A DNA stretch of 64,000 bases from Bacteroidota bacterium (GTDB lineage Bacteria > Bacteroidota > Ignavibacteria > Ignavibacteriales > Ignavibacteriaceae), in assembly GCA_020161395.1 (NCBI GenBank), contig JAIUOE010000003.1, positions 310,001 through 374,000 on the forward strand, written 5' to 3'. Of the stretch, positions 1 to 64,000 are shown piece by piece. A program made the translations under genes and the position numbers. Position 1 is the first letter of the stretch. Each line of letters begins with the position of its first letter. The notes below the pieces were generated by a model that ran no database searches, was not told the origin of the DNA, and was given only the letters and a program-made list of their open reading frames with translations.

Positions 1-889
1 TGCTCGGAGTCATTGGATTTGCAGCTTTGGTATCCTGCGAAACGCCGATATCCACATATTTATAGCCGCTTTCTGTTGCCCACTTCACCACTTCATACAT
101 AACCCGTTGAATCGGCTTCATGTGATCATATTCGTATTTGAGCATATTGTAGAAACAAAGAGTCACCTGCTTGTTGGTGTTGAACATCAGACTCCCGCCA
201 ATGGGATTGCTCTTGTGGTAGACCATGAAAAGTTTCATCATCCCCGGCATCAGTTCATTTATTCGGTAAATATCTTCAAGGGAATGAGTAGGTTTAACAT
301 TGTGTCGTGCTTTGTTTTCGATCAAGATGGGATAGAATTCATCAAACTTTTCGTTGACCTCCACATCAAGCCACCCTTCCTTAAAGGTTTTTCTGATGTT
401 TCTTCTTGTAGTGGGTGCAAATTTCTCCAAAAAATCCTCGGAGGGATCGAGTTTTATGCAGCTTGAAATATAATGCAAATCGTATTTAAATCCCCGCCAC
501 AACATTGCAAAATCGAGACTCTGGTTCCTGGTTCTTTCATAGATATCAGGTGCCGAGGTCAGGATGTAACCTTTGAATCCCTTTTCTTTACCGTATGCGA
601 TCAAAAGATCGATCATGTCGAGTGCCTCTGCAAACCGGATATCACCCGTAACCAGAGAACCGTAACTGGCCCCGATTGGTGATTCAAAATAACCGTCGGG
701 CATTATTCTTCCCGGGAGAACGGCTTTAATGTTCCCTCTTTCAAGGATTATCAAATGATTGTATGAGAATTTTCCGGGGGTGTGGTAATCAAAAAATATC
801 TGTTTATGAAATACCGTTCCGTTATTTGAAGTGTCAACAAATCTGTCCCAGCGCTCTTTCCATTCGGGACTGTATTCTATTATTTCCAT
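1..889 (-). CDS. GNAT/FemAB-like acyltransferase, 3' end beyond window
   Basis: About 296 codons are visible on the minus strand from an ATG at 887-889; the C-terminus lies outside the window. The protein starts MEIIEYSPEWKERWDRFV. It contains a stretch near residues 160-175 with T-T-R-R-N-I-R-K, then P-I-G-G-S-L-M-F and a late Y-K-Y-V-D-I-G-V-S motif. This order is typical of the duplicated GNAT fold in FemAB/BioF2-like transferases, which move acyl or aminoacyl groups onto cell-surface or polysaccharide substrates. The substrate cannot be told from sequence. The gene stands alone here, separated from its neighbour by a terminator. Family assignment is moderate, function inferred. Confidence 0.7.
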   Translation of the reverse strand, partial: MEIIEYSPEWKERWDRFVDTSNNGTVFHKQIFFDYHTPGKFSYNHLIILERGNIKAVLPGRIMPDGYFESPIGASYGSLVTGDIRFAEALDMIDLLIAYGKEKGFKGYILTSAPDIYERTRNQSLDFAMLWRGFKYDLHYISSCIKLDPSEDFLEKFAPTTRRNIRKTFKEGWLDVEVNEKFDEFYPILIENKARHNVKPTHSLEDIYRINELMPGMMKLFMVYHKSNPIGGSLMFNTNKQVTLCFYNMLKYEYDHMKPIQRVMYEVVKWATESGYKYVDIGVSQDTKAANPMTPS

Positions 890-934
890 TTTTCCACAAG
901 TATAAATTATCGAACTTTTAAAAATATGAATTTT

Positions 935-965
935 TAAAATAAAAAAGCCCCGGATAAACCAGGGC
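935..965 (-). terminator. Intrinsic terminator of the CBM48-like gene
   Basis: On the minus strand a 7-bp stem (positions 959-965 with 947-953, one G-U pair) closes a 5-nt loop and is followed by a T-rich tail TTTTTTATTTT. It lies 26 nt past the stop of the 991-1308 gene and between two minus-strand genes. Confidence 0.8.
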
Positions 966-990
966 CGGATACATACGGGAGATCAATTTC

Positions 991-1308
991 TTATTTGGTA
1001 AGGTCGAGCAAACCGTTTTGGGAATCACCGTAAGGCGAATTTACAAAGCCATCGGCTTCGCTGTCGTTAACCCACTCTTTACCATCGAGTACATATCTGA
1101 ACTGATAAACTGAACCTGTCGGAATTTCAGCTACTAAAGAAAATGAACCGTCTTTTTTGAGTTTGCTCATCTGATGTGCTTCCTGATTCCATCCGTTGAA
1201 ATCACCTACCACACTGGCTGACTCAAATGGTTTGCCGATTTCTTTAGCTATTCTAAATGTAACCTTGCAAACCGGTTCACTCTTCAAAAACTGTTTTTTA
1301 ACAGACAT
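991..1308 (-). CDS. Small CBM48 / glycogen-binding-like domain protein
   Basis: This 105-residue protein is a single early-set immunoglobulin-like domain. Diagnostic pieces are V-V-G-D-F-N-G-W-N near residues 36-44, a spaced F-S-L-V-A-E-I-P, and Y-Q-F-R-Y-V-L-D-G-K-E-W near residues 67-79. These match the N-terminal module (CBM48, related to the AMPK beta glycogen-binding domain) of GH13 branching enzymes, but no catalytic domain follows. Stand-alone versions are common in this phylum; they may bind alpha-glucan or act as small structural partners. There is no signal peptide, so it is likely cytoplasmic. It is monocistronic with its own terminator. Confidence 0.75.
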   Translation of the reverse strand: MSVKKQFLKSEPVCKVTFRIAKEIGKPFESASVVGDFNGWNQEAHQMSKLKKDGSFSLVAEIPTGSVYQFRYVLDGKEWVNDSEADGFVNSPYGDSQNGLLDLTK

Positions 1309-1400
1309 TCATACCTCGAAAACTTGTTGAGTAATATTAATTATCAAAATCTTTGATTCAAATATAGGGGCTCAAACACCTTCATGCAAGAAAAAAAGAC

Positions 1401-1540
1401 CGTTCGGGCGTCCGACCGAGCGTTTTTTAGATAATTTTACCCTCTTTTTCGCTCGTTCGGGCACCCGACCGAGCTGTTTTGATGCCTTCGACCGGGAAAT
1501 ACCGGGTGTTTCTCGATCCCGTTCGGGCGTCCGACCGAGA
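1401..1540. repeat. Three short GC-rich hairpin repeats in a divergent intergenic region
   Basis: The gap between the CBM48-like gene and the permease (1309-1690) contains three near-identical 21-22 bp imperfect palindromes at 1401-1422, 1454-1474 and 1520-1540. Each has the form TCGGG-NN-(C/T)CCGA-CCGAG. The stem position that is G-C in copy 2 is G-T in copies 1 and 3, so pairing is kept. Copy 1 is flanked by an A-run on its left and a T-run on its right, so it resembles a bidirectional terminator. The rest of the gap shows nothing else I can name. Confidence 0.7.
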
Positions 1541-1690
1541 TATTCAGTATATTCGCGACTTAATTACTCCGGTAATGATGCCACTTTACACAACGGAAAC
1601 CGGATTTGATTCTGTGAAAATTCAACTAAATTAATTGACTCTTTTTCAGTAAATTTTGGTTTGTATTTAATAATATTTTCCGGAAAATTA

Positions 1691-3028
1691 ATGGCTTCTG
1701 CTCCAAAGAAACACAGTCTTGTAACTGCCATCACCGTAACCATCTCGACCATGATTGGAACGGGTGTTTTTACAAGCCTTGGCTTTCAAGTTTTTGATAT
1801 TAAATCGGTTCCCCCGCTTCTTGCATTATGGATTATCGGCGGTATAATTGCAACTGCAGGAGCCCTCACATACGGTGAGTTGACCTCGGCTTTCCCAAGA
1901 TCGGGAGGTGAATACAATTTTCTGTCAAGATTGTATCATCCAATAGTGGGTTTCCTTTCGGGATATGTCTCTGCCACTGTTGCGTTCGCAGCTCCAATCG
2001 CCCTCGCAGGTATGGCACTTGGTACTTATTTCGGCGGTGTTATCTCTGATAAAAATGCACCTGACTTCGAATCGGTGAAATTGATGATTGCTCTCGGGGC
2101 GGTTCTCCTCATGACTATGATACATATTATAAAAGTGAGCATCAGCGGAAATTTCCAAAAATATATCACCTCTCTTGTGGTTCTGCTTATAGTTGCATTG
2201 ATTATGACAGCGTTTATTTTCGGAAACCCGACTCAGCTCCCCTTTCTCGGTTTCGATTATGACTTCAACGCCCTGCTTAGCGCACCTTTTGCTGTTTCAC
2301 TTATATATGTATCTTATTCATATTCTGGCTGGAACGGTGCAGCTTACATAACCGAAGAGGTCGAGAATCCAACCCGTAATGTACCTCTCGCTCTTTTTAT
2401 CGGCACAATGATTGTTATGGGATTGTATGTACTCCTCAATTTCTCGTTCCTCTACATGGTACCGGTTGATCAGTTACAGGGACAGATTGATGTAGGTCTC
2501 CTTGCAGCAAAACACATTTTTGGTGATTACGGTGCTGTAATAGTGGGTCTCCTCATTTCCGTCTGCCTTCTCTCGGCAGTTTCGGGTATGACATTTATTG
2601 GGCCCAGAGTCACCCAGACAATGATGAAGGATGTAATCCCGAATATTTACAACAGATTTAAATTCCTCAGCAAGGAAGTGCCGGTTGTCCCCATCATCTT
2701 TCAAAGTCTCGTAGCTGTTTTTATGATAGTTACCTACACTTTTGAACAGGTTCTCGTATATATCGGTTTTACACTTAGCCTCTCGACCACGGCAACAGTG
2801 TTCGGAATTTTTATTCTCCGCACAAAGTTGAAACATATACCGAGGACATACAAGACATTCGGATACCCTTTTACTCCAATACTTTTTATTCTTTTTGAAA
2901 TCTGGATGCTTACTCACATTCTGATGGATAAACCCGAAGAATCTCTTGCAGGATTGGCAACAGTTCTCTCGGGTATCGCAGTATACTATATTGCAAAACA
3001 TTTTAACACAAAATTCGAAAATCAATAA
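1691..3028 (+). CDS. APC-superfamily amino acid permease
   Basis: A polytopic membrane protein of about 445 residues with roughly twelve hydrophobic segments. The N-terminus carries the APC signature I-S-T-M-I-G-T-G-V-F in helix 1, followed by A-G-A-L-T-Y-G-E-L and P-R-S-G-G-E-Y-N-F-L, as in LAT/YhdG-like amino acid transporters. The frame stays open upstream to a TTG at 1661, but the ATG at 1691 gives the usual N-terminus directly before helix 1, so I use it. The role is uptake or exchange of amino acids at the inner membrane; the substrate is unknown. A lipoprotein gene follows after 15 nt, so they may be cotranscribed. Confidence 0.85.
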   Translation: MASAPKKHSLVTAITVTISTMIGTGVFTSLGFQVFDIKSVPPLLALWIIGGIIATAGALTYGELTSAFPRSGGEYNFLSRLYHPIVGFLSGYVSATVAFAAPIALAGMALGTYFGGVISDKNAPDFESVKLMIALGAVLLMTMIHIIKVSISGNFQKYITSLVVLLIVALIMTAFIFGNPTQLPFLGFDYDFNALLSAPFAVSLIYVSYSYSGWNGAAYITEEVENPTRNVPLALFIGTMIVMGLYVLLNFSFLYMVPVDQLQGQIDVGLLAAKHIFGDYGAVIVGLLISVCLLSAVSGMTFIGPRVTQTMMKDVIPNIYNRFKFLSKEVPVVPIIFQSLVAVFMIVTYTFEQVLVYIGFTLSLSTTATVFGIFILRTKLKHIPRTYKTFGYPFTPILFILFEIWMLTHILMDKPEESLAGLATVLSGIAVYYIAKHFNTKFENQ

Positions 3029-3043
3029 ACAGGTAAAAAAAGG

Positions 3044-4285
3044 ATGAACTCAAATATTTCATCGATAGTAAAAAGGATAGTTTCCCTTAATCTGGTGACA
3101 CTTACCCTTATCATATTTCTATTCTCGGGCTGCAACAAAACAGCATCAACCACCCCCGTAAAAGAGGATTCGACCAAAGCGAAAACCGAAACACCTGCTA
3201 AAGAGGAACCAAAAGCAGGCGTTGACCTCTCAAAATATGACATGCAATACAATGACATGGCTAAAATTCTTGGCGGTTTCGAAGTTTCGGCTTCTTCAAA
3301 ATTCTTCAAACTGACAGAAGAAAAAGCATGGAAGAACCATCAGAAATTCTTCACTTCCAAGTGGGCTAATCTTCAAAAGGAAATTCTTGATTCAGTTGAA
3401 TACTGGGCAAAGACGGAACTGGCCGATTTCGATCCAAAAGCAAAAACAGTTTTCTATCCTTTTGGCGGACCCGATTTCCTTTTCGCACACGAGTTTTTCC
3501 CGAACGCAAACACCTACATATTGCAGGGGCTCGAACCCGTCAACAAACTCCCTGAATCCATTAAGGCAAATGATCCCAGCCTTGCAACCTATCTCGATGA
3601 CCTTCAGGGTTCATTAAGAATTCTTACAACCCGCGGATACTTCATTACAAAGCAGATGAGCAGCGATCTCAGAAAAGGCGTGTTCAGAGGCGTTATCCCT
3701 GTCTTTTTCCTCTTCATGGCAAGATCAGAACTTACAGTCCTTGATGTTAAATATATAACGAGTGAAAAGAACGGTGACTTTAATCTCGACGAAAGTCAGC
3801 TTGTTTCAGGTGAACAGCTTAAAGGTGAGGCTAAGGGTTGCGTCATCTACTTCACCGATAAAGATCAAAAAGAAGTTAAGAAACTTTACTACTTCAGCAC
3901 AGACACCCAGAATAAATCATGGGCGAACAGAAAGAACCTTCAGAAACTCGTGACCGATAATTCACCTGTTATCTTTTTCACAAAAGCTGCATCATACCTT
4001 CTCCACGGAGAGGATTTCGCTTCACTTCGTTCATTTATTCTCGAAAATGCAAAATATCTCGTACAAACTGATACAGGTATTCCCGTTAAATTCCTCGAGA
4101 ACGGACAGTGGGACATGACCTACTACGGCACATACATCAGACCAATTGGCGACTTCCCGTGGGCTTATCAGGCAGGAATGAAAAAGATCTACAGCGAAAC
4201 AGACAAAATTAAACACATGCCTTTTGGTATTTGCTACCGCTGGAAAAAAAGCGAGTCGAATATCATGAAAGGTATCAAAAAGTAG
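3044..4285 (+). CDS. Conserved lipoprotein of unknown function
   Basis: 413 residues, starting with a lipoprotein signal peptide: a charged N-terminus, a hydrophobic stretch and the lipobox L-F-S-G-C at about residues 27-31. A Lys/Thr/Glu/Pro-rich linker to about residue 62 follows, then a globular domain. Recognisable landmarks are V-F-Y-P-F-G-G-P-D-F-L-F-A-H near 125-138 and Y-I-L-Q-G-L-E-P-V, which look conserved but belong to no family I can name. A good AAAAAAGG ribosome site precedes the ATG. It likely sits in the periplasm or outer membrane and is probably cotranscribed with the permease. It ends just before a strong terminator. Confidence 0.75.
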   Translation: MNSNISSIVKRIVSLNLVTLTLIIFLFSGCNKTASTTPVKEDSTKAKTETPAKEEPKAGVDLSKYDMQYNDMAKILGGFEVSASSKFFKLTEEKAWKNHQKFFTSKWANLQKEILDSVEYWAKTELADFDPKAKTVFYPFGGPDFLFAHEFFPNANTYILQGLEPVNKLPESIKANDPSLATYLDDLQGSLRILTTRGYFITKQMSSDLRKGVFRGVIPVFFLFMARSELTVLDVKYITSEKNGDFNLDESQLVSGEQLKGEAKGCVIYFTDKDQKEVKKLYYFSTDTQNKSWANRKNLQKLVTDNSPVIFFTKAASYLLHGEDFASLRSFILENAKYLVQTDTGIPVKFLENGQWDMTYYGTYIRPIGDFPWAYQAGMKKIYSETDKIKHMPFGICYRWKKSESNIMKGIKK

Positions 4286-4320
4286 GCTCGGGGAGATAAT
4301 CCCTTAATCATATTACTATT

Positions 4321-4371
4321 CCACAAGAAGTACGGACTGACAACAGCCATTACTTCTTGTGGATTTTTTTT
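4321..4371 (+). terminator. Strong intrinsic terminator after the permease-lipoprotein pair
   Basis: A perfect 12-bp inverted repeat (4321-4332 with 4351-4362, arm CCACAAGAAGTA) has an 18-nt loop and runs directly into ATTTTTTTT on the plus strand. It ends the 1691-4285 unit, which converges on the minus-strand gene at 4453. Confidence 0.85.
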
Positions 4372-4452
4372 GCGGGTCGGTGATATGTTATACCGGTAAT
4401 TCAGCAGGATCAGGCAAAATGATTCTCGATAACCGGTATTCGATTGTAGAAT

Positions 4453-6048
4453 CTATCCTAATGCGTAAAGATATCCATCTCTGCTTGAGCAATAGACAGT
4501 ATCGTTCCAAACAACGGGTGTAGCCTCAAAAGAAGTATCTGAATGAAATGTTTCGAGTTTTTTCAACTTGACACCATATTCAACACCGGCAGCATTCTTT
4601 GCAGTCTCACCATCCCCTTTTTTCCCTTTCACAAATTCCATCTGAACGAGATGAAGTCCGTTGTAGGTTGGGGCAACTATCTTGTTTCCGCTGGTAATGA
4701 TCGGTGTACCAATCGAAGGACCGACATAAATTTTTGCGAGAAGTTTTGGGACAGCACATTTCTTTTTGTTGAGGGTATCGAGAGTGGTCTCCCCTGAAAG
4801 TTCGTGCTGACTTCCGACATACAGATTGCCGTCAATTGCCAGTGTTACCCAGATTGCTGGATATTCGTTGTTGGGATTGTATTCATCGTTTATTGCGGCA
4901 GTTCCAATAATTCCACCCTGCCATTCAGCTACGGTTGTGTTTTTGGTCGGGAAAAACCATTCTACAGAATCTTCAGCAGGTTTGGAAGGATCAAGTTTAA
5001 GAACCCCGCCTTTTCCCGGAATATACTGTTTCTCGATCGTGGCAATAACTTTATTATCCTTCGTTACAACCGTTGAGCCATCAATATCAGAACCCGTATA
5101 GTAATCGTAATCAATTGCCATTTTCTTTATATCGATTCCATAGATATGACCCGCACCGGAAGCTATAAATAGTCTGTCTCCCATTCTTGCGGGACTCGCT
5201 TCAACCACGATATTATTGCCGTGCTTGGCTGCATCAGAATCTTCAAAAAGTTTTACTTTACCAAGAACTTTGGGCTGATTTATTCCATCCAGCATGGCTG
5301 CATCACTTATTTTGCTGCTGAGGAAGAATCCGAATCCGCTCTCAACGGCATTAAACAACATACCGTCACCAAGATACAGGGGAGAACTGTCGTTGTCACG
5401 GCTGTAACAGACACTTTTCGGGACATTAAATTTCCAAATTTCCTTCCCTGTCCGGTAGGATATTGCCCTGAAACTTGGGATGACCTTGCTCCCCTGAACA
5501 CTGTTACCATTCCCCAAACGGCTTCCCTGAAGGAGGACAATACGATTTGGTTCGGCTGCAGTGGTATCGATATAAACAGAACCCGCTCCCTTCATAATAT
5601 CATCATTCTTGTATTTCCAGACTTCCTTTAAGCCATCGGCTTCGAACTTCCTTAAATACTGATCATAACCGCCGAGAACAAGCATAACTTTTCCCGCCTC
5701 CAGGTAAACTGTAGGTGTGCCTGTCCAGCCGGCTCCGCAGAATGATTTTCGTCTGCTCCCGACTGTTGATTCAGAGCATCCGAGCCTGAACTTTGATTTC
5801 ATCTTAAGCCTGCTGACATCACCCTTGCCATAAAACCGTCTGCACTCATTACCGAGGAAAGTTGACATCAACACTTCTGTATCACCGTCAACCCACGGAT
5901 TGGGCGGAAGTTTTGGTTTGTCGTCTTCTGCTTTGGGAATCTGTCCGTTCCCCTTGCTGCAACCAAGAATTGATATGCTGCCTGCTCCGGTAGCCGTTAC
6001 AGCGGTGATTATTCCGAGTGCTCTTAAGAAATCTCTTCGTGTTGTCAT
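4453..6048 (-). CDS. Tat-exported PQQ-type beta-propeller lipoprotein
   Basis: 531 residues beginning MTTRRDFLRALG, a twin-arginine signal, with a following hydrophobic segment that ends in a lipobox-like S-I-L-G-C near residues 26-30. This suggests a Tat-exported, lipidated protein. The rest is rich in short beta repeats such as Y-L-G-D-G, I-Y-G-I-D and a C-terminal S-S-R-D-G-Y-L-Y-A-L-G, typical of PQQ-like or BamB-like propeller blades. No cofactor-binding catalytic set is obvious, so an enzymatic role is not supported. It lies 45 nt downstream of the symporter gene on the same strand and may be the distal gene of the thiamine operon, or independent. Confidence 0.75.
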   Translation of the reverse strand: MTTRRDFLRALGIITAVTATGAGSISILGCSKGNGQIPKAEDDKPKLPPNPWVDGDTEVLMSTFLGNECRRFYGKGDVSRLKMKSKFRLGCSESTVGSRRKSFCGAGWTGTPTVYLEAGKVMLVLGGYDQYLRKFEADGLKEVWKYKNDDIMKGAGSVYIDTTAAEPNRIVLLQGSRLGNGNSVQGSKVIPSFRAISYRTGKEIWKFNVPKSVCYSRDNDSSPLYLGDGMLFNAVESGFGFFLSSKISDAAMLDGINQPKVLGKVKLFEDSDAAKHGNNIVVEASPARMGDRLFIASGAGHIYGIDIKKMAIDYDYYTGSDIDGSTVVTKDNKVIATIEKQYIPGKGGVLKLDPSKPAEDSVEWFFPTKNTTVAEWQGGIIGTAAINDEYNPNNEYPAIWVTLAIDGNLYVGSQHELSGETTLDTLNKKKCAVPKLLAKIYVGPSIGTPIITSGNKIVAPTYNGLHLVQMEFVKGKKGDGETAKNAAGVEYGVKLKKLETFHSDTSFEATPVVWNDTVYCSSRDGYLYALG

Positions 6049-6093
6049 TTTACAAATTTATTTATTGAAATTAAAAATGAAATTTACGAAAGA

Positions 6094-7473
6094 TCAGCGA
6101 GTTAAAAAGTGGTTTTGAAGCCAGCCAATCAAATAAATTGCACCTCCGGTTAACAGACCAATTATCATAGGTTCAATCTGTGCCAAAAATGAATCTGCCG
6201 GTAATTCGCTTCTGATTATAATCCAGATCAAACCGGAAACCGGAATAAAAATCAACTGAAAAATGGCAAGTCCTTCCCCCTGTTTGAATTTTTTGAAATA
6301 TGCACCTGTGATCAGAAAAATCAGCGCGGGAACAAACAACGAACCAATATAATACCAGATATCAACGATGGAACGCAGAGTGAGTGAAAGTATAATTGCA
6401 ATCAAAGTGGACAGGATCATTCCAATGGCACTATATCGTTTGAGATGGAATTTTTCATTCGGTATTAGCTCCCTGACGATATCATTCGAGAATGTTACCC
6501 CGCTCAGAAATATGAAGCTGTTGAGAGTGGTATATACTGTTGCAAAGAGGGAAGCCAGAAATAGTCCTTTGATCCCGACCGGTAAATAATTGGCAGCAAG
6601 TTCAGGAAAGGCAGATACCGGATTCTGCAGATCAGGCAGTAATGCCCGTGCAAAAAGTCCCGTGGCATTTGTGAAAAGATCGAACAGTGCCCAGAGCGCA
6701 ATCGAGATCAGGATCCCCTTTTTCGCAACTTGAGCTGTTTTAGCGGCATAAACCCTCTGATGAAAACCGGGATCGGCAATGGTCCATGCTGCTACAAGAT
6801 ACCACACCAGCAGATAAAAGAAGCTGCTTCCGCCCGTAATTGACAGGTGTTCCACAGGCAGTTTCTGTTCCAGAAACGGCATTCCGCCATGCGTAATGAA
6901 AAGCCATGTACCGGCAGCAATGAAGCCGGCAAACATGAAGAAAAAAAGAAAGACATCTACCTTGATGTTCGATCTAAATCCTCCAATCGAGAGATAGATG
7001 ATTAATGGTACTGGTATGACGAAGAGCATCAGATCAACGGGCACATCAAAAATTGTTGCGATTATTTGTGCCGCAGTGAGCAGGTAAGGTGCGGGGGAAG
7101 TTATGGTGAAAATCAGGATTGAAGCGACAATCGCAACTTTTTTATTGTATTCGATTCGAAGTTTGGCAGGAATCGAGAGCAGTCCGGTCGCCCTCACTTT
7201 CCCCGCAAATAAAAATGCGAAAATGAAAGCAAAAATATAATACGGCAGTCCCTGCGTAAACCATGAGGAAATGCCGTATCGGTATGAATACTCGCCTATA
7301 CCAAGAATTCCGCCGTACCATGTGCTTACATTTACAGCTACAAATGTAAAGAGACCCATGTTACGGTCACTGACAATATATGAGTCAGCCTCACCGGTCG
7401 ACTTTCTTGAAGCAAGGAAACCTGTACCGATCGTCACCAGAAGGACAAACGATATTATGATTAGATCAAGCAT
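6094..7473 (-). CDS. Sodium:solute symporter family transporter, likely thiamine or precursor uptake
   Basis: 459 residues with about 12-13 hydrophobic helices. The N-terminus has A-S-R-K-S-T-G-E-A-D-S-Y and W-Y-G-G-I-L-G-I-G-E-Y, the pattern of the SSF family near helix 1-2, and R-V-Y-A-A-K near the middle. Its start overlaps the end of the thiamine pyrophosphokinase gene by 8 nt, so the two are translationally linked under the TPP riboswitch. SSF members (ThiV) have been predicted as thiamine-related transporters in other bacteria. Substrate assignment here rests on operon context, not on residues. Confidence 0.8.
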   Translation of the reverse strand: MLDLIIISFVLLVTIGTGFLASRKSTGEADSYIVSDRNMGLFTFVAVNVSTWYGGILGIGEYSYRYGISSWFTQGLPYYIFAFIFAFLFAGKVRATGLLSIPAKLRIEYNKKVAIVASILIFTITSPAPYLLTAAQIIATIFDVPVDLMLFVIPVPLIIYLSIGGFRSNIKVDVFLFFFMFAGFIAAGTWLFITHGGMPFLEQKLPVEHLSITGGSSFFYLLVWYLVAAWTIADPGFHQRVYAAKTAQVAKKGILISIALWALFDLFTNATGLFARALLPDLQNPVSAFPELAANYLPVGIKGLFLASLFATVYTTLNSFIFLSGVTFSNDIVRELIPNEKFHLKRYSAIGMILSTLIAIILSLTLRSIVDIWYYIGSLFVPALIFLITGAYFKKFKQGEGLAIFQLIFIPVSGLIWIIIRSELPADSFLAQIEPMIIGLLTGGAIYLIGWLQNHFLTR

Positions 7474-8134
7474 ATCCGTAAAAATAGCCTGCCATTATCG
7501 CCTTTCTTGCATTCCTGATCAGAATTGCAGTGCCTCCCTCGGCTGTTACCTCAAATTTTTCCTCCAGAACTTCATTACTCGTTCCGTCCCTTACACCAAA
7601 AGGTAACACCTCTCCGTCCAATGGATATTTCAATCCTTTTGTAGTTATTCGGGTATTTGAATCGAAACCATAGATTGATACCGTTTCTCTCCGGAATCCT
7701 TCAATTTTCAGCGTACCTGTAAAGACTTCGAGGAGTGACTTTTCACTGTAGATAAAAATCCTGATTTTATCGCCATATTTAAGAGCGAGTCCAATGTTAT
7801 TAAGCGAATGATCCAGCCGGTCACCCGTCACCCCGAGCAGAGTACACTGAGTGAACCCGTTTTCTATGGCGAACTTCAGACATTTTTCGACATCTGTATC
7901 GTCTTGTCTCTCAATTTTAATCACCGGAACTCTGTTTTTGTAATGATCAAGAATTGATCCATCTACCGAATCAAGATCACCGATAATATAGTCGGGTACA
8001 CCACCAATATCATAGGCAACATTTGCGCCGCCATCGGCACAAATAAGGACAGGAAATCCGTTGTCAAGAAAGAAACTGAGATCACCCCTTGTTGGGGGGC
8101 GCCCATTTGCAAGAATAACACACCCTTTGGTCAT
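7466..8134 (-). CDS. Thiamine pyrophosphokinase
   Basis: 222 residues, close to the usual bacterial length. The N-terminal catalytic half has C-A-D-G-G-A-N near residues 33-39, then Y-I-I-G-D-L-D-S-V and Q-D-D-T-D-V-E-K-C, followed by L-L-G-V-T-G-D-R-L-D-H. These are the conserved ATP/Mg and substrate motifs of the TPK family, which transfers pyrophosphate from ATP to thiamine to give TPP. The start codon shares a base with the stop of the upstream TonB receptor gene, and the downstream symporter overlaps it, so uptake and activation are coupled. The gene is often called thiN or tnr3-like; I leave the symbol blank because naming differs between lineages. Confidence 0.9.
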   Translation of the reverse strand: MTKGCVILANGRPPTRGDLSFFLDNGFPVLICADGGANVAYDIGGVPDYIIGDLDSVDGSILDHYKNRVPVIKIERQDDTDVEKCLKFAIENGFTQCTLLGVTGDRLDHSLNNIGLALKYGDKIRIFIYSEKSLLEVFTGTLKIEGFRRETVSIYGFDSNTRITTKGLKYPLDGEVLPFGVRDGTSNEVLEEKFEVTAEGGTAILIRNARKAIMAGYFYGYA

Positions 8135-10527
8135 TATAACTCCATCTTTAAAGTTGTCATGAAGTTTCTGCCCGCTGCAGGAAAGAAGTTATCCCATCCA
8201 AATCCATTCATCAAATATTTTTTGTCGAACAGATTATTGATTTCAAGGACAAATTTCAATCTCGCCCCGTACAGGTTATAGTTGATTCCTGCACTGAGAT
8301 TTGCAACGGAGAAGGGGTCGACAGTTACTTCCCCGACCTTCGCTCCATCAGGATTCACTGAATTATCGGTGTACTGGGCTCCTGTAAAGTTGAAACTTAA
8401 CGAGGTGTGGAAATGCGAGCTGCCATATGTCAGTCCTCCATTAAGAATAATTTCAGGTGCATTAGCGATAAAATTACCGTTCCGGGGAACAGGATTTCCG
8501 AAACTGTCATATTCTGTGAAATCAATGAACCGGTTACGGCTGAAATTACCGTTAAGATTTAAAACAAATCCCCATGGGAGGCGGGCAAATCCTTCGAATT
8601 CAAGACCGTAATGGAGGGTTTTTGCTGCATTTCCAACCCGAGGTTGACCAAAAACATCGAGACCCCCTGAAGGAACTATTTCATTTTCGAAATTCATATA
8701 ATAGAGATTAACCGATCCGTTTATTCCGGAAAAGGCGAACCGCGAACCCAGTTCGATATTTAGAAGTGATTCCGGTTTTACAAGCGGGTTATTGTAGTCA
8801 TAAGTCCCGTCCGGTTTCTTCTCAAACTGAGGAACCACTCCCCAACTAGCCGATTCCGCTTCATACAAATTCTTAAGGGGTGGCTCTCTTCTTGTGAGCG
8901 ATAGTGAAGTGTAGAGAGATATTTTGTCGTTAAGTGAAAAACTGATTCCGAGTTGCGGGTTCAGAAAAAAGTATGGGGTTGTAAAATCATTATTAGCATA
9001 CTTTTCCTCATAGAGCCTGTACTGCTGGTAGATTGATTGAACCCGTGCAATAAGGTCAATCTTCTCTGTCAGCCTGCTCTGAACACCAACAAAGGCAGAA
9101 TAGATATTCTTTGCACCTTTATACTCATAGAACTTCCTGTTCCCTTTCTCTCCGACCACATCAGCCGGCAAACCGGTACCCGATTCGATTCTTCCCCAGT
9201 GCAAGGAACGGTGTAGTCTTATCTCACCACCAGCCATCAGTTTTCCACCCTTAAACCTGTATTCGACCGATGGCAACCACCCAAACTGGTCATTGTCCAC
9301 AAATGCCCTCATCATAACATCGCCCGGAATTGTAATTGACGGATCGAGTCTGAAATAGTCATTTGTACCGTAGTTCGCGCTAAAATCAAAAAATCCGTCA
9401 CCTGACAGGAAAAAGAGGGTGTTCTTGAGCCAAAGGTCTTTACCCAGATTAATATCATGTACCAGTGAGACTTGCGGCTGGTTAAGCACCTCCCTGTCGC
9501 GTGAAGTGGCACCGTAATTATATTTTCTGGAGACTTCGTCACCATTTGCAGATTTACTGATTCCGTAGAACGCCAGACCGTCCTCCTGAGGTCCGCCGTA
9601 GGCATTTACTGAAAGTGTCTGAACATCGTCAAAATAGGATGCACTGACAAAATACCGCCAGAATTCAGACCAAGACCAGTCTCTGTACCCGTCACTTGTA
9701 ACTCGGCTCCCTCTCACCCTTATCATGAACCTGTCTGCGAGAATTCCACTGTTGGCACTGAAGGCGTATTTCGTTGTGTTAAAACTTCCCTTGCCAACTT
9801 CAAATGATACACCCGGATTCACAAGTGGTTTGTTGGTTACAAGGTTTATCGATGCTCCGATCGCCGGTGGACCATAGAATGAGATACTTGAACCTCTTTG
9901 TACCTGCACATCCTCCAGCGAGTTTGCAAGATCGTAAAAATTGATCCAGTAAACAGAGTGATCTTCGGGATCATTCTGTGGAACTCCGTTAATTAATACC
10001 GAAATCCGTCTCTGGTCAAAACCCCTTATTCTTACATAGCCGTACCCTATACCCGTTCCGGACTCTGAGTAGTATGAAGTTGAAGGAAGTGTATTAAGGA
10101 TGGAAGGGATGTCTCTCGTTATCGAAAGTCGTTCAATATCGAGTTTTGTGAGATTTGAAAAGGAAATGCTGCTCCCCTTGTCGCCTGCACGGGTACCGCT
10201 CACGATTACTTCGGGAATCTCCACCAGGTCTTTTTTCATTGCAATTTGGAGATTGAGCCTGTCGCCGGAGATTAATACCACTCTACGCTCGGTCTTAAAA
10301 CCGACAAAAGAACAAATAAGTCTCCATTCACCCGGAGGGATCGATTTGAGAATAAATTTCCCCTCCTCATTTGTCACACCAGCGAGCGGCAACTCTTCAA
10401 ACTTAATCACAGCTCCCTGCAGTTTCTGTCCGGTTTCCTCATCCACCACATCCACTTCCAAAACCGAGGCAACCTGCGAAAATGCAACGAGTGAAAAAAA
10501 GAAAAAACTAAAAAACAATCTGTACAT
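8134..10527 (-). CDS. TonB-dependent outer membrane receptor, TPP-riboswitch controlled
   Basis: 797 residues. A signal peptide is followed by a carboxypeptidase-regulatory-like beta-sandwich (about residues 25-105), as in SusC/CirA-type receptors. A TonB-box region E-V-I-V-S-G-T-R, a plug domain (about 115-230, with Y-V-R-I-R-G-F-D-Q-R-R) and a 22-strand barrel ending in an aromatic-containing strand follow. The C-terminal part has I-N-N-L-F-D-K-K-Y-L, typical of the family. The mRNA leader is a TPP riboswitch with a terminator, and thiamine pyrophosphokinase and a symporter follow, so the ligand is most likely thiamine or a derivative. This matches the thiamine-regulated receptors predicted in Bacteroidetes. 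Confidence 0.9.
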   Translation of the reverse strand: MYRLFFSFFFFSLVAFSQVASVLEVDVVDEETGQKLQGAVIKFEELPLAGVTNEEGKFILKSIPPGEWRLICSFVGFKTERRVVLISGDRLNLQIAMKKDLVEIPEVIVSGTRAGDKGSSISFSNLTKLDIERLSITRDIPSILNTLPSTSYYSESGTGIGYGYVRIRGFDQRRISVLINGVPQNDPEDHSVYWINFYDLANSLEDVQVQRGSSISFYGPPAIGASINLVTNKPLVNPGVSFEVGKGSFNTTKYAFSANSGILADRFMIRVRGSRVTSDGYRDWSWSEFWRYFVSASYFDDVQTLSVNAYGGPQEDGLAFYGISKSANGDEVSRKYNYGATSRDREVLNQPQVSLVHDINLGKDLWLKNTLFFLSGDGFFDFSANYGTNDYFRLDPSITIPGDVMMRAFVDNDQFGWLPSVEYRFKGGKLMAGGEIRLHRSLHWGRIESGTGLPADVVGEKGNRKFYEYKGAKNIYSAFVGVQSRLTEKIDLIARVQSIYQQYRLYEEKYANNDFTTPYFFLNPQLGISFSLNDKISLYTSLSLTRREPPLKNLYEAESASWGVVPQFEKKPDGTYDYNNPLVKPESLLNIELGSRFAFSGINGSVNLYYMNFENEIVPSGGLDVFGQPRVGNAAKTLHYGLEFEGFARLPWGFVLNLNGNFSRNRFIDFTEYDSFGNPVPRNGNFIANAPEIILNGGLTYGSSHFHTSLSFNFTGAQYTDNSVNPDGAKVGEVTVDPFSVANLSAGINYNLYGARLKFVLEINNLFDKKYLMNGFGWDNFFPAAGRNFMTTLKMEL

Positions 10528-10548
10528 CTGTTTACCTGTATTTAAAAT

Positions 10549-10590
10549 GAAAAAGCCGTTTTTCAGAGGGGTAACTGAAAAGCGGCTTTT
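10549..10590 (-). terminator. Riboswitch expression-platform terminator
   Basis: On the minus strand AAAAGCCGCTTTTCAG (10575-10590) can pair with CTGAAAAACGGCTTTT (10551-10566) around an 8-nt loop, followed by T-rich sequence. It sits between the TPP aptamer and the receptor start codon, as expected for transcription attenuation when TPP is bound. Confidence 0.85.
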
Positions 10591-10593
10591 AAT

Positions 10594-10668
10594 TTGTTCC
10601 CTACGCCGGAATTACCCGGATCAGGTTCAAGGGTTTGATCTCAGCCCGTTCAGGGCACCCCTACATTC
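10594..10668 (-). promoter_or_regulatory. TPP riboswitch aptamer (THI box)
   Basis: The minus strand holds the conserved THI-box segments in order: GGGGTGCCC, then GGGCTGAGATCAAACCC, then ACCTGATCCGGGTAAT and CCGGCGTAGGGA. The CTGAGA and ACCTGATC...GCGTAGGGA blocks are the pyrimidine- and pyrophosphate-sensing parts of the TPP aptamer. It lies about 67 nt upstream of the TonB receptor, with a terminator hairpin in between, so high TPP should switch the operon off. Only about 38 nt separate it from the stop of the upstream transglycosylase gene, so the promoter must be in or next to that gene's end. Confidence 0.95.
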
Positions 10669-10706
10669 AACTTGCGTTGACAAACAATATATTCAGAACA
10701 ATAGAA

Positions 10707-12854
10707 CTATTTTTTCTTTGTTTTTGTCGTATTTCCGGTTTTTGGAGTAGTAGTTGCCTTTTTAGTGGTCTTGTTGTTCGAACCGGTTTTTACTGTAGCT
10801 TTTTTATTGGTATTTGTACCTGTTTTTGGAGTTACAGTTGTTTTCGACTTTTTGTTGTAGTTATTACCATAACTGACACCCGTTTTTGACTTTGTGGTGC
10901 TGGTAATGTTCTTCTTGTTGTAATTGTAATTGGTGTTCGTGTTGGCTTTTACGGTAGTCTTTACATCCGTAACCGTTTTATTGGAATAGATTTTCAGATT
11001 CTGCCCGGCAAGTACCTTGTCAGAAGAAAGATTGTTCCATGTTTTGATGTCATCAACCGACACACCATATTTTGCAGCTATCGCAGTAATATTGTCGTTA
11101 TTCTGAACCTTGTAAGTATTCAGAGTGGCAGTATTCTTTGATGCATTATCACCGTAGGAAACGGGTACTGTACCGGTGTAGATGGTCAGGGATGTATTTG
11201 CATACACGAGACCGTTTTTAATTTTGGTACCATTCCAGCTTTTTAAATCATTTATCGAAACCTTGTACTTTTCAGCAATTTCAGCGAGAGTTTCGCCATA
11301 CTTCACTGTGTGATAGTATGTTTTGGAGTCGTTGTTGTTTGCTGTTACAGTAGTGGTGGATTTCTTTTTTGAGGTGTTGCCGGCGAGTGCTGAGTATGTT
11401 TCATATTTGGATGCAGGTACATTAATTACGAGTTCCTGACCGGTTTTGGCATTCTCGAAAGCAGAGATGTTATTCCATTTCCGCAATTCGGTAACTGTCA
11501 CATTGAATTTGGAAGCGACCTGAACGAGGCTTTCATCACTCTTTATTGCGTAACGAATTGTTGCTGTTGTTCCATCACCACCAGCGAGCTGAAGGTTCGA
11601 ATTGTTGTTCTGAAGACCTGCGAGAACCGTACTGCTGCTGCCTTTAGGCACGCGAAGTACATAATCACCGGTACCCGGCGTATTGTTCTGCAACAATTCA
11701 GGATTAAGATCTTTAATATCCGTAAGTGATACACCGGAGAGATTCGCAACATTGATAAGCGGAGTTGCCTTTGCTACATTAATCGACTCATACTCAAAAG
11801 TCGTCTGATAACTGATATCGGTCAAACCGAACTTTTCAGGATTCATTGCAACAAGTGTTGCGGCGATGTATGCCGGCACATAGTTACGGGTTTCCTGAGG
11901 AAGCAATTGCTGGATAGCCCAAAACGAGTTTTCAGTACCGCGTTTTATGGCTCTGGAAATTCTGCCTTCGCCTGCATTGTAGGCTGCGAGCGCGAGATGC
12001 CAGTCACCAAGTGAATTTTTAAGGTCGCGAAGATGTCTTGCAGCAGCTCTGGTTGCCTTTACAGGGTCTTTTCTCTCGTCGATATTGTAGTCGACTTTGA
12101 GGTTGTACATCTGTCCGGTTCCCTTCATGAACTGCCAGAGCCCCATCGCACCGGCGATTGAGCGGGCATTAGGGTTCAAACCGCTTTCGATCAGTGTAAG
12201 GTAGGCGAGCTCAAGTGGAACTCCTTCTTCCTTAAGAATCGGGATGATTACAGGGAAATATTTTCCTGTTCTTCCAACCCACTGTTTGAAGAAGTTTTTA
12301 CCTTTTCCGGTGTAGAAAGTGATCCACTTTTCAACCTGATCGTTGATAACAAGTGGAATTTCACCGGAATTAAAGTTGGAACTGGAATTAGTAGCTGCAA
12401 TCTCAATTTCTGAAACAGAGGTCAGAAGATGGCCTGCAGTGAGATTTTTGTCGCCATTCTTTAAGAGATCTTTAAATGCATCCACTGATACATCTTCGAT
12501 CGTCTCATCGATATTGTTGACGAGTTCACTGGTTTCGTCCATTATGAGAAGTTTTAACTCGGCATAACGCGGATTTGCGTCAATTCCGGGGTAATTGTCA
12601 AGACCGTTCATGATCTCAACTGCAGAAGTTAAGCTGTTGATGGCTTCCTGAGTTGAGTTTTTTCTTGCTTTCTCGACTGATTGCTGATAATAAGCATATG
12701 CTCTGTCAAGTTCCTGCGGTACAATGTCTTGTGTGCTTATGTTCTGTTGCGTTACAGGTGTTGTGACCTGTGTATTTGCGGTTTCAGTCCCGGGGATACA
12801 GCCTGTTAGCCCCAAAACTGAAACTGCAAATATCAGGAGTGCTGCTTTACGCAT
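10707..12854 (-). CDS. mltD: Membrane-bound lytic murein transglycosylase D-like lipoprotein with LysM repeats
   Basis: 715 residues. A lipoprotein signal with lipobox L-T-G-C (about residues 16-19) is followed by an alpha-helical region and an SLT domain at about 205-310. The SLT domain has the catalytic Glu in L-I-E-S-G-L-N-P, then G-A-M-G-L-W-Q-F and A-Y-N-A-G-E-G-R. Three LysM modules lie near 436-480, 512-555 and 580-622. The last 90 or so residues are a low-complexity Lys/Thr/Asn tail. The enzyme cleaves peptidoglycan to 1,6-anhydro products from its lipid anchor. Family members usually carry two or more LysM; the long basic tail is unusual and may also bind the wall. Confidence 0.9.
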
Positions 12855-12916
12855 TAAACCTCCATGGTTGATTTTGATTGTTGAATAAATAATATTTTGC
12901 CTGATACTCTATTCTC

Positions 12917-14461
12917 CTATAAAGGAATATTTGAATGTTTTTTACCCGGATTCTTATCCTTTTTAGTTTTTAGCAACTGAAAAGAATTTATCAATCTTAT
13001 TCTTGTGTCTGCCGGTTCTATCACATCATCGATAAAACCCCGTTCGGCAGCAGTATAGGGATTCGCAAACTTTTTGATGTATTCGTCAAGTTTTTCTGCA
13101 AGCGCCGCTTCCGGATCATCTGCAGCTGCTATCTCTTTTTTGAAAATTATTTCCACTGCACCTTTTGGACCCATTACTGCAATCTCTGCAGAGGGCCATG
13201 CAAAATTAAAATCGCCTCTTATGTGCTTCGAGTTCATCACATCGTAAGCACCACCGTAAGCTTTTCTGGTAATGACAGTTATTTTTGGAACTGTAGCTTC
13301 ACTGAAAGCAAACAGAAGTTTTGCTCCGTGTCTTATAATTCCGTTCCATTCCTGATCTGTCCCTGGTAAAAATCCCGGCACATCCTCCAAAACGAGGAGA
13401 GGAATGTTGAAAGCATCGCAGAATCTTACGAATCTTGCCCCTTTAACCGAAGCGTTTATGTCGAGCACTCCCGCTAAAACCGATGGCTGGTTAGCCACAA
13501 TTCCAATGCTCATCCCGCCCATTCTCGCGAATCCACAAACAATGTTTTCAGCATAATTTGCGTGAACTTCAAAAAACTCCTCGTTATCTACGAGCAGGGA
13601 GATCACCTCTTTTATGTCGTAAGGCTTGTTCGCATTGTCCGGTATAACGGAGTTTAGACGCTCGTCCCGCTTAATGGTTCCCTTTTTGAACGGTTTCTCC
13701 AATGGTCTGTCCTTGTAATTCAAAGGAACGAAACTCATTAGATGCCTTACATTCATTAAGGTTTCAATCTCGTTGTCAAATGCAAAATGCGCGACACCGC
13801 TCTTCACCGAGTGGGTCTCAGCCCCTCCCAAATCCTCGAATGTTACATCTTCATGGGTTACAGTCTTCACCACATTTGGGCCGGTAACAAACATGTAACT
13901 CGAGTTCTTGACCATAAATACAAAATCTGTAATTGCCGGGGAATAAACAGCACCTCCGGCACAAGGACCCAAAATAACACTTATTTGTGGAATAACACCG
14001 CTTGCGAGGGTATTTAACAGAAAAATATCTGCGTACCCGCCAAGACTTACCACGCCTTCCTGAATTCTGGCTCCCCCGGAATCGTTTAATCCGATAACCG
14101 GAATCCCCGTTTTCATCGCCATTTTCATCACTTTGCAGATTTTTTCTGCATGCGTTTCTGAAAGTGATCCGCCAAAAACCGTAAAATCCTGACTGTAAAC
14201 AGCAACAGGCCTTCCCTCAATGGTTCCAAATCCGGTAACCACCCCGTCCCCGTAATATGTCTGTTTTTCAAGACCAAAATCTTTCGACCGGTGCTTTACG
14301 AATACATCAATCTCTTCGAAACTTCCTTCATCAAGTAGAATTTCAAGCCTCTCACGGGCTGAAAGTTTCCCTTGTTCGTGCTGTTTCGCAAGCTTCGCTT
14401 CCCCTCCCCCTTTTCGGGATAATTCGCGTTTTTCTTTCAGCTCAGCAATTTTATGATGCAT
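12917..14461 (-). CDS. pccB: Acyl-CoA carboxylase carboxyltransferase subunit (propionyl-CoA type)
   Basis: 514 residues, the normal length for PccB/MmdA beta subunits. The N-terminus has [20 protein letters not shown]. The two crotonase-like halves carry [21 protein letters not shown] and [10 protein letters not shown], with K-A-Y-G-G-A-Y near the end. It transfers carboxyl from biotin to acyl-CoA. No biotin carrier or biotin carboxylase is beside it. It could work in a propionyl-CoA carboxylase or a sodium-pumping methylmalonyl-CoA decarboxylase; sequence alone does not decide. A B12-binding mutase subunit lies at 36.2 kb. Confidence 0.88.
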
Positions 14462-14578
14462 TATTCTCGGCTTACTGCTTATATTTCAGTTGTTTATCGG
14501 GAATTTTAGAAAAATACAGAATTCCGTAAAACTAATTTAATTAATTTATGATTGATATGAAAATAATTTAAAATTTAT

Positions 14579-15424
14579 ATGAGTGTTTCCTTTTTACCGC
14601 TGCTTTTGATCCTTGTCACCTTTTTTTCCGGAAATCTGAATTCCCAGCCATGGAATTTTGTAAAAGAGATCGGGAATTTCAACAGGGCATCATCTTTCTC
14701 ACTCTCTCCTGAAGGGTATTTTTATGTAACGGATCTTGGAGCAAGTCAGGTATTAAAACTCGACATGGATGGCGCTGTTTTTAATACATCAGGAGGGTAC
14801 GGATGGGATTCAAGGTCACTGACAACCCCGCTGGATGTGTGTGCCGAAATGGTTTATGTTCTGGTGGCAGATGAAGAAAACAATAAGATCAATAAATATG
14901 ACAAAAGTCTTAATCTGGCAGGAACCGTTTACAAAAAAGAGAGTCTTCTCAACGACGAAGTTTTCGGATATCCCCTTTCAGTAACGGTTTCCACCATGGG
15001 CGATCTGTATGTTCTGGATGGTGAAAATAAAAGGATAGTCTATTTCAATTTTTTTGGCGATTACAAAGGCAATTTTGGCGGTTACAATTCAGGTTTTTAC
15101 ACACTTGACAGACCAGGAAAAATTACAGCTCTAAAAAACACCCTTGCAGTACTGGATGGAAGAGATCTGGTTATTTTCGATCTCTTCGGAAATTACATTA
15201 ATAAAATCCCCCTTGACGGCAAATTTATTTCAGTTAAAGCCACCGATGGAGTGGTCACCCTGACTTCGAAAACTGAAATATATGTCGCCAATGACGCATA
15301 TAATCTGGAATTTACAAAACTGGATGTTTCCGAACACCTCTGGTTTGTCGATTCAATCGTTTCGGGTGGCATGCTTTATATCCTGACCGAGAATTCAATT
15401 CTCATCTATAAACGAGGGAACTGA
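14579..15424 (+). CDS. Secreted NHL-repeat-like beta-propeller protein
   Basis: 281 residues with an N-terminal signal peptide (hydrophobic L-P-L-L-L-I-L-V-T-F-F, cleavage likely near residue 22). The body has repeated Y-V-T-D-L-G, Y-V-L-D-G-E-N-K-R-I-V-Y-F and V-L-D-G-R-D-L-V-I-F-D elements, like NHL or SMP-30-type propeller blades. The start has no clear Shine-Dalgarno in an AT-rich leader. It heads a plus-strand group whose second gene follows immediately. Such proteins bind ligands or other proteins at the envelope; no function can be assigned. Confidence 0.7.
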   Translation: MSVSFLPLLLILVTFFSGNLNSQPWNFVKEIGNFNRASSFSLSPEGYFYVTDLGASQVLKLDMDGAVFNTSGGYGWDSRSLTTPLDVCAEMVYVLVADEENNKINKYDKSLNLAGTVYKKESLLNDEVFGYPLSVTVSTMGDLYVLDGENKRIVYFNFFGDYKGNFGGYNSGFYTLDRPGKITALKNTLAVLDGRDLVIFDLFGNYINKIPLDGKFISVKATDGVVTLTSKTEIYVANDAYNLEFTKLDVSEHLWFVDSIVSGGMLYILTENSILIYKRGN

Positions 15425-15466
15425 AAACTGCGTCTGCTTCGCTCACCATATCTTCCTGTCGCATGG

Positions 15467-15883
15467 TTGTTTCTGCTTCTCGCTGTGTCATTTTTACCGT
15501 TTTATTCAGGCGGTCTAAAATTCATTTACCCCTTTACGAAGTCACTTTTTTCGAGAATTTGTCACGGAATCGACAGCCGCTGTTTCCATATCGATGGTCT
15601 GCCGTTACACCTTTGTGCAAGATGCCTCGGGATCTATTCAGGTCTGTTTTTAGGCAGTATCACGGCACTTTTCATCCGAAACAGATATGAAAGGTTCCTG
15701 AGCAGATATTTTTTACTGGTCGCTGTCATTCCCATTTTAACAAGCAAACTGCTCGAGTGGACAGGAATAATCGAGTATTCTCTTTGGGGTGCTTTATTTT
15801 CAGGATTTCTAAGCGGTTACATTCTCTTTTTATATATTTCAAATCGGTTTTTATTTAATTATCAATACAGAGTTAATGGTTAA
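15467..15883 (+). CDS. DUF2085-type small membrane protein
   Basis: About 138 residues with three or four transmembrane helices. The first loop carries C-H-G-I-D-S-R-C-F followed by L-C-A-R-C-L-G-I-Y-S-G, the cysteine/histidine pattern of DUF2085, which looks able to bind a metal. The start is uncertain. TTG at 15467 is the first conventional start, but the frame is open back to the preceding stop at 15422-15424. A CTG at 15428 behind GAGGGAA would add 13 residues and a more complete first helix. It overlaps the next gene by 8 nt, so the pair is translationally coupled. Function unknown. Confidence 0.7.
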   Translation: MFLLLAVSFLPFYSGGLKFIYPFTKSLFSRICHGIDSRCFHIDGLPLHLCARCLGIYSGLFLGSITALFIRNRYERFLSRYFLLVAVIPILTSKLLEWTGIIEYSLWGALFSGFLSGYILFLYISNRFLFNYQYRVNG

Positions 15884-16394
15884 CAGTAAATATTTCCCCA
15901 CTCTTGTCTCAGGTTTTGCCGCCGGTGTCCTGAGTACCGTACCAATCCTGAAATCGACCGCCTGTTGCATCCTCGTTCCCGCTGCAGTTATTTTTGCACT
16001 CTACGCAGACAGACGAATCAATAACGACAAGTTCTCTCTGCAGATGTCGTATGCATTAGTGTTCGGACTTTTGACAGGGGTTTTCACAGCATTTTTTGGA
16101 ACCACATTTGATGTTCTGATTTCATTCATAACGAGACATAACGAATTTGTGGACTCATATCCTCAAATTCTGCAAATGTTGAACGAAATGCCGTTTCTGC
16201 AGGGTTCCGACCCTTCTGTAAAAGAGGCTATGGATATTCTTGAGGCAACGAGAGATGATATTGTAAATACCGGATTCTCGGGATTTTATGCAGTGATGTC
16301 GTTTATCAATAATTTGATATTCTATCCGTTGTTTGGATTGTTAGGCGGGTTGTTGGGTAAGGCTATACTTGACAGATCAAACAAATCGTTTTGA
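15876..16394 (+). CDS. Uncharacterised four-helix membrane protein (DUF4199-like)
   Basis: 172 residues. Two helices are followed by a third beginning S-Y-A-L-V-F-G-L-L-T-G-V-F-T-A-F. A polar middle section (about residues 90-130, with acidic helices) follows, then a final glycine-rich helix F-G-L-L-G-G-L-L-G-K-A. The layout resembles DUF4199 proteins of Bacteroidetes, but I cannot confirm the family. It is the last gene of the plus-strand group and stops 7 nt from the convergent TonB gene, with no terminator in between. Confidence 0.6.
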   Translation: MVNSKYFPTLVSGFAAGVLSTVPILKSTACCILVPAAVIFALYADRRINNDKFSLQMSYALVFGLLTGVFTAFFGTTFDVLISFITRHNEFVDSYPQILQMLNEMPFLQGSDPSVKEAMDILEATRDDIVNTGFSGFYAVMSFINNLIFYPLFGLLGGLLGKAILDRSNKSF

Positions 16395-16401
16395 TCTGCA
16401 G

Positions 16402-17076
16402 CTATCTCAACCTGAACGGGAAAGTGATGGTTACCTGCTGAACAAAGCTCTCACCTCCGGGCAGTTTTTCAAATCGCCAGGTTTTAAGGGCATTAATACA
16501 GAGGTTGTCGAGTTTCGGATCAAGTTTTTTTACAGGAACCACACTTCCCACCGTACCGTTTGGGAGTATTGTGAAAGAGAGAACAACATTTCCTTCTATG
16601 TTCACACCAGCAGGATATTTGGGGACATTCCAGCTTAATATTGCTCTCTTCCCTTTTCCACCCCAGCCGATGGAGTAGCCTGTGCCGTAAGTGGTTCCTC
16701 CGCCCGTTCCGGGATTGGTGGTGGTTCCCTTTTTGTCTTCATTTCCTTTTTTGCCCGAATCATCCTTCTTTTTGGTTTTTACACCATCCTTGTCGGTATT
16801 TTTGGCATCAGGCGTCTTGACTTTATCCTCTTTTTTGGCGTCTTTCGATGTATTTTCAACTTTTTCTTCGTTGGTCTCCGCCTCAACTCCCTGATTTCCC
16901 ATTTTTCCGGCTTCACCTCCCAGCTCAGGAGGAGCTTCGATTTCCATAACGATTACACTTTTTGATTGTTTGGGCATACTTCCTCCAAAATAGAGGAAGA
17001 ACATCAGCCCGAATCCGACCAGATGCAAAACCAGTGAAATACCAATGGCAATACTTCGATCCTTGTTCACAATCAC
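16402..17076 (-). CDS. tonB: TonB-family energy transducer
   Basis: 224 residues: a short cytoplasmic N-terminus, one transmembrane helix (about residues 10-32), a long Lys/Asp/Glu/Thr-rich periplasmic linker (about 55-125) and a C-terminal TonB domain from about 140. The domain contains Y-P-A-G-V-N-I-E-G-N-V-V-L-S-F and A-L-K-T-W-R-F-E-K-L-P-G-G. It passes proton-motive energy to outer-membrane receptors. It overlaps the ExbD gene by 4 nt. Partners in this window include the thiamine receptor and the barrel at 21.4 kb. The linker is Lys-rich and Pro-poor compared with the E. coli protein. Confidence 0.88.
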   Translation of the reverse strand: MIVNKDRSIAIGISLVLHLVGFGLMFFLYFGGSMPKQSKSVIVMEIEAPPELGGEAGKMGNQGVEAETNEEKVENTSKDAKKEDKVKTPDAKNTDKDGVKTKKKDDSGKKGNEDKKGTTTNPGTGGGTTYGTGYSIGWGGKGKRAILSWNVPKYPAGVNIEGNVVLSFTILPNGTVGSVVPVKKLDPKLDNLCINALKTWRFEKLPGGESFVQQVTITFPFRLR

Positions 17077-17489
17077 TTTTTCTCTTGTTCAGTGGTTTTT
17101 TCGGTCTGAAGTGTAAATTTATCGAAGCCCGATCCCTTAGCGGCATCAATTACTTTGACAACTTTTTCGATCGCTACATCCTTGTCAGATGCAATTATAA
17201 GATTTGCCTCTTCATTCGATTCACGGAGAGCTTTAAGTTTGATCTCCAGTTCAGGCTCGGCAACTACCGTCTCTCCAACATAATAGGTACCTTCTTTTGT
17301 GATGGTAACAACATAATCGGATGGAATTACCTGTTCAGTGTTTTTTGACCCGGGGAGCTTTACTTTTACTCCTGACTGCACCACGAATTGTGATGTAATC
17401 ATGAAGAAAATGAGCAGAAGCATCACAACATCTGTCAAAGATGAAAAACTGAACTCTGCCAGTGGCTTGTTTCTTCTTTTAAATCGCAT
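17073..17489 (-). CDS. exbD: ExbD/TolR-family biopolymer transport protein
   Basis: 138 residues with a single N-terminal helix. The sequence starts MRFKRRNKPLAEFSFSSLTD and continues V-V-M-L-L-L-I-F-F-M-I-T, with the key Asp of the helix in S-L-T-D-V-V-M-L-L. A periplasmic domain follows. It forms the proton-conducting stator complex with ExbB and TonB. It sits between exbB (7-nt gap) and tonB (4-nt overlap). Confidence 0.9.
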   Translation of the reverse strand: MRFKRRNKPLAEFSFSSLTDVVMLLLIFFMITSQFVVQSGVKVKLPGSKNTEQVIPSDYVVTITKEGTYYVGETVVAEPELEIKLKALRESNEEANLIIASDKDVAIEKVVKVIDAAKGSGFDKFTLQTEKTTEQEKK

Positions 17490-17496
17490 CTCTCAC

Positions 17497-18153
17497 CTAA
17501 AAATCGATATCTATCTGTGATTTTTGCGGGATATTGCCGTGACTTACATCTTCCAGTGTATCTATCACATCTGTCGAGATTGCCTCCATGTCAAGCACTA
17601 CTTTATTTATTGAACTCAAAAGATAGTTATAAATAATCAGAGCCGGAATACCCACTGCGAGCCCGAATACAGTGGTTATAAGTGCTTCATAAATACCACC
17701 CGCAAGGTCTGAGGGACTGGCAGTTCCTTTCAACTGCTCTACGGTCATGAATGCAGAAACAAGACCTGTAACCGTACCCAGAAATCCGAGAAGAGGAGCT
17801 GAACCAGCAACAGTTGCCAAAACCCATAAACCTCTCTCCAGTTTGGCAATTTCCTGATTTCCTGAATCTTCGATTGCTTCCCTGACTCTCTGATACCCGT
17901 ATTTGTGCTTTTTCAAACCTTTCTTTATTATCGCAGCGATCGGTGATCTCTCACCTTTGAGAACCTGGATGGTCCCCGCCACATCATTTTTTCGAAGAAG
18001 TGTCTCAACTGTCAAAATAAACTTTGGAACATTTACTTTCGCTTTCCGTAAAGCGATCAACTTCTCGATTATCACTGCAAGTCCGATGATTGAAAGGAGA
18101 AGTATGGGCCACATAACGACCCCGCCTTTTAAAAACATTTCTATAAGATTCAT
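17497..18153 (-). CDS. exbB: MotA/TolQ/ExbB proton channel
   Basis: 218 residues with three transmembrane helices. The conserved cytoplasmic region and helices 2-3 contain G-L-W-V-L-A-T-V-A-G-S-A-P-L-L-G-F-L-G-T-V-T-G and the A-L-I-T-T-V-F-G-L-A-V-G-I-P-A motif. It is the channel subunit of the ExbB-ExbD-TonB motor. ExbB and TolQ are hard to separate by sequence; the adjacent TonB-type protein favours ExbB. It follows the SPOR gene by 16 nt. Confidence 0.9.
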   Translation of the reverse strand: MNLIEMFLKGGVVMWPILLLSIIGLAVIIEKLIALRKAKVNVPKFILTVETLLRKNDVAGTIQVLKGERSPIAAIIKKGLKKHKYGYQRVREAIEDSGNQEIAKLERGLWVLATVAGSAPLLGFLGTVTGLVSAFMTVEQLKGTASPSDLAGGIYEALITTVFGLAVGIPALIIYNYLLSSINKVVLDMEAISTDVIDTLEDVSHGNIPQKSQIDIDF

Positions 18154-18169
18154 TTATGCCTTTCCGTTT

Positions 18170-21100
18170 CTACTTTTTCTTTTTTGTATTCAACGCGGTA
18201 TTAATTTCCATTGCTTTATCCTCTTTATCGAAAGGACCCACTCTGACCCGATACCAGATTCCGTTTTCCCCCTCGACACCATCTTTCTTAATTTTCATAA
18301 TAAAAGCCTTGTAACCTTTGTTATTGAGCTCTTTTGCAAGTTTTTCAGCAGTATCAAAAGACCTGTGGGCAGAGACCTGAACGAAGTATTTCTTCCCTGC
18401 CTTAAAGACATAATCAACAAGCTTTTTCTCTTTAACCTTGTTTTTTACCGCATCCTGAAGTGCTATGTTCCCTGGATCCGTCTTTTTACCCGGTTCCTTC
18501 TCCTTTTTATCCTTCGACTTCTCCCCTTTTTTCGCTTTCGGTTCATTTTTATTTAGAAGGCTGTCCGGCGGAACTGTAACTTTGTAATTTTTTACCTTTG
18601 CAGTATCATATTGTATTGCATTTAAAGTACCGTTTTCCGCAACTTCGTAATATTGTCCGGATTTGACACTTACTCCTGTCACATTCAAATCATTTTGTGT
18701 GTCCCTGTTGAACGGGTACTCTCTTTTATCAGCAAACGAGGAACTGTCGCCTATAACAACCGCTCCCTTTGCCAGATGATCTTCGGTGATAACAGCGCTT
18801 TTCCCCTTTAAGAATCCGGATGCTGAAAGAATGAAATAAGTTGCAATAATTACAATTAAAACAATCAACATTTTTATAAGAACTGAAAATGTCCCTTTGC
18901 TCTCTTCGGGTTCACTCTCATCTCTGTTTTTCTCACTTTTCATCTCAACCGTCTCCTCTGTTTGATCGTTCGGGATATCAACTCTATCATATTCCAAATT
19001 TTCAGATGATTTATCAAAGTTTTCAATCCTTGCATCGGAATCATATTCCAAATTTTCAGATGAATTGTCTCTGCTTTCAACCCTCGCAGCCACAGGCTCG
19101 AGATGATGAAAGACTTCACTGCTTGTTTCATCCTGATGAGTAATTTCTTCGACCGGTTCTTGTGAAACAAGTCCCTGATTTTCAGCAGATTCTTCAAAAT
19201 ACGGTTTCGGTTCGTCTTCGCTTTTGATACTTTCTTCCATTTCAAAAACGGATTCCTCGAAAAATACAGGTTCTTCCACAGCAGGTGTTTCATCCTGAAC
19301 ACGGGATGGTTCTTCTTGAACAGCAGGTGGTTCTTCCTGAACAGAGGGTACTTCTTCCTCGCTAACATTGCTTTCAGTACCCGGGTCTTCGATCACATCA
19401 TCAAAAAATGACTCATCAAAGAGCAGTTTTTCAGGGTCTTCCTCTTCGATCTGAGAATCCGGTTCGAAGGACTCAACCGGTTCAACTGCGGCTCGTTCCA
19501 CGATTTCTTCCACCACGGGCGTTTCGTATTCTGGTTCGACCGGTTCTTCAGTGACGGTTTCGGTTGTCTCTTCAGAAATTTCTACAATAAGATGTTCGTC
19601 AGCAACGGGTTCAATCGTTTCTTCCGTGGGTTCTTCGATAAGAGGCTCGCCAGCTTCAATTACTGATTCAACAGTCTCATCGGGCAGTTCTTCGTTTAAA
19701 GGCTCGCCAGCTTCAATTACTGATTCAACAGTCTCATCGGGCAGTTCTTCGTTTAAAGGCTCGCCAGCTTCAATTACTGATTCAGCAGTCTCATTGGGCA
19801 GTTCTTCAGTAAGATGTTCGTCAGCTACGGGTTCAATCGTTTCTTCCGTGGGTTCTTCGGGAACAGATTCTTCAGGAACGGGCTCAAAAGTTTTTTCTTC
19901 ATTTTCTTCAGGCTCCTCCTCCAGTTCAGGGAGTGCTTCCACCTCCGGAAAGGATTCTTCTACCTGTGGGAGTTCTGCTGTTGCTTCAGCTTGAGGCTCA
20001 GATTCAGTGTGTTCATCTTGAAAAACAGTCTCATCAACCTTCTGTTCATCCTCAATATCGTCGAAAATGCTTATCCTTTGCTTGCGAACAGGGAAAGGGG
20101 TGATGTCGTCAGATTTTTCGTCTAAAACAGGTTCAGTCGCATGAATAGAATCTTCATCGCCGGTCACTTTAATTTCTTCGGGTTCAACCATAGCATCTTC
20201 CGATTCTACACCGGTTTCCTCAACAATTGAATCAGTTTCTGTAATCTCAGATAAATCTTCGATAATAAAATCTTCACTGCCCGGTTCAATTGGCAGTTCC
20301 TCTGGACTCAAGTCCGTTTCAGTGAACTCTGCTGAAAAGTCCGGCAAATCAGGGTCTGCGTCACTTCCTTCAAATACACTGTCTACAACCACCTCTTCGA
20401 TTTCTGAAGCCTCAACTTCAAAAGGCGATTCGATCTCGGAATTATCAGGCTCAGATGGCAAATCAAATTCTTCCGGTTGAACTTCCTCTCTTTCTTCCTG
20501 TTCGACAAGGCTTTCGATAAAAATATCCAATGCATCATCACCGTTCGACTCAGTCTGTTTTTCAGGCTCAGCATCAACAGGTGCCACCCTCATTCCCACT
20601 TCAAATACAGTAAACTCCTCCTCCTCTTCATCATCAGGCTCTGCTGTGACAATCGAGGAGTGGGTAAAAACAGGTTCGGGCTCTTCCTGAAGTGGTACCA
20701 CTTCCTTTTTTTCAACAATTTCTTCTTTTTCCGGATGCAATCCGATTTCTGAGAACAAATCCGGTTCTTCTGAAAACGGAGCTTTAAACGAAATTTCATC
20801 ATCTGTCGCGAATGCCCTGGAAACAGGATGAACCTTTTGGTATCCGTCCTCTGACTCCTCAAACAACGGTACATCTGGTCTCTCGTTGTACTGGTTACCA
20901 TTTCTCTCTTCTTCCAACAAAATTTTAGGGAGAGAACTGCTCTTTCTCACGGGAGAACCCGGATCATTCAGGGCGAGGGTCCTCTCAAAGAAATCCCGCA
21001 TCAGAGGTGACACGGCAACCTGGAGGTCTCGCTCTTCCTCTTCGTTGAACGACAGAAACTCATTCAGTACCAGTTGTTCAGATGCGCGGTTTCGGAGGGT

Positions 21101-21328
21101 GAGTTCCTCGATAAGATCAAACTTGCTGTCGAGAAATTGTAATATTTCTTCATCTCCACTGGCAGAGAGTTTCCTTTTGACCAAACAAAACCCGTTCAGA
21201 TCGTAAACTTTGTCCAACTCAAAATGTTTTTTCACCAAAAACTCAAATTGAGAAAGAAAATCGATCATCTGCATACTGCTCCCGAAAAAGTTTTCGAGAA
21301 TCTTCTGGAGGATGCCTGACTGGCTCAT
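18170..21328 (-). CDS. Very large acidic SPOR-domain membrane protein
   Basis: 1052 residues. The N-terminal about 130 residues look folded. Residues about 180-800 are an extremely acidic low-complexity region (Glu/Pro/Val/Ser/Thr) with internal tandem repeats. A single transmembrane helix (about 809-833, I-K-M-L-I-V-L-I-V-I-I-A-T-Y-F) follows, then a Lys-rich linker and a C-terminal SPOR domain (about 968-1052, with Y-F-V-Q-V-S-A-H and W-Y-R-V-R-V-G-P-F). SPOR domains bind denuded peptidoglycan at the septum. The acidic region lies on the cytoplasmic side by the positive-inside rule. It lies directly upstream of exbB and was probably grouped with envelope functions. Confidence 0.8.
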   Translation of the reverse strand: MSQSGILQKILENFFGSSMQMIDFLSQFEFLVKKHFELDKVYDLNGFCLVKRKLSASGDEEILQFLDSKFDLIEELTLRNRASEQLVLNEFLSFNEEEERDLQVAVSPLMRDFFERTLALNDPGSPVRKSSSLPKILLEEERNGNQYNERPDVPLFEESEDGYQKVHPVSRAFATDDEISFKAPFSEEPDLFSEIGLHPEKEEIVEKKEVVPLQEEPEPVFTHSSIVTAEPDDEEEEEFTVFEVGMRVAPVDAEPEKQTESNGDDALDIFIESLVEQEEREEVQPEEFDLPSEPDNSEIESPFEVEASEIEEVVVDSVFEGSDADPDLPDFSAEFTETDLSPEELPIEPGSEDFIIEDLSEITETDSIVEETGVESEDAMVEPEEIKVTGDEDSIHATEPVLDEKSDDITPFPVRKQRISIFDDIEDEQKVDETVFQDEHTESEPQAEATAELPQVEESFPEVEALPELEEEPEENEEKTFEPVPEESVPEEPTEETIEPVADEHLTEELPNETAESVIEAGEPLNEELPDETVESVIEAGEPLNEELPDETVESVIEAGEPLIEEPTEETIEPVADEHLIVEISEETTETVTEEPVEPEYETPVVEEIVERAAVEPVESFEPDSQIEEEDPEKLLFDESFFDDVIEDPGTESNVSEEEVPSVQEEPPAVQEEPSRVQDETPAVEEPVFFEESVFEMEESIKSEDEPKPYFEESAENQGLVSQEPVEEITHQDETSSEVFHHLEPVAARVESRDNSSENLEYDSDARIENFDKSSENLEYDRVDIPNDQTEETVEMKSEKNRDESEPEESKGTFSVLIKMLIVLIVIIATYFILSASGFLKGKSAVITEDHLAKGAVVIGDSSSFADKREYPFNRDTQNDLNVTGVSVKSGQYYEVAENGTLNAIQYDTAKVKNYKVTVPPDSLLNKNEPKAKKGEKSKDKKEKEPGKKTDPGNIALQDAVKNKVKEKKLVDYVFKAGKKYFVQVSAHRSFDTAEKLAKELNNKGYKAFIMKIKKDGVEGENGIWYRVRVGPFDKEDKAMEINTALNTKKKK
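19589..19859 (-). repeat. Tandem 57-bp repeats nested in a 49-bp direct duplication inside the SPOR gene
   Basis: Three 57-bp units begin near 19644, 19701 and 19758 and encode a 19-residue repeat around E-E-L-P-D-E-T-V-E-S-V-I-E-A-G-E-P. They are bracketed by two copies of a 49-bp sequence (19589-19637 and 19811-19859) that differ at one base. Near-identity at DNA level points to recent expansion. Confidence 0.9.
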
Positions 21329-21426
21329 CTTAATACCTGATAAATGATGTGCAAAATAACAAATTTATACCAAACAATTCAAGTAGTTCATTCACTATTT
21401 CTTATAACTCTTTTATTTTTTATCAG

Positions 21427-23022
21427 TTACCATGAAAAAACAACTCCTCCCGAGATGCTCAAACCGGGAGACTGATATCTCCCCCACTTCATCAGCTTTG
21501 TGTTCAGCAGATCAGTGCCCCTCCCAAACAACTTAATGTTATTAGTCAAATTATATTCCAGATTAACAGACAGGTCAAGACCTCCCTCCACTTCAACTTT
21601 GTTCTGAATGTCAGAATAGACTTTTGAAATGTATCCGAGACGGACATCGTAGCTTATAATCTTGTTGTAATTGTTACCGTAGGAGGCATAAAACTCGAGT
21701 TGCGGAATGAAAGGTACATATTTTGAAGAGTCGTCCTTTACGGAATTGAATTTTATTTCACCGACAAATCTTCCAAATATTCCGGGATGAAATGCTGCCG
21801 ACACAAATCCGGTGATTCCTTTTACATCAGCACTTCCCAAAGTAAAAAAGCCCTTTTTCGATGTCTCGGTGTAAAATGGATATGTATCAGACATAAACCA
21901 CGATGCCCCTGCCTCAAATTCAATTAATTTCTCATACTCAAATTTCAGGACTGCATTTATATCGTGTGTTTTTCTCAGAACCGAGTACGAAACACTGTCC
22001 GAGAGGTGAAAATACTGGTTTTCAGCCACCCGGTCCTGGTTGTACATTACCGTCGTGCTTGGATTGTAGGATGCAATAAGAAACAATCCGTTGGCAAACC
22101 GGGCAGAGTATTTCACAACCGGAGAGATGTAGGTTTTATCAGGGGTTGTTGTTAATTCGATTCCTCCCAGCAGTTTCATCGTCCTGCCGATCACAATTCC
22201 ACCAAGTCCACTGAGATTAACAAAATTATTGTTAAACTTGTTACCTGACGAATCGGTCAAATTCTGTTGGCGAATTGCAAGATTCGAGAAAATCTCTACA
22301 AATTCATATCTGGTGTTAAAAAATCCTTCGGCAGAAATAATATTCTCTGAATAATCTCCGGAATTTGGTGCAAAGATATCACCTTTAATCTTACCTCCGT
22401 ATTGAAGGTACTGGGAAGAGAGATTCCTGAAACCGAGCTCGGGATTAAAGAAACTGTTATCCCCTTTTCTCGAAGGATCATCACTGCCGTAGAACTGGTA
22501 AAGCGATTTACTCATCCTGAAGTTTGCGAAATACTCGGTACCCGGATCCAAAAGACTGTCGTTGTAGGCGTAATATTTGAAACCGGCATTTACCTTGAAA
22601 TTTGTCTCATCTGCATTTTCCACAAACGCCTGTCTGCGGTTAAATTCTCCGCCGGCAAAGAGGACGACATCCTTCATCGGTGCCGAAATAAAGCCCTTTA
22701 CCGAAGGCTGAAACATGTTTCCGAATGAACCTGACGCATACCCTGTTGTATATTCGGAAGTGTCTCTCAGAATCTCCCTTGTAACTTTAGGATCGAAGTT
22801 CTTTGTCAGTCTGAAGACGGAATCTGCAAGTTTCGGAGTTTTGAAACCATCTGAAAGTATCGAGTAGAAATCGGGATTTATCTTCTCTCTCGCGGGGAAA
22901 TCATACGATCTTAACCCTGTGATAACAAAACTGGGCAGCTCCACTTCAGGTTGGGTCTGCGCCTCAACTGAAAATGTGGCGAGCAAGAGAAAAAGAAGTA
23001 TGGCAAATCTGAGTTTTTTCAT
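21427..23022 (-). CDS. Outer-membrane beta-barrel protein, TonB-receptor-like
   Basis: 531 residues with a signal peptide (MKKLRFAILLFLLLATF, cleavage after V-E-A-Q). The mature start has V-E-L-P-S-F-V-I-T-G-L-R-S-Y, which resembles the TonB-box/plug entry of TonB-dependent receptors. No full plug domain follows, and the rest is alternating beta strands ending in G-G-V-V-F-S-W, a typical barrel terminus. At 531 residues it is short for a receptor. It overlaps the TPR gene by 4 nt and lies in the unit leading to exbB-exbD-tonB. It could be a plug-less relative or a dedicated assembly or structural porin. Confidence 0.7.
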   Translation of the reverse strand: MKKLRFAILLFLLLATFSVEAQTQPEVELPSFVITGLRSYDFPAREKINPDFYSILSDGFKTPKLADSVFRLTKNFDPKVTREILRDTSEYTTGYASGSFGNMFQPSVKGFISAPMKDVVLFAGGEFNRRQAFVENADETNFKVNAGFKYYAYNDSLLDPGTEYFANFRMSKSLYQFYGSDDPSRKGDNSFFNPELGFRNLSSQYLQYGGKIKGDIFAPNSGDYSENIISAEGFFNTRYEFVEIFSNLAIRQQNLTDSSGNKFNNNFVNLSGLGGIVIGRTMKLLGGIELTTTPDKTYISPVVKYSARFANGLFLIASYNPSTTVMYNQDRVAENQYFHLSDSVSYSVLRKTHDINAVLKFEYEKLIEFEAGASWFMSDTYPFYTETSKKGFFTLGSADVKGITGFVSAAFHPGIFGRFVGEIKFNSVKDDSSKYVPFIPQLEFYASYGNNYNKIISYDVRLGYISKVYSDIQNKVEVEGGLDLSVNLEYNLTNNIKLFGRGTDLLNTKLMKWGRYQSPGLSISGGVVFSW

Positions 23023-25997
23023 TTTTTCTTGTTCCTTAAATCTCTTAGTTTCTTCTTTGCCTGTGTACCATAATCGTCATCAGGATGTTTTTCGATAAGT
23101 TTTTCAAGTATCGAGATGGCTTTTTTGTTGTCTTTCAATTTCACATACGAATCCGAAAGATTCAAATATGCCTTGGCAAGCCAGTCGTTAAACTCGGAAA
23201 ATACCGATTCCACTCGCACGAAGGCGGTTATCGCATCCTTGTACTCACCTTTTTCATAGTATGCAACTCCGAGCATATACTGGGCTTCCGCTCCTATAAT
23301 ATCCTCCCTCCGCATGGCAACATTCATAAATGCCTTTATTGCATTGTCGTATCGTCTGCTCCGGAGTTCTATTCGCCCCTTCTCAATGTACGACTTGTCT
23401 GCAAACTGGTTTCCGACAAAATTGTTTATCACATCATCGAACTGATCAAACCCTGAAAGAGTATCCCCCTTCATCAAAAACCACAATCCCTTAAGGTATT
23501 TTATCTCCGGGATTGTCTGATCTTTTGGATACTTCTTTATCGCTGCATCGATTACGGTTCCTGCATCATCAAGTTGATTATCATCCATCAAAACATGGGC
23601 AAGTTCTACAGATGCCAGAGGTGCAAACGAGGTGGTATCATACTTCTCGATCACCCAACGGAAGGAATTCATCGCCTGACCGCTTTCACCGCTTGCCTGA
23701 TGAGTTTTGCCCAACCAGTAATATGCCTCTGCGAGATGTGGTGAGGCAGGATAAAATTCTATAAAACTGAGATAATTTTCCTTCGCCCGGCTGAAATCAC
23801 CCGCATTGAAGAATAATTCAGCCCGTTTCAAATAAAGTCTGTCAGCATCCTTAAGTCTGGGATTACTCGAAAGAAACTGGTCGATCAGAGAAAAAGCAGT
23901 ATCCTGCAGTCCCTGTGCGAAATAGCTGAAGAACAGACCATTAAATGCGTCATAAACCTGCGGTGAGTTTGGATAATTGTTTAATACTTTTTCATAATAT
24001 GTGGCAGCGGTTCCAAACTGTTCAAGATTATAATAGCTGTCGCCAAGATTGTAGTAAACAATCGGTACGATGGTAGAGTCGTCGGAGTTCTCGAGAAAAT
24101 CGTTATAACTTGCGATGGCTTTGTCGTAATCCTGACCTTTGAAATAGATCCATCCAATCATAAACCGTGAATTTTCTTCGAGTTGGGTTCCCTGTGCATC
24201 TTTAATTACTTTCTTTAATTCCTTTATCGCGTCCTCTTTTTTACCCATGTTATAAAGAGTGAGGGCATACTGATAACGAAGCAGATTTTTATCTGTCTGG
24301 TCGTTTCCTTTCAGCAGATTATCATAAATCTTAGCGGAATTTTCAAAATCGCGAGTGGCGTAATAGCTTTCTGCAAGTCTGACCTTCGAGTCGATGATTC
24401 GTTCGTCTTTTGGAAATCTGGCAATAAAATCGATGAAAGTAAACTTTGCGTTCTGGTAATCTTTGATATTAAAGTATGAGTATGCTTTACCGTACAGGGA
24501 AAGTTTCCCGAAAGTACCATTCTCGATGTTCACACGGGAGTAATTCTCGAGGGCTTCACGAAATTTAAGTCTCTGGAAGAAAATCTCTCCGAGATAAAAA
24601 TTGTAGACATCAGGTTCAAAATTGCTTCTCTTCCCTTGAATATCTCTCAGGATATCGTAAGCCTTATCCAGACTACCCATCAGGAAATAGCAGACACCAA
24701 GACCAAGTTGACCTCTGGTGTGCAAATCACTGCTTTTCGGTGCCACTTGTGTTGCAACCTCAAAATTAGTAATGGCTTCCACATAGTTCTTTTTATTTGA
24801 ATTAAGTTCACCAAGAAAGATGTTTGCTTTTGCCTTAATTCCATCATCCTTTGAATTTTTCAGTTCAGAAAAAAGATCAAAAGCCTTTTTATATTCCTTT
24901 AACTCGATAAGTGCTATTCCCAATCCGGTTTTCGCCACTCCGAAATAGCTGCTTTTCGGATATTTCGACAGAAACCCCTCAAAGAGACTAATGGAATTCT
25001 TGAAATCACCTTTATACCTCTGAGTTTCTGCTCTCCAAAAAGAAGCCGCTTCGGCAATTGAATCTTTTCCGTTTGCGACAAGGCTGAAGAGAATCTGAGC
25101 CGAATCAAATTTTGCGGTCTGAAATTTGCACCATGCCAGCCCGTAAAGAGCTTCCCTTCCTGTCTCGGAATCCTTCTCCTGCTTGTACAGCTTCAGAAAT
25201 TCTTCTTCCGCCCTGCCATATTCCTGTGTGTGAAAGAGGGATGATGCGAGTATAAGGGTCGATTCCTTTTTCTTCTCGGGTGGCAAATTCTGAAAATCTG
25301 GTCCCATCAATTCCAAAATGGCTTTTTCATATTCACCTGCCTTGAAATAACTGACTCCGAGTTTGATTTGTGCGCTTAGAGAGAAAGGATTGTCGGGATA
25401 ATTGTTCAAAATCTCTTCATAAGTATTTGCAGCCTCTGCGAAATTACCGGTATACTCGTAACACTCACCTATGTAAAACAGAGTTTCAATCTTGTATTTA
25501 TTGCTGTTCCGGTTCGATTTTGCCTGCTCGTAATAGTAAAGCGCATCGGTATAGTTTTTTTCATATCTGTAGGTTTCACCGATGTAAAAAAGTACCGATC
25601 CATAGTTGTTGTTCCCCGGATAATTTCGGGCAAATGTCATCAATCTTACACGGGCTTTATCTATTTGTCCGTTATAAATGTAGATTAAAGAAAGCTTGTA
25701 TAAAGCAACAGCTCTAAAGGAAGTGTATTCGAATTTATTTACAAGATACTCAAAGCCGCTCATCGCCCCGCCATACTGGCCCAGATTGAAGAGGGCTTCC
25801 GATGAGTAGAATTTAGCGGATGCGTAGAGTTCATCCTCCGGGATTTTTATCTTTAAAAATTTCTCAAAAAGAAGGTATGACTCATAATACCTTCCATCCT
25901 GGAAATATTTTACAGCGTTGTAATATTCCTCTGAAGATTGGGCTTTAACGAATAAAACCGGTATAACTAACAATAACAGAAGCTTTTTAAATTTCAT
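23019..25997 (-). CDS. Large secreted tetratricopeptide-repeat protein
   Basis: 992 residues with a signal peptide (MKFKKLLLLLVIPVLFVKAQ). The whole mature part is made of TPR units, roughly twenty or more, of the type A-x-x-x-Y-x-x-L-L-x-x-Y-P-x-S, for example Y-E-K-V-L-N-N-Y-P-N-S-P and I-E-K-Y-P-K-D. It resembles enlarged BamD/YbgF-type scaffolds and probably organises envelope protein complexes in the periplasm. Its ATG overlaps the stop of the DUF92 gene (ATGA) and it overlaps the barrel gene by 4 nt, so the three are tightly coupled. Confidence 0.85.
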   Translation of the reverse strand: MKFKKLLLLLVIPVLFVKAQSSEEYYNAVKYFQDGRYYESYLLFEKFLKIKIPEDELYASAKFYSSEALFNLGQYGGAMSGFEYLVNKFEYTSFRAVALYKLSLIYIYNGQIDKARVRLMTFARNYPGNNNYGSVLFYIGETYRYEKNYTDALYYYEQAKSNRNSNKYKIETLFYIGECYEYTGNFAEAANTYEEILNNYPDNPFSLSAQIKLGVSYFKAGEYEKAILELMGPDFQNLPPEKKKESTLILASSLFHTQEYGRAEEEFLKLYKQEKDSETGREALYGLAWCKFQTAKFDSAQILFSLVANGKDSIAEAASFWRAETQRYKGDFKNSISLFEGFLSKYPKSSYFGVAKTGLGIALIELKEYKKAFDLFSELKNSKDDGIKAKANIFLGELNSNKKNYVEAITNFEVATQVAPKSSDLHTRGQLGLGVCYFLMGSLDKAYDILRDIQGKRSNFEPDVYNFYLGEIFFQRLKFREALENYSRVNIENGTFGKLSLYGKAYSYFNIKDYQNAKFTFIDFIARFPKDERIIDSKVRLAESYYATRDFENSAKIYDNLLKGNDQTDKNLLRYQYALTLYNMGKKEDAIKELKKVIKDAQGTQLEENSRFMIGWIYFKGQDYDKAIASYNDFLENSDDSTIVPIVYYNLGDSYYNLEQFGTAATYYEKVLNNYPNSPQVYDAFNGLFFSYFAQGLQDTAFSLIDQFLSSNPRLKDADRLYLKRAELFFNAGDFSRAKENYLSFIEFYPASPHLAEAYYWLGKTHQASGESGQAMNSFRWVIEKYDTTSFAPLASVELAHVLMDDNQLDDAGTVIDAAIKKYPKDQTIPEIKYLKGLWFLMKGDTLSGFDQFDDVINNFVGNQFADKSYIEKGRIELRSRRYDNAIKAFMNVAMRREDIIGAEAQYMLGVAYYEKGEYKDAITAFVRVESVFSEFNDWLAKAYLNLSDSYVKLKDNKKAISILEKLIEKHPDDDYGTQAKKKLRDLRNKKK

Positions 25998-27469
25998 AGC
26001 CGGGCTTTATATATAATTATAAAAACTAAAATTGATAATATTGCTGATCCAAAATTTACTATGTCGTTGGTAATAATTTGAAAACCTTTGTGCCGGGAAG
26101 TTGAGAGATCACAGTGTGATTTTCTTTCAGTTACAATACCACATTTGACACACCGGTATTGAATTTGCAGGTACTCTCCCAACAGTGAGTCTATGATGCT
26201 GCCGGCAAAACCAAGTGTAATCAGAACTACGAATATAAATAAATCGCCTGTCCAATAATATGAACTTATTACTACCATCAGGGCACCTCCGAGTGCACCA
26301 ACTGTACCGGGCAGAGACACACCACCTGATAATCCTTGCGGGACTTCTCTGAAATTTCGAAGTGAAACTGTCTTCGTTTTCCACATTGTTCCGAATTCAG
26401 TCCCCCAGGTATCCGAACAGACTGCTGCGAAATTCAAAACAAACAGATAATAGAGCCAGCCCGACTGAAAATAGCTTTCCAAAAGAAGGATTAACCCGCC
26501 GATCCCACCATTTGCGAGCACCTGTCCTATGTTCCTGGTCCCCGACTTCTCAAATCTCTCCTCAACTTCCCCATTTCGCTTCAGTCGGATTTTGGATAAA
26601 ATGCTTGACAGGATGAAAAAAGAGAGTACCGGGATTGTCCACTGCAGTCCACCGAAACCAAAAACGAAAGTACCAAGAATGATGGCACCCGCCACACCAT
26701 CCCTTGTAAGGAATCTGTATTTCAATGACAGCCAACCCACGAGAAGCGATGCACAAAATCCGGTCAATAACGACACTTCAATACCAGACAAAGGAGAACT
26801 TAAAAAGATATTTGCCAGAAATGCGGCTCCAACCGGGACTGTCAGGTTGTCCAGACCTGCTGAAGACAGTCCTTCGAGGAGAGTTGCTGTGAAGGCAATT
26901 ATCAGGATAAAAGAAAAAACAAACAACAGACTGTACTTGTGATCAGGAGTCCGGTCTCCGTATAGAATGAAAAGTGTTAGAATAACGACTGAAACAAGGA
27001 AGAATGTGATGCTTCCGGCGACCGATTTTTTGTCTTTGGTCAGGTGATATTCCCTGCTTTTCACCTTTTTACCGAAAATCGAAGCGAGAGAATCTGAAAA
27101 TGTCATTATTAGAAAACCGAGGGTAAATATTTCAGGTTTGTCAGGTATGAAAAACAGAATAAGTATAATAAATGAGACCGGGAAATAAACAATCCCCCAG
27201 CTTTTTCTCTCCAAATCGTCGATACCGGTGAGTTTATTCTTTGAGACGAGATAATAAAGGAGAATCAGTACGGTGAATCCAATAACAAGGAGAGTCGCTG
27301 GCAATTTTATAAAAAAAGGAAGGAAGGAAACAAGCGTTCCGGCTACAATATGAAGAACTTTCCTGCCGGTATTCTTCTCCAGGTTGCCATTCCGGGATAG
27401 TATCTCAGTTGTACTGGCGGATACAGCTATTATTAACAGAAAAATTAATGACCAGGTGATTTCTCCCAA
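25994..27469 (-). CDS. Fused phytol/dolichol kinase-like and DUF92 (VTE6-like) membrane protein
   Basis: 491 residues, all helical and hydrophobic. The N-terminal half (about 1-215) has R-K-V-L-H-I-V-A-G and F-S-D-S-L-A-S-I-F-G-K-K with K-K-S-V-A-G-S, the pattern of CTP-dependent polyprenol/phytol kinases related to CdsA. The C-terminal half (about 225-491) has R-D-G-V-A-G-A-I-I-L-G and C-S-D-T-W-G-T-E-F-G with G-G-V-S-L-P-G-T, matching DUF92/TMEM19, whose plant member VTE6 is a phytyl-phosphate kinase. Together they could convert an isoprenoid alcohol to its diphosphate for salvage. It begins the unit with the TPR gene. Confidence 0.8.
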   Translation of the reverse strand: MGEITWSLIFLLIIAVSASTTEILSRNGNLEKNTGRKVLHIVAGTLVSFLPFFIKLPATLLVIGFTVLILLYYLVSKNKLTGIDDLERKSWGIVYFPVSFIILILFFIPDKPEIFTLGFLIMTFSDSLASIFGKKVKSREYHLTKDKKSVAGSITFFLVSVVILTLFILYGDRTPDHKYSLLFVFSFILIIAFTATLLEGLSSAGLDNLTVPVGAAFLANIFLSSPLSGIEVSLLTGFCASLLVGWLSLKYRFLTRDGVAGAIILGTFVFGFGGLQWTIPVLSFFILSSILSKIRLKRNGEVEERFEKSGTRNIGQVLANGGIGGLILLLESYFQSGWLYYLFVLNFAAVCSDTWGTEFGTMWKTKTVSLRNFREVPQGLSGGVSLPGTVGALGGALMVVISSYYWTGDLFIFVVLITLGFAGSIIDSLLGEYLQIQYRCVKCGIVTERKSHCDLSTSRHKGFQIITNDIVNFGSAILSILVFIIIYKARL

Positions 27470-27508
27470 CCATTCTCCTAATTAAGTAAAACTCATCTTT
27501 TAAAATAC

Positions 27509-27537
27509 AAAAAGCAGTCCGATTAAGGACTGCTTTT
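27509..27537 (-). terminator. Terminator between tRNA-Leu and the DUF92 gene
   Basis: An 11-bp perfect stem (27510-27520 with 27527-27537; core AAAGCAGTCC) with a 6-nt loop. On the minus strand it is followed by TGTATTTTAA after a run of T. It lies 8 nt past the tRNA 3' end. Confidence 0.8.
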
Positions 27538-27544
27538 GTAAATC

Positions 27545-27629
<85 letters not shown>

Positions 27630-27644
27630 AGAATTTAGACTGTA

Positions 27645-27673
27645 AATTTAAGGTTTTCTGCGGTTTTATGCAA
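27645..27673 (-). promoter_or_regulatory. Promoter of tRNA-Leu
   Basis: On the minus strand TTGCAT (27668-27673) and TAAATT (27645-27650) are separated by exactly 17 nt. The -10 ends 15 nt before the tRNA 5' end. The same -10 hexamer and spacing recur at 62034-62062. Confidence 0.65.
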
Positions 27674-27690
27674 ATAGCTTTTCCAATATT

Positions 27691-28167
27691 TTAATCTTTT
27701 TTTAGAATATCTCTGATTTCTCTGCGGAAATTCCTCTCAAACACAATGTATTTGGCAAGTTTTTCAGGTGAAAGAAGATCAGACAGAGACATAACAAACT
27801 GCCGTTGAAGTTTGTGCGACTCATCAATGTAGCTGTTGAACTCACTGATCTTTGCTTTCAATTCCTCATCTTTCGAGCTGTTTTTATTCGCTGCTATCAG
27901 GTCTTCCATCTGGTCGAGTAACTTGTCAGCAAATTCATTCCTTTCTTCCATCATCTTTTTGTGATCTCCGCGCCTCGAGAAAAGCTTTAGCATCTTAGGC
28001 TCATCGAGATCGAGCACCTCTATTAACTTTACTTTTTCAAGCTGTTCGAGCTTCTTGAGCGGGTCACCTCCCCGGTTCCTGAATTTTCCCTTTCCGGGTC
28101 CGGGTTGTGCGTTCGCAGCTCCATCCAACAAAAAAAGAATGCAAATAAATAATAAAATATATCTCAT
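27691..28167 (-). CDS. Small periplasmic Spy/CpxP-like helical protein
   Basis: 158 residues with a signal peptide ending A-N-A-Q. The mature protein starts P-G-P-G-K-G-K-F-R-N-R-G-G, then becomes all-helical and charged, with L-L-S-P-E-K-L-A-K-Y near the end in place of the LTxxQ motif. Proteins of this type are ATP-independent periplasmic chaperones or metal sensors. It is the third gene after the sigma and anti-sigma genes on the same strand (9-nt gap), so it is likely a target or feedback part of that module. Confidence 0.65.
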   Translation of the reverse strand: MRYILLFICILFLLDGAANAQPGPGKGKFRNRGGDPLKKLEQLEKVKLIEVLDLDEPKMLKLFSRRGDHKKMMEERNEFADKLLDQMEDLIAANKNSSKDEELKAKISEFNSYIDESHKLQRQFVMSLSDLLSPEKLAKYIVFERNFRREIRDILKKD

Positions 28168-28176
28168 GATTTTTCC

Positions 28177-28890
28177 TCAATTAACAATTGGGTCTATTTG
28201 TCCTGAAAGTTTTTCGATTTCCTCGTCACTTAAGTTTTGAACCACTTCATCCAGCGAAATTCCATATTTGTCGGCAATTTCGAGTAAACTTGTGGTGTTC
28301 ATTTCAAGAAGCGAATTGTATGCCTCATGAAATTTTGCATGCGCAGCAAGTGTTGCATCATCTACCAGAGTAGTGGAACCCAGCAAAATCTCATTTTTGT
28401 CACTTTTTTCCAATACAGGTGAATTATTCGATTGCGATGCAGTATATCGGTATTGCGGTTTTACGGCAACAGACTCTTTTTGTTCCTCTTCAACAGGTGT
28501 CTCTGTTTTGATTCCGGGAGATGTTGCCACTGTGTTTTCCTTTTCAACCGTTGCAGGCACTTGAATCTGCGTATCCCAAGGTCGGGCTATAAACAGCACC
28601 GTTGCCAAAACGGGAATCGCGAGCCCGGCAGCCAGTTTTGCAAAAACCGGTGAGAATCGTTTTTGCCTTTTCAGTTCAAGATTTTCTCTGAATCTCGGCA
28701 AAACATTCTCAAAATAGAGAGTGTCAGACTCAACCTGAGCAAGATTGTCAAGTTTCAAAAGCGAGTCTTTCACCTTGACATACTCGCTGTAGAGTTCATC
28801 GTCTTCTTTTATGTCAGCTTCGAAATTTGAAGTACCGGCTTTACCCGGCTTGTTGTCCAAATATTCGAAGATCCGTTTCTTTTTTTCCAT
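28177..28890 (-). CDS. Probable anti-sigma factor (single-pass membrane protein)
   Basis: 237 residues: an N-terminal cytoplasmic region of about 80 residues, one transmembrane helix near 82-105 (A-K-L-A-A-G-L-A-I-P-V-L-A-T-V-L) and a periplasmic C-terminal domain. No zinc-finger HxxxCxxC motif is present. Position is the main evidence: it overlaps the sigma factor gene by 50 nt in a different frame. It would hold the ECF sigma at the membrane until an envelope signal releases it. Family identity is inferred from context. Confidence 0.65.
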   Translation of the reverse strand: MEKKKRIFEYLDNKPGKAGTSNFEADIKEDDELYSEYVKVKDSLLKLDNLAQVESDTLYFENVLPRFRENLELKRQKRFSPVFAKLAAGLAIPVLATVLFIARPWDTQIQVPATVEKENTVATSPGIKTETPVEEEQKESVAVKPQYRYTASQSNNSPVLEKSDKNEILLGSTTLVDDATLAAHAKFHEAYNSLLEMNTTSLLEIADKYGISLDEVVQNLSDEEIEKLSGQIDPIVN

Positions 28891-29428
28891 ACTCTTTCTC
28901 CATCAGAGAAGTGACTTTGTTTAAAGCGTGAAAATAGTTTGCTTTCAGTCCACCTGTGCTTTTCCCGGTAATCTCGGCTATTTCTTCATAGCTCAATTCA
29001 TCGAAGTGTCTCATCACAAACACCTCGCGCTGTTTCACAGGCAGTTGTTTCAATATTTTATCAAGTAACAGGAGTTTTTCCCTGTTTTCAACATCTCTAA
29101 CCACATCCACATCACCACTTATTTCAGGTGTATCCTCATCCCCGATTGAAAAAAATCTTTTAATCTTGTTTTTGTTAATAAGATTTAAGGACCTTGTGTA
29201 AGTTATTTTAAATATCCATGTGTATAATGACGACTCAAACTTGTAGTCCTTCAACTTGCTGTAAATCACCAACAAAACTTCCTGCAGAATATCATCAGCA
29301 TCAAAATGGTTGCCAGTAAGTCGCCGGGCATGCCAGTATATCTTCTGTTGATATTTTCTAACAAGCAAATTGAATGCTGATTCCTCGCCGTTAAGAAATC
29401 TCTTTACTAATTCTTCGTCGGTCATCAA
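28841..29428 (-). CDS. ECF RNA polymerase sigma factor
   Basis: 195 residues. Region 2 has F-N-L-L-V-R-K-Y-Q-Q-K-I-Y-W and D-A-D-D-I-L-Q-E-V-L-L. The next stretch has S-S-L-Y-T-W-I-F-K-I-T-Y. Region 4 has L-P-V-K-Q-R-E-V-F-V-M-R and L-S-Y-E-E-I-A-E-I-T-G-K-S. This is the sigma-70 group 4 layout of RpoE/SigW-like factors. It is followed by an overlapping anti-sigma gene and a Spy-like protein, with another Spy-like gene divergent at 29622, so an envelope-stress regulon is likely. Confidence 0.92.
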   Translation of the reverse strand: MMTDEELVKRFLNGEESAFNLLVRKYQQKIYWHARRLTGNHFDADDILQEVLLVIYSKLKDYKFESSLYTWIFKITYTRSLNLINKNKIKRFFSIGDEDTPEISGDVDVVRDVENREKLLLLDKILKQLPVKQREVFVMRHFDELSYEEIAEITGKSTGGLKANYFHALNKVTSLMEKEYGKKETDLRIFGQQAG

Positions 29429-29567
29429 TAACTTTTAGTGAATTTATTCGTTTGACATTCAAACATCGTAATTGGTTTAACCAAAATATAACAATTTTTC
29501 CGATGCAAATTCACTCAAAGAAAAAGCAACAGAAATAAAATGCACATTTAAACCCTCCCCTCTCTTC

Positions 29568-29582
29568 ATCATGTCACATGAT
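29568..29582. promoter_or_regulatory. 15-bp perfect palindrome in the sigma/Spy divergent region
   Basis: ATCATGTCACATGAT is a 7+1+7 perfect dyad 40 nt upstream of the 29622 gene and about 140 nt upstream of the sigma gene. It could be an operator for either side. No regulator is identified. Confidence 0.4.
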
Positions 29583-29621
29583 CAGAAAGTTAATAAATTC
29601 AAAACAAATGGAGAATAAATT

Positions 29622-30137
29622 ATGAGACACCTAATCTCATCTATGGTTATCGTCCTTGCAATATTACTTGTCTTACCTGCAACGACATTTGCCCAACCCG
29701 GATTCGATGGTCCCGGACGCGGCAGAATGATGGAAAAACTTGACCTCACCAAAGATCAGGAAACAAAAATTGAGGCATTGAGAAATGATCACCTGAAAAA
29801 GATGATTGATCTCAGAGCTGAGCTCGAAAAAGCCAGAATAGAGATGAAACAGCTTTTATCCAAAGGTGAATACACCAGAACTGAATACCTTAACATGACT
29901 GCCAAAATCTCAAAAATTCACGAGTCATTGCAGAATTCAAGAGCCAACCATCAAATGGATGTCTATGACCTTCTCACAAAAGAACAAAAAGCCAAGTGGA
30001 ATGAATTCAGAGCGGACAGACCCGGAAAAGGTGGAATGGGATTCAGAGGTGACTGTGGAAACTGTGACGGAAAAGGGAAAGGATTTCATCGCGGTGGCGG
30101 AAGAGGCTTTAGAGACGGAAGATGTTTGAACAGATAA
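29622..30137 (+). CDS. Spy/ZraP-like periplasmic protein with Gly/Arg/Cys-rich tail
   Basis: 171 residues with a signal peptide ending T-F-A-Q. The mature part has L-D-L-T-K-D-Q-E-T-K-I, the LTxxQ motif, and a second copy L-L-T-K-E-Q-K-A-K near 125. The tail is rich in Gly, Arg, Phe and His with C-G-N-C and a final Cys, which could bind metal. Members buffer protein misfolding or sense Zn/Cu in the periplasm. It has a good ATGGAGAAT ribosome site and its own terminator, and is divergent from the ECF sigma gene. Confidence 0.8.
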   Translation: MRHLISSMVIVLAILLVLPATTFAQPGFDGPGRGRMMEKLDLTKDQETKIEALRNDHLKKMIDLRAELEKARIEMKQLLSKGEYTRTEYLNMTAKISKIHESLQNSRANHQMDVYDLLTKEQKAKWNEFRADRPGKGGMGFRGDCGNCDGKGKGFHRGGGRGFRDGRCLNR

Positions 30138-30169
30138 ATGTGTGAATCGTGAAAAGTAGTAGCTTAAAG

Positions 30170-30200
30170 GCTGCCGGTGCTCCCCGGCAGCTTTTTTATT
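30170..30200 (+). terminator. Terminator of the Spy-like gene
   Basis: Stem GCTGCCGG (30170-30177) pairs with CCGGCAGC (30184-30191) around a 6-nt loop and is followed by TTTTTTATTTT. Confidence 0.9.
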
Positions 30201-30299
30201 TTAAATCTAACTAAAGTGCTGAGTTGATTTGCTATTCAACAGTTGGTTTTTTTTTAAGTTTGTATAGTGTGTTAAAATAAATTGAAAAGACGAAAAAAA

Positions 30300-31001
30300 A
30301 TGAAAAAATTTACTCTCCTTGCGATATTATTTCTATCCGGTTCCATTTTCCCTCAGATTATGAAACCACAGCAAATCTCCGGTAAAGTTGAAATAAAAGT
30401 TTCGTTCGACTATCTTGAATACCTGCCGGACGGTTATGCTGAAAGTGACAAGGTATTTCCTCTCCTGATTTTTTTACACGGCTCAGGCGAAAGAGGAAAC
30501 AATCTTGAACTGGTAAAAAAACATGGTGTGCCGAAACATATTGAAAAAGGTGAGAAATTTCCTTTCATTGTCATAGCTCCTCAATGCAAACCTGACGAGT
30601 GGTGGAGAGGACCGGACCTTGTAGCCTTGCTCGATCTTCTTGAATCAAAATACAGGATTGACAAATCGAGGATTTATGTTACCGGCTTAAGCATGGGTGG
30701 ATATGGAACCTGGGCAATGGCTCTGGAGGCACCAAAAAGAATAGCAGCAATAATCCCCGTTTGCGGCGGTGGACTCCCCCATCGGATTTGTGAAGTTGGT
30801 GGTGTACCAACCTGGGCATTTCATGGGGACAAAGATGATGTGGTACCGCTTTCCGAATCTGAAAAGATGATAAATGCCACAAAGAAATGCGGCGTTGAAG
30901 CCATACTCACTATCTACGAAGGTGGCAACCACAATGCATGGGATGCCACCTATTCAAATCCGGAAATCTATCAATGGCTTTTGAAGCATAAACTTCCTTG
31001 A
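30300..31001 (+). CDS. Secreted alpha/beta-hydrolase (esterase, dienelactone/prolyl-oligopeptidase type)
   Basis: About 233 residues from the ATG at 30300; a TTG at 30282 would add six basic residues but is less likely. A signal peptide (M-K-K-F-T-L-L-A-I-L-F-L) is followed by the oxyanion strand F-L-H-G-S-G-E-R-G and the nucleophile elbow G-L-S-M-G-G-Y-G. The acid is D in F-H-G-D-K-D-D-V-V-P and the His is in E-G-G-N-H-N-A-W. This is the PHB-depolymerase-like/phospholipase-esterase family that cleaves ester bonds in polymers or xylan side chains. It is monocistronic, converging on the GH97 gene. Confidence 0.85.
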   Translation: MKKFTLLAILFLSGSIFPQIMKPQQISGKVEIKVSFDYLEYLPDGYAESDKVFPLLIFLHGSGERGNNLELVKKHGVPKHIEKGEKFPFIVIAPQCKPDEWWRGPDLVALLDLLESKYRIDKSRIYVTGLSMGGYGTWAMALEAPKRIAAIIPVCGGGLPHRICEVGGVPTWAFHGDKDDVVPLSESEKMINATKKCGVEAILTIYEGGNHNAWDATYSNPEIYQWLLKHKLP

Positions 31002-31002
31002 A

Positions 31003-31081
31003 TTATTAGTTATGACTTATGAATTATGATTTAACCTTGAGAACTCATTCAATTAATAACTAATAACTCATAAGTCATAAC
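31003..31081. repeat. Two convergent arrays of degenerate heptamers forming an inverted repeat
   Basis: Between the converging genes the plus strand reads TTATTAG-TTATGAC-TTATGAA-TTATGAT, and the minus strand reads TTATGAC-TTATGAG-TTATTAG-TTATTAA. The outer parts form a perfect 14-bp inverted repeat (31009-31022 with 31068-31081). The right arm overlaps the last codons of the GH97 gene. Confidence 0.8.
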
Positions 31082-33174
31082 TTAACAGCTACTGCCACCC
31101 CTCCCGAAGGGGCAAGTTTAACTTTTACTTTGGAAGTGGAGGTTACGGTTTTCTTTTCGATTTTGTATTTCATGGGGTTTTTATCCCAGCTTGCATCGTC
31201 TCCATCCATGTAGAAGTCAGCGGTAAATGATTTTCCTGCAGGGAGAAAATCGAACGATATTTCCATCTCCCGTGCGTTTTCATCAGTGATTCCTCCGATA
31301 TACCACTCGTTTTTCCCTTTGGCTTTCCTTGCTATCAGGAGGTAATCTCCTGGCTCGGCAGAAAGTATCTTCGTGTCATCCCAGTCAACTGCAACATCTT
31401 TAATAAATTGAAACGCATCCATGTGTTTTTCATAGTTTTCGGGGATGTCTGCTGCCATTTGCAACGGGCTGTACATCGTAACATAAAGTGCCATTTGCTT
31501 TACGAGTGTGGTATGTACCTGGAACTTGCTTCCCGGGGTATAATAATCCATTTTTATCTGGAAAATTCCGGGGGTGTAGTCCATCGCACCGCCCATAAGT
31601 CTTGTGAATGGTAAAATGGTCTCGTGCTCAGGCGGATTTCCCCTGCTCCAGGCATTAAACTCATTCCCTCTCGCTGCTTCCGCTGCGAACCAGTTTGGCC
31701 AGGTTCGTGACTGTCCGGTGGGTCTGTGCGACTCATGTGAATTAACCATTATCTTGTATTTGGCGGCTTTCTCTGCCACTCTGAAGTAATGAGCAACCAT
31801 CCATTGTCCGTCATGCCGCTCACCTCTTGGGATAATCCGGCCAACATATCCCGTTTTTACAGCATCGTATCCGTGTTCTTTCATAAAACGGAAGGCATCG
31901 TCAAGTCTTCTCTCATAATTTGTTGCAGAGGCACTCGTCTCATGGTGCATTATCAGTTTCACGCCCTTCGATCTGGCATAGTTCTGCAACTCTTTTACAT
32001 CGAAATCGGGATATGGAGTTACAAAATCAAAAACATTCTCTTTCCACTGACCGAACCAGTCCTCCCAGCCAACATTCCATCCTTCAACCAGAACTCCGTC
32101 GAAACCGTTTCTGGCTGCAAAATCGATATAATATTTGGTTCTTTCCGTTGTGGCTCCGTGTCTGCCGTTCGGCTTCAAGTTCGCCCAGAAGGTTTCTCCA
32201 ATCTTTACATTGTTAATGTCAGAGTAGTTCCAGCTCGATTTTCCGACATGCAGTTCCCACCAGATACCGACATACTTGTTTCCTTTAATCCAGCTTACAT
32301 CTGCAATTTTTGATGGTTCATTCAGATTGAGGATCATTTTCGAGGAAAGAATATCTTCCGCTTTGGTTGAAACAATAACTGTTCTCCATGGAGTAGAGCA
32401 CGGTGCCTGCATATATGCAGGGTTGCCAACAGCATCGGGCGCCAAAACTGCTGAGAGGGCGAATTCCTTCTTATCGACAAGAAGATGCATAACAGGATAA
32501 TTTGTTACGGCAGCTTCAAATATGTTAATGTAAAGGCCGTCTGCCGATTTCATCATAAGTGGGGTTTGAACAGCGTTCGGAGCTATAATCGCGCGGGTAC
32601 TTATCTCAAAAAAGCCCTGTCCTTTTTCTGCATCAACTTCACTCAGCTTGCTCGTCATATATGGATATTCGTTGCTGTCGAAATCACCGGGGATCCAGAA
32701 AGTTTTATGATCACCCGCCATCACAAATTGAGTTTTCTCACCCATTATGGTGAAATACCTCTGATTTTCCATCTCGGGAAATTCGTACCGGAAACCGAGT
32801 CCATCATTAAAGAGTCGAAAGACTATCGCCATTTGTTTATTTGTAGTAAAGTGCTTTAAAGTCACTTTTAGCTGATTATAGTTGTTTCGAATCTCTTTAA
32901 CCTCACCAAGAACAGGGTTCCAGGTCTCGTCAAACGAGGAATTCTCAACCGTTAGCTCGCTAAGTTCATTCACAAAACCGGGATCATCTTTTATCTCGAC
33001 TCCCAGCGCCGACTCTTTAACGACATATTTACCATCGAACTTCAATGTGTAAAACGGAATCCCTCCCTTGCTCATCATAAAGTCAAGTTCGAGTCTCCCG
33101 TTCGGAGATTTAAGATTCTGCGAAAAGGTTACACTAACCGTAACCAGAATAAATAAAAGAATTCTCTTAATCAT
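31075..33174 (-). CDS. GH97 glycoside hydrolase, SusB-like alpha-glucosidase
   Basis: 699 residues with a signal peptide ending T-F-S-Q. An N-terminal beta-sandwich (about 20-290) precedes a (beta/alpha)8 barrel and a C-terminal beta domain. Barrel landmarks are V-L-V-E-G-W-N-V-G-W-E-D-W, M-H-H-E-T-S-A-S, V-K-T-G-Y-V-G, N-S-H-E-S-H-R-P-T-G and A-A-R-G-N-E-F-N-A-W. The Glu residues in these last motifs, with no Asp nucleophile in V-K-T-G-Y, match inverting calcium-dependent GH97 enzymes. It hydrolyses alpha-glucosidic bonds in the periplasm. No SusC/SusD pair is adjacent. Confidence 0.92.
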   Translation of the reverse strand: MIKRILLFILVTVSVTFSQNLKSPNGRLELDFMMSKGGIPFYTLKFDGKYVVKESALGVEIKDDPGFVNELSELTVENSSFDETWNPVLGEVKEIRNNYNQLKVTLKHFTTNKQMAIVFRLFNDGLGFRYEFPEMENQRYFTIMGEKTQFVMAGDHKTFWIPGDFDSNEYPYMTSKLSEVDAEKGQGFFEISTRAIIAPNAVQTPLMMKSADGLYINIFEAAVTNYPVMHLLVDKKEFALSAVLAPDAVGNPAYMQAPCSTPWRTVIVSTKAEDILSSKMILNLNEPSKIADVSWIKGNKYVGIWWELHVGKSSWNYSDINNVKIGETFWANLKPNGRHGATTERTKYYIDFAARNGFDGVLVEGWNVGWEDWFGQWKENVFDFVTPYPDFDVKELQNYARSKGVKLIMHHETSASATNYERRLDDAFRFMKEHGYDAVKTGYVGRIIPRGERHDGQWMVAHYFRVAEKAAKYKIMVNSHESHRPTGQSRTWPNWFAAEAARGNEFNAWSRGNPPEHETILPFTRLMGGAMDYTPGIFQIKMDYYTPGSKFQVHTTLVKQMALYVTMYSPLQMAADIPENYEKHMDAFQFIKDVAVDWDDTKILSAEPGDYLLIARKAKGKNEWYIGGITDENAREMEISFDFLPAGKSFTADFYMDGDDASWDKNPMKYKIEKKTVTSTSKVKVKLAPSGGVAVAVKL

Positions 33175-33198
33175 ATTTTCAGACCAATCAACATTACT

Positions 33199-33230
33199 GC
33201 ATTATTGGATTATTGCATTATTGGATTATT
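33199..33230. repeat. Four tandem octamers at a gene end
   Basis: GCATTATT-GGATTATT-GCATTATT-GGATTATT, four 8-bp units alternating at two bases, lie between the T9SS gene and the GH97 gene. The array overlaps the stop codon region of the T9SS gene. Confidence 0.75.
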
Positions 33231-36174
33231 TAAGCATCACCATTTTACGGGTGGAATAAAAATCTCCCGCCTTTATGGTGTAAAAATAAATTCCCGAATG
33301 AACATTAATTCCGGCACTGTTCTTACCCGTCCACTGAACAAAATGGGTACCCGCAGGTTTCACTTCGTTCACCAAAGTCGCAACTTCTTCGCCAAGAATA
33401 TCATAAATTTTTAGACTCACTTGCCCTGCGGATGCAGTCCGGAATTCGATTATTGTCGATGGATTGAACGGATTCGGATAATTTTGTTTAAGTTCATACT
33501 CCTGAGGAATTTGGGTGTAATCACCCTTTATCCCGACAGGTATGTCGAAACCACCCGAAAAAGCGACAACTTTTCCATCTCTGGAACCCGCCATAAACTC
33601 GAGTGTCCCGTTAAGGTCGATGTCAGGCATTCTCCAAATCGCCTCTGCAGCGTATGAGTTGGAGCCACCGCCAAAAGCGTAAGTGAAGAGGGTGTCGCTG
33701 TTCTTGCCTCCAAAAACATAGATTTTATTGTCCAGGGAAGCGACCCCGATCTCAGGATATCCGTCAGCAGTCAAATCTCCGAGAATTCCTGCACCCAGGT
33801 TGTTACCTCCTGTCGGAATGGCAGTGATTGCAACTCCACTTTTCCCACTCAGCACATAAATGTAAGGAGTAAGTGCCTGTACCAGAACATCTGATACACC
33901 ATCATTATCAATATCGCTGATCATGATAAGGTCTTCGATAAATCCACCTCCGACCTGACCTGTCCAGTTCAGTGTGCCGGTTGATACATCAACAGAATAG
34001 ACTTTCCCCGCAATATCCCCGGCTATCACAGAGCGTTTGTTCGCTATGGTATCAAAAAGCACATCGAGAGCCCAACAGGATGCATCTGTATTGTAAGTCC
34101 ATAACCGTTGAGCAAGGTCATTAAAAGCATATATCTCCGCAGCAGTTGCGTTTGATACACGGGTTGTGAACGCACCACCACCGGGGAAAGAGACAACCGC
34201 ATCCTTCATCTTTTTGCTAGGTGAATCGTCAATTCTCCAGATTTGTGCCCCGGTCTTCCCGTCAAGCAGATAGGTCGAAAAGCGTCCACTTCCATTGAAT
34301 TCATTTCCGCTTGCAGTCGCCAAAATATCAATTGTACCGTCATTGTTCCAGTCACGCCTGCCATCTATGCCATTTACATCTCCCAGATCATAATTGACCG
34401 AATCACCAAATTCCCACAGTTTTTCACCTGTGGCACCATCAATCATATAGACATATTCGCTTCCGCCTGCTGTACCGATACAGACATCTCCTATACCGTC
34501 ATTGTTTACATCTGCGACGGGTTGAAGCGATCCGACGCGGGAAACCGAACCCGCATCATTGTTGTTTCTGTAGGAATTGAACATCCAGAGGATATCTGCA
34601 CTCACAGAGGAATTGCCGTTGTAAGCGATGGTAAAATAGTTGTCCGTAGCAACTATCATATCTGCGATGCCATCCCCATTTAGATCGCCCGCTTTTTTAA
34701 TATATTTGGCGGATAAATCATCTGCACTCGTCTTTGGATTGTCGGGAATTATACCCTCCCAGTATTTTGCTCCCAATGAGGAATCGACTGCCGTCACATT
34801 GGTAACAAGCGGAATTTTTAACTGTATCGCATTCGAAGCATTTGAAAACACTCTGAGTGTATCCTGGTGCAATCCGTATGTCTTGGGATTTGTCCAAACT
34901 CTGAAGGAGACCGACCCGACTGAATCAATTGAAAAATTCGATGGAGTCTTGGGAATAAAATATGTCTCAGTATCGAACCTGATGGAATCAACATTTATCT
35001 TTGCTGAACCTGTGTTGCTGAAAGTTATCTCCTGATAACCCGAACTCCTTACCCGTTTGTTTCCATAGTCGAGGGATGTAGAAGAAGCGGAGATTACAGG
35101 TCCAACATAAATTCCACGCCCGTTCAGTTTTGTTTTCGAAAATGCAAAATTGATGTCGTTATGATAGATCAGCACACTGTCTTTATAGTATTCAGGGTCT
35201 GTTGGTGTAAATTTAACCTCCAAAGGCGTAATTTGGTTAGGCTGAATTGTAACAGGGAAAACAGTGGAGGACGAAAATGCAGGTGATGAAAATTTCAGCG
35301 AATCAATTATCAAAGGAGCTGTTCCGACATTGTTCAGGAACAATTGTGAAGATGAAGAAGAACCTATCTGCACATTACCGTACTCAATGGAGGAAGTGAC
35401 AACCTGAATCTGCGGTGTTCCGTTTCCACCAAGATCAAACTTATACAGTGCCCGTTGTGTTCCGCTCAGCATCCGGGCAAGAAGCCAAAGATATTTCCCG
35501 TCCCATGCGAGACCGCGAGGTGAAATGCTTGCTCCCGTCCCTTTTGGTACGGGGAATGAGAAAAGGGTATCCTCGGTTGCAATATTTACTGCATAAATTC
35601 TTTCAGCATCACCCTCAAAATTTTCCATGACATAAAACAGAGTGTCGCCTTTGACTGTAACTCCCTGGGGCTGCAATCCAAAAACTGGAAGTGTATCCAC
35701 AAGTTGCTTTGTGGCTACATCAATTTTGTAAACTCCCGCCTGAGCGTTGGGATAGTAAACGGAAAACCATAAGCCACCATCACCCCAGGCAGTGCCACCC
35801 ATAAAATATGTCTGCATGATTATCGAATCCAGAACGGCACCGGTCGTGGTTACCTTCCTGAAGTTGTGGCGCGAGGTAAGTCTTTCATTATACCAGAAAT
35901 TTGTTCCATCCCAGCCCAAGCCCTGCGATTCCCTTATTGTCGGGTAGTTAATCATGATGCTGTCCACAACATTCCCAAGTGTATCCATGGCTATAAGTTT
36001 GTTTTTCAAACCGGTTGTGGAACTTGATGTGGAAAGCCACAAATTCCCGTTTGCAAAAACGAGTCCATACGCACTGTTATAGTATGCTGTGGCGGGCAGG
36101 GGGATGGTTTTAATTAACGACTGGGCATTTAACCCAATGATCAAAAGGGAAAAAAGTACAAACAACTTTTTCAT
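33226..36174 (-). CDS. Large T9SS-secreted protein with propeller, ASH and FG-GAP regions
   Basis: 982 residues with a signal peptide (M-K-K-L-F-V-L-F-S-L-L). Regions in order: an N-terminal beta-propeller (about 25-270); two ASPM-SPD2-Hydin-like Ig modules (about 275-470), each with S-L-D-Y-G-N or I-E-Y-G-N starts; a second propeller with FG-GAP/PQQ-type calcium-like loops (D-L-N-G-D-G-I-A-D, D-V-N-N-D-G-I-G-D, D-I-D-N-D-G-V-S-D; about 480-885); and a C-terminal type IX sorting domain with N-Y-P-N-P-F-N-P-S-T and K-M-V-M-L-K at the end. It should be exported by T9SS and surface-attached or released. Confidence 0.9.
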   Translation of the reverse strand: MKKLFVLFSLLIIGLNAQSLIKTIPLPATAYYNSAYGLVFANGNLWLSTSSSTTGLKNKLIAMDTLGNVVDSIMINYPTIRESQGLGWDGTNFWYNERLTSRHNFRKVTTTGAVLDSIIMQTYFMGGTAWGDGGLWFSVYYPNAQAGVYKIDVATKQLVDTLPVFGLQPQGVTVKGDTLFYVMENFEGDAERIYAVNIATEDTLFSFPVPKGTGASISPRGLAWDGKYLWLLARMLSGTQRALYKFDLGGNGTPQIQVVTSSIEYGNVQIGSSSSSQLFLNNVGTAPLIIDSLKFSSPAFSSSTVFPVTIQPNQITPLEVKFTPTDPEYYKDSVLIYHNDINFAFSKTKLNGRGIYVGPVISASSTSLDYGNKRVRSSGYQEITFSNTGSAKINVDSIRFDTETYFIPKTPSNFSIDSVGSVSFRVWTNPKTYGLHQDTLRVFSNASNAIQLKIPLVTNVTAVDSSLGAKYWEGIIPDNPKTSADDLSAKYIKKAGDLNGDGIADMIVATDNYFTIAYNGNSSVSADILWMFNSYRNNNDAGSVSRVGSLQPVADVNNDGIGDVCIGTAGGSEYVYMIDGATGEKLWEFGDSVNYDLGDVNGIDGRRDWNNDGTIDILATASGNEFNGSGRFSTYLLDGKTGAQIWRIDDSPSKKMKDAVVSFPGGGAFTTRVSNATAAEIYAFNDLAQRLWTYNTDASCWALDVLFDTIANKRSVIAGDIAGKVYSVDVSTGTLNWTGQVGGGFIEDLIMISDIDNDGVSDVLVQALTPYIYVLSGKSGVAITAIPTGGNNLGAGILGDLTADGYPEIGVASLDNKIYVFGGKNSDTLFTYAFGGGSNSYAAEAIWRMPDIDLNGTLEFMAGSRDGKVVAFSGGFDIPVGIKGDYTQIPQEYELKQNYPNPFNPSTIIEFRTASAGQVSLKIYDILGEEVATLVNEVKPAGTHFVQWTGKNSAGINVHSGIYFYTIKAGDFYSTRKMVMLK

Positions 36175-36201
36175 TTGATTCTCACTCTTTAGTTGTGTGA
36201 G

Positions 36202-36609
36202 TTAGTCGCGGGGATGCTCCTCGCACCATTTTTTTATGTAATCAGCTATCTCATGAGTCGGTGTTCCGGGTGTAAAAATCTCTCCCGTCCCGATCTTCTT
36301 CAATGCTTCCTTGTCACTCTCGGGGATTATTCCACCCCCGGTCAAAAGTACATCGTCTATCCCCTTTTCCTTCATCAAGCCAAGAACCTTAGGAAAAAGA
36401 GTCATATGCGCACCTGAAAGTATGCTCAGACCAATTACATCCACATCTTCCTGAAGTGCTGCTTCCACAATGGTTTCGGGAGTCTGTCGCAATCCGGTGT
36501 AGATTACTTCCATCCCTGCATCCCGGAGTGCAGCGGCAATTACTTTCGCTCCCCTGTCGTGGCCGTCAAGTCCCGCTTTGCCGACTAAAACTCTGATCTT
36601 CTTCTCCAT
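36202..36609 (-). CDS. B12-binding domain protein, small methylmalonyl-CoA mutase-type subunit
   Basis: 135 residues. The base-off cobalamin motif is complete: G-L-D-G-H-D-R-G near residues 13-20 (D-x-H-x-x-G), S-I-L-S-G near 62-66 and T-G-G-G near 90. This is the C-terminal cobalamin-binding domain of methylmalonyl-CoA mutase encoded as a separate small protein, as in archaea and some bacteria. It would pair with a large catalytic subunit encoded elsewhere to interconvert methylmalonyl-CoA and succinyl-CoA. It is 13 nt downstream of the HIT gene on the same strand. Related acyl-CoA mutases remain possible. Confidence 0.9.
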
Positions 36610-36622
36610 TTAATCTCTCGTA

Positions 36623-37036
36623 TTATTCTAAATGTTTTTTGATTTTTTCGGCATACGACTGCATTGTGATTACTTCATCATACTTTTTAAAATCGAGCCG
36701 TTTGAAAATATTATCGTCGTGAAATCTTGGTATTATGTGAAAGTGAAGATGAAATACTGTCTGCGTGGCAGCTTCCCCTGTGTTGCAAATTATATTGAAC
36801 CCGTGAGCACCCGTGGCTTTTTCGACGGCAAGTGCGATCTTCTGAACCATTTCAAAGTAATAACCCATCATCTCCACGGGCATTTCCCTGAAATCTTTGT
36901 GATGCTCCACAGGCACCACCAAAGTATGTCCGTAGCTCAAAGGCCTGATATCGAGAAATGATACCACCCTGTCATCCCGGTATATCAGTCCCTCGTGATT
37001 ATCATTTTTTATAATGTCGCAAAATATACAATTCAT
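36623..37036 (-). CDS. HIT-family nucleotide hydrolase
   Basis: 137 residues. It starts M-N-C-I-F-C-D-I-I (two cysteines that may bind zinc) and carries the histidine triad F-H-L-H-F-H-I-I-P near residues 94-102. It is of the HinT/HIT type, which hydrolyses AMP-linked substrates. Normal length. It lies between kdsB (27-nt gap) and the B12-binding gene, an ordinary housekeeping grouping. Confidence 0.92.
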   Translation of the reverse strand: MNCIFCDIIKNDNHEGLIYRDDRVVSFLDIRPLSYGHTLVVPVEHHKDFREMPVEMMGYYFEMVQKIALAVEKATGAHGFNIICNTGEAATQTVFHLHFHIIPRFHDDNIFKRLDFKKYDEVITMQSYAEKIKKHLE

Positions 37037-37063
37037 CGCAAATATAAAAACTCTTTAATTTTT

Positions 37064-37816
37064 TTAGGAAAATGATAACGCATAGGTTCTTGCCTTGTAG
37101 AGGTCTTCAGCCGTATCCACAGATATGCTTTCAATCTCGGTCTCCACTACCCTGATATCGTATCCGTTCTCAAGAATCCTCAATTGCTCCAGTTTCTCTG
37201 CATCTTCCAGTGACGACTGCGGAAGCCGTGTGTAATAAAGAAGGAATTCCTTCCGGTAAACATACAAGCCAATATGTTTATAAAACCTTCCCGAATCGAG
37301 CGCGGACTGAATTAAATCGCCCTCCCTCAAGTAAGGAATTGGTGACCGGGAAAAATAAATTGCGTTGCTGAAATTATCGAAAACAACCTTCACCACTGAT
37401 GGATTGTTAAGATCATCCTGTGTGGTTATTTTTTTGACTAATGTGGAAACCTGAAGTTTTGGATCAACAAGGAGAGGCATAACGGCGTCATCAATTATAC
37501 TCCCGGAAATAAATGGCTCATCCCCCTGAACATTTATAACTATCTCTGCATCGGGAAGCTGATTTGCAACATAAGCGATACGGTCAGACCCCGTCTGCAT
37601 ATCCTCAGGTGTCATCACAACCTCACCGCCAAAATTCTTTACCGCATCGTAAACTCTTTGGTCATCTGTAGCCACGATAATTCTCTCAACAAGTCTCGAT
37701 TTCCTGACGCTTTTGTAAACCCACTCAATCATCGGTTTGTCAAGTATCTGAGCCAAAGGTTTCCCCGGAAGACGGGTGGAACCGTACCTTGCAGGGATGA
37801 TTGCTGTTATTTTCAT
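37064..37816 (-). CDS. kdsB: 3-deoxy-manno-octulosonate cytidylyltransferase
   Basis: 250 residues. The N-terminus has I-P-A-R-Y-G-S-T-R-L-P-G-K-P-L, the CTP-binding loop of CMP-KDO synthetases, followed by V-I-N-V-Q-G-D-E-P-F-I and Y-K-H-I-G-L-Y-V-Y-R-K. It activates KDO as CMP-KDO for LPS inner-core synthesis, so the organism has a Gram-negative outer membrane with LPS. It is 61 nt downstream of gatC on the same strand. Confidence 0.95.
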   Translation of the reverse strand: MKITAIIPARYGSTRLPGKPLAQILDKPMIEWVYKSVRKSRLVERIIVATDDQRVYDAVKNFGGEVVMTPEDMQTGSDRIAYVANQLPDAEIVINVQGDEPFISGSIIDDAVMPLLVDPKLQVSTLVKKITTQDDLNNPSVVKVVFDNFSNAIYFSRSPIPYLREGDLIQSALDSGRFYKHIGLYVYRKEFLLYYTRLPQSSLEDAEKLEQLRILENGYDIRVVETEIESISVDTAEDLYKARTYALSFS

Positions 37817-37877
37817 AAGGTTTCTTTATATTCTGTGCTTTTTGCCGTTCAATTAACGGAAAATTTGATTGTGCTTT

Positions 37878-38183
37878 TTACTTTGTGTTCCCGGAACTGA
37901 TCACTTTTGGTACTGCAAAATGGTCACCCTCCCTTTGAGGCGCATTTTTAAAGGCTTTCTCATGATCTAATGAGGGTACAGTCTCATCAGTCCTGAGTGT
38001 GGGCTCACTCCCCTCAATCGGGTGGTAAAGCGGTTCAATATCAGAGAGATCAAGATCATTCAACTGGTCAACATACTCGATTATTTTGTTGAACTCCCGT
38101 GTAAACTGCTCAATTTCCTGCTCATCGAAACGAAGCATTGAAAGTTTTGCGATGTATTTTACATCATCAACTGTTACGCTCAT
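37878..38183 (-). CDS. gatC: Asp/Glu-tRNA amidotransferase subunit C
   Basis: About 101 residues from the ATG at 38181-38183 (M-S-V-T-V-D-D-V-K-Y-I-A-K-L); the frame continues eight codons further up but this ATG has an AGGATGGAAA ribosome site and gives the usual GatC start. The middle has E-P-L-Y-H-P and the end has F-A-V-P-K-V-I, standard for the family. It stabilises the GatAB complex, which amidates misacylated Glu-tRNA(Gln) and Asp-tRNA(Asn). It overlaps the end of plsC by 17 nt. gatA and gatB are not in the window. Confidence 0.93.
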   Translation of the reverse strand: MSVTVDDVKYIAKLSMLRFDEQEIEQFTREFNKIIEYVDQLNDLDLSDIEPLYHPIEGSEPTLRTDETVPSLDHEKAFKNAPQREGDHFAVPKVISSGNTK

Positions 38184-38895
38184 TTTCCATCCTGATTTTA
38201 TTTTCAATTATTTTGTTTCGTACCTTTTCCATCAACTCAAGTTCCTCTTTTTTACCAATGTTTCCTTCCGGAGGAAATACCGGTTTGTCGTAATGAACAT
38301 ATATTGTCCCGGGTACAATTTTAAATTTTCCCCCTGCATTAACCCTCTCACGGGCTCCCACGATCGTAACAGGTACAATTGGATGCTTAACCTTGACTGC
38401 AAGATAGAAAGCTCCTCGCTTAAACTCATGCACCTCGCCATCCTTGCTCCTTGTTCCTTCGGCAAATAGAAGAACCGAGTATTTCCTCTCATTGAGCAGT
38501 CTGTCTGCTTCCTCGATACTCTGCATGCCACTTTTGGGATTTTTTCTGTCAACTGAAATGTAGGGTCCCATCACAAGTTGCCATCCGAAAAACGGGATAC
38601 GCCCCAGTTCCTTTTTGAAAATCATCACCATCCTGTTTGGTACGGAGTATTGCATGGCAGGTATGTCGTAGAGCCCCGAATGATTCGGCACATAGACATA
38701 AGCCCGTTCCTTGTCAATGTTCTCTGTACCCGTTACCACCAGTTTTACACCACTGATCTTGAGGATTCCCCAAGGGAAAACTCTGGCAAGTTTGAAGTAA
38801 ATGTTGTGTTTTTTATCGAAAGGAAGTGTAATTATTCCATAAATGGAAACTACAGTTACATAAATTACAAGGGCTATAATTCGAAGGATCGTCAA
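38167..38895 (-). CDS. plsC: 1-acyl-sn-glycerol-3-phosphate acyltransferase
   Basis: 242 residues with an N-terminal membrane helix. The acyltransferase motif N-H-S-G-L-Y-D (HX4D) is near residue 71. R-I-P-F-F-G-W and F-A-E-G-T-R-S follow, then P-I-V-P-V-T-I. It adds the second acyl chain to lysophosphatidate in phospholipid synthesis at the inner membrane. The end overlaps the gatC start. Confidence 0.93.
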   Translation of the reverse strand: MTILRIIALVIYVTVVSIYGIITLPFDKKHNIYFKLARVFPWGILKISGVKLVVTGTENIDKERAYVYVPNHSGLYDIPAMQYSVPNRMVMIFKKELGRIPFFGWQLVMGPYISVDRKNPKSGMQSIEEADRLLNERKYSVLLFAEGTRSKDGEVHEFKRGAFYLAVKVKHPIVPVTIVGARERVNAGGKFKIVPGTIYVHYDKPVFPPEGNIGKKEELELMEKVRNKIIENKIRMENERNS

Positions 38896-38981
38896 TTATG
38901 GTCTCGACTTGGTTCTTTTGATGCTAAATTTTTACTCTTTGAACCCCAAAGTTAATATAATGATTTGAAGAGACAAAGAAG

Positions 38982-39755
38982 TCAGACCTCTTCGACTCCT
39001 GTTTTAAGAATCCAGCCCTCCTTGCCGTTTGGAAGTTTTACCCGGTACCAGTCAGTCAACACTTCCAAAATTTCGAGTTTATTCCCTTCCGAGATCAGCC
39101 CTTCTTTGTTACCTCCCTGCTCAGGCACAGAATAAAGATGGACATTCTCGGAAATTACCACACATTCATTGACATTCGATGCCATTTCGTAGCTAATGAA
39201 TAGTGATGAAACCGAAAAGAGGAGAACCAAAAGAATCGGCGGTAAAAAAAGACTGAGATTTCGTTTACCGGCATAACTCTTCTTAAAAATGAAACCGGAA
39301 ACAAAAACCAGTAAAACAATATAGGCGGACAGTGCAATGAACAGCCACACCCAAATGTCCAATATGACTGCTACATCCTTGAAGAACTTGAAAATGAAAA
39401 AATCGGGCAGCCTGACTATCTTCTCCTTTATTTTTAGGTGCTCATTAACCAGGAGGGCATTCACTCGCGAATTGTTTTTATTAAAAAGAAGGGCTCTTTC
39501 AAGGTTTAAGATACTCTTTCCAGTTTCCCCTGTTTTCGAGTATGTGTACCCAAGATTAAAATAGAGTTCCTCCCCTTTGTAACCTTCTTTTGTCAGTTCT
39601 TCATAAATTTTCAGTGCTGAAGAGTATTTTTTATCTTTAAACAGTCTGTTCGCCTCTTCAAATTTGATAGAAGCACTGTCCTGAGCACTCAAATTTGGGA
39701 CAAGGATTGCAAAGAGAACCAGAGTCGTCAATTTAATCATAATGAAGTGTTTCAT
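38982..39755 (-). CDS. batE: Aerotolerance protein BatE (TPR and SH3)
   Basis: 257 residues with a signal peptide, one or two TPR units (about 25-110, with Y-F-N-L-G-Y-T-Y-S-K-T-G), two membrane helices (about 130-185) and a C-terminal SH3-type domain ending W-Y-R-V-K-L-P-N-G-K-E-G-W-I-L. This matches BatE of the Bacteroides aerotolerance operon. It is the last gene of the operon, overlapping batD by 4 nt. Confidence 0.85.
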   Translation of the reverse strand: MKHFIMIKLTTLVLFAILVPNLSAQDSASIKFEEANRLFKDKKYSSALKIYEELTKEGYKGEELYFNLGYTYSKTGETGKSILNLERALLFNKNNSRVNALLVNEHLKIKEKIVRLPDFFIFKFFKDVAVILDIWVWLFIALSAYIVLLVFVSGFIFKKSYAGKRNLSLFLPPILLVLLFSVSSLFISYEMASNVNECVVISENVHLYSVPEQGGNKEGLISEGNKLEILEVLTDWYRVKLPNGKEGWILKTGVEEV

Positions 39756-41521
39756 GACTCAGCCCCTTCAAACTTTAAAATGATGTTTGAAGTCCTGTCA
39801 TAGAATTCTCTCATTCGCTCCCTTTTACCATCCACGGGAGCAAACCGCATCATTTCACATTCATCAAGAAGTTTTTTCACCTCAAGAGCAAGTGTTTCAT
39901 CGGTTCCCGAGGTTAAAAGTGTAGAATAAACCTTTTCCGAAGTGAATTCAATTTTCTGCAGTTTGTATTTGGTTTCAAGATATCCCTCAAGGGCACTAGC
40001 CGTCTCGGTGTAAAACTGATCAAATCCATCGCTGTTCATCAAAGCGGCTGCTTTTGCAAGTCTCTCCTTTGCAATCTTCTGAGCTGCGCGCCTGAGCTTC
40101 AACAGAGGATCATTCAATCTCTCCTCTTCCCGTATTTTCATTTTTATGAATACCACTGCACCAGCGGCAGGAATCAGAAACAGAAAAGAAATCAACCAGA
40201 GAGTCGGATATAACGGATAGTCCCCGGATAACCCGACGGGTCCGGTGTAAATATCTATTTCTTCAGTGTCTGCGCCCGTTGCACCCTCATTGTAGGAGTC
40301 CGTAGAAACGGTGACCGGAATTTCTTCTGTTTTTATGGTTTTAATCGTTTTGGATTCAAGATCGAAATAGTTGAACTCGACTGATGGGAGGACATATTTT
40401 CCGCCATCCCTTGGAATCAAAACATACTCAATAGTTTTACTGCCTGAGATTATCCCCTGACGATTGATCTTTTTGTCGATATTGGGGTCGAGCACCTCAA
40501 AACTTTTGTCGAATTCCACCTTTCCGGCATCCACCAGTTCTATGTTTCCTCTCCCTGTGATAACTATCTCAAACCTGATCGGTTCATTTTTTTTGAAGAC
40601 CCGTTTTTTGGTGGAGGTTTTGATGTCGAAACTACCTGTTCCACCGGAAAAATTTATTTTGGAAAGGTCTGCAGGAATAGGGAGTATCTCAACCTTCGCA
40701 GGAGAGGAAGTCATCTTGTAATCGACTTTTTGGAAATTCCTGAAGAATGGATCATTAAAGGGGTCGTTCGGATTACCTGCAGACGAAACATTTACAGGTA
40801 TGGTCAAAATCAACGGAGCAATGTCAATTGTACCTGTCTTTGTGGCAAAAAGAGCGGCGGTTTTTACAACTCCTGAATAGTAGGTTTTGCCGTTGTAAAT
40901 TTCAGGATCTAGCAGAATCTTTCCGGGCATATCAAGTTCCTCAGCCCAAAAGCCTTCGAAAGTCGGCAGCTTGACATAGTTTGGATTATCAGGTTGAAGC
41001 GCCGGATTAAAATAAAGTTTGTAATCAACCGTTATCTGTTCGCCAAGGTAGGCTGACTGCTTGTTCACAATCGTCCTGATAAAAATTTCGTTTTCAAGTC
41101 CCGCGGTGTTATTATCTGCCTGAGGATTTCTTGCAGATGCACCTTTTTTTACGATAATTTTCACTGAATTGGTGCGGAAGGTTCTGCCGTCAATTTTTAG
41201 AAGTGCTCCCGGAATTTCATAAGTACCCTCCTTCTTTGCAGAAAGAATATATGAGAAACTGCCACTTACATGAAGGTCCATGTTAACGAGCGAGGTCTGT
41301 TTTGACTCGTTTGGTCCCGAGAAAACATAAAAGTTTCCAAGATTTGGGGGAGTAAACCGGACATCACCCGTGGTTTTCATCTCATAACTGAAGGAGAGCT
41401 CAAACTCCTGCCCGACAGCAACTTCTGTCCTGCTGACGGTTGCTTTTACACTCTGACTTTGTATGGTCAGCGAAAACAGAATTCCAAACAGAAAAAGATA
41501 ACCAACCCTTGCGATTACCAA
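39752..41521 (-). CDS. batD: Aerotolerance protein BatD
   Basis: 589 residues with a signal peptide. The N-terminal half is the BatD oxygen-tolerance domain: A-V-G-Q-E-F-E-L-S-F-S-Y, then V-D-Y-K-L-Y-F-N-P and a second repeat with N-E-P-I-R-F-E-I-V-I-T-G-R-G-N. A transmembrane helix near 435-455 follows, then a cytoplasmic helical tail. It acts at the envelope with the VWA proteins of the operon; its biochemical role is not settled in the literature I know. It overlaps batC by 7 nt and batE by 4 nt. Confidence 0.9.
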   Translation of the reverse strand: MVIARVGYLFLFGILFSLTIQSQSVKATVSRTEVAVGQEFELSFSYEMKTTGDVRFTPPNLGNFYVFSGPNESKQTSLVNMDLHVSGSFSYILSAKKEGTYEIPGALLKIDGRTFRTNSVKIIVKKGASARNPQADNNTAGLENEIFIRTIVNKQSAYLGEQITVDYKLYFNPALQPDNPNYVKLPTFEGFWAEELDMPGKILLDPEIYNGKTYYSGVVKTAALFATKTGTIDIAPLILTIPVNVSSAGNPNDPFNDPFFRNFQKVDYKMTSSPAKVEILPIPADLSKINFSGGTGSFDIKTSTKKRVFKKNEPIRFEIVITGRGNIELVDAGKVEFDKSFEVLDPNIDKKINRQGIISGSKTIEYVLIPRDGGKYVLPSVEFNYFDLESKTIKTIKTEEIPVTVSTDSYNEGATGADTEEIDIYTGPVGLSGDYPLYPTLWLISFLFLIPAAGAVVFIKMKIREEERLNDPLLKLRRAAQKIAKERLAKAAALMNSDGFDQFYTETASALEGYLETKYKLQKIEFTSEKVYSTLLTSGTDETLALEVKKLLDECEMMRFAPVDGKRERMREFYDRTSNIILKFEGAES

Positions 41522-42276
41522 TCTTTTTCCCTTCCGAATCCTCTTAATTGCTGATTTTTCTTGTTTTTCCTGACATCCCGTTCCTTGTCCTTCAAGGCAT
41601 TCAATATTTTCTCGGCATCCTCTTTACTTAGATTTTTGTCAGGTCTTGGATTATTGGGCTGCTGCTGATCTTTTTTGTCTTTGTTATCTTTTTTATCTTC
41701 GTTTTTGTTTTGATTGTCCTTTTTCTGATCGTCCTTTTTCTTGTCGTCTTTTTTCTCGTCCTGCTTTGGCTGATCCTTCTTCTTCTCCTCTTTCTTATCG
41801 TCCTTTTTGTCGTCTTTCTTCTTCTCGTCCTGTTTCTTTTTCTCTTCTTCCTGTTTTTGTTTCAGTTTTTTGAGAGAATAGGAGAGATTGTATTTGGCAT
41901 CAGCATCATTTGGATCAAGTTTTAATGAATTCTTATAAGCTTCAACCGCAGCCTGATAATCGCCTGCCTTCAGATGGGCATTCCCCATGTTGTACCACGC
42001 CTTCGACTGAAAATCGGGATCACTGCTTTTCCCCAAAGCGTTTTGGAACGACTGAACCGACTCTTTGTAGTTCCCTTTTTTGTAATATCCTGCACCAAGA
42101 TTAAAATCCGGAATTGCAGATTTATTATCAAGTTCGGTACCCTTCTTAAACAAACCTATTGCCTCATCGAATTTGCACCCCTCATACTTGTCAACACCTT
42201 CATTATTGGTGCCTTTTAAAGATTGGGCTATCATCGGGAGAGCCATAAAAAAGAGCAAAATAAATATTCTCATCAA
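41515..42276 (-). CDS. batC: Aerotolerance TPR protein BatC
   Basis: 253 residues with a signal peptide (M-R-I-F-I-L-L-F-F-M-A-L-P). About three TPR units lie at 20-140 (N-L-G-A-G-Y-Y-K-K-G-N-Y, Y-N-M-G-N-A-H-L-K-A-G-D-Y). A long Lys/Asp/Glu/Gln low-complexity stretch (about 140-215) follows and then a C-terminal D-A-E-K-I-L-N-A-L-K. This arrangement is typical of BatC, which is thought to complex with BatA and BatB. It is separated from batB by 66 nt, the largest gap among the bat genes proper. Confidence 0.88.
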   Translation of the reverse strand: MMRIFILLFFMALPMIAQSLKGTNNEGVDKYEGCKFDEAIGLFKKGTELDNKSAIPDFNLGAGYYKKGNYKESVQSFQNALGKSSDPDFQSKAWYNMGNAHLKAGDYQAAVEAYKNSLKLDPNDADAKYNLSYSLKKLKQKQEEEKKKQDEKKKDDKKDDKKEEKKKDQPKQDEKKDDKKKDDQKKDNQNKNEDKKDNKDKKDQQQPNNPRPDKNLSKEDAEKILNALKDKERDVRKNKKNQQLRGFGREKDW

Positions 42277-42342
42277 TCTCTCAACATTTCAATTTCTGTC
42301 AAAATTAACTTTCATTTTAAGCATTAATTACAGTCGATTGTA

Positions 42343-43344
42343 TTAATTTCTTTTTTTGTCACCGATAAAGAATCCGGCGAACAGGAGAAGAATTGCCGGT
42401 ACCAGAAACCAGTGAAATACTTCGTCATATTCCACAACTTTGAAGGCACCAAACTCCGATTTCTCAAGATTGCTGATATCCTCGTATAACTTCGCCAGAT
42501 ACTCCGAATTGTCATCACTTCTAAAAAACTGGCCACCTCCAAGAGAGGCGAGTTTTTTCAGTTTATCTTCGTTTACCTTCGTTACAACTTCATTTCCTTC
42601 ACCATCCACTTTGAAACCTGTTACGGTTTCACCTGAATATATGGGAATTTTTGCACCATTGGGTGAACCGATTGCCACGGTAAATACCCTGATTCCGTCA
42701 CCTGCCGCCGCTTTCACGGCATCTTCGGCACCTTTTTCATGATCCTCACCATCGGAAAAGATTATAACTGCCCTCCCCTTGTTTTTCGAAGAGGAAAAGC
42801 CTTTCACTGCCATCTCCATCGCACCGGCTATGTCTGTACCTTGCTGTGCAACACTTGTGATGTCGATTGTCCCGAGTATCAGTTTTCCAATTGAATGATC
42901 AAGCGTCAGAGGGAATTGCAGGTAACTCTGTCCCGCAAAAATGATCATGCCGATTCTGTCTCCTGCCATCTTTTTGAGCATGATCTCAATGTCATTTTTA
43001 GCTTTTTCGAGCCTGCTCGGCTTCAAATCCTCAGCTGCCATCGAGTTTGAAACATCCAGAAGGAAAAAGACATCAATCCCTGTCTGCTTAACCGTTTCAA
43101 CTTTGGAACCGACCTGAGGTCTGGCAAGAGTAAAAATCAACAGAATGCCGGCAACAAAAAAGAGCCCAAAACGGATCAGTTCCCGGTTGTATATCTTGTT
43201 TTCTATCAGTCCCTCATGATCCATTCCCGAAAAGAATCCTGAAATTATCTCTTTCTTTGCTCTGTAATAGAATAAAAAGAGAGGAATTAAAATCACTATG
43301 GCGACGATAAAAACCAGATTAAGGTCATATGCAAATTTCAGCAT
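42343..43344 (-). CDS. batB: VWA-domain membrane protein BatB
   Basis: 333 residues: two N-terminal transmembrane helices, a von Willebrand A domain (about 85-290) and a C-terminal helix. The MIDAS motif is complete: D-V-S-N-S-M (DxSxS), a threonine in Q-Q-G-T-D and D-G-E-D in the third loop. BatB pairs with BatA. The two genes are 1 nt apart and are clear paralogues. Confidence 0.92.
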   Translation of the reverse strand: MLKFAYDLNLVFIVAIVILIPLFLFYYRAKKEIISGFFSGMDHEGLIENKIYNRELIRFGLFFVAGILLIFTLARPQVGSKVETVKQTGIDVFFLLDVSNSMAAEDLKPSRLEKAKNDIEIMLKKMAGDRIGMIIFAGQSYLQFPLTLDHSIGKLILGTIDITSVAQQGTDIAGAMEMAVKGFSSSKNKGRAVIIFSDGEDHEKGAEDAVKAAAGDGIRVFTVAIGSPNGAKIPIYSGETVTGFKVDGEGNEVVTKVNEDKLKKLASLGGGQFFRSDDNSEYLAKLYEDISNLEKSEFGAFKVVEYDEVFHWFLVPAILLLFAGFFIGDKKRN

Positions 43345-43345
43345 C

Positions 43346-44335
43346 TTACGGCAGCCTCCTCAACCAGGTAAAACCGAGTAATCTTGACAACAGCAACAAT
43401 ACCAAACCTGCCGACACAAAGAAAATAAATTTTTCCGACTTCCTTTTAAACGAACTGACCTCTATTCTGGTTCTCTCCAGTCTGTCAATCTCCTGATAAA
43501 TGCTCTCAAGTTTCTGATTGTCTGTGGCACGGAAATATTTTCCACCTGTTCCTGTTGCAATCTTCTGAAGGAGGGGTTCATCAATCTCAACTGGCACCAT
43601 CTGCCTCTGCATTCCGAATGGACCGGGGATATCGTACGGGGCTTCACCCATGGTTCCGACTCCGACTGTATAAACTCTTACTCCGAACTGACCGGCAATT
43701 TCCGCCGCCGAATTCGGGTCTATCTCGCCTGCATTATTAACACCGTCAGTCAACAGAATTATCACTTTGCTTTTGCTTTCAGAGTCTTTCAGGCGATTAA
43801 CACCGCTTGCCAAAGCATTTCCAATCGCTGTACCATCCTCAAGAAATCCGCTTTGAATCTCATCAAGCAACGAGACCACAGCATTATGATCGACTGTGAG
43901 GGGGCACTGTGTAAAGGCTTCCTTTGCAAAAATCACCAGACCGATACGGTCGTTATCCCTCCCTGATATAAACTCCCTTGTAATCACTTTCGCAGCTTCA
44001 AGCCGGTTCGGTTCGAAATCCTTTGCTAGCATACTTCCAGATACATCCAGGACTACGCAAATGTCTATTCCTTCAGCATACACACTCTCCTCGGAAAGTT
44101 CAGTTTGAGGTCTCGCCAGAGCAATTATCAGCAGGGCAAGTGCTGCAATGTCAAGATATTTGGGCAGGTCGCTCAAACGGGAACGAATATCCTTAAACTT
44201 GGCTACCTCCCCCGCCTTGGAGTATTGAATGGCTGCCCGTCCTTCTCCTTTCTTCCTTAAATACCAAAGGATAAACGGGATTGCAAACAGCAAGAGTAAA
44301 ACAAATGGATAAGCAAAACCCGCACCGTTAAACAT
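43346..44335 (-). CDS. batA: VWA-domain membrane protein BatA
   Basis: 329 residues. Two N-terminal helices with a polar connection precede a VWA domain with MIDAS residues in D-V-S-G-S-M-L, E-D-G-T-A-I-G and T-D-G-V-N-N; a final transmembrane helix ends the protein. It overlaps the 316-residue gene by 8 nt and batB follows. Members bind partner proteins through a metal-dependent adhesion site in the periplasm. Confidence 0.92.
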   Translation of the reverse strand: MFNGAGFAYPFVLLLLFAIPFILWYLRKKGEGRAAIQYSKAGEVAKFKDIRSRLSDLPKYLDIAALALLIIALARPQTELSEESVYAEGIDICVVLDVSGSMLAKDFEPNRLEAAKVITREFISGRDNDRIGLVIFAKEAFTQCPLTVDHNAVVSLLDEIQSGFLEDGTAIGNALASGVNRLKDSESKSKVIILLTDGVNNAGEIDPNSAAEIAGQFGVRVYTVGVGTMGEAPYDIPGPFGMQRQMVPVEIDEPLLQKIATGTGGKYFRATDNQKLESIYQEIDRLERTRIEVSSFKRKSEKFIFFVSAGLVLLLLSRLLGFTWLRRLP

Positions 44336-45278
44336 TCAGACTCCCTGCAGAACTCTTTTTATCACATGATCTCAGAAGTGTGACAGCGCCCGCAATGTAG
44401 TTGCTCTGCTCTACTTCCGAAGGGGTATATTTCGCAAATTTCACCATGTCAGCCCTGGTAAGAAAGTCATCCACACCCGAAATTATGGCCTGTTGAATTC
44501 CTTTTTTGTTGAGAGACTGGATGGTCTCCCGTGTAGTCATTTCCAGTGAAAGAAACCCAAATTCAACTTCAAAAAACCATCTGAGCGTATCTGAAACCTC
44601 GCTGAAATGTTCTTTTACTCTCCCTTCTCTCAGATAACCTTTTTGATCAATCTCTTCCAGTTTTGCCAGAGCTTTGTCGAAATTTGTCAATATTTTCACC
44701 GGCTCTTCAACAATTTTCTCTTCAACCGGTTTTTTCTTGAATCTTCGGTAGATCAGCCATCCAAGAAATGCCGCCAGAGCAAGTCCGCCAAACAAAATCG
44801 AATACTCAAGCCAACCCCACGGAATTCTCTCTGGAGGCTTCACATCACTAATCTCTTTGGTTGTATCGATTTCGAGCGGTCTGATTTTAATAACAAACGG
44901 TGGAGTACTTTTTACGAGGGTATCGGCTCCCTTTACAAATCTAAAATCATATTTGTTAATTTTCACATCAAGGGAATCGAAACCTGAAAAGGAGTAGTTG
45001 AAATCACGGAAGAATACGCCGTTCTTTTCAATATTCTGCAGTGTATCCGTCGTCAGATACTCAAGACCCGCTGCCGAGATTGAATCGATGAGTGGAGTCT
45101 CCAGTAATTTATACTCTCCCGGGTATTCAAGCCGGAATGTAAATACTATCTTGTCTCCGACCTGATATTCCCTTTTCTCCGTTTCAAGAGATAGCTTGAT
45201 ATCGGGTGCCTGGGAATAAACCGCCCCTGAAAAGACTGCCGCAAAAAAGAGAAGCAGAATCAAAAAATTATTCCTCAT
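44328..45278 (-). CDS. Bat-operon membrane protein of unknown function (DUF4381-like)
   Basis: 316 residues with a signal peptide ending V-Y-S-Q. A beta-rich periplasmic region (about 25-155) has E-Y-Q-V-G-D-K-I-V-F-T-F-R, similar in style to BatD repeats. One transmembrane helix (about 160-180) and a cytoplasmic helical domain (about 200-316) with E-H-F-S-E-V-S-D-T-L-R-W-F-F-E follow. The place between DUF58 and batA is where comparable operons carry a DUF4381 protein. It may be a regulator or chaperone of the VWA pair. Family assignment is tentative. Confidence 0.7.
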   Translation of the reverse strand: MRNNFLILLLFFAAVFSGAVYSQAPDIKLSLETEKREYQVGDKIVFTFRLEYPGEYKLLETPLIDSISAAGLEYLTTDTLQNIEKNGVFFRDFNYSFSGFDSLDVKINKYDFRFVKGADTLVKSTPPFVIKIRPLEIDTTKEISDVKPPERIPWGWLEYSILFGGLALAAFLGWLIYRRFKKKPVEEKIVEEPVKILTNFDKALAKLEEIDQKGYLREGRVKEHFSEVSDTLRWFFEVEFGFLSLEMTTRETIQSLNKKGIQQAIISGVDDFLTRADMVKFAKYTPSEVEQSNYIAGAVTLLRSCDKKSSAGSLNV

Positions 45279-45279
45279 T

Positions 45280-46155
45280 CTACCACCTTTTTTCCCTTAA
45301 TTTAAAAAACGCCGTCAACGGTTTTACATAACTCTGCCCCGTTTTTATCTCAATTCGATCAACTTTACAGGTTTTCATCAGATTTTCACGGTATTCCCGG
45401 TCAGACTGCCATTTCTCAAAAAAGTATTTCCGAAACTCCGGTGAGGATGTGTTGATTGTGGTTCTTTCACCTGTCTCGGGATCAACAAAATCAACAAGTC
45501 CGATTTTGGGAAGTGCGATTTCCCTGTCATCTTCCAAAACCACCGATACAAGATCATGCTTCTTTGCAACCGTCTTAAATATGGTGTCATATCCCCTGTC
45601 CTGAAAATCGGAAATCAAAAAGACTATCGCCCTTTTGGTGATCATGCTGTTGAGATATTCCAAAGCCGCCTTTATGTTTGTCCCTTTCCCTTCAGGCACG
45701 GCATTGATCACTTCACGGATAATCCTTAGGGGATGTGAACGGCTCTTTTTCGGAGGAATAAACTTTTCAACTTTATCGGTGAAAAGAATGAGTCCCGTCT
45801 TGTCATTATTCTTCAGGGCACTGAAAGCGAATATTGCTGAGAGTTCAGCGGCAAGTTCCTGCTTCGTCTGTTTTCTTGTTCCGAATTGCTGCGAGCCGCT
45901 CATGTCAACCAAAAGCATGACTGTAAGCTCCCTCTCTTCTTCAAATACCTTCACGAAGGGATGTGCGAACCGGGCACTTACATTCCAGTCAATATTTCGA
46001 ACATCATCACCCACAGAATATTCCCTTACCTCCGAGAAAGTCATACCCCTCCCCTTGAATACCGAATGATATTCGCCCGAGAAGAGGTCGTTAACCACGC
46101 CTCTCGTTTTCAGTTCAACACGGCGAACTTTTTTAAGTATCTCTTTGGTGTCCAA
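45280..46155 (-). CDS. DUF58-domain protein of the Bat operon
   Basis: 291 residues, soluble. The DUF58 core is present: G-R-G-M-T-F-S-E-V-R-E-Y and D-D-V-R-N-I-D-W-N-V-S-A-R, followed by a degenerate VWA fold with D-M-S-G-S-Q near residue 90. DUF58 proteins always travel with MoxR ATPases. It lies 1 nt upstream of the 316-residue gene and 61 nt downstream of moxR. Confidence 0.92.
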   Translation of the reverse strand: MDTKEILKKVRRVELKTRGVVNDLFSGEYHSVFKGRGMTFSEVREYSVGDDVRNIDWNVSARFAHPFVKVFEEERELTVMLLVDMSGSQQFGTRKQTKQELAAELSAIFAFSALKNNDKTGLILFTDKVEKFIPPKKSRSHPLRIIREVINAVPEGKGTNIKAALEYLNSMITKRAIVFLISDFQDRGYDTIFKTVAKKHDLVSVVLEDDREIALPKIGLVDFVDPETGERTTINTSSPEFRKYFFEKWQSDREYRENLMKTCKVDRIEIKTGQSYVKPLTAFFKLREKRW

Positions 46156-46216
46156 TTATCTTCCTGTTTGTTCGGGATTCACGGTCTTAACTTCTTCAAC
46201 TGCAAACGAATTGATA

Positions 46217-47200
46217 TCAGGGGACTTCAATTTTGTTCAAAATCTCTTTAATGATGTACTCGGATGTGATCTCTTCCGCCTCAGCCTCGTAGCTCACCGA
46301 AATTCTGTGTCTCAATACATCCATCGCGATCGATCTTACATCATCGGGGATTACATATCCTCTTCTCCTGAGAAGTGCCATGCCTCTGGCAGCAAGGGAG
46401 AGGTTGATGGTGGCTCTTGGTGAGGCACCATATCCAATGAGGTCTTTCAGTTTTTCAAGCCGGAACTGTCCCGGATTTCTCGTGGCAAACACAATATCAA
46501 GAATATATTTTTCTATTTTTTCATCGAGATAAACTTCTTTAAGGAGCTGTCTCCCTTTCATAATCTGATCTTTGGTTACCACTTTATTCAAACCAATGGA
46601 ATCCTGATACAGATTTTGCCTCATAATTACCAGTTCCTCTTCTCTGGTGGGGTAGGTAATCTTTATTTTTAGCATGAATCTGTCAACCTGTGCTTCAGGA
46701 AGCGGATAGGTGCCTTCCTGTTCTATTGGGTTTTGAGTAGCAAGGACGAGGAACGGCTCTTCGAGTTTGAAAGTGGTTTCTCCAATCGTTACCTGTCTTT
46801 CCTGCATTGCCTCGAGAAGTGCACTTTGAACTTTTGCAGGGGCTCTGTTGATCTCATCAGCAAGGATGAAATTTGAAAAGACGGGACCCTTCCTTATTGT
46901 GAAGTTTCCTTCTTTCTGATTGTAAATCTGAGTACCTGTCAAGTCGGCAGGAAGGAGGTCGGGGGTGAATTGTATCCTCTGAAATTTTGCATCCATCACT
47001 GAAGCGAGGGTTTTGATGGCAAGAGTTTTAGCCAGTCCGGGAACCCCCTCGAGGAGGATGTGCCCGTTTGCAAACAAACCGATCAACAACCTTTCGAGCA
47101 TTTCGGACTGCCCGATTACAACTTTGTGCATCTCCTGCAACATTTCATCGATAAACCAGCTCTCGCTTTTTATCCGTTCATTTAATTCGGCAATATCCAT
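46217..47200 (-). CDS. moxR: MoxR-family AAA+ ATPase
   Basis: 327 residues. Walker A is G-V-P-G-L-A-K-T near residue 54, Walker B is L-A-D-E-I-N-R-A-P, sensor 1 is A-T-Q-N-P-I-E and E-G-T-Y-P-L-P-E-A-Q-V-D-R-F follows. MoxR ATPases act as chaperones, usually for metal or cofactor insertion into partner proteins, together with VWA partners. It is the first gene of the moxR-DUF58-Bat operon. The 52-nt gap to the pduT gene leaves little room, so cotranscription from further upstream is possible. Confidence 0.95.
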   Translation of the reverse strand: MDIAELNERIKSESWFIDEMLQEMHKVVIGQSEMLERLLIGLFANGHILLEGVPGLAKTLAIKTLASVMDAKFQRIQFTPDLLPADLTGTQIYNQKEGNFTIRKGPVFSNFILADEINRAPAKVQSALLEAMQERQVTIGETTFKLEEPFLVLATQNPIEQEGTYPLPEAQVDRFMLKIKITYPTREEELVIMRQNLYQDSIGLNKVVTKDQIMKGRQLLKEVYLDEKIEKYILDIVFATRNPGQFRLEKLKDLIGYGASPRATINLSLAARGMALLRRRGYVIPDDVRSIAMDVLRHRISVSYEAEAEEITSEYIIKEILNKIEVP

Positions 47201-47251
47201 TTTTATCTCTTAATTTTAGTCTCAATTTAGATTGAATGTGAAATTTTCAGA

Positions 47252-47806
47252 TCAGATCATTTCACGCAACAGTTCCTGACGGGGTTGCGGAATCACAATT
47301 TTATTAACCAGCAAACCTTTTTCCTGTATTACCTGAGCACCGGCATCAACTGCTGCCTGCACAGCCGCCACTTCACCTGTGATGGTGCAAAACGCTTTGC
47401 CACCCAGTGCCATTGCGAGACGAATCTCGATCAGTCTCACCTTCGCAGATTTTACTGCAGCATCAGCGGCTTCAATCAGGGAGGCGACCGAAAAACTTTC
47501 GAGTATTCCGAGTGCCTGCAGCAAATCAACATTTGAATGACCTGCGAGTGCGGGAAAAACATCGGGATGGACATTCGGTATAATGAAGTAGTCTATAACT
47601 CCGAATCCTATTGTGTCAATCGCTGTCTCAACTGATGATCTTACCGCAGCCACATCCCCGCCGATAATGCTCATGTATTTTCCTGAACAGATCGTGCGCG
47701 AGATGACGAGCTCAACATCAGCAGTTTTCAGCATGATATCTGATGCGTGCATCCCTGAGGCAATACTGCTTAATTCTATTAGTCCTAACGAATTTTTCTT
47801 GATCAT
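47252..47806 (-). CDS. pduT: Tandem-domain microcompartment shell protein PduT-like
   Basis: 184 residues forming two BMC domains (about 5-90 and 96-180), each with an A-D-x-A-V-K-S-A or L-K-T-A-D-V-E-L helix and a G-G-D-V-A-A-V or T-G-E-V-A-A-V turn. The first domain has S-R-T-I-C-S-G-K-Y, matching the Cys of PduT that holds a 4Fe-4S cluster at the trimer pore. Length and order match Salmonella PduT closely. It forms a pseudohexameric trimer in the shell and passes electrons across it. It is 7 nt downstream of pduS, which encodes its partner. Confidence 0.9.
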   Translation of the reverse strand: MIKKNSLGLIELSSIASGMHASDIMLKTADVELVISRTICSGKYMSIIGGDVAAVRSSVETAIDTIGFGVIDYFIIPNVHPDVFPALAGHSNVDLLQALGILESFSVASLIEAADAAVKSAKVRLIEIRLAMALGGKAFCTITGEVAAVQAAVDAGAQVIQEKGLLVNKIVIPQPRQELLREMI

Positions 47807-47813
47807 GGTTCTT

Positions 47814-49130
47814 CTAATTGTTAATAATTCTTATAAAATCGTTGTTTACATCTACCACAGTACCAGAAATGGAGGCATGGATGTTTGATCCGAGTTTTCC
47901 TTCCGGAATCTGCGCCAACAAGTCCCCTTTTGCCACTCTGTCCCGCAATCCGACAACGGGAAGTGATGCATCACCCACAGCCTGTTTAAGTTTTATTTTC
48001 ACTTCCTTCGGCTGGTGATTCACATTAATAAACGGGGTATCGGCTGCAAGATCCTGCACCTTGAGTTTCTTCATCAGCATCTTCAGAGGTACTCTTCTTC
48101 CTTCTTTCATCGGATGCACTTTAACGGGGTGCTTCTGCACATATTTTACCCCCTCAATCCGCATGTTTCGCTTCGACTGATCGCATGCTTCCTTGGGGAA
48201 AAGTTCTTCAGGACATGCATAAAGAGTACACAATCCACAAGAACAACAGAGCTCAGCCATTTGATTCCAGTAACCCGCTCCCGAGGAAGTGAAGCCAAGC
48301 GACCTCATCACCTTGTGCGGCTGAACATCATAACCCAACAGGTATCTCGGACAAAATTCCGTGCAGTAGCTGCACTGGTCACATGCTGATTTTCCTATTC
48401 TGTGCCAGCTCGATTCAGGCTGACTCATCCTGAACACGAGGTGGTGCTTTTTTGGTAAAACGATGAAACCGCCCGTTGTTTTGGTTACGGGTTCATCAAG
48501 ATTGTCCATCAGTTTTCCCATCATCAATCCGCCGTTAAATACTGCGTAATCACTCTCGCTGCTCCCTCCTGCAAGCTCTATCACTTCCCTTGCAGATGTG
48601 CCAACAGGGACAAAGAAACTCGATGGTTTTTTAACCGCACCCGCTACACAGATAAACTTTTCCGTAACGGGTTTCTCTTCGGCGGCATGCTTAACATTCA
48701 TCAGGGTCTCTACATTGTTGACCACACAACCGACATTCAAAGGGATTCCACCTGCCGGGATCAGTCTTCCCGTTGCTGTGTAAACCAGCTCGTATTCATC
48801 TCCCGAGGGGTAAAAGTCGCCGAGTTCGGTAATCTCAATCGGGTGATTTCCGATTTTTGATTTTACAGCCTCAATGGCAGCGGCATTTTTCGATTTGATG
48901 CCAAAATACCCTTTTTTTGCTCCCGTGGCTTTGATCATAAGTGCCATCCCCTCAATCATTTCCTCTGCCTTCAACAGCATCAGTTCATAATCTTTGTGGA
49001 GAAGGGGTTCACATTCGGCACCGTTTGCCAGTACAAATTCCACTTTTGAACCGGATTTCACATGTGTCGGAAATCCGGCACCGCCCGCACCAACAACTCC
49101 GGCATTTTTTATCAGACTCGATAAATCCAT
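47814..49130 (-). CDS. pduS: PduS-like RnfC-family electron-transfer protein
   Basis: About 438 residues from the ATG at 49128-49130 (M-D-L-S-S-L-I-K-N-A-G), two nt after the ALDH stop; the frame extends 14 codons further upstream but this start gives the normal PduS beginning. The FMN-binding part has G-V-V-G-A-G-G-A-G-F-P-T-H-V and N-G-A-E-C-E-P-L. An SLBB domain follows. Two ferredoxin clusters lie in C-D-Q-C-S-Y-C-T-E-F-C-P and C-C-S-C-G-L-C-T-L-Y-A-C-P. The C-terminus is a barrel-sandwich domain. PduS reduces cobalamin or supplies electrons in propanediol-type compartments. Confidence 0.9.
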   Translation of the reverse strand: MDLSSLIKNAGVVGAGGAGFPTHVKSGSKVEFVLANGAECEPLLHKDYELMLLKAEEMIEGMALMIKATGAKKGYFGIKSKNAAAIEAVKSKIGNHPIEITELGDFYPSGDEYELVYTATGRLIPAGGIPLNVGCVVNNVETLMNVKHAAEEKPVTEKFICVAGAVKKPSSFFVPVGTSAREVIELAGGSSESDYAVFNGGLMMGKLMDNLDEPVTKTTGGFIVLPKKHHLVFRMSQPESSWHRIGKSACDQCSYCTEFCPRYLLGYDVQPHKVMRSLGFTSSGAGYWNQMAELCCSCGLCTLYACPEELFPKEACDQSKRNMRIEGVKYVQKHPVKVHPMKEGRRVPLKMLMKKLKVQDLAADTPFINVNHQPKEVKIKLKQAVGDASLPVVGLRDRVAKGDLLAQIPEGKLGSNIHASISGTVVDVNNDFIRIINN

Positions 49131-49131
49131 C

Positions 49132-50697
49132 TTATTTGTTTTCTGTAAATGTTCTGAAAAATGTTTTAACAAGGTTTATTGCACCATTAAATCTTACCGG
49201 GATTGAATCTCCATAAAGAAGTTCCAATCCTCCTTTTAGTCCGTCATAAACCTTTTTCCCGTGAGGATACCACCACATGTTCCTTTTCACACCAGGCAGA
49301 ATGTCATCAACCACACACCTTGGCTGTGTCATGGCTTCGAGACCTATAGATCCGTGGGTTCTTCCATAACCCGATTCCTTGAATCCGCCCCAGGGGCTTT
49401 CCGCGAGTCCGTGAGACATCAGATGGTCGTTAATGGTTACGGTACCTGCTTCCAACCGAGAGGCAAGTGCATGCCCCTTCCTGCGGTCGGTTGTCCAAAC
49501 GGAAGCAGTAAGACCAAGATTTGAATCATTGGCGAGTGCAACTGCCTCATCGTATGTCGAAAATTTCTGTATCCCGAGCAGGGGTCCGAAAGTCTCCTCC
49601 TGCATCATAATCATTTCACCTGATACATTTTCAACCAGATAAGGAGTATGGAACTGACCTTTTGAGACATCACCTTTCACAGATCCGAGAGGTGTGGCTG
49701 TTCCCCCTTTTGAAATTGCATTTTCAAGGTGGGATTCAACTGTTTTCAACTGATTCACGGTTGTCATCGCACCAATTTCAACATCGAAAGAAGTGCCGGG
49801 TCCCTGCCGAAGTGCCGCTCCCTGTCTTTTTAGTTCATCCACGAACTTTGTGTAAATTTTTTCGTGAACATAGATTCGTTCAACACCTGCACAAGACTGT
49901 CCGGAGTTACTCAATCCCGCCCAAAGTGCACCCGCAGCAGCGCGGTATATATCGGCGTCTTCAAGAACTATCATTGCATCATTTCCGCCAAGCTCAAGGG
50001 AGATTTGAAGGAGCTTTTCGGAAGCCTTTTTCATCAGCTTTTTGCCAACAGGGACGGAACCCGTGAAGAAAAGTTTATCTATCCCCGATTCAATAAATGC
50101 ATCACCGGCTACATTTCCGGGAATATTCAGCAGTCTGAACAAACCTTCCGGCAAACCTGCAGCATCAACCGATTCTTCAATCAGCTTCGCAACTTCCTGT
50201 GTCTGGGATGCGGCTTTAAGAACCACTCCATTCCCTGCTATTAATGCCATCGCCACTTCATGAACGGGAATCCCGAAAGGGTAGTTCCATGGACTGATAA
50301 TCCCGATTACCCCGTAGGGTACACGATCTATATATGAAATTTTGTTGGAGAGAAGGATGTTTCCCGGTTTAAGTCTTTTCCGTTTTAAAATTCTTTTTGC
50401 ATTTTTTGCATAATAGTTAACCGCCAGCACCGATGGCATCACTTCCGTGGAAAGAGCATCAAAGATGGTTTTTCCCGCATCCTTTGCTATGGTTTCCGAG
50501 AATCTGTCAGCATTTGCGGAGATATAATCCCTCATTTTAAGGAGACAATCCCTTCTTTTATCGAAGGAGAATGAACCCCACTTTATCTGAGCTGATTTTG
50601 CTCTCGCTACAGCCTCCTTCAGTTCCTCAACCGTGTTAAGAGGTGTTTCCCCTATTTTTTCTCCTGTTGCAGGATTATAAGAAACGGTAGTGCTCAT
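49132..50697 (-). CDS. NAD(P)-dependent aldehyde dehydrogenase with C-terminal extension
   Basis: 521 residues. Catalytic motifs are L-E-L-G-G-N-D (general base Glu) and N-S-G-Q-S-C-A-G (nucleophile Cys). Cofactor contacts lie in I-S-P-W-N-Y-P-F and F-T-G-S-V-P-V-G, and the substrate end is E-E-T-F-G-P-L-L-G. The last about 50 residues (from M-W-W-Y-P-H-G-K-K) form a tail of mixed hydrophobic helices found in some long ALDH relatives. It oxidises an aldehyde to an acid. It is not the CoA-acylating PduP type by its motifs. It overlaps the SDR stop/start by 4 nt and pduS follows, so it is in that operon. Confidence 0.88.
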   Translation of the reverse strand: MSTTVSYNPATGEKIGETPLNTVEELKEAVARAKSAQIKWGSFSFDKRRDCLLKMRDYISANADRFSETIAKDAGKTIFDALSTEVMPSVLAVNYYAKNAKRILKRKRLKPGNILLSNKISYIDRVPYGVIGIISPWNYPFGIPVHEVAMALIAGNGVVLKAASQTQEVAKLIEESVDAAGLPEGLFRLLNIPGNVAGDAFIESGIDKLFFTGSVPVGKKLMKKASEKLLQISLELGGNDAMIVLEDADIYRAAAGALWAGLSNSGQSCAGVERIYVHEKIYTKFVDELKRQGAALRQGPGTSFDVEIGAMTTVNQLKTVESHLENAISKGGTATPLGSVKGDVSKGQFHTPYLVENVSGEMIMMQEETFGPLLGIQKFSTYDEAVALANDSNLGLTASVWTTDRRKGHALASRLEAGTVTINDHLMSHGLAESPWGGFKESGYGRTHGSIGLEAMTQPRCVVDDILPGVKRNMWWYPHGKKVYDGLKGGLELLYGDSIPVRFNGAINLVKTFFRTFTENK

Positions 50698-51521
50698 TTT
50701 TCTCTCCCTTTAAAGGTGTTCATGCTGTCTGTGACTTTGAGGAATCGAAGAGTCCACTGGAACCATGAGTCGGGCATCAGCCTCATTCTCGGCGTAAGAT
50801 GAACTGTATATGGTCGCTTGGGTGCATTCCTCCCTTTTTTTATTGCCGATTCCACAATTGCCCTGGCTATTACATCATGGCTCTTCAACAACGGTACAAT
50901 CAATCCTCCGGGAAAAGGAATTTTTGCCCCCTCAAACATTCCCGTCCTTATATATGAAGGATGGATCGATGAAAATTTGACTCCCTTCTTTCCAAGGTTC
51001 TGAGCCTCAAATCGAAGTGATTCCGTCAGTCCCCATACAGCCCATTTTGTGGCTGCATACATTGCAAGCCCCGGCACGCCGATTGTTCCCGCGGCGGATG
51101 AAATATTAACCACATGTCCCCTGTCGTTCTCATACATCGCGGGAAGAAAAGCCTTCGTCGTGTATATAAAACTTGTGAGGTTCACATCTATTGTCTTTTC
51201 CCACTCTTCATCGGGTCTCTCATGAAAGTAGCCGCTTCTTACAAAACCCGCATTGTTCACGAGAATATCAACACTTCCCATCTCCTTAAAAGCGGTTTCA
51301 GCCAGAGCATAAACACGAATTTTATCACAAACATCACATTCGTGGTAAAAGACTTTCCCCTTCCCCTCGAGTTCCTTCTTTGCATTCTCTATTGAGGCGG
51401 GGTTCAGATCCCAGATGGTCACCGTTACACCTTCGGCAAGAAGTCTTTTTACGGTAGCCAGGCCAATACCCATGGCACCACCCGTAACTACGGCAGTAGC
51501 TCTCGATAACTCTTTCATCAA
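50694..51521 (-). CDS. Short-chain dehydrogenase/reductase
   Basis: 275 residues. The Rossmann motif is T-G-G-A-M-G-I-G, followed by N-N-A-G and a catalytic set with S-S-A-A-G-T and Y-A-A-T-K. It lacks an N-terminal signal. Family members reduce ketones or aldehydes with NAD(P)H; the ATGA overlap with the aldehyde dehydrogenase suggests sequential redox on the same compound. The last third is a helical tail with R-P-Y-T-V-H-L-T-P-R-M. The 92-nt gap to the Rrf2 gene makes this the probable start of the SDR-ALDH-pduS-pduT unit. Confidence 0.88.
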   Translation of the reverse strand: MMKELSRATAVVTGGAMGIGLATVKRLLAEGVTVTIWDLNPASIENAKKELEGKGKVFYHECDVCDKIRVYALAETAFKEMGSVDILVNNAGFVRSGYFHERPDEEWEKTIDVNLTSFIYTTKAFLPAMYENDRGHVVNISSAAGTIGVPGLAMYAATKWAVWGLTESLRFEAQNLGKKGVKFSSIHPSYIRTGMFEGAKIPFPGGLIVPLLKSHDVIARAIVESAIKKGRNAPKRPYTVHLTPRMRLMPDSWFQWTLRFLKVTDSMNTFKGREK

Positions 51522-51613
51522 AATAATCCCGATTTTAAACCCGTAATTTAGAGATTTTTGCTTTGAGAATAAGGGGTAAATTCAGAGGAGAGGATTTTTT
51601 GAGGAAGGGGTAT

Positions 51614-52120
51614 TTATTGTGACAGATCTTTTTTGAGTTGTTTGACGGATTGGAAAGCGGAGATGGAGTCGTGTGCGAGGGGGGAGAGTTTTTTGTGGAG
51701 GGATTGTTCGTTAGTCATGAGGTCCTGGAGGGTTGTCTGGAGGAGAACGGCGTCGACCACGGTTTGGATGACAGACCAGAGGGAACGGACGGAACAGTTG
51801 ATTTCGTGTGTGCAAGCGGCATCGATGCCTGAGTGATGGGTGCAAAAGGTGTGATCGAAAAGCCTGCCACCGAGATCGTTCATGACATCTGCCACAAGGA
51901 TGGATGAGGGATGACGGGAGAGCCTGTAACCCCCCCGCTGCCCTCTTAGAGATTCAATGTAACCACCAAGACGAAGTGCCCTGAGAAGCTTTGCCACATT
52001 TGCACTTCCCAACCCCTCGGCTTCTGCAAGCTCAGGTATGGTCATGCCTTCAGTGTGAGTGTGCTTTGCAATACGAAGCAATAAGCGCAAGCCGTATTCT
52101 TCCTGTGAGCTAAACTTCAT
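51614..52120 (-). CDS. Rrf2-family transcriptional regulator
   Basis: 168 residues. The winged-helix N-terminus has E-E-Y-G-L-R-L-L-L-R-I-A, L-G-S-A-N-V-A-K-L-L-R-A-L and R-G-Q-R-G-G-Y-R-L. A cysteine set follows in F-C-T-H-H-S-G-I-D-A-A-C-T-H-E-I-N-C, the site that ligates a Fe-S cluster in IscR/NsrR-type members. As the last gene of the suf run (9 nt after bacilliredoxin), it most likely senses Fe-S status and represses suf. The operator candidate is at 58345-58368. Confidence 0.9.
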   Translation of the reverse strand: MKFSSQEEYGLRLLLRIAKHTHTEGMTIPELAEAEGLGSANVAKLLRALRLGGYIESLRGQRGGYRLSRHPSSILVADVMNDLGGRLFDHTFCTHHSGIDAACTHEINCSVRSLWSVIQTVVDAVLLQTTLQDLMTNEQSLHKKLSPLAHDSISAFQSVKQLKKDLSQ

Positions 52121-52129
52121 CTAAAGGGA

Positions 52130-52660
52130 TTATCCTTTGTAAAGGGGAATTTTGGAGCCGCACATCTTTGCATACATTACTTTGTCAAATGCGTCAGGTG
52201 GTATGGAAGGACCTTGGGCAGAACAGTATTTTTCGAAGGCAACCATGAGATCCTGAGAGATTTCAGCAGCGGTTCTGCCTTCAATGTCAAGCCTTGGCAT
52301 AAACCAGAGAAGCTGCCCGTCTTTGAAAAGTGCAGCAGAGGGTGAAGAGGGTGGAAATGATTTGATATAACTTCTGAGGCGATCTATAGCATCGCGTTCC
52401 TGACCGGCAAAGACGGTGTAGTATTTATCGGGAATTGTATTGTGCTGCAAGGCAAGGGATACACCGGGACGGGCCGAGCCGGCAGCACATCCACATACTG
52501 AGTTGATGAGGAAAAGGACGGTTTTCCCGGGGTTGTTGAGGATAGCGGAATCAACTGCTTCGGGTGTGCGTGCTTCCTGAAAACCAACTGCCACGAGTTC
52601 GTCTCTCATGTGCTGAACGGATTGTTCGTCGTATAGTGGTGGTCTGAGTGTATTTAACAT
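52130..52660 (-). CDS. Bacilliredoxin (BrxA/BrxB, YphP/YqiW family)
   Basis: 176 residues. The active site is C-G-C in V-C-G-C-A-A-G-S-A-R-P-G near residues 56-58; the family removes bacillithiol from proteins. F-A-G-Q-E-R and F-P-P-S-S-P-S-A-A-L-F-K-D-G-Q follow. In Bacteroidetes and Chlorobi relatives it accompanies suf genes. Length is longer than the B. subtilis protein by about 30 residues, mostly at the C-terminus (A-Y-A-K-M-C-G-S-K-I-like end with a Cys). It is 63 nt downstream of sufT. Confidence 0.88.
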   Translation of the reverse strand: MLNTLRPPLYDEQSVQHMRDELVAVGFQEARTPEAVDSAILNNPGKTVLFLINSVCGCAAGSARPGVSLALQHNTIPDKYYTVFAGQERDAIDRLRSYIKSFPPSSPSAALFKDGQLLWFMPRLDIEGRTAAEISQDLMVAFEKYCSAQGPSIPPDAFDKVMYAKMCGSKIPLYKG

Positions 52661-52723
52661 TTTTGCTCCTTTTTAGCTTTTGCTATTGGGGTTTGTATCT
52701 CTGTCGTGTGATGACAGGTTGTG

Positions 52724-53044
52724 TTATAAAAATCCGAGTTCGAGTTTTGCGACTTCGCTCATCATGTCTTTGTCCCATGCGGGATCCCATACGAGTTTTA
52801 TTTTGACATCTTTTATTCCGGGTATTGCTCTGAGTTTGGTTTCGACTTCGGAGGGAAGTGATTCGGCAACGGGACACATTGGGCTTGTGAGCGTCATTTC
52901 GACGATGAGGTTGGCTTCGAGGTCGAATTTGAGGTGGTAGATGAGTCCGAGTTCCCAGATGTCGACGGGTATTTCGGGGTCATAGATGTTTTTGAGGGTG
53001 TCTATGACTTTGTCCTGAAGTTGTTGTACGGTTTCTTTTGTCAT
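52724..53044 (-). CDS. sufT: SufT/MIP18-family Fe-S assembly protein
   Basis: 106 residues of a single DUF59 domain. Diagnostic pieces are Y-D-P-E-I-P-V-D-I-W-E-L-G-L-I-Y near 20-35, M-T-L-T-S-P-M-C-P-V-A (the conserved Cys) and L-V-W-D-P-A-W. It assists Fe-S maturation of some target proteins. It starts 4 nt after sufU, so it is in the operon. Confidence 0.93.
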   Translation of the reverse strand: MTKETVQQLQDKVIDTLKNIYDPEIPVDIWELGLIYHLKFDLEANLIVEMTLTSPMCPVAESLPSEVETKLRAIPGIKDVKIKLVWDPAWDKDMMSEVAKLELGFL

Positions 53045-53048
53045 GTGT

Positions 53049-53504
53049 TTATTCTGTTGTGACTGCGGTGTCTTTTTGGTGTAGTGCTGCGTGCATGGTG
53101 TGCCATGAGAGGCTGGCGCATTTTACGCGTACGGGGAAATCTCTGACTCCGAGGAAGATGGCGGGTTTGCCGAGTTGTTCTATTTGTTCGGGGTCGTCGA
53201 GTTTGCCGGTAACCATGTCGTGAAATTGTCGGAAGAGGTGTTCGGCTTGTTCGAGGGTTTTGCCTTTGAGTTCTGCTGTCATTATGGATGCGGATGATTT
53301 TGATATTGCGCATCCGTTCCCCTGGAAGGAGATATCCTTAATTATGCCGTCGTGAACATCGAGGTATATGTAAACATGGTCTCCGCAGAGGGGGTTTAGT
53401 CCTTCGGATGTGTGTGTTGCGGGATCTATTTTCCTGAAGTTCCGGGGGTTTTTGTTGTGGTCGAGTATGACTTGCTGGTAGAGTTCTTTTAGTTCGTCGT
53501 TCAT
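53049..53504 (-). CDS. sufU: SufU Fe-S scaffold/sulfur carrier
   Basis: 151 residues from the ATG at 53502-53504. The frame stays open into sufS, but this start overlaps the sufS stop by one base (TGATG) and begins M-N-D-E-L-K-E-L-Y. The three conserved cysteines are in N-P-L-C-G-D, G-N-G-C-A-I-S and V-K-C-A-S-L-S-W. SufU accepts sulfur from SufS and binds zinc. Third codon positions are strongly C/A-rich. Confidence 0.93.
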   Translation of the reverse strand: MNDELKELYQQVILDHNKNPRNFRKIDPATHTSEGLNPLCGDHVYIYLDVHDGIIKDISFQGNGCAISKSSASIMTAELKGKTLEQAEHLFRQFHDMVTGKLDDPEQIEQLGKPAIFLGVRDFPVRVKCASLSWHTMHAALHQKDTAVTTE

Positions 53505-54754
53505 CAGGAGAATACCTCTATTACTTTTTTGATTGCAGCGGCTGCGAGGTCGATTTCGTGTTTTGTGTTGTAGAATGCGAGTGAGATACGGGAGAGGGCA
53601 GGGACGCCGAATCTTTTCATGACGGGTTGTGTGCACATGTGCCCTGTTCTTATTGCGATTCCCTCGAGGTCCATGATTGTGCCAACATCGTGTGGATGAA
53701 TGTCGTCGAGTTTAAATGAGAAAACGCTGCTCTTTTTTGCTGCGGTTCCAACGAGGGTTAATCCTTCTATGGGAAGAAATTTTTCTTCGGCATATTGGTA
53801 TAATTCGTTTTCATAGCGGGCTATGTTTTCTATGCCGATGGAGTTGACATAATCGATTGCAGCTCCCAAGGCTATGGTATCTGCGATGTTGGGTGTGCCC
53901 GCCTCAAATTTGTATGGTATCTGGTTGTAAATGGTTTTTTCGAATGTGACGGAGAGTATCATGTCACCGCCGCCCTGCCACGGGGGCATGGTTTCGAGCA
54001 GTTCTTCTTTGCCCCAGAGTACCCCTATTCCTGTGGGAGCGTAGAGTTTGTGACCGGAGAAGGCATAAAAATCGCATCCGATGTCTTGTATGTCGACTTT
54101 AAAGTGCTGTACTGCCTGGGCTCCGTCTATGAGTACTTTTGCGTTGTACCGGTGTGCGAGTGTGGTTATTTCTTTTACGGGGTTTTCGGTTCCGAGTGTG
54201 TTTGAAGCATGAACGACGGAGACGAGTTTCGTCTTCTCGGAGAGGAGGTTTTTGTATTCTTCGATTATGAGTTCTCCGCTGTCGTTGAGAGGTATAACTT
54301 TGAGGGTGGCACCTGTCTGTTCACAAAGCAACTGCCATGGAACTATGTTTGAGTGATGTTCCATCTCGGAGATGATGATCTCATCTCCGGCTTTGAGGAA
54401 GGTGCGGCCCCATGAGTTGGCGACGAGGTTTATTGCTTCTGTTGTTCCTCTTAGAAAGATAATTTCTTCGGTTTTGGGTGCATTTAGGAATTTCCGGACC
54501 CTGGTTCTTACTTTCTCATATTCATCTGTTGCTTTTTGGCTGAGGAGGTGAACGCCTCTGTGGATGTTTGAGTTGTAGTCTGAATAGTATTCGGTTAATG
54601 AATTTATTACCTGTAAGGGTTTTTGGGTTGTGGCAGCGTTGTCGAGGTATACGAGGGGTTTCCCGTGGACTTTTTGGCGGAGTACGGGGAAATCTTCTCT
54701 TATTTTCCCGATATCCAAAAGGGTGGTGGCTGCTGTTGTTTTTAGTTCAGTCAT
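53504..54754 (-). CDS. sufS: Cysteine desulfurase SufS
   Basis: 416 residues. The PLP lysine is in F-S-G-H-K-L-Y-A-P-T near 230 and the catalytic Cys is in R-T-G-H-M-C-T-Q-P near 370. The N-terminus has F-P-V-L-R-Q-K-V-H-G-K-P-L-V-Y-L-D-N-A-A-T-T and E-H-H-S-N-I-V-P-W. It makes persulfide from cysteine for Fe-S clusters. It is 9 nt downstream of sufD and overlaps sufU. Confidence 0.97.
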   Translation of the reverse strand: MTELKTTAATTLLDIGKIREDFPVLRQKVHGKPLVYLDNAATTQKPLQVINSLTEYYSDYNSNIHRGVHLLSQKATDEYEKVRTRVRKFLNAPKTEEIIFLRGTTEAINLVANSWGRTFLKAGDEIIISEMEHHSNIVPWQLLCEQTGATLKVIPLNDSGELIIEEYKNLLSEKTKLVSVVHASNTLGTENPVKEITTLAHRYNAKVLIDGAQAVQHFKVDIQDIGCDFYAFSGHKLYAPTGIGVLWGKEELLETMPPWQGGGDMILSVTFEKTIYNQIPYKFEAGTPNIADTIALGAAIDYVNSIGIENIARYENELYQYAEEKFLPIEGLTLVGTAAKKSSVFSFKLDDIHPHDVGTIMDLEGIAIRTGHMCTQPVMKRFGVPALSRISLAFYNTKHEIDLAAAAIKKVIEVFS

Positions 54755-54763
54755 TGTATGGTT

Positions 54764-56074
54764 TCAATTTTTTGACAGTTTGATGGCAACCCGTTCTTCT
54801 ATTCTCTGACGGACTTCCTCCATCGTGATTGTATGAACGGCATCGTTTGCGAATGCATTAATAATGATTGTTTTTGCGAGTTCCTCTCCGATGCCTCTGG
54901 CTCTGAGATAGAATATCGATTCGTTATTCAACTTTCCAATGGTAGCTCCGTGTGAGCATTTTACATCATCGGCAAATATTTCAAGTTGTGGTTTTGTATC
55001 AACTCTTGCATCGTTGGAGAGAAGTACATTTTTATTTTCCTGAAAGGCATTGGTTTTCTGTGCGTCTTTGCGGACGAAGACTTTCCCGTTGAATACTGCC
55101 CGACCGGAGTCGTTTAATACACCTTTGTACATTTCATGGCTTTCGCAATTCGGAACTGCATGATCGATGAGGGTGTGATTGTCTATGTGCTGTTGTCCAT
55201 CTGCCAGGTAGAGTCCGTTTAGTGTGCAATGGGCATGTTCGCCGTTAAATCTTGCATTGAGGTCGTTCCTGACGAGTTTACCTCCAAAGTTAATGTTGTA
55301 GGAGGCGTAAGTGCTTTCCTGTTCTACATCGATTTCTGTGGTTGAGATGTGAAAGGCTTCAAGGCTTTCTTCCTGAATTTTTATGTGTTCGAGGCTGCCG
55401 TGCTGATCTACATAAGTTTCGGTGACTGCATTGGTAAAGTAGACACTGTTTCCCTGGGTGTAGTATGATTCAACAACTTTTGCACGGGCATTTTTCCCGA
55501 TTATAAAAAGGTTGCGGGGTTGTATCAAAAGGTTATCGCCGCCGGAATTAACATAGAGTATCTGAACGGGTTTGTCGAGGGACTTTCCTGATTTTACTTT
55601 AAGGAAAACACCGTCATTAATGCAGGCTGTTGACAGGGCTGTGAAGATGTTATTCTCTATTTTGGCAAATTTTCCAATGTGGAGATTAACTTCCTCGGAA
55701 TATTTGCTGATAGCGGTCTTCAGGTTACAAAGGGTTATACCCGGTTCTTCCAGTTGCTGTGAATTAACGGGGTCATATATGCCATTTATGAAGACGATTG
55801 TGTAGTAGTTTTCGCGATGAAACAAGTAATCGGAAAGGTTTACATCCTGTGGCTTGAATGACTTGGCGGTTGTATCTTCAAATTTATGGCCGAGTAAGGG
55901 GGAAATGTTTGTGTATTTCCATTCTTCATCTTTAAGGGCAGGAAATTTGAGTTCAAGAAATTTTTCGATAGCTGCTTTTCTTAGCTGATGAATGGGGAGT
56001 TTGGTCTCGCCGTTCAGGTTGGCCTCAAGTCTTTCAAAGGTATCGACATACCATTTTTTGATTTGGTCGCTCAT
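54764..56074 (-). CDS. sufD: SufD scaffold subunit
   Basis: 436 residues with the beta-helical SufBD core. Typical ends are S-H-G-A-T-I-G-K-L-N near 370 and Y-L-R-A-R-G-I. The N-terminus has W-K-Y-T-N-I-S-P-L. It forms SufBC2D with SufB and SufC. It overlaps sufC by 4 nt. Codon choice here is ordinary for the window, unlike its neighbours sufC and sufS. Confidence 0.95.
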   Translation of the reverse strand: MSDQIKKWYVDTFERLEANLNGETKLPIHQLRKAAIEKFLELKFPALKDEEWKYTNISPLLGHKFEDTTAKSFKPQDVNLSDYLFHRENYYTIVFINGIYDPVNSQQLEEPGITLCNLKTAISKYSEEVNLHIGKFAKIENNIFTALSTACINDGVFLKVKSGKSLDKPVQILYVNSGGDNLLIQPRNLFIIGKNARAKVVESYYTQGNSVYFTNAVTETYVDQHGSLEHIKIQEESLEAFHISTTEIDVEQESTYASYNINFGGKLVRNDLNARFNGEHAHCTLNGLYLADGQQHIDNHTLIDHAVPNCESHEMYKGVLNDSGRAVFNGKVFVRKDAQKTNAFQENKNVLLSNDARVDTKPQLEIFADDVKCSHGATIGKLNNESIFYLRARGIGEELAKTIIINAFANDAVHTITMEEVRQRIEERVAIKLSKN

Positions 56075-56841
56075 ATTGTTCCTGCCACGAATTCTTCCAC
56101 ATGGTCTTTTACCCAGTCGTATCCTTTATCTTCGAGGAAGAGTGCGAGGGATTTGTCGCCCGATTTGATTATTCTGCCTTTGTAGAGGACATGTACGAAG
56201 TCGGGTACGATGTAGTCGAGGAGTCTTTGGTAGTGTGTTACGACTATGAATGAGTTGTGGGGACGGCGGAGTGAGTTGACGCCGCTTGCGACGATGCGGA
56301 GTGCGTCGATGTCGAGGCCTGAGTCGGTCTCGTCAAGGATGGCGAGTCGGGGGTCAAGAACTGCCATTTGAAAGACTTCGTTGCGCTTCTTTTCTCCGCC
56401 TGAGAATCCTTCGTTTACTGAGCGGCTGAGGAGATCCTGCGGCATTTCCACGAGTTTCATTTTTTCTTTGATCATCTTGAGGAAGTCCATGGCATCGAGC
56501 GGATCTTCACCTCTGTATTTTTTAATTTCGTTTACGGCATTTTTTAGAAGGTTGGTGTTTGATACGCCGGGTATTTCAATCGGGTACTGGAATGCGAGGA
56601 ATACACCTTCCCTTGCCCTGTCTTCGGGGGACAAGTCGAGGAGGTCTTTGCCGTTGAATGTGACGGAGCCTTCGAGAACTTCATACTCTTCCCTGCCTGC
56701 AAGAACCTGAGCGAGAGTGGATTTTCCTGAGCCGTTTGGTCCCATTATTGCGTGGACTTCACCGGGTTTTACGGTGAGGTTTATTCCTTTTAAAATTTCT
56801 TTGCCGTCGATGGCTGCTCTTAAGTTTTTAATTTCTATCAT
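56071..56841 (-). CDS. sufC: SufC ATPase
   Basis: 256 residues with Walker A G-P-N-G-S-G-K-S-T near 35-43, ABC signature F-S-G-G-E-K-K-R and Walker B A-I-L-D-E-T-D-S-G-L-D. It energises SufBCD assembly. It lies 25 nt after sufB and overlaps sufD by 4 nt. Confidence 0.97.
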   Translation of the reverse strand: MIEIKNLRAAIDGKEILKGINLTVKPGEVHAIMGPNGSGKSTLAQVLAGREEYEVLEGSVTFNGKDLLDLSPEDRAREGVFLAFQYPIEIPGVSNTNLLKNAVNEIKKYRGEDPLDAMDFLKMIKEKMKLVEMPQDLLSRSVNEGFSGGEKKRNEVFQMAVLDPRLAILDETDSGLDIDALRIVASGVNSLRRPHNSFIVVTHYQRLLDYIVPDFVHVLYKGRIIKSGDKSLALFLEDKGYDWVKDHVEEFVAGTI

Positions 56842-56866
56842 TTTCGTTCAATTCTTTCTTAATTTA

Positions 56867-58315
56867 TTAACCAACACTGCCTTCGAGGCTGATGCTTAAA
56901 AGTTTGGTTGCTTCAACTGCGAATTCCATGGGGAGTTCTTTGAAGACTTCCTTGCAGTAACCGTTTACTATCATGCTGACTGCATCCTCGGTTGAGAGTC
57001 CCCTTTGGTTGAGGTAGAATATCTGGTCGGCACCTATTTTCGAGGTTGTTGCCTCGTGTTCAACGGTTGCCGTCGGATTGCTTACTTCAAGGTACGGGAA
57101 GGTGTGTGCTCCGCATTTGTCGCCTATCAGGAGTGAGTCGCACTGTGAGAAATTTCGGGCATTTTCTGCTTTTTTTCCGATTCTGACGAGTCCTCTGTAG
57201 GAGTTGTTGCTGAGTCCGGCGGAGATACCTTTGCTTACGATGTTACTTTTGGTGTTTTTACCGATGTGCATCATCTTTGTGCCGGTGTCAGCCTGCTGCA
57301 TGTTGTTTGTGACAGCAACGGAGTAGAATTCACCAACTGAATTGTCGCCCGAGAGGATGCAGCTTGGATATTTCCATGTGATCGCGGAGCCTGTTTCCAC
57401 CTGTGTCCAGGAGATTTTTGAGTTGACTCCCTTGCAGAGTCCCCTTTTGGTCACAAAATTGTAGATGCCGCCTTTGCCGTTTTTGTCGCCTGCGTACCAG
57501 TTTTGTATGGTTGAATATTTTATCTGGGCGTTATCCATTGCCACCAGTTCAACAACTGCTGCGTGAAGCTGGTTTTCGTCTCTCATCGGGGCGGTACACC
57601 CTTCGAGGTAGCTTACATAGGAGTATTCATCTGCGACGATGAGGGTTCTCTCGAACTGTCCCGTGTTGGCAGCATTTATCCTGAAGTAGGTCGAGAGTTC
57701 CATCGGGCATCTGACGCCTTTTGGGATGTAAACAAAGGAACCATCGCTGAAGACAGCGGAATTGAGAGCCGAGTAGTAATTGTCTGCTGCCGGAACAACG
57801 GAACCGAGATATTTTCGCACCAGATCGCCGTGGTCTTGTATCGCTTCCGACATCGAGCAGAAGATAATGCCGAGTTCGTTCAATTTTGCTTTGTAGGTGG
57901 TGGCAACCGAGACGGAGTCGAATACAGCGTCGACCGCTACATTTGCCAGCACTTTCTGCTCTTCGAGAGGAATTCCCAGTTTCGCAAAAGCGCTTAGGAT
58001 TTCAGGATCCACTTCATCGAGGCTGTTAAGCTTCTTCTTCTGTTTTGGAGCTGAATAGTAGCTTATCTCCTGAAAATCGACGGGTGGATAGTTTACATTG
58101 GGCCATTTCGGCTCTTCAAGTTTTAGCCAGTGTCTGTATGATTTCAGTCGCCACTCGAGCATCCATTCAGGTTCACCCTTTTTTGCAGAGAGTGCCCGAA
58201 TAACATTTTCGTCTAAACCCGGAGGAAATGTGTCGGCATCGATATCAGTTACAAATCCGTATTTGTACTCCTGATTCGCTAATTGCTCTATCTCATTTAT
58301 CTCGGTATTGCTCAT
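56867..58315 (-). CDS. sufB: SufB scaffold subunit
   Basis: About 482 residues from the ATG at 58313-58315 (M-S-N-T-E-I-N-E), which has AAGGA seven nt upstream; an in-frame ATG six codons earlier is less well placed. Core motifs include [23 protein letters not shown] and the cluster-binding region with [10 protein letters not shown] and Y-L-N-Q-R-G-L. It is the first gene of the suf operon and the main Fe-S scaffold. Confidence 0.97.
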
Positions 58316-58344
58316 TAAAAGTCCTTGTTTCAAAAAAAAATTAA

Positions 58345-58385
58345 ATCCGATATGTAAACTTATCGAATCTGTACAAAAAAGTCAA
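58345..58385 (-). promoter_or_regulatory. suf promoter with candidate Rrf2 operator dyad
   Basis: On the minus strand a -35 TTGACT (58380-58385) and a -10 TAAGTT (58357-58362) are 17 nt apart. A dyad of the form ATYCGATA-N8-TATCGRAT (58345-58352 and 58361-58368) overlaps the -10 and the expected start, a typical repressor position. The operon carries its own Rrf2 regulator gene. Promoter matches to consensus are moderate. Confidence 0.55.
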
Positions 58386-58442
58386 GATTAATTATAAAAG
58401 AATAACAAGAAGTGATTGTGTTGAGTTCCAAAGGGGGAAAAA

Positions 58443-58773
58443 GCTATGAACTTTGATCTATGAACTATTAGCTAACCTTGAATTTCGGAACAGGAGCGAC
58501 AATCGTCTCGATTGTCCAACCGATAAAGATTATATAATTATCCGGGGGATTGATTGTTTTTACATTCATGGGGTTGAAACCCCATGCTATTGATTTTTGA
58601 TTGGTCGCGTCGAATCAATAGGCAAATCAACACGCCTGGGCGTGTGACATGTTCGTAGAAATCAATCAATCCAAATACCGCAAAAACACGCCTGGGCGTG
58701 TGACATGTTCGTAGAAAAAACAATCATTCCCAATTCCGCCAAAACACGCCTAGGCGTGTGGCATGTTCGTAGA
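58443..58773. repeat. Composite repeat copy A plus two hairpin-tail units
   Basis: In order on the plus strand: a heptamer run (TATGAAC-like), the conserved GGAGCGACAATCG hairpin (GACAATCG-TCT-CGATTGTC, 58498-58516), a palindrome CATGGGGTTGAAACCCCATG (58567-58586), and ACACGCC-TG-GGCGTGT (58630-58645) with tail GACATGTTCGTAGAA. Two further ACACGCC hairpins with the same tail follow near 58686 and 58744. Confidence 0.85.
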
Positions 58774-59165
58774 AAAAAGGGAAATTTTGCCAAATTGCGT
58801 TTATAACCCGCAGAAAAGCATGTCTTTTTGTAGATTATAACCACAAAAAAATCAAAAATTCAAACAGCAAGAGTAAAATTTTGAACCTCAAGCTACAAAT
58901 AACCGTAGAATAAATTAGGAGGGACACATTTGAAAATCCGGTTTGAATTTTATTTTGAAATCGAATATATTTAAAGAAATGGCAAATGTTTCCAAAAGAA
59001 CATTCATTTAATCTATCGGGAAATTCCCGGTTTCTCTTTTTACCCAATCTGTTGCCAAGGTGCAGAGCGATTACAAAAATGCTTTTTAAATACAAGAATG
59101 CATGTCTGAATCAGGATTGAGGGGATTAAAGGATTTTCAGGATTCGGCAAATAAAGATTGTAGCT
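58774..59165. other. AT-rich gap with no supported gene
   Basis: Between repeat copies A and B lies about 390 bp of AT-rich DNA. An 86-codon reading frame (58835-59095, minus) has no recognisable domain, composition or start signal and I do not call it. A small palindrome CGGGAAATTCCCG lies near 59018. I see nothing else here. Confidence 0.5.
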
Positions 59166-59600
59166 CTTCCGGCCGTCATATGGCTAGAAAACGGTATGAA
59201 CCATGATCTATGGGCTATTAGTTGAATTGAAGCTGCACTTTCGAAAAGGAGCGACAATCGTCTCGATTGTCCGGGCGACAAAAATTATGGAATTACTGGG
59301 GGATCGTTTTTTTGAATTCATGGGGTTGAAACCCCATGCTATTGTTTTTTTATTGATTGCGTAAAACCAATTGCCAAATCAACACGCCTGGGCGTGTGAC
59401 ATGTTCGTAGAAATCAATCAATCCAAATACCACAAAAACACGCCAAGACGTGTGGCATGTTCGTAGAAAACCCATCATCTTCCCAATACGATTTCCCTCG
59501 AAGAGGGATTGATGTTCGTAGAGCCCTTGCGGCGACATGTGGGTAGAACTCCGGCAACCATCTCCAAGAGAGCCCTCTGGGCGACATATGTGTAGAAATA
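59166..59600. repeat. Composite repeat copy B
   Basis: Starts with a diverged hairpin whose tail is CATATGGCTAGAA, then a heptamer-like run, the GACAATCG hairpin (about 59253-59271), the GGGGTTGAAACCCC palindrome, the ACACGCC hairpin, a second one with a changed stem (ACACGCCAAGACGTGT), a CCCTCGAAGAGGG hairpin and two GCCC-type hairpins. Tails alternate between GTTCGTAGA, GTGGGTAGAA and GTGTAGAA. Confidence 0.85.
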
Positions 59601-60122
59601 TTAAACTTCAGAAAAGGAGCGACAATCGTCTCGATTGTCCAACCGACAAAAATTATGGAATGACAGGGGGATCGTTTTTTTGAATTCATGGGGTTGAAAC
59701 CCCATGCTATTGTTTTTTTATTGATTGCGTAAAATCAATTTCCAAATCAACACGCCTGGGCGTGTGACATCTTCGTAGAAAAACCATGAATCACCAATTC
59801 CACAAAAACACGCCTGGGCGTGTGACATCTTCGTAGAAAAAAGCGTCATCTGATCCAAAAAAAGCCCGTAGGGCGACATATGGGTAGAACTCCGGTAACC
59901 ATCTCTAAGAGAGCCCTCTGGGCGACATATGTGTAGAAATATTAAACTTCGGAAAAGGAGCGACAATCGTCTCGATTGTCCTGCCGGTAAATGTTGTGGA
60001 ATTACAGGGGGATGAATTGTTATTATTTTCATGGGGTTGAAACCCCATGCTATTGTTTTTTTTGATTGCGTAAAATCAATTTCCAAATCAATACGCTTGG
60101 GCATGTTACCTGTTCGTAGAAA
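59600..60122. repeat. Composite repeat copies C and D
   Basis: Two further copies in tandem. Copy C runs from about 59600 to 59940 and copy D from about 59940 to 60122. Both start with TTAAACTTC(A/G)GAAAAGGAGC, then the GACAATCG hairpin, the GGGGTTGAAACCCC palindrome and ACACGCC-type hairpins; the tail in copy C reads ACATCTTCGTAGAA. Copy D ends in a decayed ACGCTTGGGCATGT stem. Copy C carries GCCC-GTA-GGGC and GCCC-TCT-GGGC hairpins at its end. Confidence 0.85.
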
Positions 60123-60163
60123 AACCATCCTTTCTTAATTGTTCATGATTTCAAGAAACTGTC

Positions 60164-60192
60164 TTGACAATTGCCTCCATCCTATTTATATT
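60164..60192 (+). promoter_or_regulatory. Consensus-like promoter of the PIN toxin-antitoxin operon
   Basis: TTGACA (60164-60169) and TATATT (60187-60192) are separated by 17 nt. Transcription should begin near 60199, giving a leader of about 26 nt before the antitoxin ATG at 60225. Confidence 0.75.
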
Positions 60193-60224
60193 GCGTATGT
60201 ATTTTCAATTATTCGAGATTTCAA

Positions 60225-60494
60225 ATGGAACGAACAAACAAAAGCCAAACAAAACGGATAAAAATAGGGACCATCCTCGATGCAGATGTTGTGCGGCAAC
60301 TCAAGGAAAGGGCTTTATGCGAAGGAAAAACCATCAGCGATGTGGTTCAGGAAGCTGTAATCAGTTACAATCGTATCGAAACAACCAAAATTGAACAACG
60401 GAAAGAGGCTGCGAGAAGACTCTGCTCAAGTCCGTTTAATATTTCAACAGAACAGCTCAAATCCGATCTTGAAGAGGACTACTACGACCAATGA
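60225..60494 (+). CDS. Ribbon-helix-helix antitoxin of a PIN toxin module
   Basis: 89 residues from the ATG at 60225. The frame runs further upstream to before the promoter -10, so this internal ATG is chosen. The N-terminal region T-K-R-I-K-I-G-T-I-L-D-A-D-V and K-T-I-S-D-V-V-Q-E-A-V looks like a ribbon-helix-helix DNA-binding fold. The acidic C-terminus (L-E-E-D-Y-Y-D-Q) would neutralise the toxin. Its stop overlaps the toxin start (ATGA). It probably also represses its own promoter. Confidence 0.8.
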   Translation: MERTNKSQTKRIKIGTILDADVVRQLKERALCEGKTISDVVQEAVISYNRIETTKIEQRKEAARRLCSSPFNISTEQLKSDLEEDYYDQ

Positions 60495-60994
60495 ACCTAA
60501 TGAATATTGACCCCTCAAAACCCTTGATGCTGGATGCAAATATCTTTCTTTACGCAATTCAAAGAAAATCGGCTCAATGTGTCGACCTGATTGACCGGAT
60601 TGCCGGAGGGGAAATTAACTGCTTTGTGACATCACATATTTTAGCAGAGATTATGCATGTTTTGATGATTGAAGAAGCACGAAGCAACGGAGCAATAACG
60701 GGAGGGAATCCTGCCCGAAAGCTGAGCGAGAAGCCCGAAATTATTCGCTCACTCTATATTTATGAAAATGTTTTCGAAGACATCCTGAACCTTGGAATAA
60801 ACATCGAAACTGTCGGCAAAGCTGATCTGATGGAAGCCCTTGTTATTCAGAGAAGATACGGGCTGTTAACAAATGACGCCCTGCTTGTTGCAGTTGCCAA
60901 ACGCCTGGGAATTACCTCCCTTGCCTCAGCGGACAAAGTCTTCGGCAAAGTGAGGAACCTGACTCTTTACACTCCGGATGATATTCAGGTATGA
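60491..60994 (+). CDS. PIN-domain toxin (VapC-like ribonuclease)
   Basis: 167 residues. The acidic PIN residues are visible: D in L-M-L-D-A-N-I-F-L-Y near residue 15, E in L-A-E-I-M-H-V, D in T-N-D-A-L-L-V-A-V and D in S-A-D-K-V-F. This gives a magnesium-dependent RNase, usually cutting tRNA or rRNA. Its start overlaps the antitoxin stop. It is longer than typical VapC (about 130) by an insert near residues 65-95 (N-G-A-I-T-G-G-N). Confidence 0.85.
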   Translation: MNLMNIDPSKPLMLDANIFLYAIQRKSAQCVDLIDRIAGGEINCFVTSHILAEIMHVLMIEEARSNGAITGGNPARKLSEKPEIIRSLYIYENVFEDILNLGINIETVGKADLMEALVIQRRYGLLTNDALLVAVAKRLGITSLASADKVFGKVRNLTLYTPDDIQV

Positions 60995-61476
60995 ACTATA
61001 AACTATTAGCTATGAACTATTAGTTGAACTGAACTTTGAGTTTCGGAAAAGGAGCGACAATAAGGAGCTATAAACTATGATCTATGAGCTGGACTGAACT
61101 TTGAGTTTCGGAAAAGGAGCGACAATCGTCCTCGATTGTCCAACCGGTAAACATTATATACCGACAAAAAATAATACTTAATCCCTAGCACCTAATACCT
61201 GAGAACACGCCTGGGCGTGTGACATGTTCGTAGAAAAACCACCATCCTCCCAATACGTTTCCCTCGAAGAGGGATTGATGTTCGTAGAAAACCCATCATC
61301 CTCCCAACACAATTTCCCTCGAAGAGGGATTAATGTTCGTAGAAAACCCACCATCCTCCCAATATGATTTCCCTCGAAGAGGGATTGATGTTCGTAGAAA
61401 ACCCACCATCTTCCCAATATGTTTCCCTCGAAGAGGGATTAATGTTCGTAGAACCCTTGCGGCGACATGTGGGGAG
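60992..61476. repeat. Composite repeat copy E with four 55-bp hairpin units
   Basis: Begins with heptamers TATGAAC-TATAAAC-TATTAGC-TATGAAC-TATTAGT. A duplicated segment GAACTTTGAGTTTCGGAAAAGGAGC follows, one truncated and one with the GACAATCG hairpin. An ACACGCC hairpin comes next near 61205. Then four CCCTCGAAGAGGG hairpins at 61261, 61316, 61371 and 61425 (period about 55) follow, each with tail ATGTTCGTAGAA. Last is a CCTTGCGGCGACATGTGGGG element. The GGGGTTGAAACCCC part is missing from this copy. Confidence 0.85.
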
Positions 61477-61498
61477 AATACAAAGGCTTATGTTAAAT

Positions 61499-61753
61499 TT
61501 ATTTCCCGTAAATATATTTGTGAATGATACTGGAGATCAAAGTCTGGTATGGCAATCCTTCCTCAAGAGCCCGTATCTTAAGCAGGGAAATGTCTTTTTC
61601 GCTTAATCTGATGTTAATCCGTTTGTTTTTCCTGGTGGTTGCCTTGGCGGCAGATTTCATCTCCGATTTAAGCGACTCGATCCCTTCAGCGGATTTCCAT
61701 TCATCGTTCTCAATTTCCTGAATAATTTCTTTTTCAAACTCATCGTATTTCAT
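61499..61753 (-). CDS. CopG/BrnA-like antitoxin
   Basis: 84 residues. An acidic N-terminal part (D-E-F-E-K-E-I-I-Q-E-I-E) is followed by a C-terminal ribbon-helix-helix: K-R-I-N-I-R-L-S-E-K-D-I then L-P-Y-Q-T-L-I-S-S-I-I-H-K-Y. This is the usual layout of CopG-type antitoxins that follow their toxin. It overlaps the toxin by 4 nt, toxin first. Confidence 0.82.
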   Translation of the reverse strand: MKYDEFEKEIIQEIENDEWKSAEGIESLKSEMKSAAKATTRKNKRINIRLSEKDISLLKIRALEEGLPYQTLISSIIHKYIYGK

Positions 61754-62028
61754 TTTTTATCTCCAAGATACTGCTTTGTTGCCTTTCGGCTAGGGATTAT
61801 TGTTTTTAGAAAATATTCTTCTTCGGATTCAATCAATGGTACCAAATAAGCATAAGACTGGTATTCGACAACCAGAATTTTTTGATCTGGATATTTATCT
61901 TTGTTCGGATGCTCCAATATATCCAACAAATTGCCATTTTCAATCTGGAGCAGAATAGTCTCAAATGAGATATCACGCTCGATTTTCAATTTAAGATTCT
62001 TTTCTTTATTCCAATTAAAATATTTCAT
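61750..62028 (-). CDS. BrnT-like toxin
   Basis: 92 residues from the ATG at 62026-62028. A TTG two codons upstream also lies in frame but overlaps the -10. The pattern F-N-W-N-K-E-K-N near the start with I-S-F-E-T and a C-terminal Y-F-L-K-T-I-I-P-S-R-K-A is similar to BrnT/RelE-type ribonuclease toxins. The partner antitoxin gene follows with a 4-nt overlap. Family call rests on layout and short motifs. Confidence 0.7.
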   Translation of the reverse strand: MKYFNWNKEKNLKLKIERDISFETILLQIENGNLLDILEHPNKDKYPDQKILVVEYQSYAYLVPLIESEEEYFLKTIIPSRKATKQYLGDKK

Positions 62029-62033
62029 GTGCA

Positions 62034-62062
62034 AATTTACAAAATGGTGTGCCTTTTGTCAA
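62034..62062 (-). promoter_or_regulatory. Promoter of the BrnT-like operon, possibly leaderless
   Basis: On the minus strand TTGACA (62057-62062) and TAAATT (62034-62039) are 17 nt apart. The -10 ends six nt before the toxin ATG, so the transcript should begin at or next to the start codon. Confidence 0.65.
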
Positions 62063-62098
62063 CACGATAATTGATGTTTTTAATTTACTGTATCTTAA

Positions 62099-62405
62099 GA
62101 AATTGCCCCAATGGCGACATGCGGGAAGAAAACGGTATGGACTATTATCTATGAACTATGAGCTGAACTGAACTTTGAGTTTCGGAAAAGGAGCGACAAT
62201 CGTCTCGATTGTCCGGGCGACAATATTTAATAATCAGAGGGAATTTTTCTTTTTTCATGGGGTTGAAACCCCATGCTATTGATTTTTGATTGATTGCGTA
62301 AAATCAATTTCCAAATCAACACGCCTTGGCGTGTGGCATGTTCGTAGAAAAATCACCATCCCCCCAATACGATTTCCCTCGAAGAGGGATTGATGTTCGT
62401 AGAAA
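62099..62405. repeat. Composite repeat copy F
   Basis: Order: a diverged GCCC-type hairpin with tail GCGGGAAGAA, a heptamer run (CTATTAT-CTATGAA-CTATGAG), GAACTTTGAGTTTCGG, the GACAATCG hairpin (about 62194-62212), the GGGGTTGAAACCCC palindrome, ACACGCC-TT-GGCGTGT and a CCCTCGAAGAGGG hairpin with tail ATGTTCGTAGAA. Confidence 0.85.
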
Positions 62406-62444
62406 ACGGGTAATCTCCCCCTCACGAAAAAGCATTCTTTCTAT

Positions 62445-62717
62445 TTATGTACCAAACCTGTCATGTTTATGATTCTGATATACGATTCTTTCCAACAAAT
62501 CAATATTTTTTCTTTGTAGTACCATAATCAAATTAGCGAGGGATGTAACAGCACCAAAAACAGCTAAAACAAAATAAGCAATTGCACGACTGCTGGAAAT
62601 TACTGTGTCGCGGTCCAAACTCTTAAAGCCCAGGTAGACAAATACAATTGCTCCAATTCAAAATATAACTGAAATCAGGTATTGAGCATCAATGATATCA
62701 TTTGATTGACTTTTCAT
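62445..62717 (-). pseudogene. Small two-helix membrane protein gene broken by an in-frame TGA
   Basis: From an ATG at 62715-62717 the frame reads M-K-S-Q-S-N-D-I-I-D-A-Q-Y-L-I-S-V-I-F, then TGA at 62658-62660, then continues I-G-A-I-V-F-V-Y-L-G-F and 59 further residues to TAA at 62445-62447. Two hydrophobic helices are visible; the TGA falls inside the first, where Trp (TGG) would fit. Total would be 90 residues. A single G-to-A change explains it. TGA is used as an ordinary stop elsewhere in the window, so recoding is not supported. No homologue is recognised. Confidence 0.6.
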
Positions 62718-62742
62718 AAAAATATTTCCTTCTGTTTTGTTT

Positions 62743-63672
62743 TCAAATTTTGAAATTTAATTTAGCTACAGGACTTCCATTACCAAATTCCCTGTCATCA
62801 TTCCCCATTACAAATGTACCGCCTTCCGTAAGGATCATCTTCTCAGGAACTTTATTATTACCCAAAAATGAAATTCCAAAAATAGTTCCGACTATACCTA
62901 CAGCGACTGCTGCAACTCCTAACGCATACTTCCATTTGTTGTAACTCTTATTAAGGGCATCTGCTATCTTAGTTACAGGGAGATGTACAGCTTTGGATTC
63001 AGATTTGTTTGTCTCCACAGCTGCTGATTTTTCCAGCTCTGGCTTTTCTATAATTGGTGAAACAGATTCCGCTTTTTCCTGAGAAGTGATTGCACCACTG
63101 TTTTCCAACCTTTCCAGTTCCCTCAGCATCTCATTTGCATTTGCGAACCTTTGACTTTTATCCTTATTGATTGCTTTCATTACAAAATTTGACAGGGCAT
63201 CAGATATTCCGGGATTAAAATGTGTTGGTGCAGGCAATTCTCCGTTCACCATGAAATCGTAAACTGCTATAGGAGTTTTGGTTGTCGCACCGAAAAAAGG
63301 AGTTTTACCCGATAGCATCTCATAAAGTGTCATGCCAAGGCTGTATGCATCAGTTCTTGGGTCCACTCGACCCGGGTCTACCATCTGCTCCGGACTCATG
63401 AAAAAAAGTCTTCTATTTACTTCTGTTCCATCACTCCAGTTCGTGTAAAGTGTCTCTGGGATACCAAAATCTGTTATCTTAATCAGACCATTACGGGTAA
63501 CGAGTATATTCATGGGATTGATGAGACGGTGGATTAGTGGAGTGTCCTGATTGTGTGCGAATGATATCCCATCAAGAATCTGTTTGAAGAGGGTGATTGC
63601 TCTTTCCGAGTCTAAACCACCGCTCTCTTTTTTGTTAAAGACTTCATGACTGAGTGATTTCTTTAAACATGA
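62743..63672 (-). pseudogene. Ser/Thr kinase-FGE fusion remnant, truncated at both ends
   Basis: The frame is open from 63672, just after an in-frame TGA, and has no good start before the ATG at 63511-63513. The visible part begins at the kinase C-lobe (D-S-E-R-A-I-T-L-F-K-Q-I-L-D-G) and has catalytic-loop sequence H-R-L-I-N-P-M-N in place of HRDxKxxN. D-F-G, M-S-P-E-Q and D-A-Y-S-L-G-M-T-L follow. After a linker comes a membrane helix and the first strand of a formylglycine-enzyme-like domain, E-G-G-T-F-V-M-G-N-D, which stops after 25 more residues. The N-lobe and most of the FGE domain are missing. Confidence 0.7.
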
Positions 63673-63707
63673 TCACTTAGACATATCTTCTTCTGTATTA
63701 ATTGGAT

Positions 63708-63733
63708 GAGAAGGAGCATATTGGCTCCTTCTC
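63708..63733. repeat. 10-bp perfect hairpin between the kinase remnant and the last gene
   Basis: GAGAAGGAGC (63708-63717) pairs with GCTCCTTCTC (63724-63733) around ATATTG. The only T/A run lies on the wrong side for a terminator on either strand, so its role is unclear. Confidence 0.7.
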
Positions 63734-63752
63734 GTAAAAAAAATCCCTGTAT

Positions 63753-64000
63753 CTATATCAAAAAACAGCTTTTATAGATATCCCGAATCTCCTTTTTATA
63801 CGATTCAAACTGTTCGCTTAGTTTTTTCGCTAATTCGTCTTTTTTATTTGCCAATTTCTGAATTTCCTGCTCTTCGGTTCTGTTAAAACCATCGAGTGCC
63901 GGTATCAAAGTGGCCGCCCTGTTATTCTGATATTGTGCATGTAAAATTTCGCTGTTTTTATAAGCCTGCCACCTTTTGATGGCCTCGGGTTTTACCTCGG
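63753..64000 (-). CDS. C-terminal fragment of an uncharacterised helical protein, continues beyond window
   Basis: The minus strand is open from the window edge to TAG at 63753-63755, about 82 codons. The visible sequence is helical and charged, with R-W-Q-A-Y-K-N-S-E, N-R-A-A-T-L-I-P-A-L and a final coiled-coil-like K-L-S-E-Q-F-E-S-Y-K-K-E-I-R-D-I-Y-K. No domain can be named. The N-terminus lies outside the window. Confidence 0.6.
   Translation of the reverse strand, partial: EVKPEAIKRWQAYKNSEILHAQYQNNRAATLIPALDGFNRTEEQEIQKLANKKDELAKKLSEQFESYKKEIRDIYKSCFLI

Follow-up and report, generated by a model that had tools for sequence, protein, structure and literature searches.

Genes of the locus and their predicted products

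In the window, that is, the whole 64,000-nt stretch of DNA analysed, four genes form a tight operon in the order SDR, aldehyde dehydrogenase (ALDH), PduS and PduT (Table 1), with a 4-nt overlap between the SDR and ALDH genes, a gap of 1 nt between ALDH and PduS and a gap of 7 nt between PduS and PduT. The first-pass annotation of this DNA had placed an ALDH and an SDR beside the pair and suf and bat genes around it, and both statements hold, SUF-type and Bat/MoxR-type genes flanking the four-gene stretch. It was also right that the window holds no other shell protein and no CoA-acylating ALDH: no further gene with PF00936 or PF03319 occurs there, and only one of the five PF00171 genes of this genome is in this stretch. 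The best NCBIfam matches of this window ALDH are non-acylating enzymes (succinic-semialdehyde dehydrogenase on top, under the cut-off), and the acylating-type gene sits on contig C13.

Table 1 Features of the four-gene stretch in the window
Feature	Position	Strand	Domains or structural matches	Operon sharing with PduS
PduT-like tandem-domain (BMC-T) shell protein, 184 aa	47252..47806	(-)	PF00936 x2, alignment to 3nwg/3pac	
PduS-like flavoprotein, 438 aa from likely ATG	47814..49130	(-)	PF01512, PF10531, PF13534, PF13375	
Non-acylating ALDH-superfamily enzyme	49132-50697	(-)	PF00171	Own genus and G027
SDR-family oxidoreductase	50694-51518	(-)	PF00106	Own genus, G027 and G005 (G005 without ALDH)

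The PduS-like protein contains all four PduS domains, with FMN and two [4Fe-4S] clusters as its predicted cofactors; its best solved relative is RnfC. Eight ferredoxin cysteines (264, 267, 270, 274, 309, 312, 315 and 320) are kept in 21/21 homologues, in agreement with the earlier observation that both ferredoxin sites are intact, and C310 is kept in 19 of the 21. The open frame runs from 49172, and because the DNA there reads ...AAA TAA G ATG GAT..., with the ALDH stop followed by an ATG, the likeliest start of translation is 49130, one base past that stop.

For the product of the last gene, PduT-type proteins (3nwg, 3pac) are the nearest solved structures. Its pore Cys40, within 'RTICSGKY', aligns to the Cys of 'KTICPGK' in 3pac and is a Cys in all 19 aligned homologues, as expected from the annotation, which had described the pore Cys as retained. 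The protein thereby combines the tandem BMC domains and the pore Cys, a predicted cluster ligand, by which PduT is recognised. Since its score against the PduT equivalog TIGR02526 (130.4 bits) does not reach the cut-off (250.3), we name it PduT-like. The PduT gene lies 7-59 nt from the PduS gene in 18/21 PduS loci read.

Shell genes are dispersed among housekeeping operons

One of the two proposals in the annotation made the pair a satellite locus belonging to a distant microcompartment, to be checked by a genome search for BMC-H and BMC-P genes. The search supports it: two BMC-H genes were found on contig C2, two BMC-P genes on C7 and one on C8, and the acylating-type ALDH on C13 is unlinked to shell genes. 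A complete Pdu-type locus elsewhere with its own pduS and pduT, or the lack of any other shell gene, had been named as refuting evidence; further shell genes are present, and this genome yielded no second pduS or pduT (one PduS match and four BMC domains in total).

Shell genes are thus present at four places (contigs C2, C3, C7 and C8) and include three BMC-P genes, such dispersal and such a BMC-P triplet being marks of the FRAG type of microcompartment; exactly three BMC-P occur in 52 of the 78 genomes having BMC-P. The BMC-P pair precedes a sigma-70 gene in 21/21 pairs read and has deoB upstream in 21/21 loci read, where deoB itself comes after ribosomal-protein and rpoA genes. The hexamer (BMC-H) genes are placed between RelA/SpoT-ruvX and ybbR-tmk, and BMC-H1 of this genome scores 138.5 against the EutM model (cut-off 133). 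The PduS/PduT pair stands alone because the remaining organelle genes are scattered within housekeeping operons, and their position amid core genes points to expression linked to growth and not induced by a substrate.

A putatively tagged aldehyde dehydrogenase co-occurs with the shell genes

The unlinked acylating-type enzyme (hereafter core ALDH) scores 615.9 bits against TIGR02518 (acetylating acetaldehyde dehydrogenase), just under the cut-off of 620.1, and LCSSEQ is invariant in 11/11 core ALDH sequences. An encapsulation-peptide-like motif follows a variable linker at its C-terminus in 73/79 named loci, with near-variants in 5 more; the corresponding helix (534-544) in the AlphaFold model of the relative L206 has a pLDDT of about 50 only. 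When 28 genomes were searched with a profile of this tail, core ALDH was the top match in 20/20 organelle genomes (E 3e-10 to 3e-4), as expected of a profile built from core ALDHs themselves, and no other protein with the same helix stood out, the next best match (0.002) being in a control. In the loci examined, a regular expression matched, besides core ALDH, two SufS-side tails and five weak, seemingly unrelated sequences. In the DNA flanking core ALDH, examined over up to 10 kb in each direction, the only shell genes were BMC-P, in 2/80 named loci. Core ALDH sequences are 65-86% identical outside the nearest relative G003 (98%), a range that leaves out three extra matches at 47-49%. From the TIGR02518 score, the invariant LCSSEQ and the tail motif we infer that core ALDH is a CoA-acylating enzyme of the acetaldehyde-dehydrogenase type, putatively encapsulated via its C-terminal helix.

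Over 97 genomes, BMC-P and core ALDH occur together in 70 and are both missing in 18, with BMC-P only in 8 and core ALDH only in 1; the Fisher tests applied to such co-distribution ignore shared ancestry. Genomes at least 90% complete that lack BMC-P, from eight genera and three families, have core ALDH in 0/13 cases, and PduS was found in 0/19 of all genomes without BMC-P. With at least four BMC domains taken as a proxy for PduT, PduS and the proxy co-occur in 65 of the 97 genomes, 2 have PduS only, none the BMC domains only and 30 neither; the 67 PduS genomes include five with only a second-type PduS, at 42-47% identity, while first-type PduS is 57-82% identical outside G003 (99%). Among the eight genomes having BMC-P and no core ALDH match (G005, G006, G014, G025, G028, G046, G060 and G070), G006, G028, G046 and G070 carry second-type PduS only, and the other four are unexplained or reflect assembly gaps. 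Moreover, five genomes at least 90% complete (G015, G016, G018, G022 and G033) contain BMC-P and core ALDH with no PduS match, and the pduS/pduT pair is therefore not obligatory.

Proposed function and its alternatives

We consider it probable that the pduS-pduT pair belongs, as a satellite, to a dispersed, FRAG-type microcompartment of Ignavibacteria, which has an acetaldehyde dehydrogenase as its core enzyme and from which PduS and PduT export electrons. The gene identities, the co-distribution, the tail motif and the conserved cluster ligands are established at the level of sequence. The shell would be assembled from the two BMC-H, the three BMC-P and the PduT-like BMC-T, and the CoA-acylating acetaldehyde dehydrogenase, encoded apart from the shell genes, would be carried in by its C-terminal encapsulation helix. 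Inside, acetaldehyde, the presumed substrate, would be oxidised with NAD+ to acetyl-CoA and NADH. PduS may then re-oxidise NADH, with FMN and two [4Fe-4S] clusters carrying the electrons, and PduT may pass these via its pore cluster to a cytosolic acceptor, so that PduS and PduT would replace the alcohol dehydrogenase of classical metabolosomes. PduS from Citrobacter depends on NADH, contains FMN and [4Fe-4S] clusters and interacts with PduT; outward passage of electrons has been proposed (PMC2982820, PMC6325248).

The other proposal of the annotation was an unrecognised use of the pair with the adjacent ALDH and SDR, and the four genes could indeed constitute a redox module of their own, in which PduS/PduT serve the local enzymes. 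The tightness of the operon and its recurring gene order, seen in G001 and G003 and also in G027 of a different genus, agree with such a module, which is nonetheless highly improbable: the order is poorly conserved, since the window-type ALDH adjoins PduS in just 4/21 PduS loci read and SDR in 5/21. An orthologue of the window ALDH is present in 30/97 genomes and is weakly associated with PduS (both in 26, PduS only in 41, ALDH only in 4, neither in 26; uncorrected p 0.017, and p 0.094 for near-complete genomes). Around the window-type ALDH of other genomes, SDR was adjacent in 6/14 loci read, and PduS or PduT in 0/14. Three of these six SDR-ALDH loci belong to genomes without any PduS or BMC-P match (G020, G089 and G096), the SDRs of G089 and G096 being merely 38-39% identical and the contig ending just past the ALDH in G020, as in G002 of the window's own genus. 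No organelle-specific tail was seen on the window ALDH, whose alignment with the orthologues of the BMC-P-less G089 and G096 extends as far as residue 519 of 521. On the grounds of adjacency and genome distribution, the ALDH and SDR are rejected as members of the system, and their position is taken to be an operon fusion, found in two of the genera read. Similarly, the annotation had regarded the nearby Fe-S assembly genes as fitting the cluster demand of the pair, which is not borne out as a conserved trait: SUF-side genes are common to 2/21 PduS loci and bat to 3/21, all in the window's own genus, and both are rejected as functional partners.

A nucleoside or deoxyribose (SPU-like) compartment, in which DeoB and DeoC would make acetaldehyde from deoxyribose phosphate for the encapsulated ALDH, would account for the constant position of deoB, the presence of DeoC in this genome and the type of the core enzyme, and such chemistry has been proposed for SPU in passages of Sutter et al. 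2021 (PMC8217296). It appears unlikely, however. No aldehyde source for core ALDH was found; DeoC, instead of accompanying BMC genes as in SPU, lies apart from the shell genes on contig C1 and shows no co-distribution over the 97 genomes, being missing in 18/60 near-complete genomes with core ALDH and present in 17/19 without it. Furthermore, the ends of 16 DeoC proteins inspected bear no encapsulation motif, and the adjacency of deoB, coming after ribosomal-protein and rpoA genes, may be mere operon history. DeoC as a dedicated cargo is thus unsupported by distribution, location or end motif. PduS/PduT might also do a shell job other than NADH disposal, such as reducing cobalamin or an internal enzyme, as Citrobacter PduS is described as a corrin reductase (PMC2982820) and a review, in its passages on the pair, leaves direction and role open (PMC6325248). 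We judge this quite unlikely, since neither a B12-dependent nor a glycyl-radical enzyme was noticed in the gene neighbourhoods and the only tagged enzyme found belongs to an NADH-making type. Finally, the dispersed shell genes could be decaying relics that form no closed compartment, given that they are scattered and that 19/97 genomes lack BMC-P, 18 of them also core ALDH and all 19 PduS. The identities retained by first-type PduS and core ALDH outside G003, the invariant pore Cys of PduT and an EutM-type shell protein reported from a Melioribacteraceae bacterium in enrichment (in the passages of PMC12583861) make this barely credible.

A hexamer subunit with a C-terminal domain

One BMC-H of the proposed FRAG-type microcompartment is a hexamer subunit with a long linker and a conserved C-terminal domain of ~45 residues. 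None of six tails gave an accepted Pfam match, a single one (E 0.03) falling short of its cut-off, and the best match among PDB sequences was a 12-residue fumarase stretch (E 0.12). The tail may resemble helix-loop-helix domains of the SAP/Rho_N type. L326 and L075 have an untailed BMC-H. At least five genomes in which vertex proteins, core ALDH and PduS were not found still contain the tailed protein, and in two of them no other BMC protein is left. Because it persists at the same locus where these are gone, a second, organelle-independent role as scaffold or tether can be envisaged. Together with the vertex genes, fixed before the sigma-70 gene and behind those for rpoA and ribosomal proteins, and with the position of the hexamer genes, this leads us to suggest tentatively, as a possibility short of probable, a constitutive housekeeping microcompartment with one tagged enzyme, electrons vented via PduT and a tailed BMC-H with such a second role.

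Comparison with known systems

The pair resembles the PduS-PduT pair of PDU and GRM systems in its domain set, adjacent genes and pore motif C-P/S/A-G-K-Y (PMC2982820, PMC6325248). In contrast, the shell genes here are scattered, no pdu-type operon surrounds the pair and PduL has 0 matches in this genome (found in 7/97 overall). The Bilophila isethionate microcompartment, according to the passages describing it, likewise oxidises acetaldehyde with an acetaldehyde dehydrogenase, has no alcohol dehydrogenase gene in its locus and is proposed to use PduS/PduT as electron exit, but is encoded by an inducible cluster with a glycyl-radical enzyme (PMC8667426); no such enzyme was noticed near the window pair. 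Like EutK/PduK, the tailed BMC-H is a hexamer subunit extended at its C-terminus, and EutK is reported to affect organelle positioning (passages of PMC12487888). Unlike these, the tailed BMC-H has a ~45-residue tail that follows a long linker and has no accepted Pfam match, and it is retained in genomes lacking BMC-P, core ALDH and PduS. An enrichment study inferred ethanolamine use for a Melioribacteraceae bacterium (passages of PMC12583861); in genomes of this kind, a protein called as 'EutM' does not necessarily indicate such use.

The closest counterparts are the FRAG microcompartments, named in 2021 with their function left open in the passages concerned (Sutter et al. 2021, PMC8217296), which share shell genes in several places, a BMC-P triplet, occurrence in Ignavibacteriae and the lack of an obvious aldehyde-producing enzyme; a few FRAGs have proximal ALDHs. 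The passages of the literature on microcompartments in Ignavibacteria do not describe the assignment proposed here. Features that set the present system apart are the unlinked core ALDH with its putative encapsulation peptide, the pduST satellite, shell genes embedded among core genes and a BMC-H with a tail, some of which may be in Supplementary Data 2 of PMC8217296. While FRAG genes lie remote from known enzymes and their function has stayed unassigned, co-distribution over 97 genomes provides a candidate core enzyme, cargo tag and electron exit for the Ignavibacteria form, and its chemistry is therefore testable with purified proteins and cultured relatives.

Results

The PduS-PduT pair had been noted in the first-pass annotation together with an ALDH and an SDR gene, and all four genes were located on the minus strand, with a 4-nt overlap between SDR and ALDH and gaps of 1 nt and 7 nt before PduS and PduT. 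The RTICSGKY motif of PduT places its Cys40 opposite the KTICPGK Cys of 3pac, and this position was Cys in all 19 homologues aligned. PduS has the four PduS domains, and its ferredoxin-motif Cys were conserved in the homologue alignment; both results bear out the annotated pore Cys and ferredoxin sites. PduT scored 130 bits against TIGR02526, under the cut-off of 250, and thus "PduT-like" is a fair name.

Features located in the window, elsewhere in the genome (contigs C2, C8, C13) and in loci read from this genome or relatives (L-numbers)
Feature	Location	Strand	Remark
SDR gene	window 50694-51518	minus	first in transcription order
ALDH gene	window 49132-50697	minus	second in transcription order
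PduS	window 47814-49130	minus	third in transcription order
PduT (PduT-like)	window 47252-47806	minus	fourth in transcription order
TPP riboswitch	window 10581-10672	minus	68 bits
Core ALDH	C13:38984-40558		low-scoring ~530-aa PF00171 type
Tailed (second) BMC-H	L008:9209-9871, on C2		linker and ~45-residue C-terminal domain
Third BMC-P	C8:76407-76661 (in L010)		close to dprA
LytTR regulator/kinase homologues	L009:16362-19043		near the BMC-P pair of this genome
Small PIN-like gene	L081:10142-10531		example between deoB and BMC-P
Diverged untailed BMC-H, G055	L328:10671-10952		42.7 Pfam bits; no BMC-P in genome
Diverged untailed BMC-H, G021	L326:8948-9232		no BMC-P in genome

The pair was proposed to be either a satellite of a distant microcompartment or a partner of the adjacent ALDH and SDR. 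Profile searches of the 4.07-Mb genome, in which the window covers 310-374 kb of contig C3, matched PF00936 to two BMC-H genes on C2 and the window PduT and no more, and PF03319 to three BMC-P genes, two of them on C7 and the third on C8. The genome therefore encodes hexamers, trimers and pentamers, spread over four separate places, and the satellite reading is right.

PduS was matched in 67 of 97 genomes, this one included; in five of the 67 the sole match was a second type with 42-47% identity. With at least four BMC domains as proxy for PduT, 65 genomes had both, two PduS only, none BMC only and 30 neither. Among 21 PduS loci read, PduT lay 7-59 nt away in 18; two further loci had distances of 167 and 542 nt, and the last stops at a contig end. 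The other neighbours varied. The PduS-PduT pair is thus a module in its own right. The window ALDH occurred at only 4/21 of these loci and the SDR at 5/21. At 14 loci around window-type ALDH genes in other genomes, SDR adjoined in six and PduS/PduT in none, and three of these six genomes (G020, G089, G096) had no BMC-P or PduS match at all. Window ALDH and PduS co-occurred in 26 of the 97 genomes (41 PduS only, four ALDH only, 26 neither). The local enzymes are accordingly not supported as those served by PduS-PduT. Nor did the fit seen between neighbouring Fe-S assembly genes and cluster demand extend further: of the 21 loci, only those from the genus of the window had SUF-side and bat neighbours.

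A different, putatively CoA-acylating enzyme, here termed core ALDH as the candidate core enzyme, was distributed with the shell genes. Its PF00171 type was present in 8/8 genomes with BMC-P (organelle genomes) and 0/5 others among 13 chosen genomes; G096 has a low scorer, but of 432 aa. The core ALDH scored 615.9 bits against TIGR02518 (acetylating acetaldehyde dehydrogenase; cut-off 620.1). Across the 97 genomes, 70 had BMC-P and core ALDH, eight BMC-P only, one ALDH only and 18 neither (60/6/0/13 at ≥90% completeness). The 13 near-complete genomes without BMC-P were spread over eight genera and three families, so several losses are likely from these per-genome counts. Of the 373 matches, the 80 kept as named relatives came chiefly under the labels Ignavibacteria, Ignavibacteriaceae or Melioribacteraceae, a few under no more than Bacteroidetes or Chlorobiota. 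In 41/79 named loci, core ALDH had a LytTR response regulator and a histidine kinase within four genes, and homologues lie near the BMC-P pair of this genome; they are a possible regulator, or merely synteny.

The catalytic core of core ALDH is followed by a variable linker and a terminal GxGISExEIQKIIKEF; of 79 named loci, 73 have this motif, five a near-variant and one neither. In the AlphaFold model of a relative (L206), residues 534-544 form a helix, with pLDDT about 50, behind an extended region of low confidence. We searched 20 organelle genomes and eight without BMC-P with a profile built from these tails. It matched core ALDH best in 20/20 organelle genomes, which its construction from these enzymes predicts, while every other protein stayed at control level. 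Core ALDH is thus either the sole cargo with such a tag, or other cargo has different signals; from its sequence the tail is a candidate targeting tag.

The shell genes sit among core genes. The BMC-P pair separated deoB from a sigma-70 gene on the same strand in 21/21 loci read, downstream of rpoA and L17 in all 19 that include them. Its gap to the sigma gene was 99 nt at one locus and -4 to 27 nt at the other 20. On the deoB side, 53 to 686 nt leave space enough for a promoter; a small PIN-like gene lies there in 10/21 loci. Two BMC-H genes were present in 21/21 loci; here they precede ybbR, thymidylate kinase and a CtpA-type protease, and in relatives RelA/SpoT and ruvX lie upstream (each in 18/21). 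This gene order suggests that shell expression follows growth rather than substrate.

The second BMC-H carried a tail (domain consensus LNVHQLRxLARxxENFPIKGREISKANRxxLLxxF) in 21/21 loci, and six tails tried gave no accepted Pfam match. Among 28 genomes searched, strong matches (E about 1e-20 or better) occurred once each in 20/20 organelle genomes and also in 5/8 without BMC-P; the other three had zero PF00936 matches. In G021, G031, G055, G089 and the separately read G020, which lay outside that search, the gene keeps its ruvX-[BMC-H]-ybbR-tmk place and its BMC domain scores 41-70 Pfam bits; in G096 it runs past the contig end. The loci of these genomes are L326-L331. The tailed BMC-H is the sole BMC match in G031 and G089, while G020, G021 and G055 retain the untailed BMC-H, strongly diverged in the latter two. 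None of these six genomes matched BMC-P, core ALDH or PduS, so the tailed hexamer probably has a role needing neither core ALDH cargo nor a closed shell. The other components were presumably present once in these lineages and later lost.

Discussion

PduS-PduT is likely the electron exit of the compartment. Acetaldehyde would enter, encapsulated core ALDH would convert it to acetyl-CoA and NADH, PduS would re-oxidise the NADH, and its electrons would leave through the cluster in the pore of PduT, every step beyond gene identity being conjectural. Citrobacter PduS is described as a flavoprotein that depends on NADH, carries FMN and two [4Fe-4S] centres and interacts with PduT (PMC2982820), the cluster of one PDU PduT is given a midpoint potential of +99 mV (PMC6325248), and a PduS/PduT exit has been proposed for an acetaldehyde-oxidising compartment without an alcohol dehydrogenase gene (PMC8667426). 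Against this mechanism, five near-complete genomes have BMC-P and core ALDH but no PduS match, and NADH there must be disposed of by other means. DeoC, the SPU aldehyde source, was missing in 18/60 near-complete genomes with core ALDH and present in 17/19 without it. PduL had no match in this genome and matches in 7/97 (G006, G050, G070, G080, G088, G091, G092), whose PduL-bearing contigs have BMC genes a few kb off and apparently represent a second, clustered compartment type.

The nearest precedent found for the tailed BMC-H is EutK, likewise a BMC-H with a C-terminal addition, which is reported to influence organelle positioning in Salmonella (PMC12487888). A EutM-type protein from a Melioribacteraceae bacterium was reported in a limonene enrichment (PMC12583861); since the first BMC-H of this genome scores above the EutM cut-off, that protein may be a shell of the kind described here. 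The compartment itself matches FRAG, described by Sutter et al. 2021 as having genes in up to six places and a BMC-P triplet, as present in Ignavibacteriae and as of unknown function (PMC8217296); dispersed shell genes, three BMC-P and an Ignavibacteria host are shared. To the FRAG picture of that account, our analysis adds candidates for the core enzyme and its cargo tag, a likely way out for electrons and, unexpectedly, a shell protein that stands alone.
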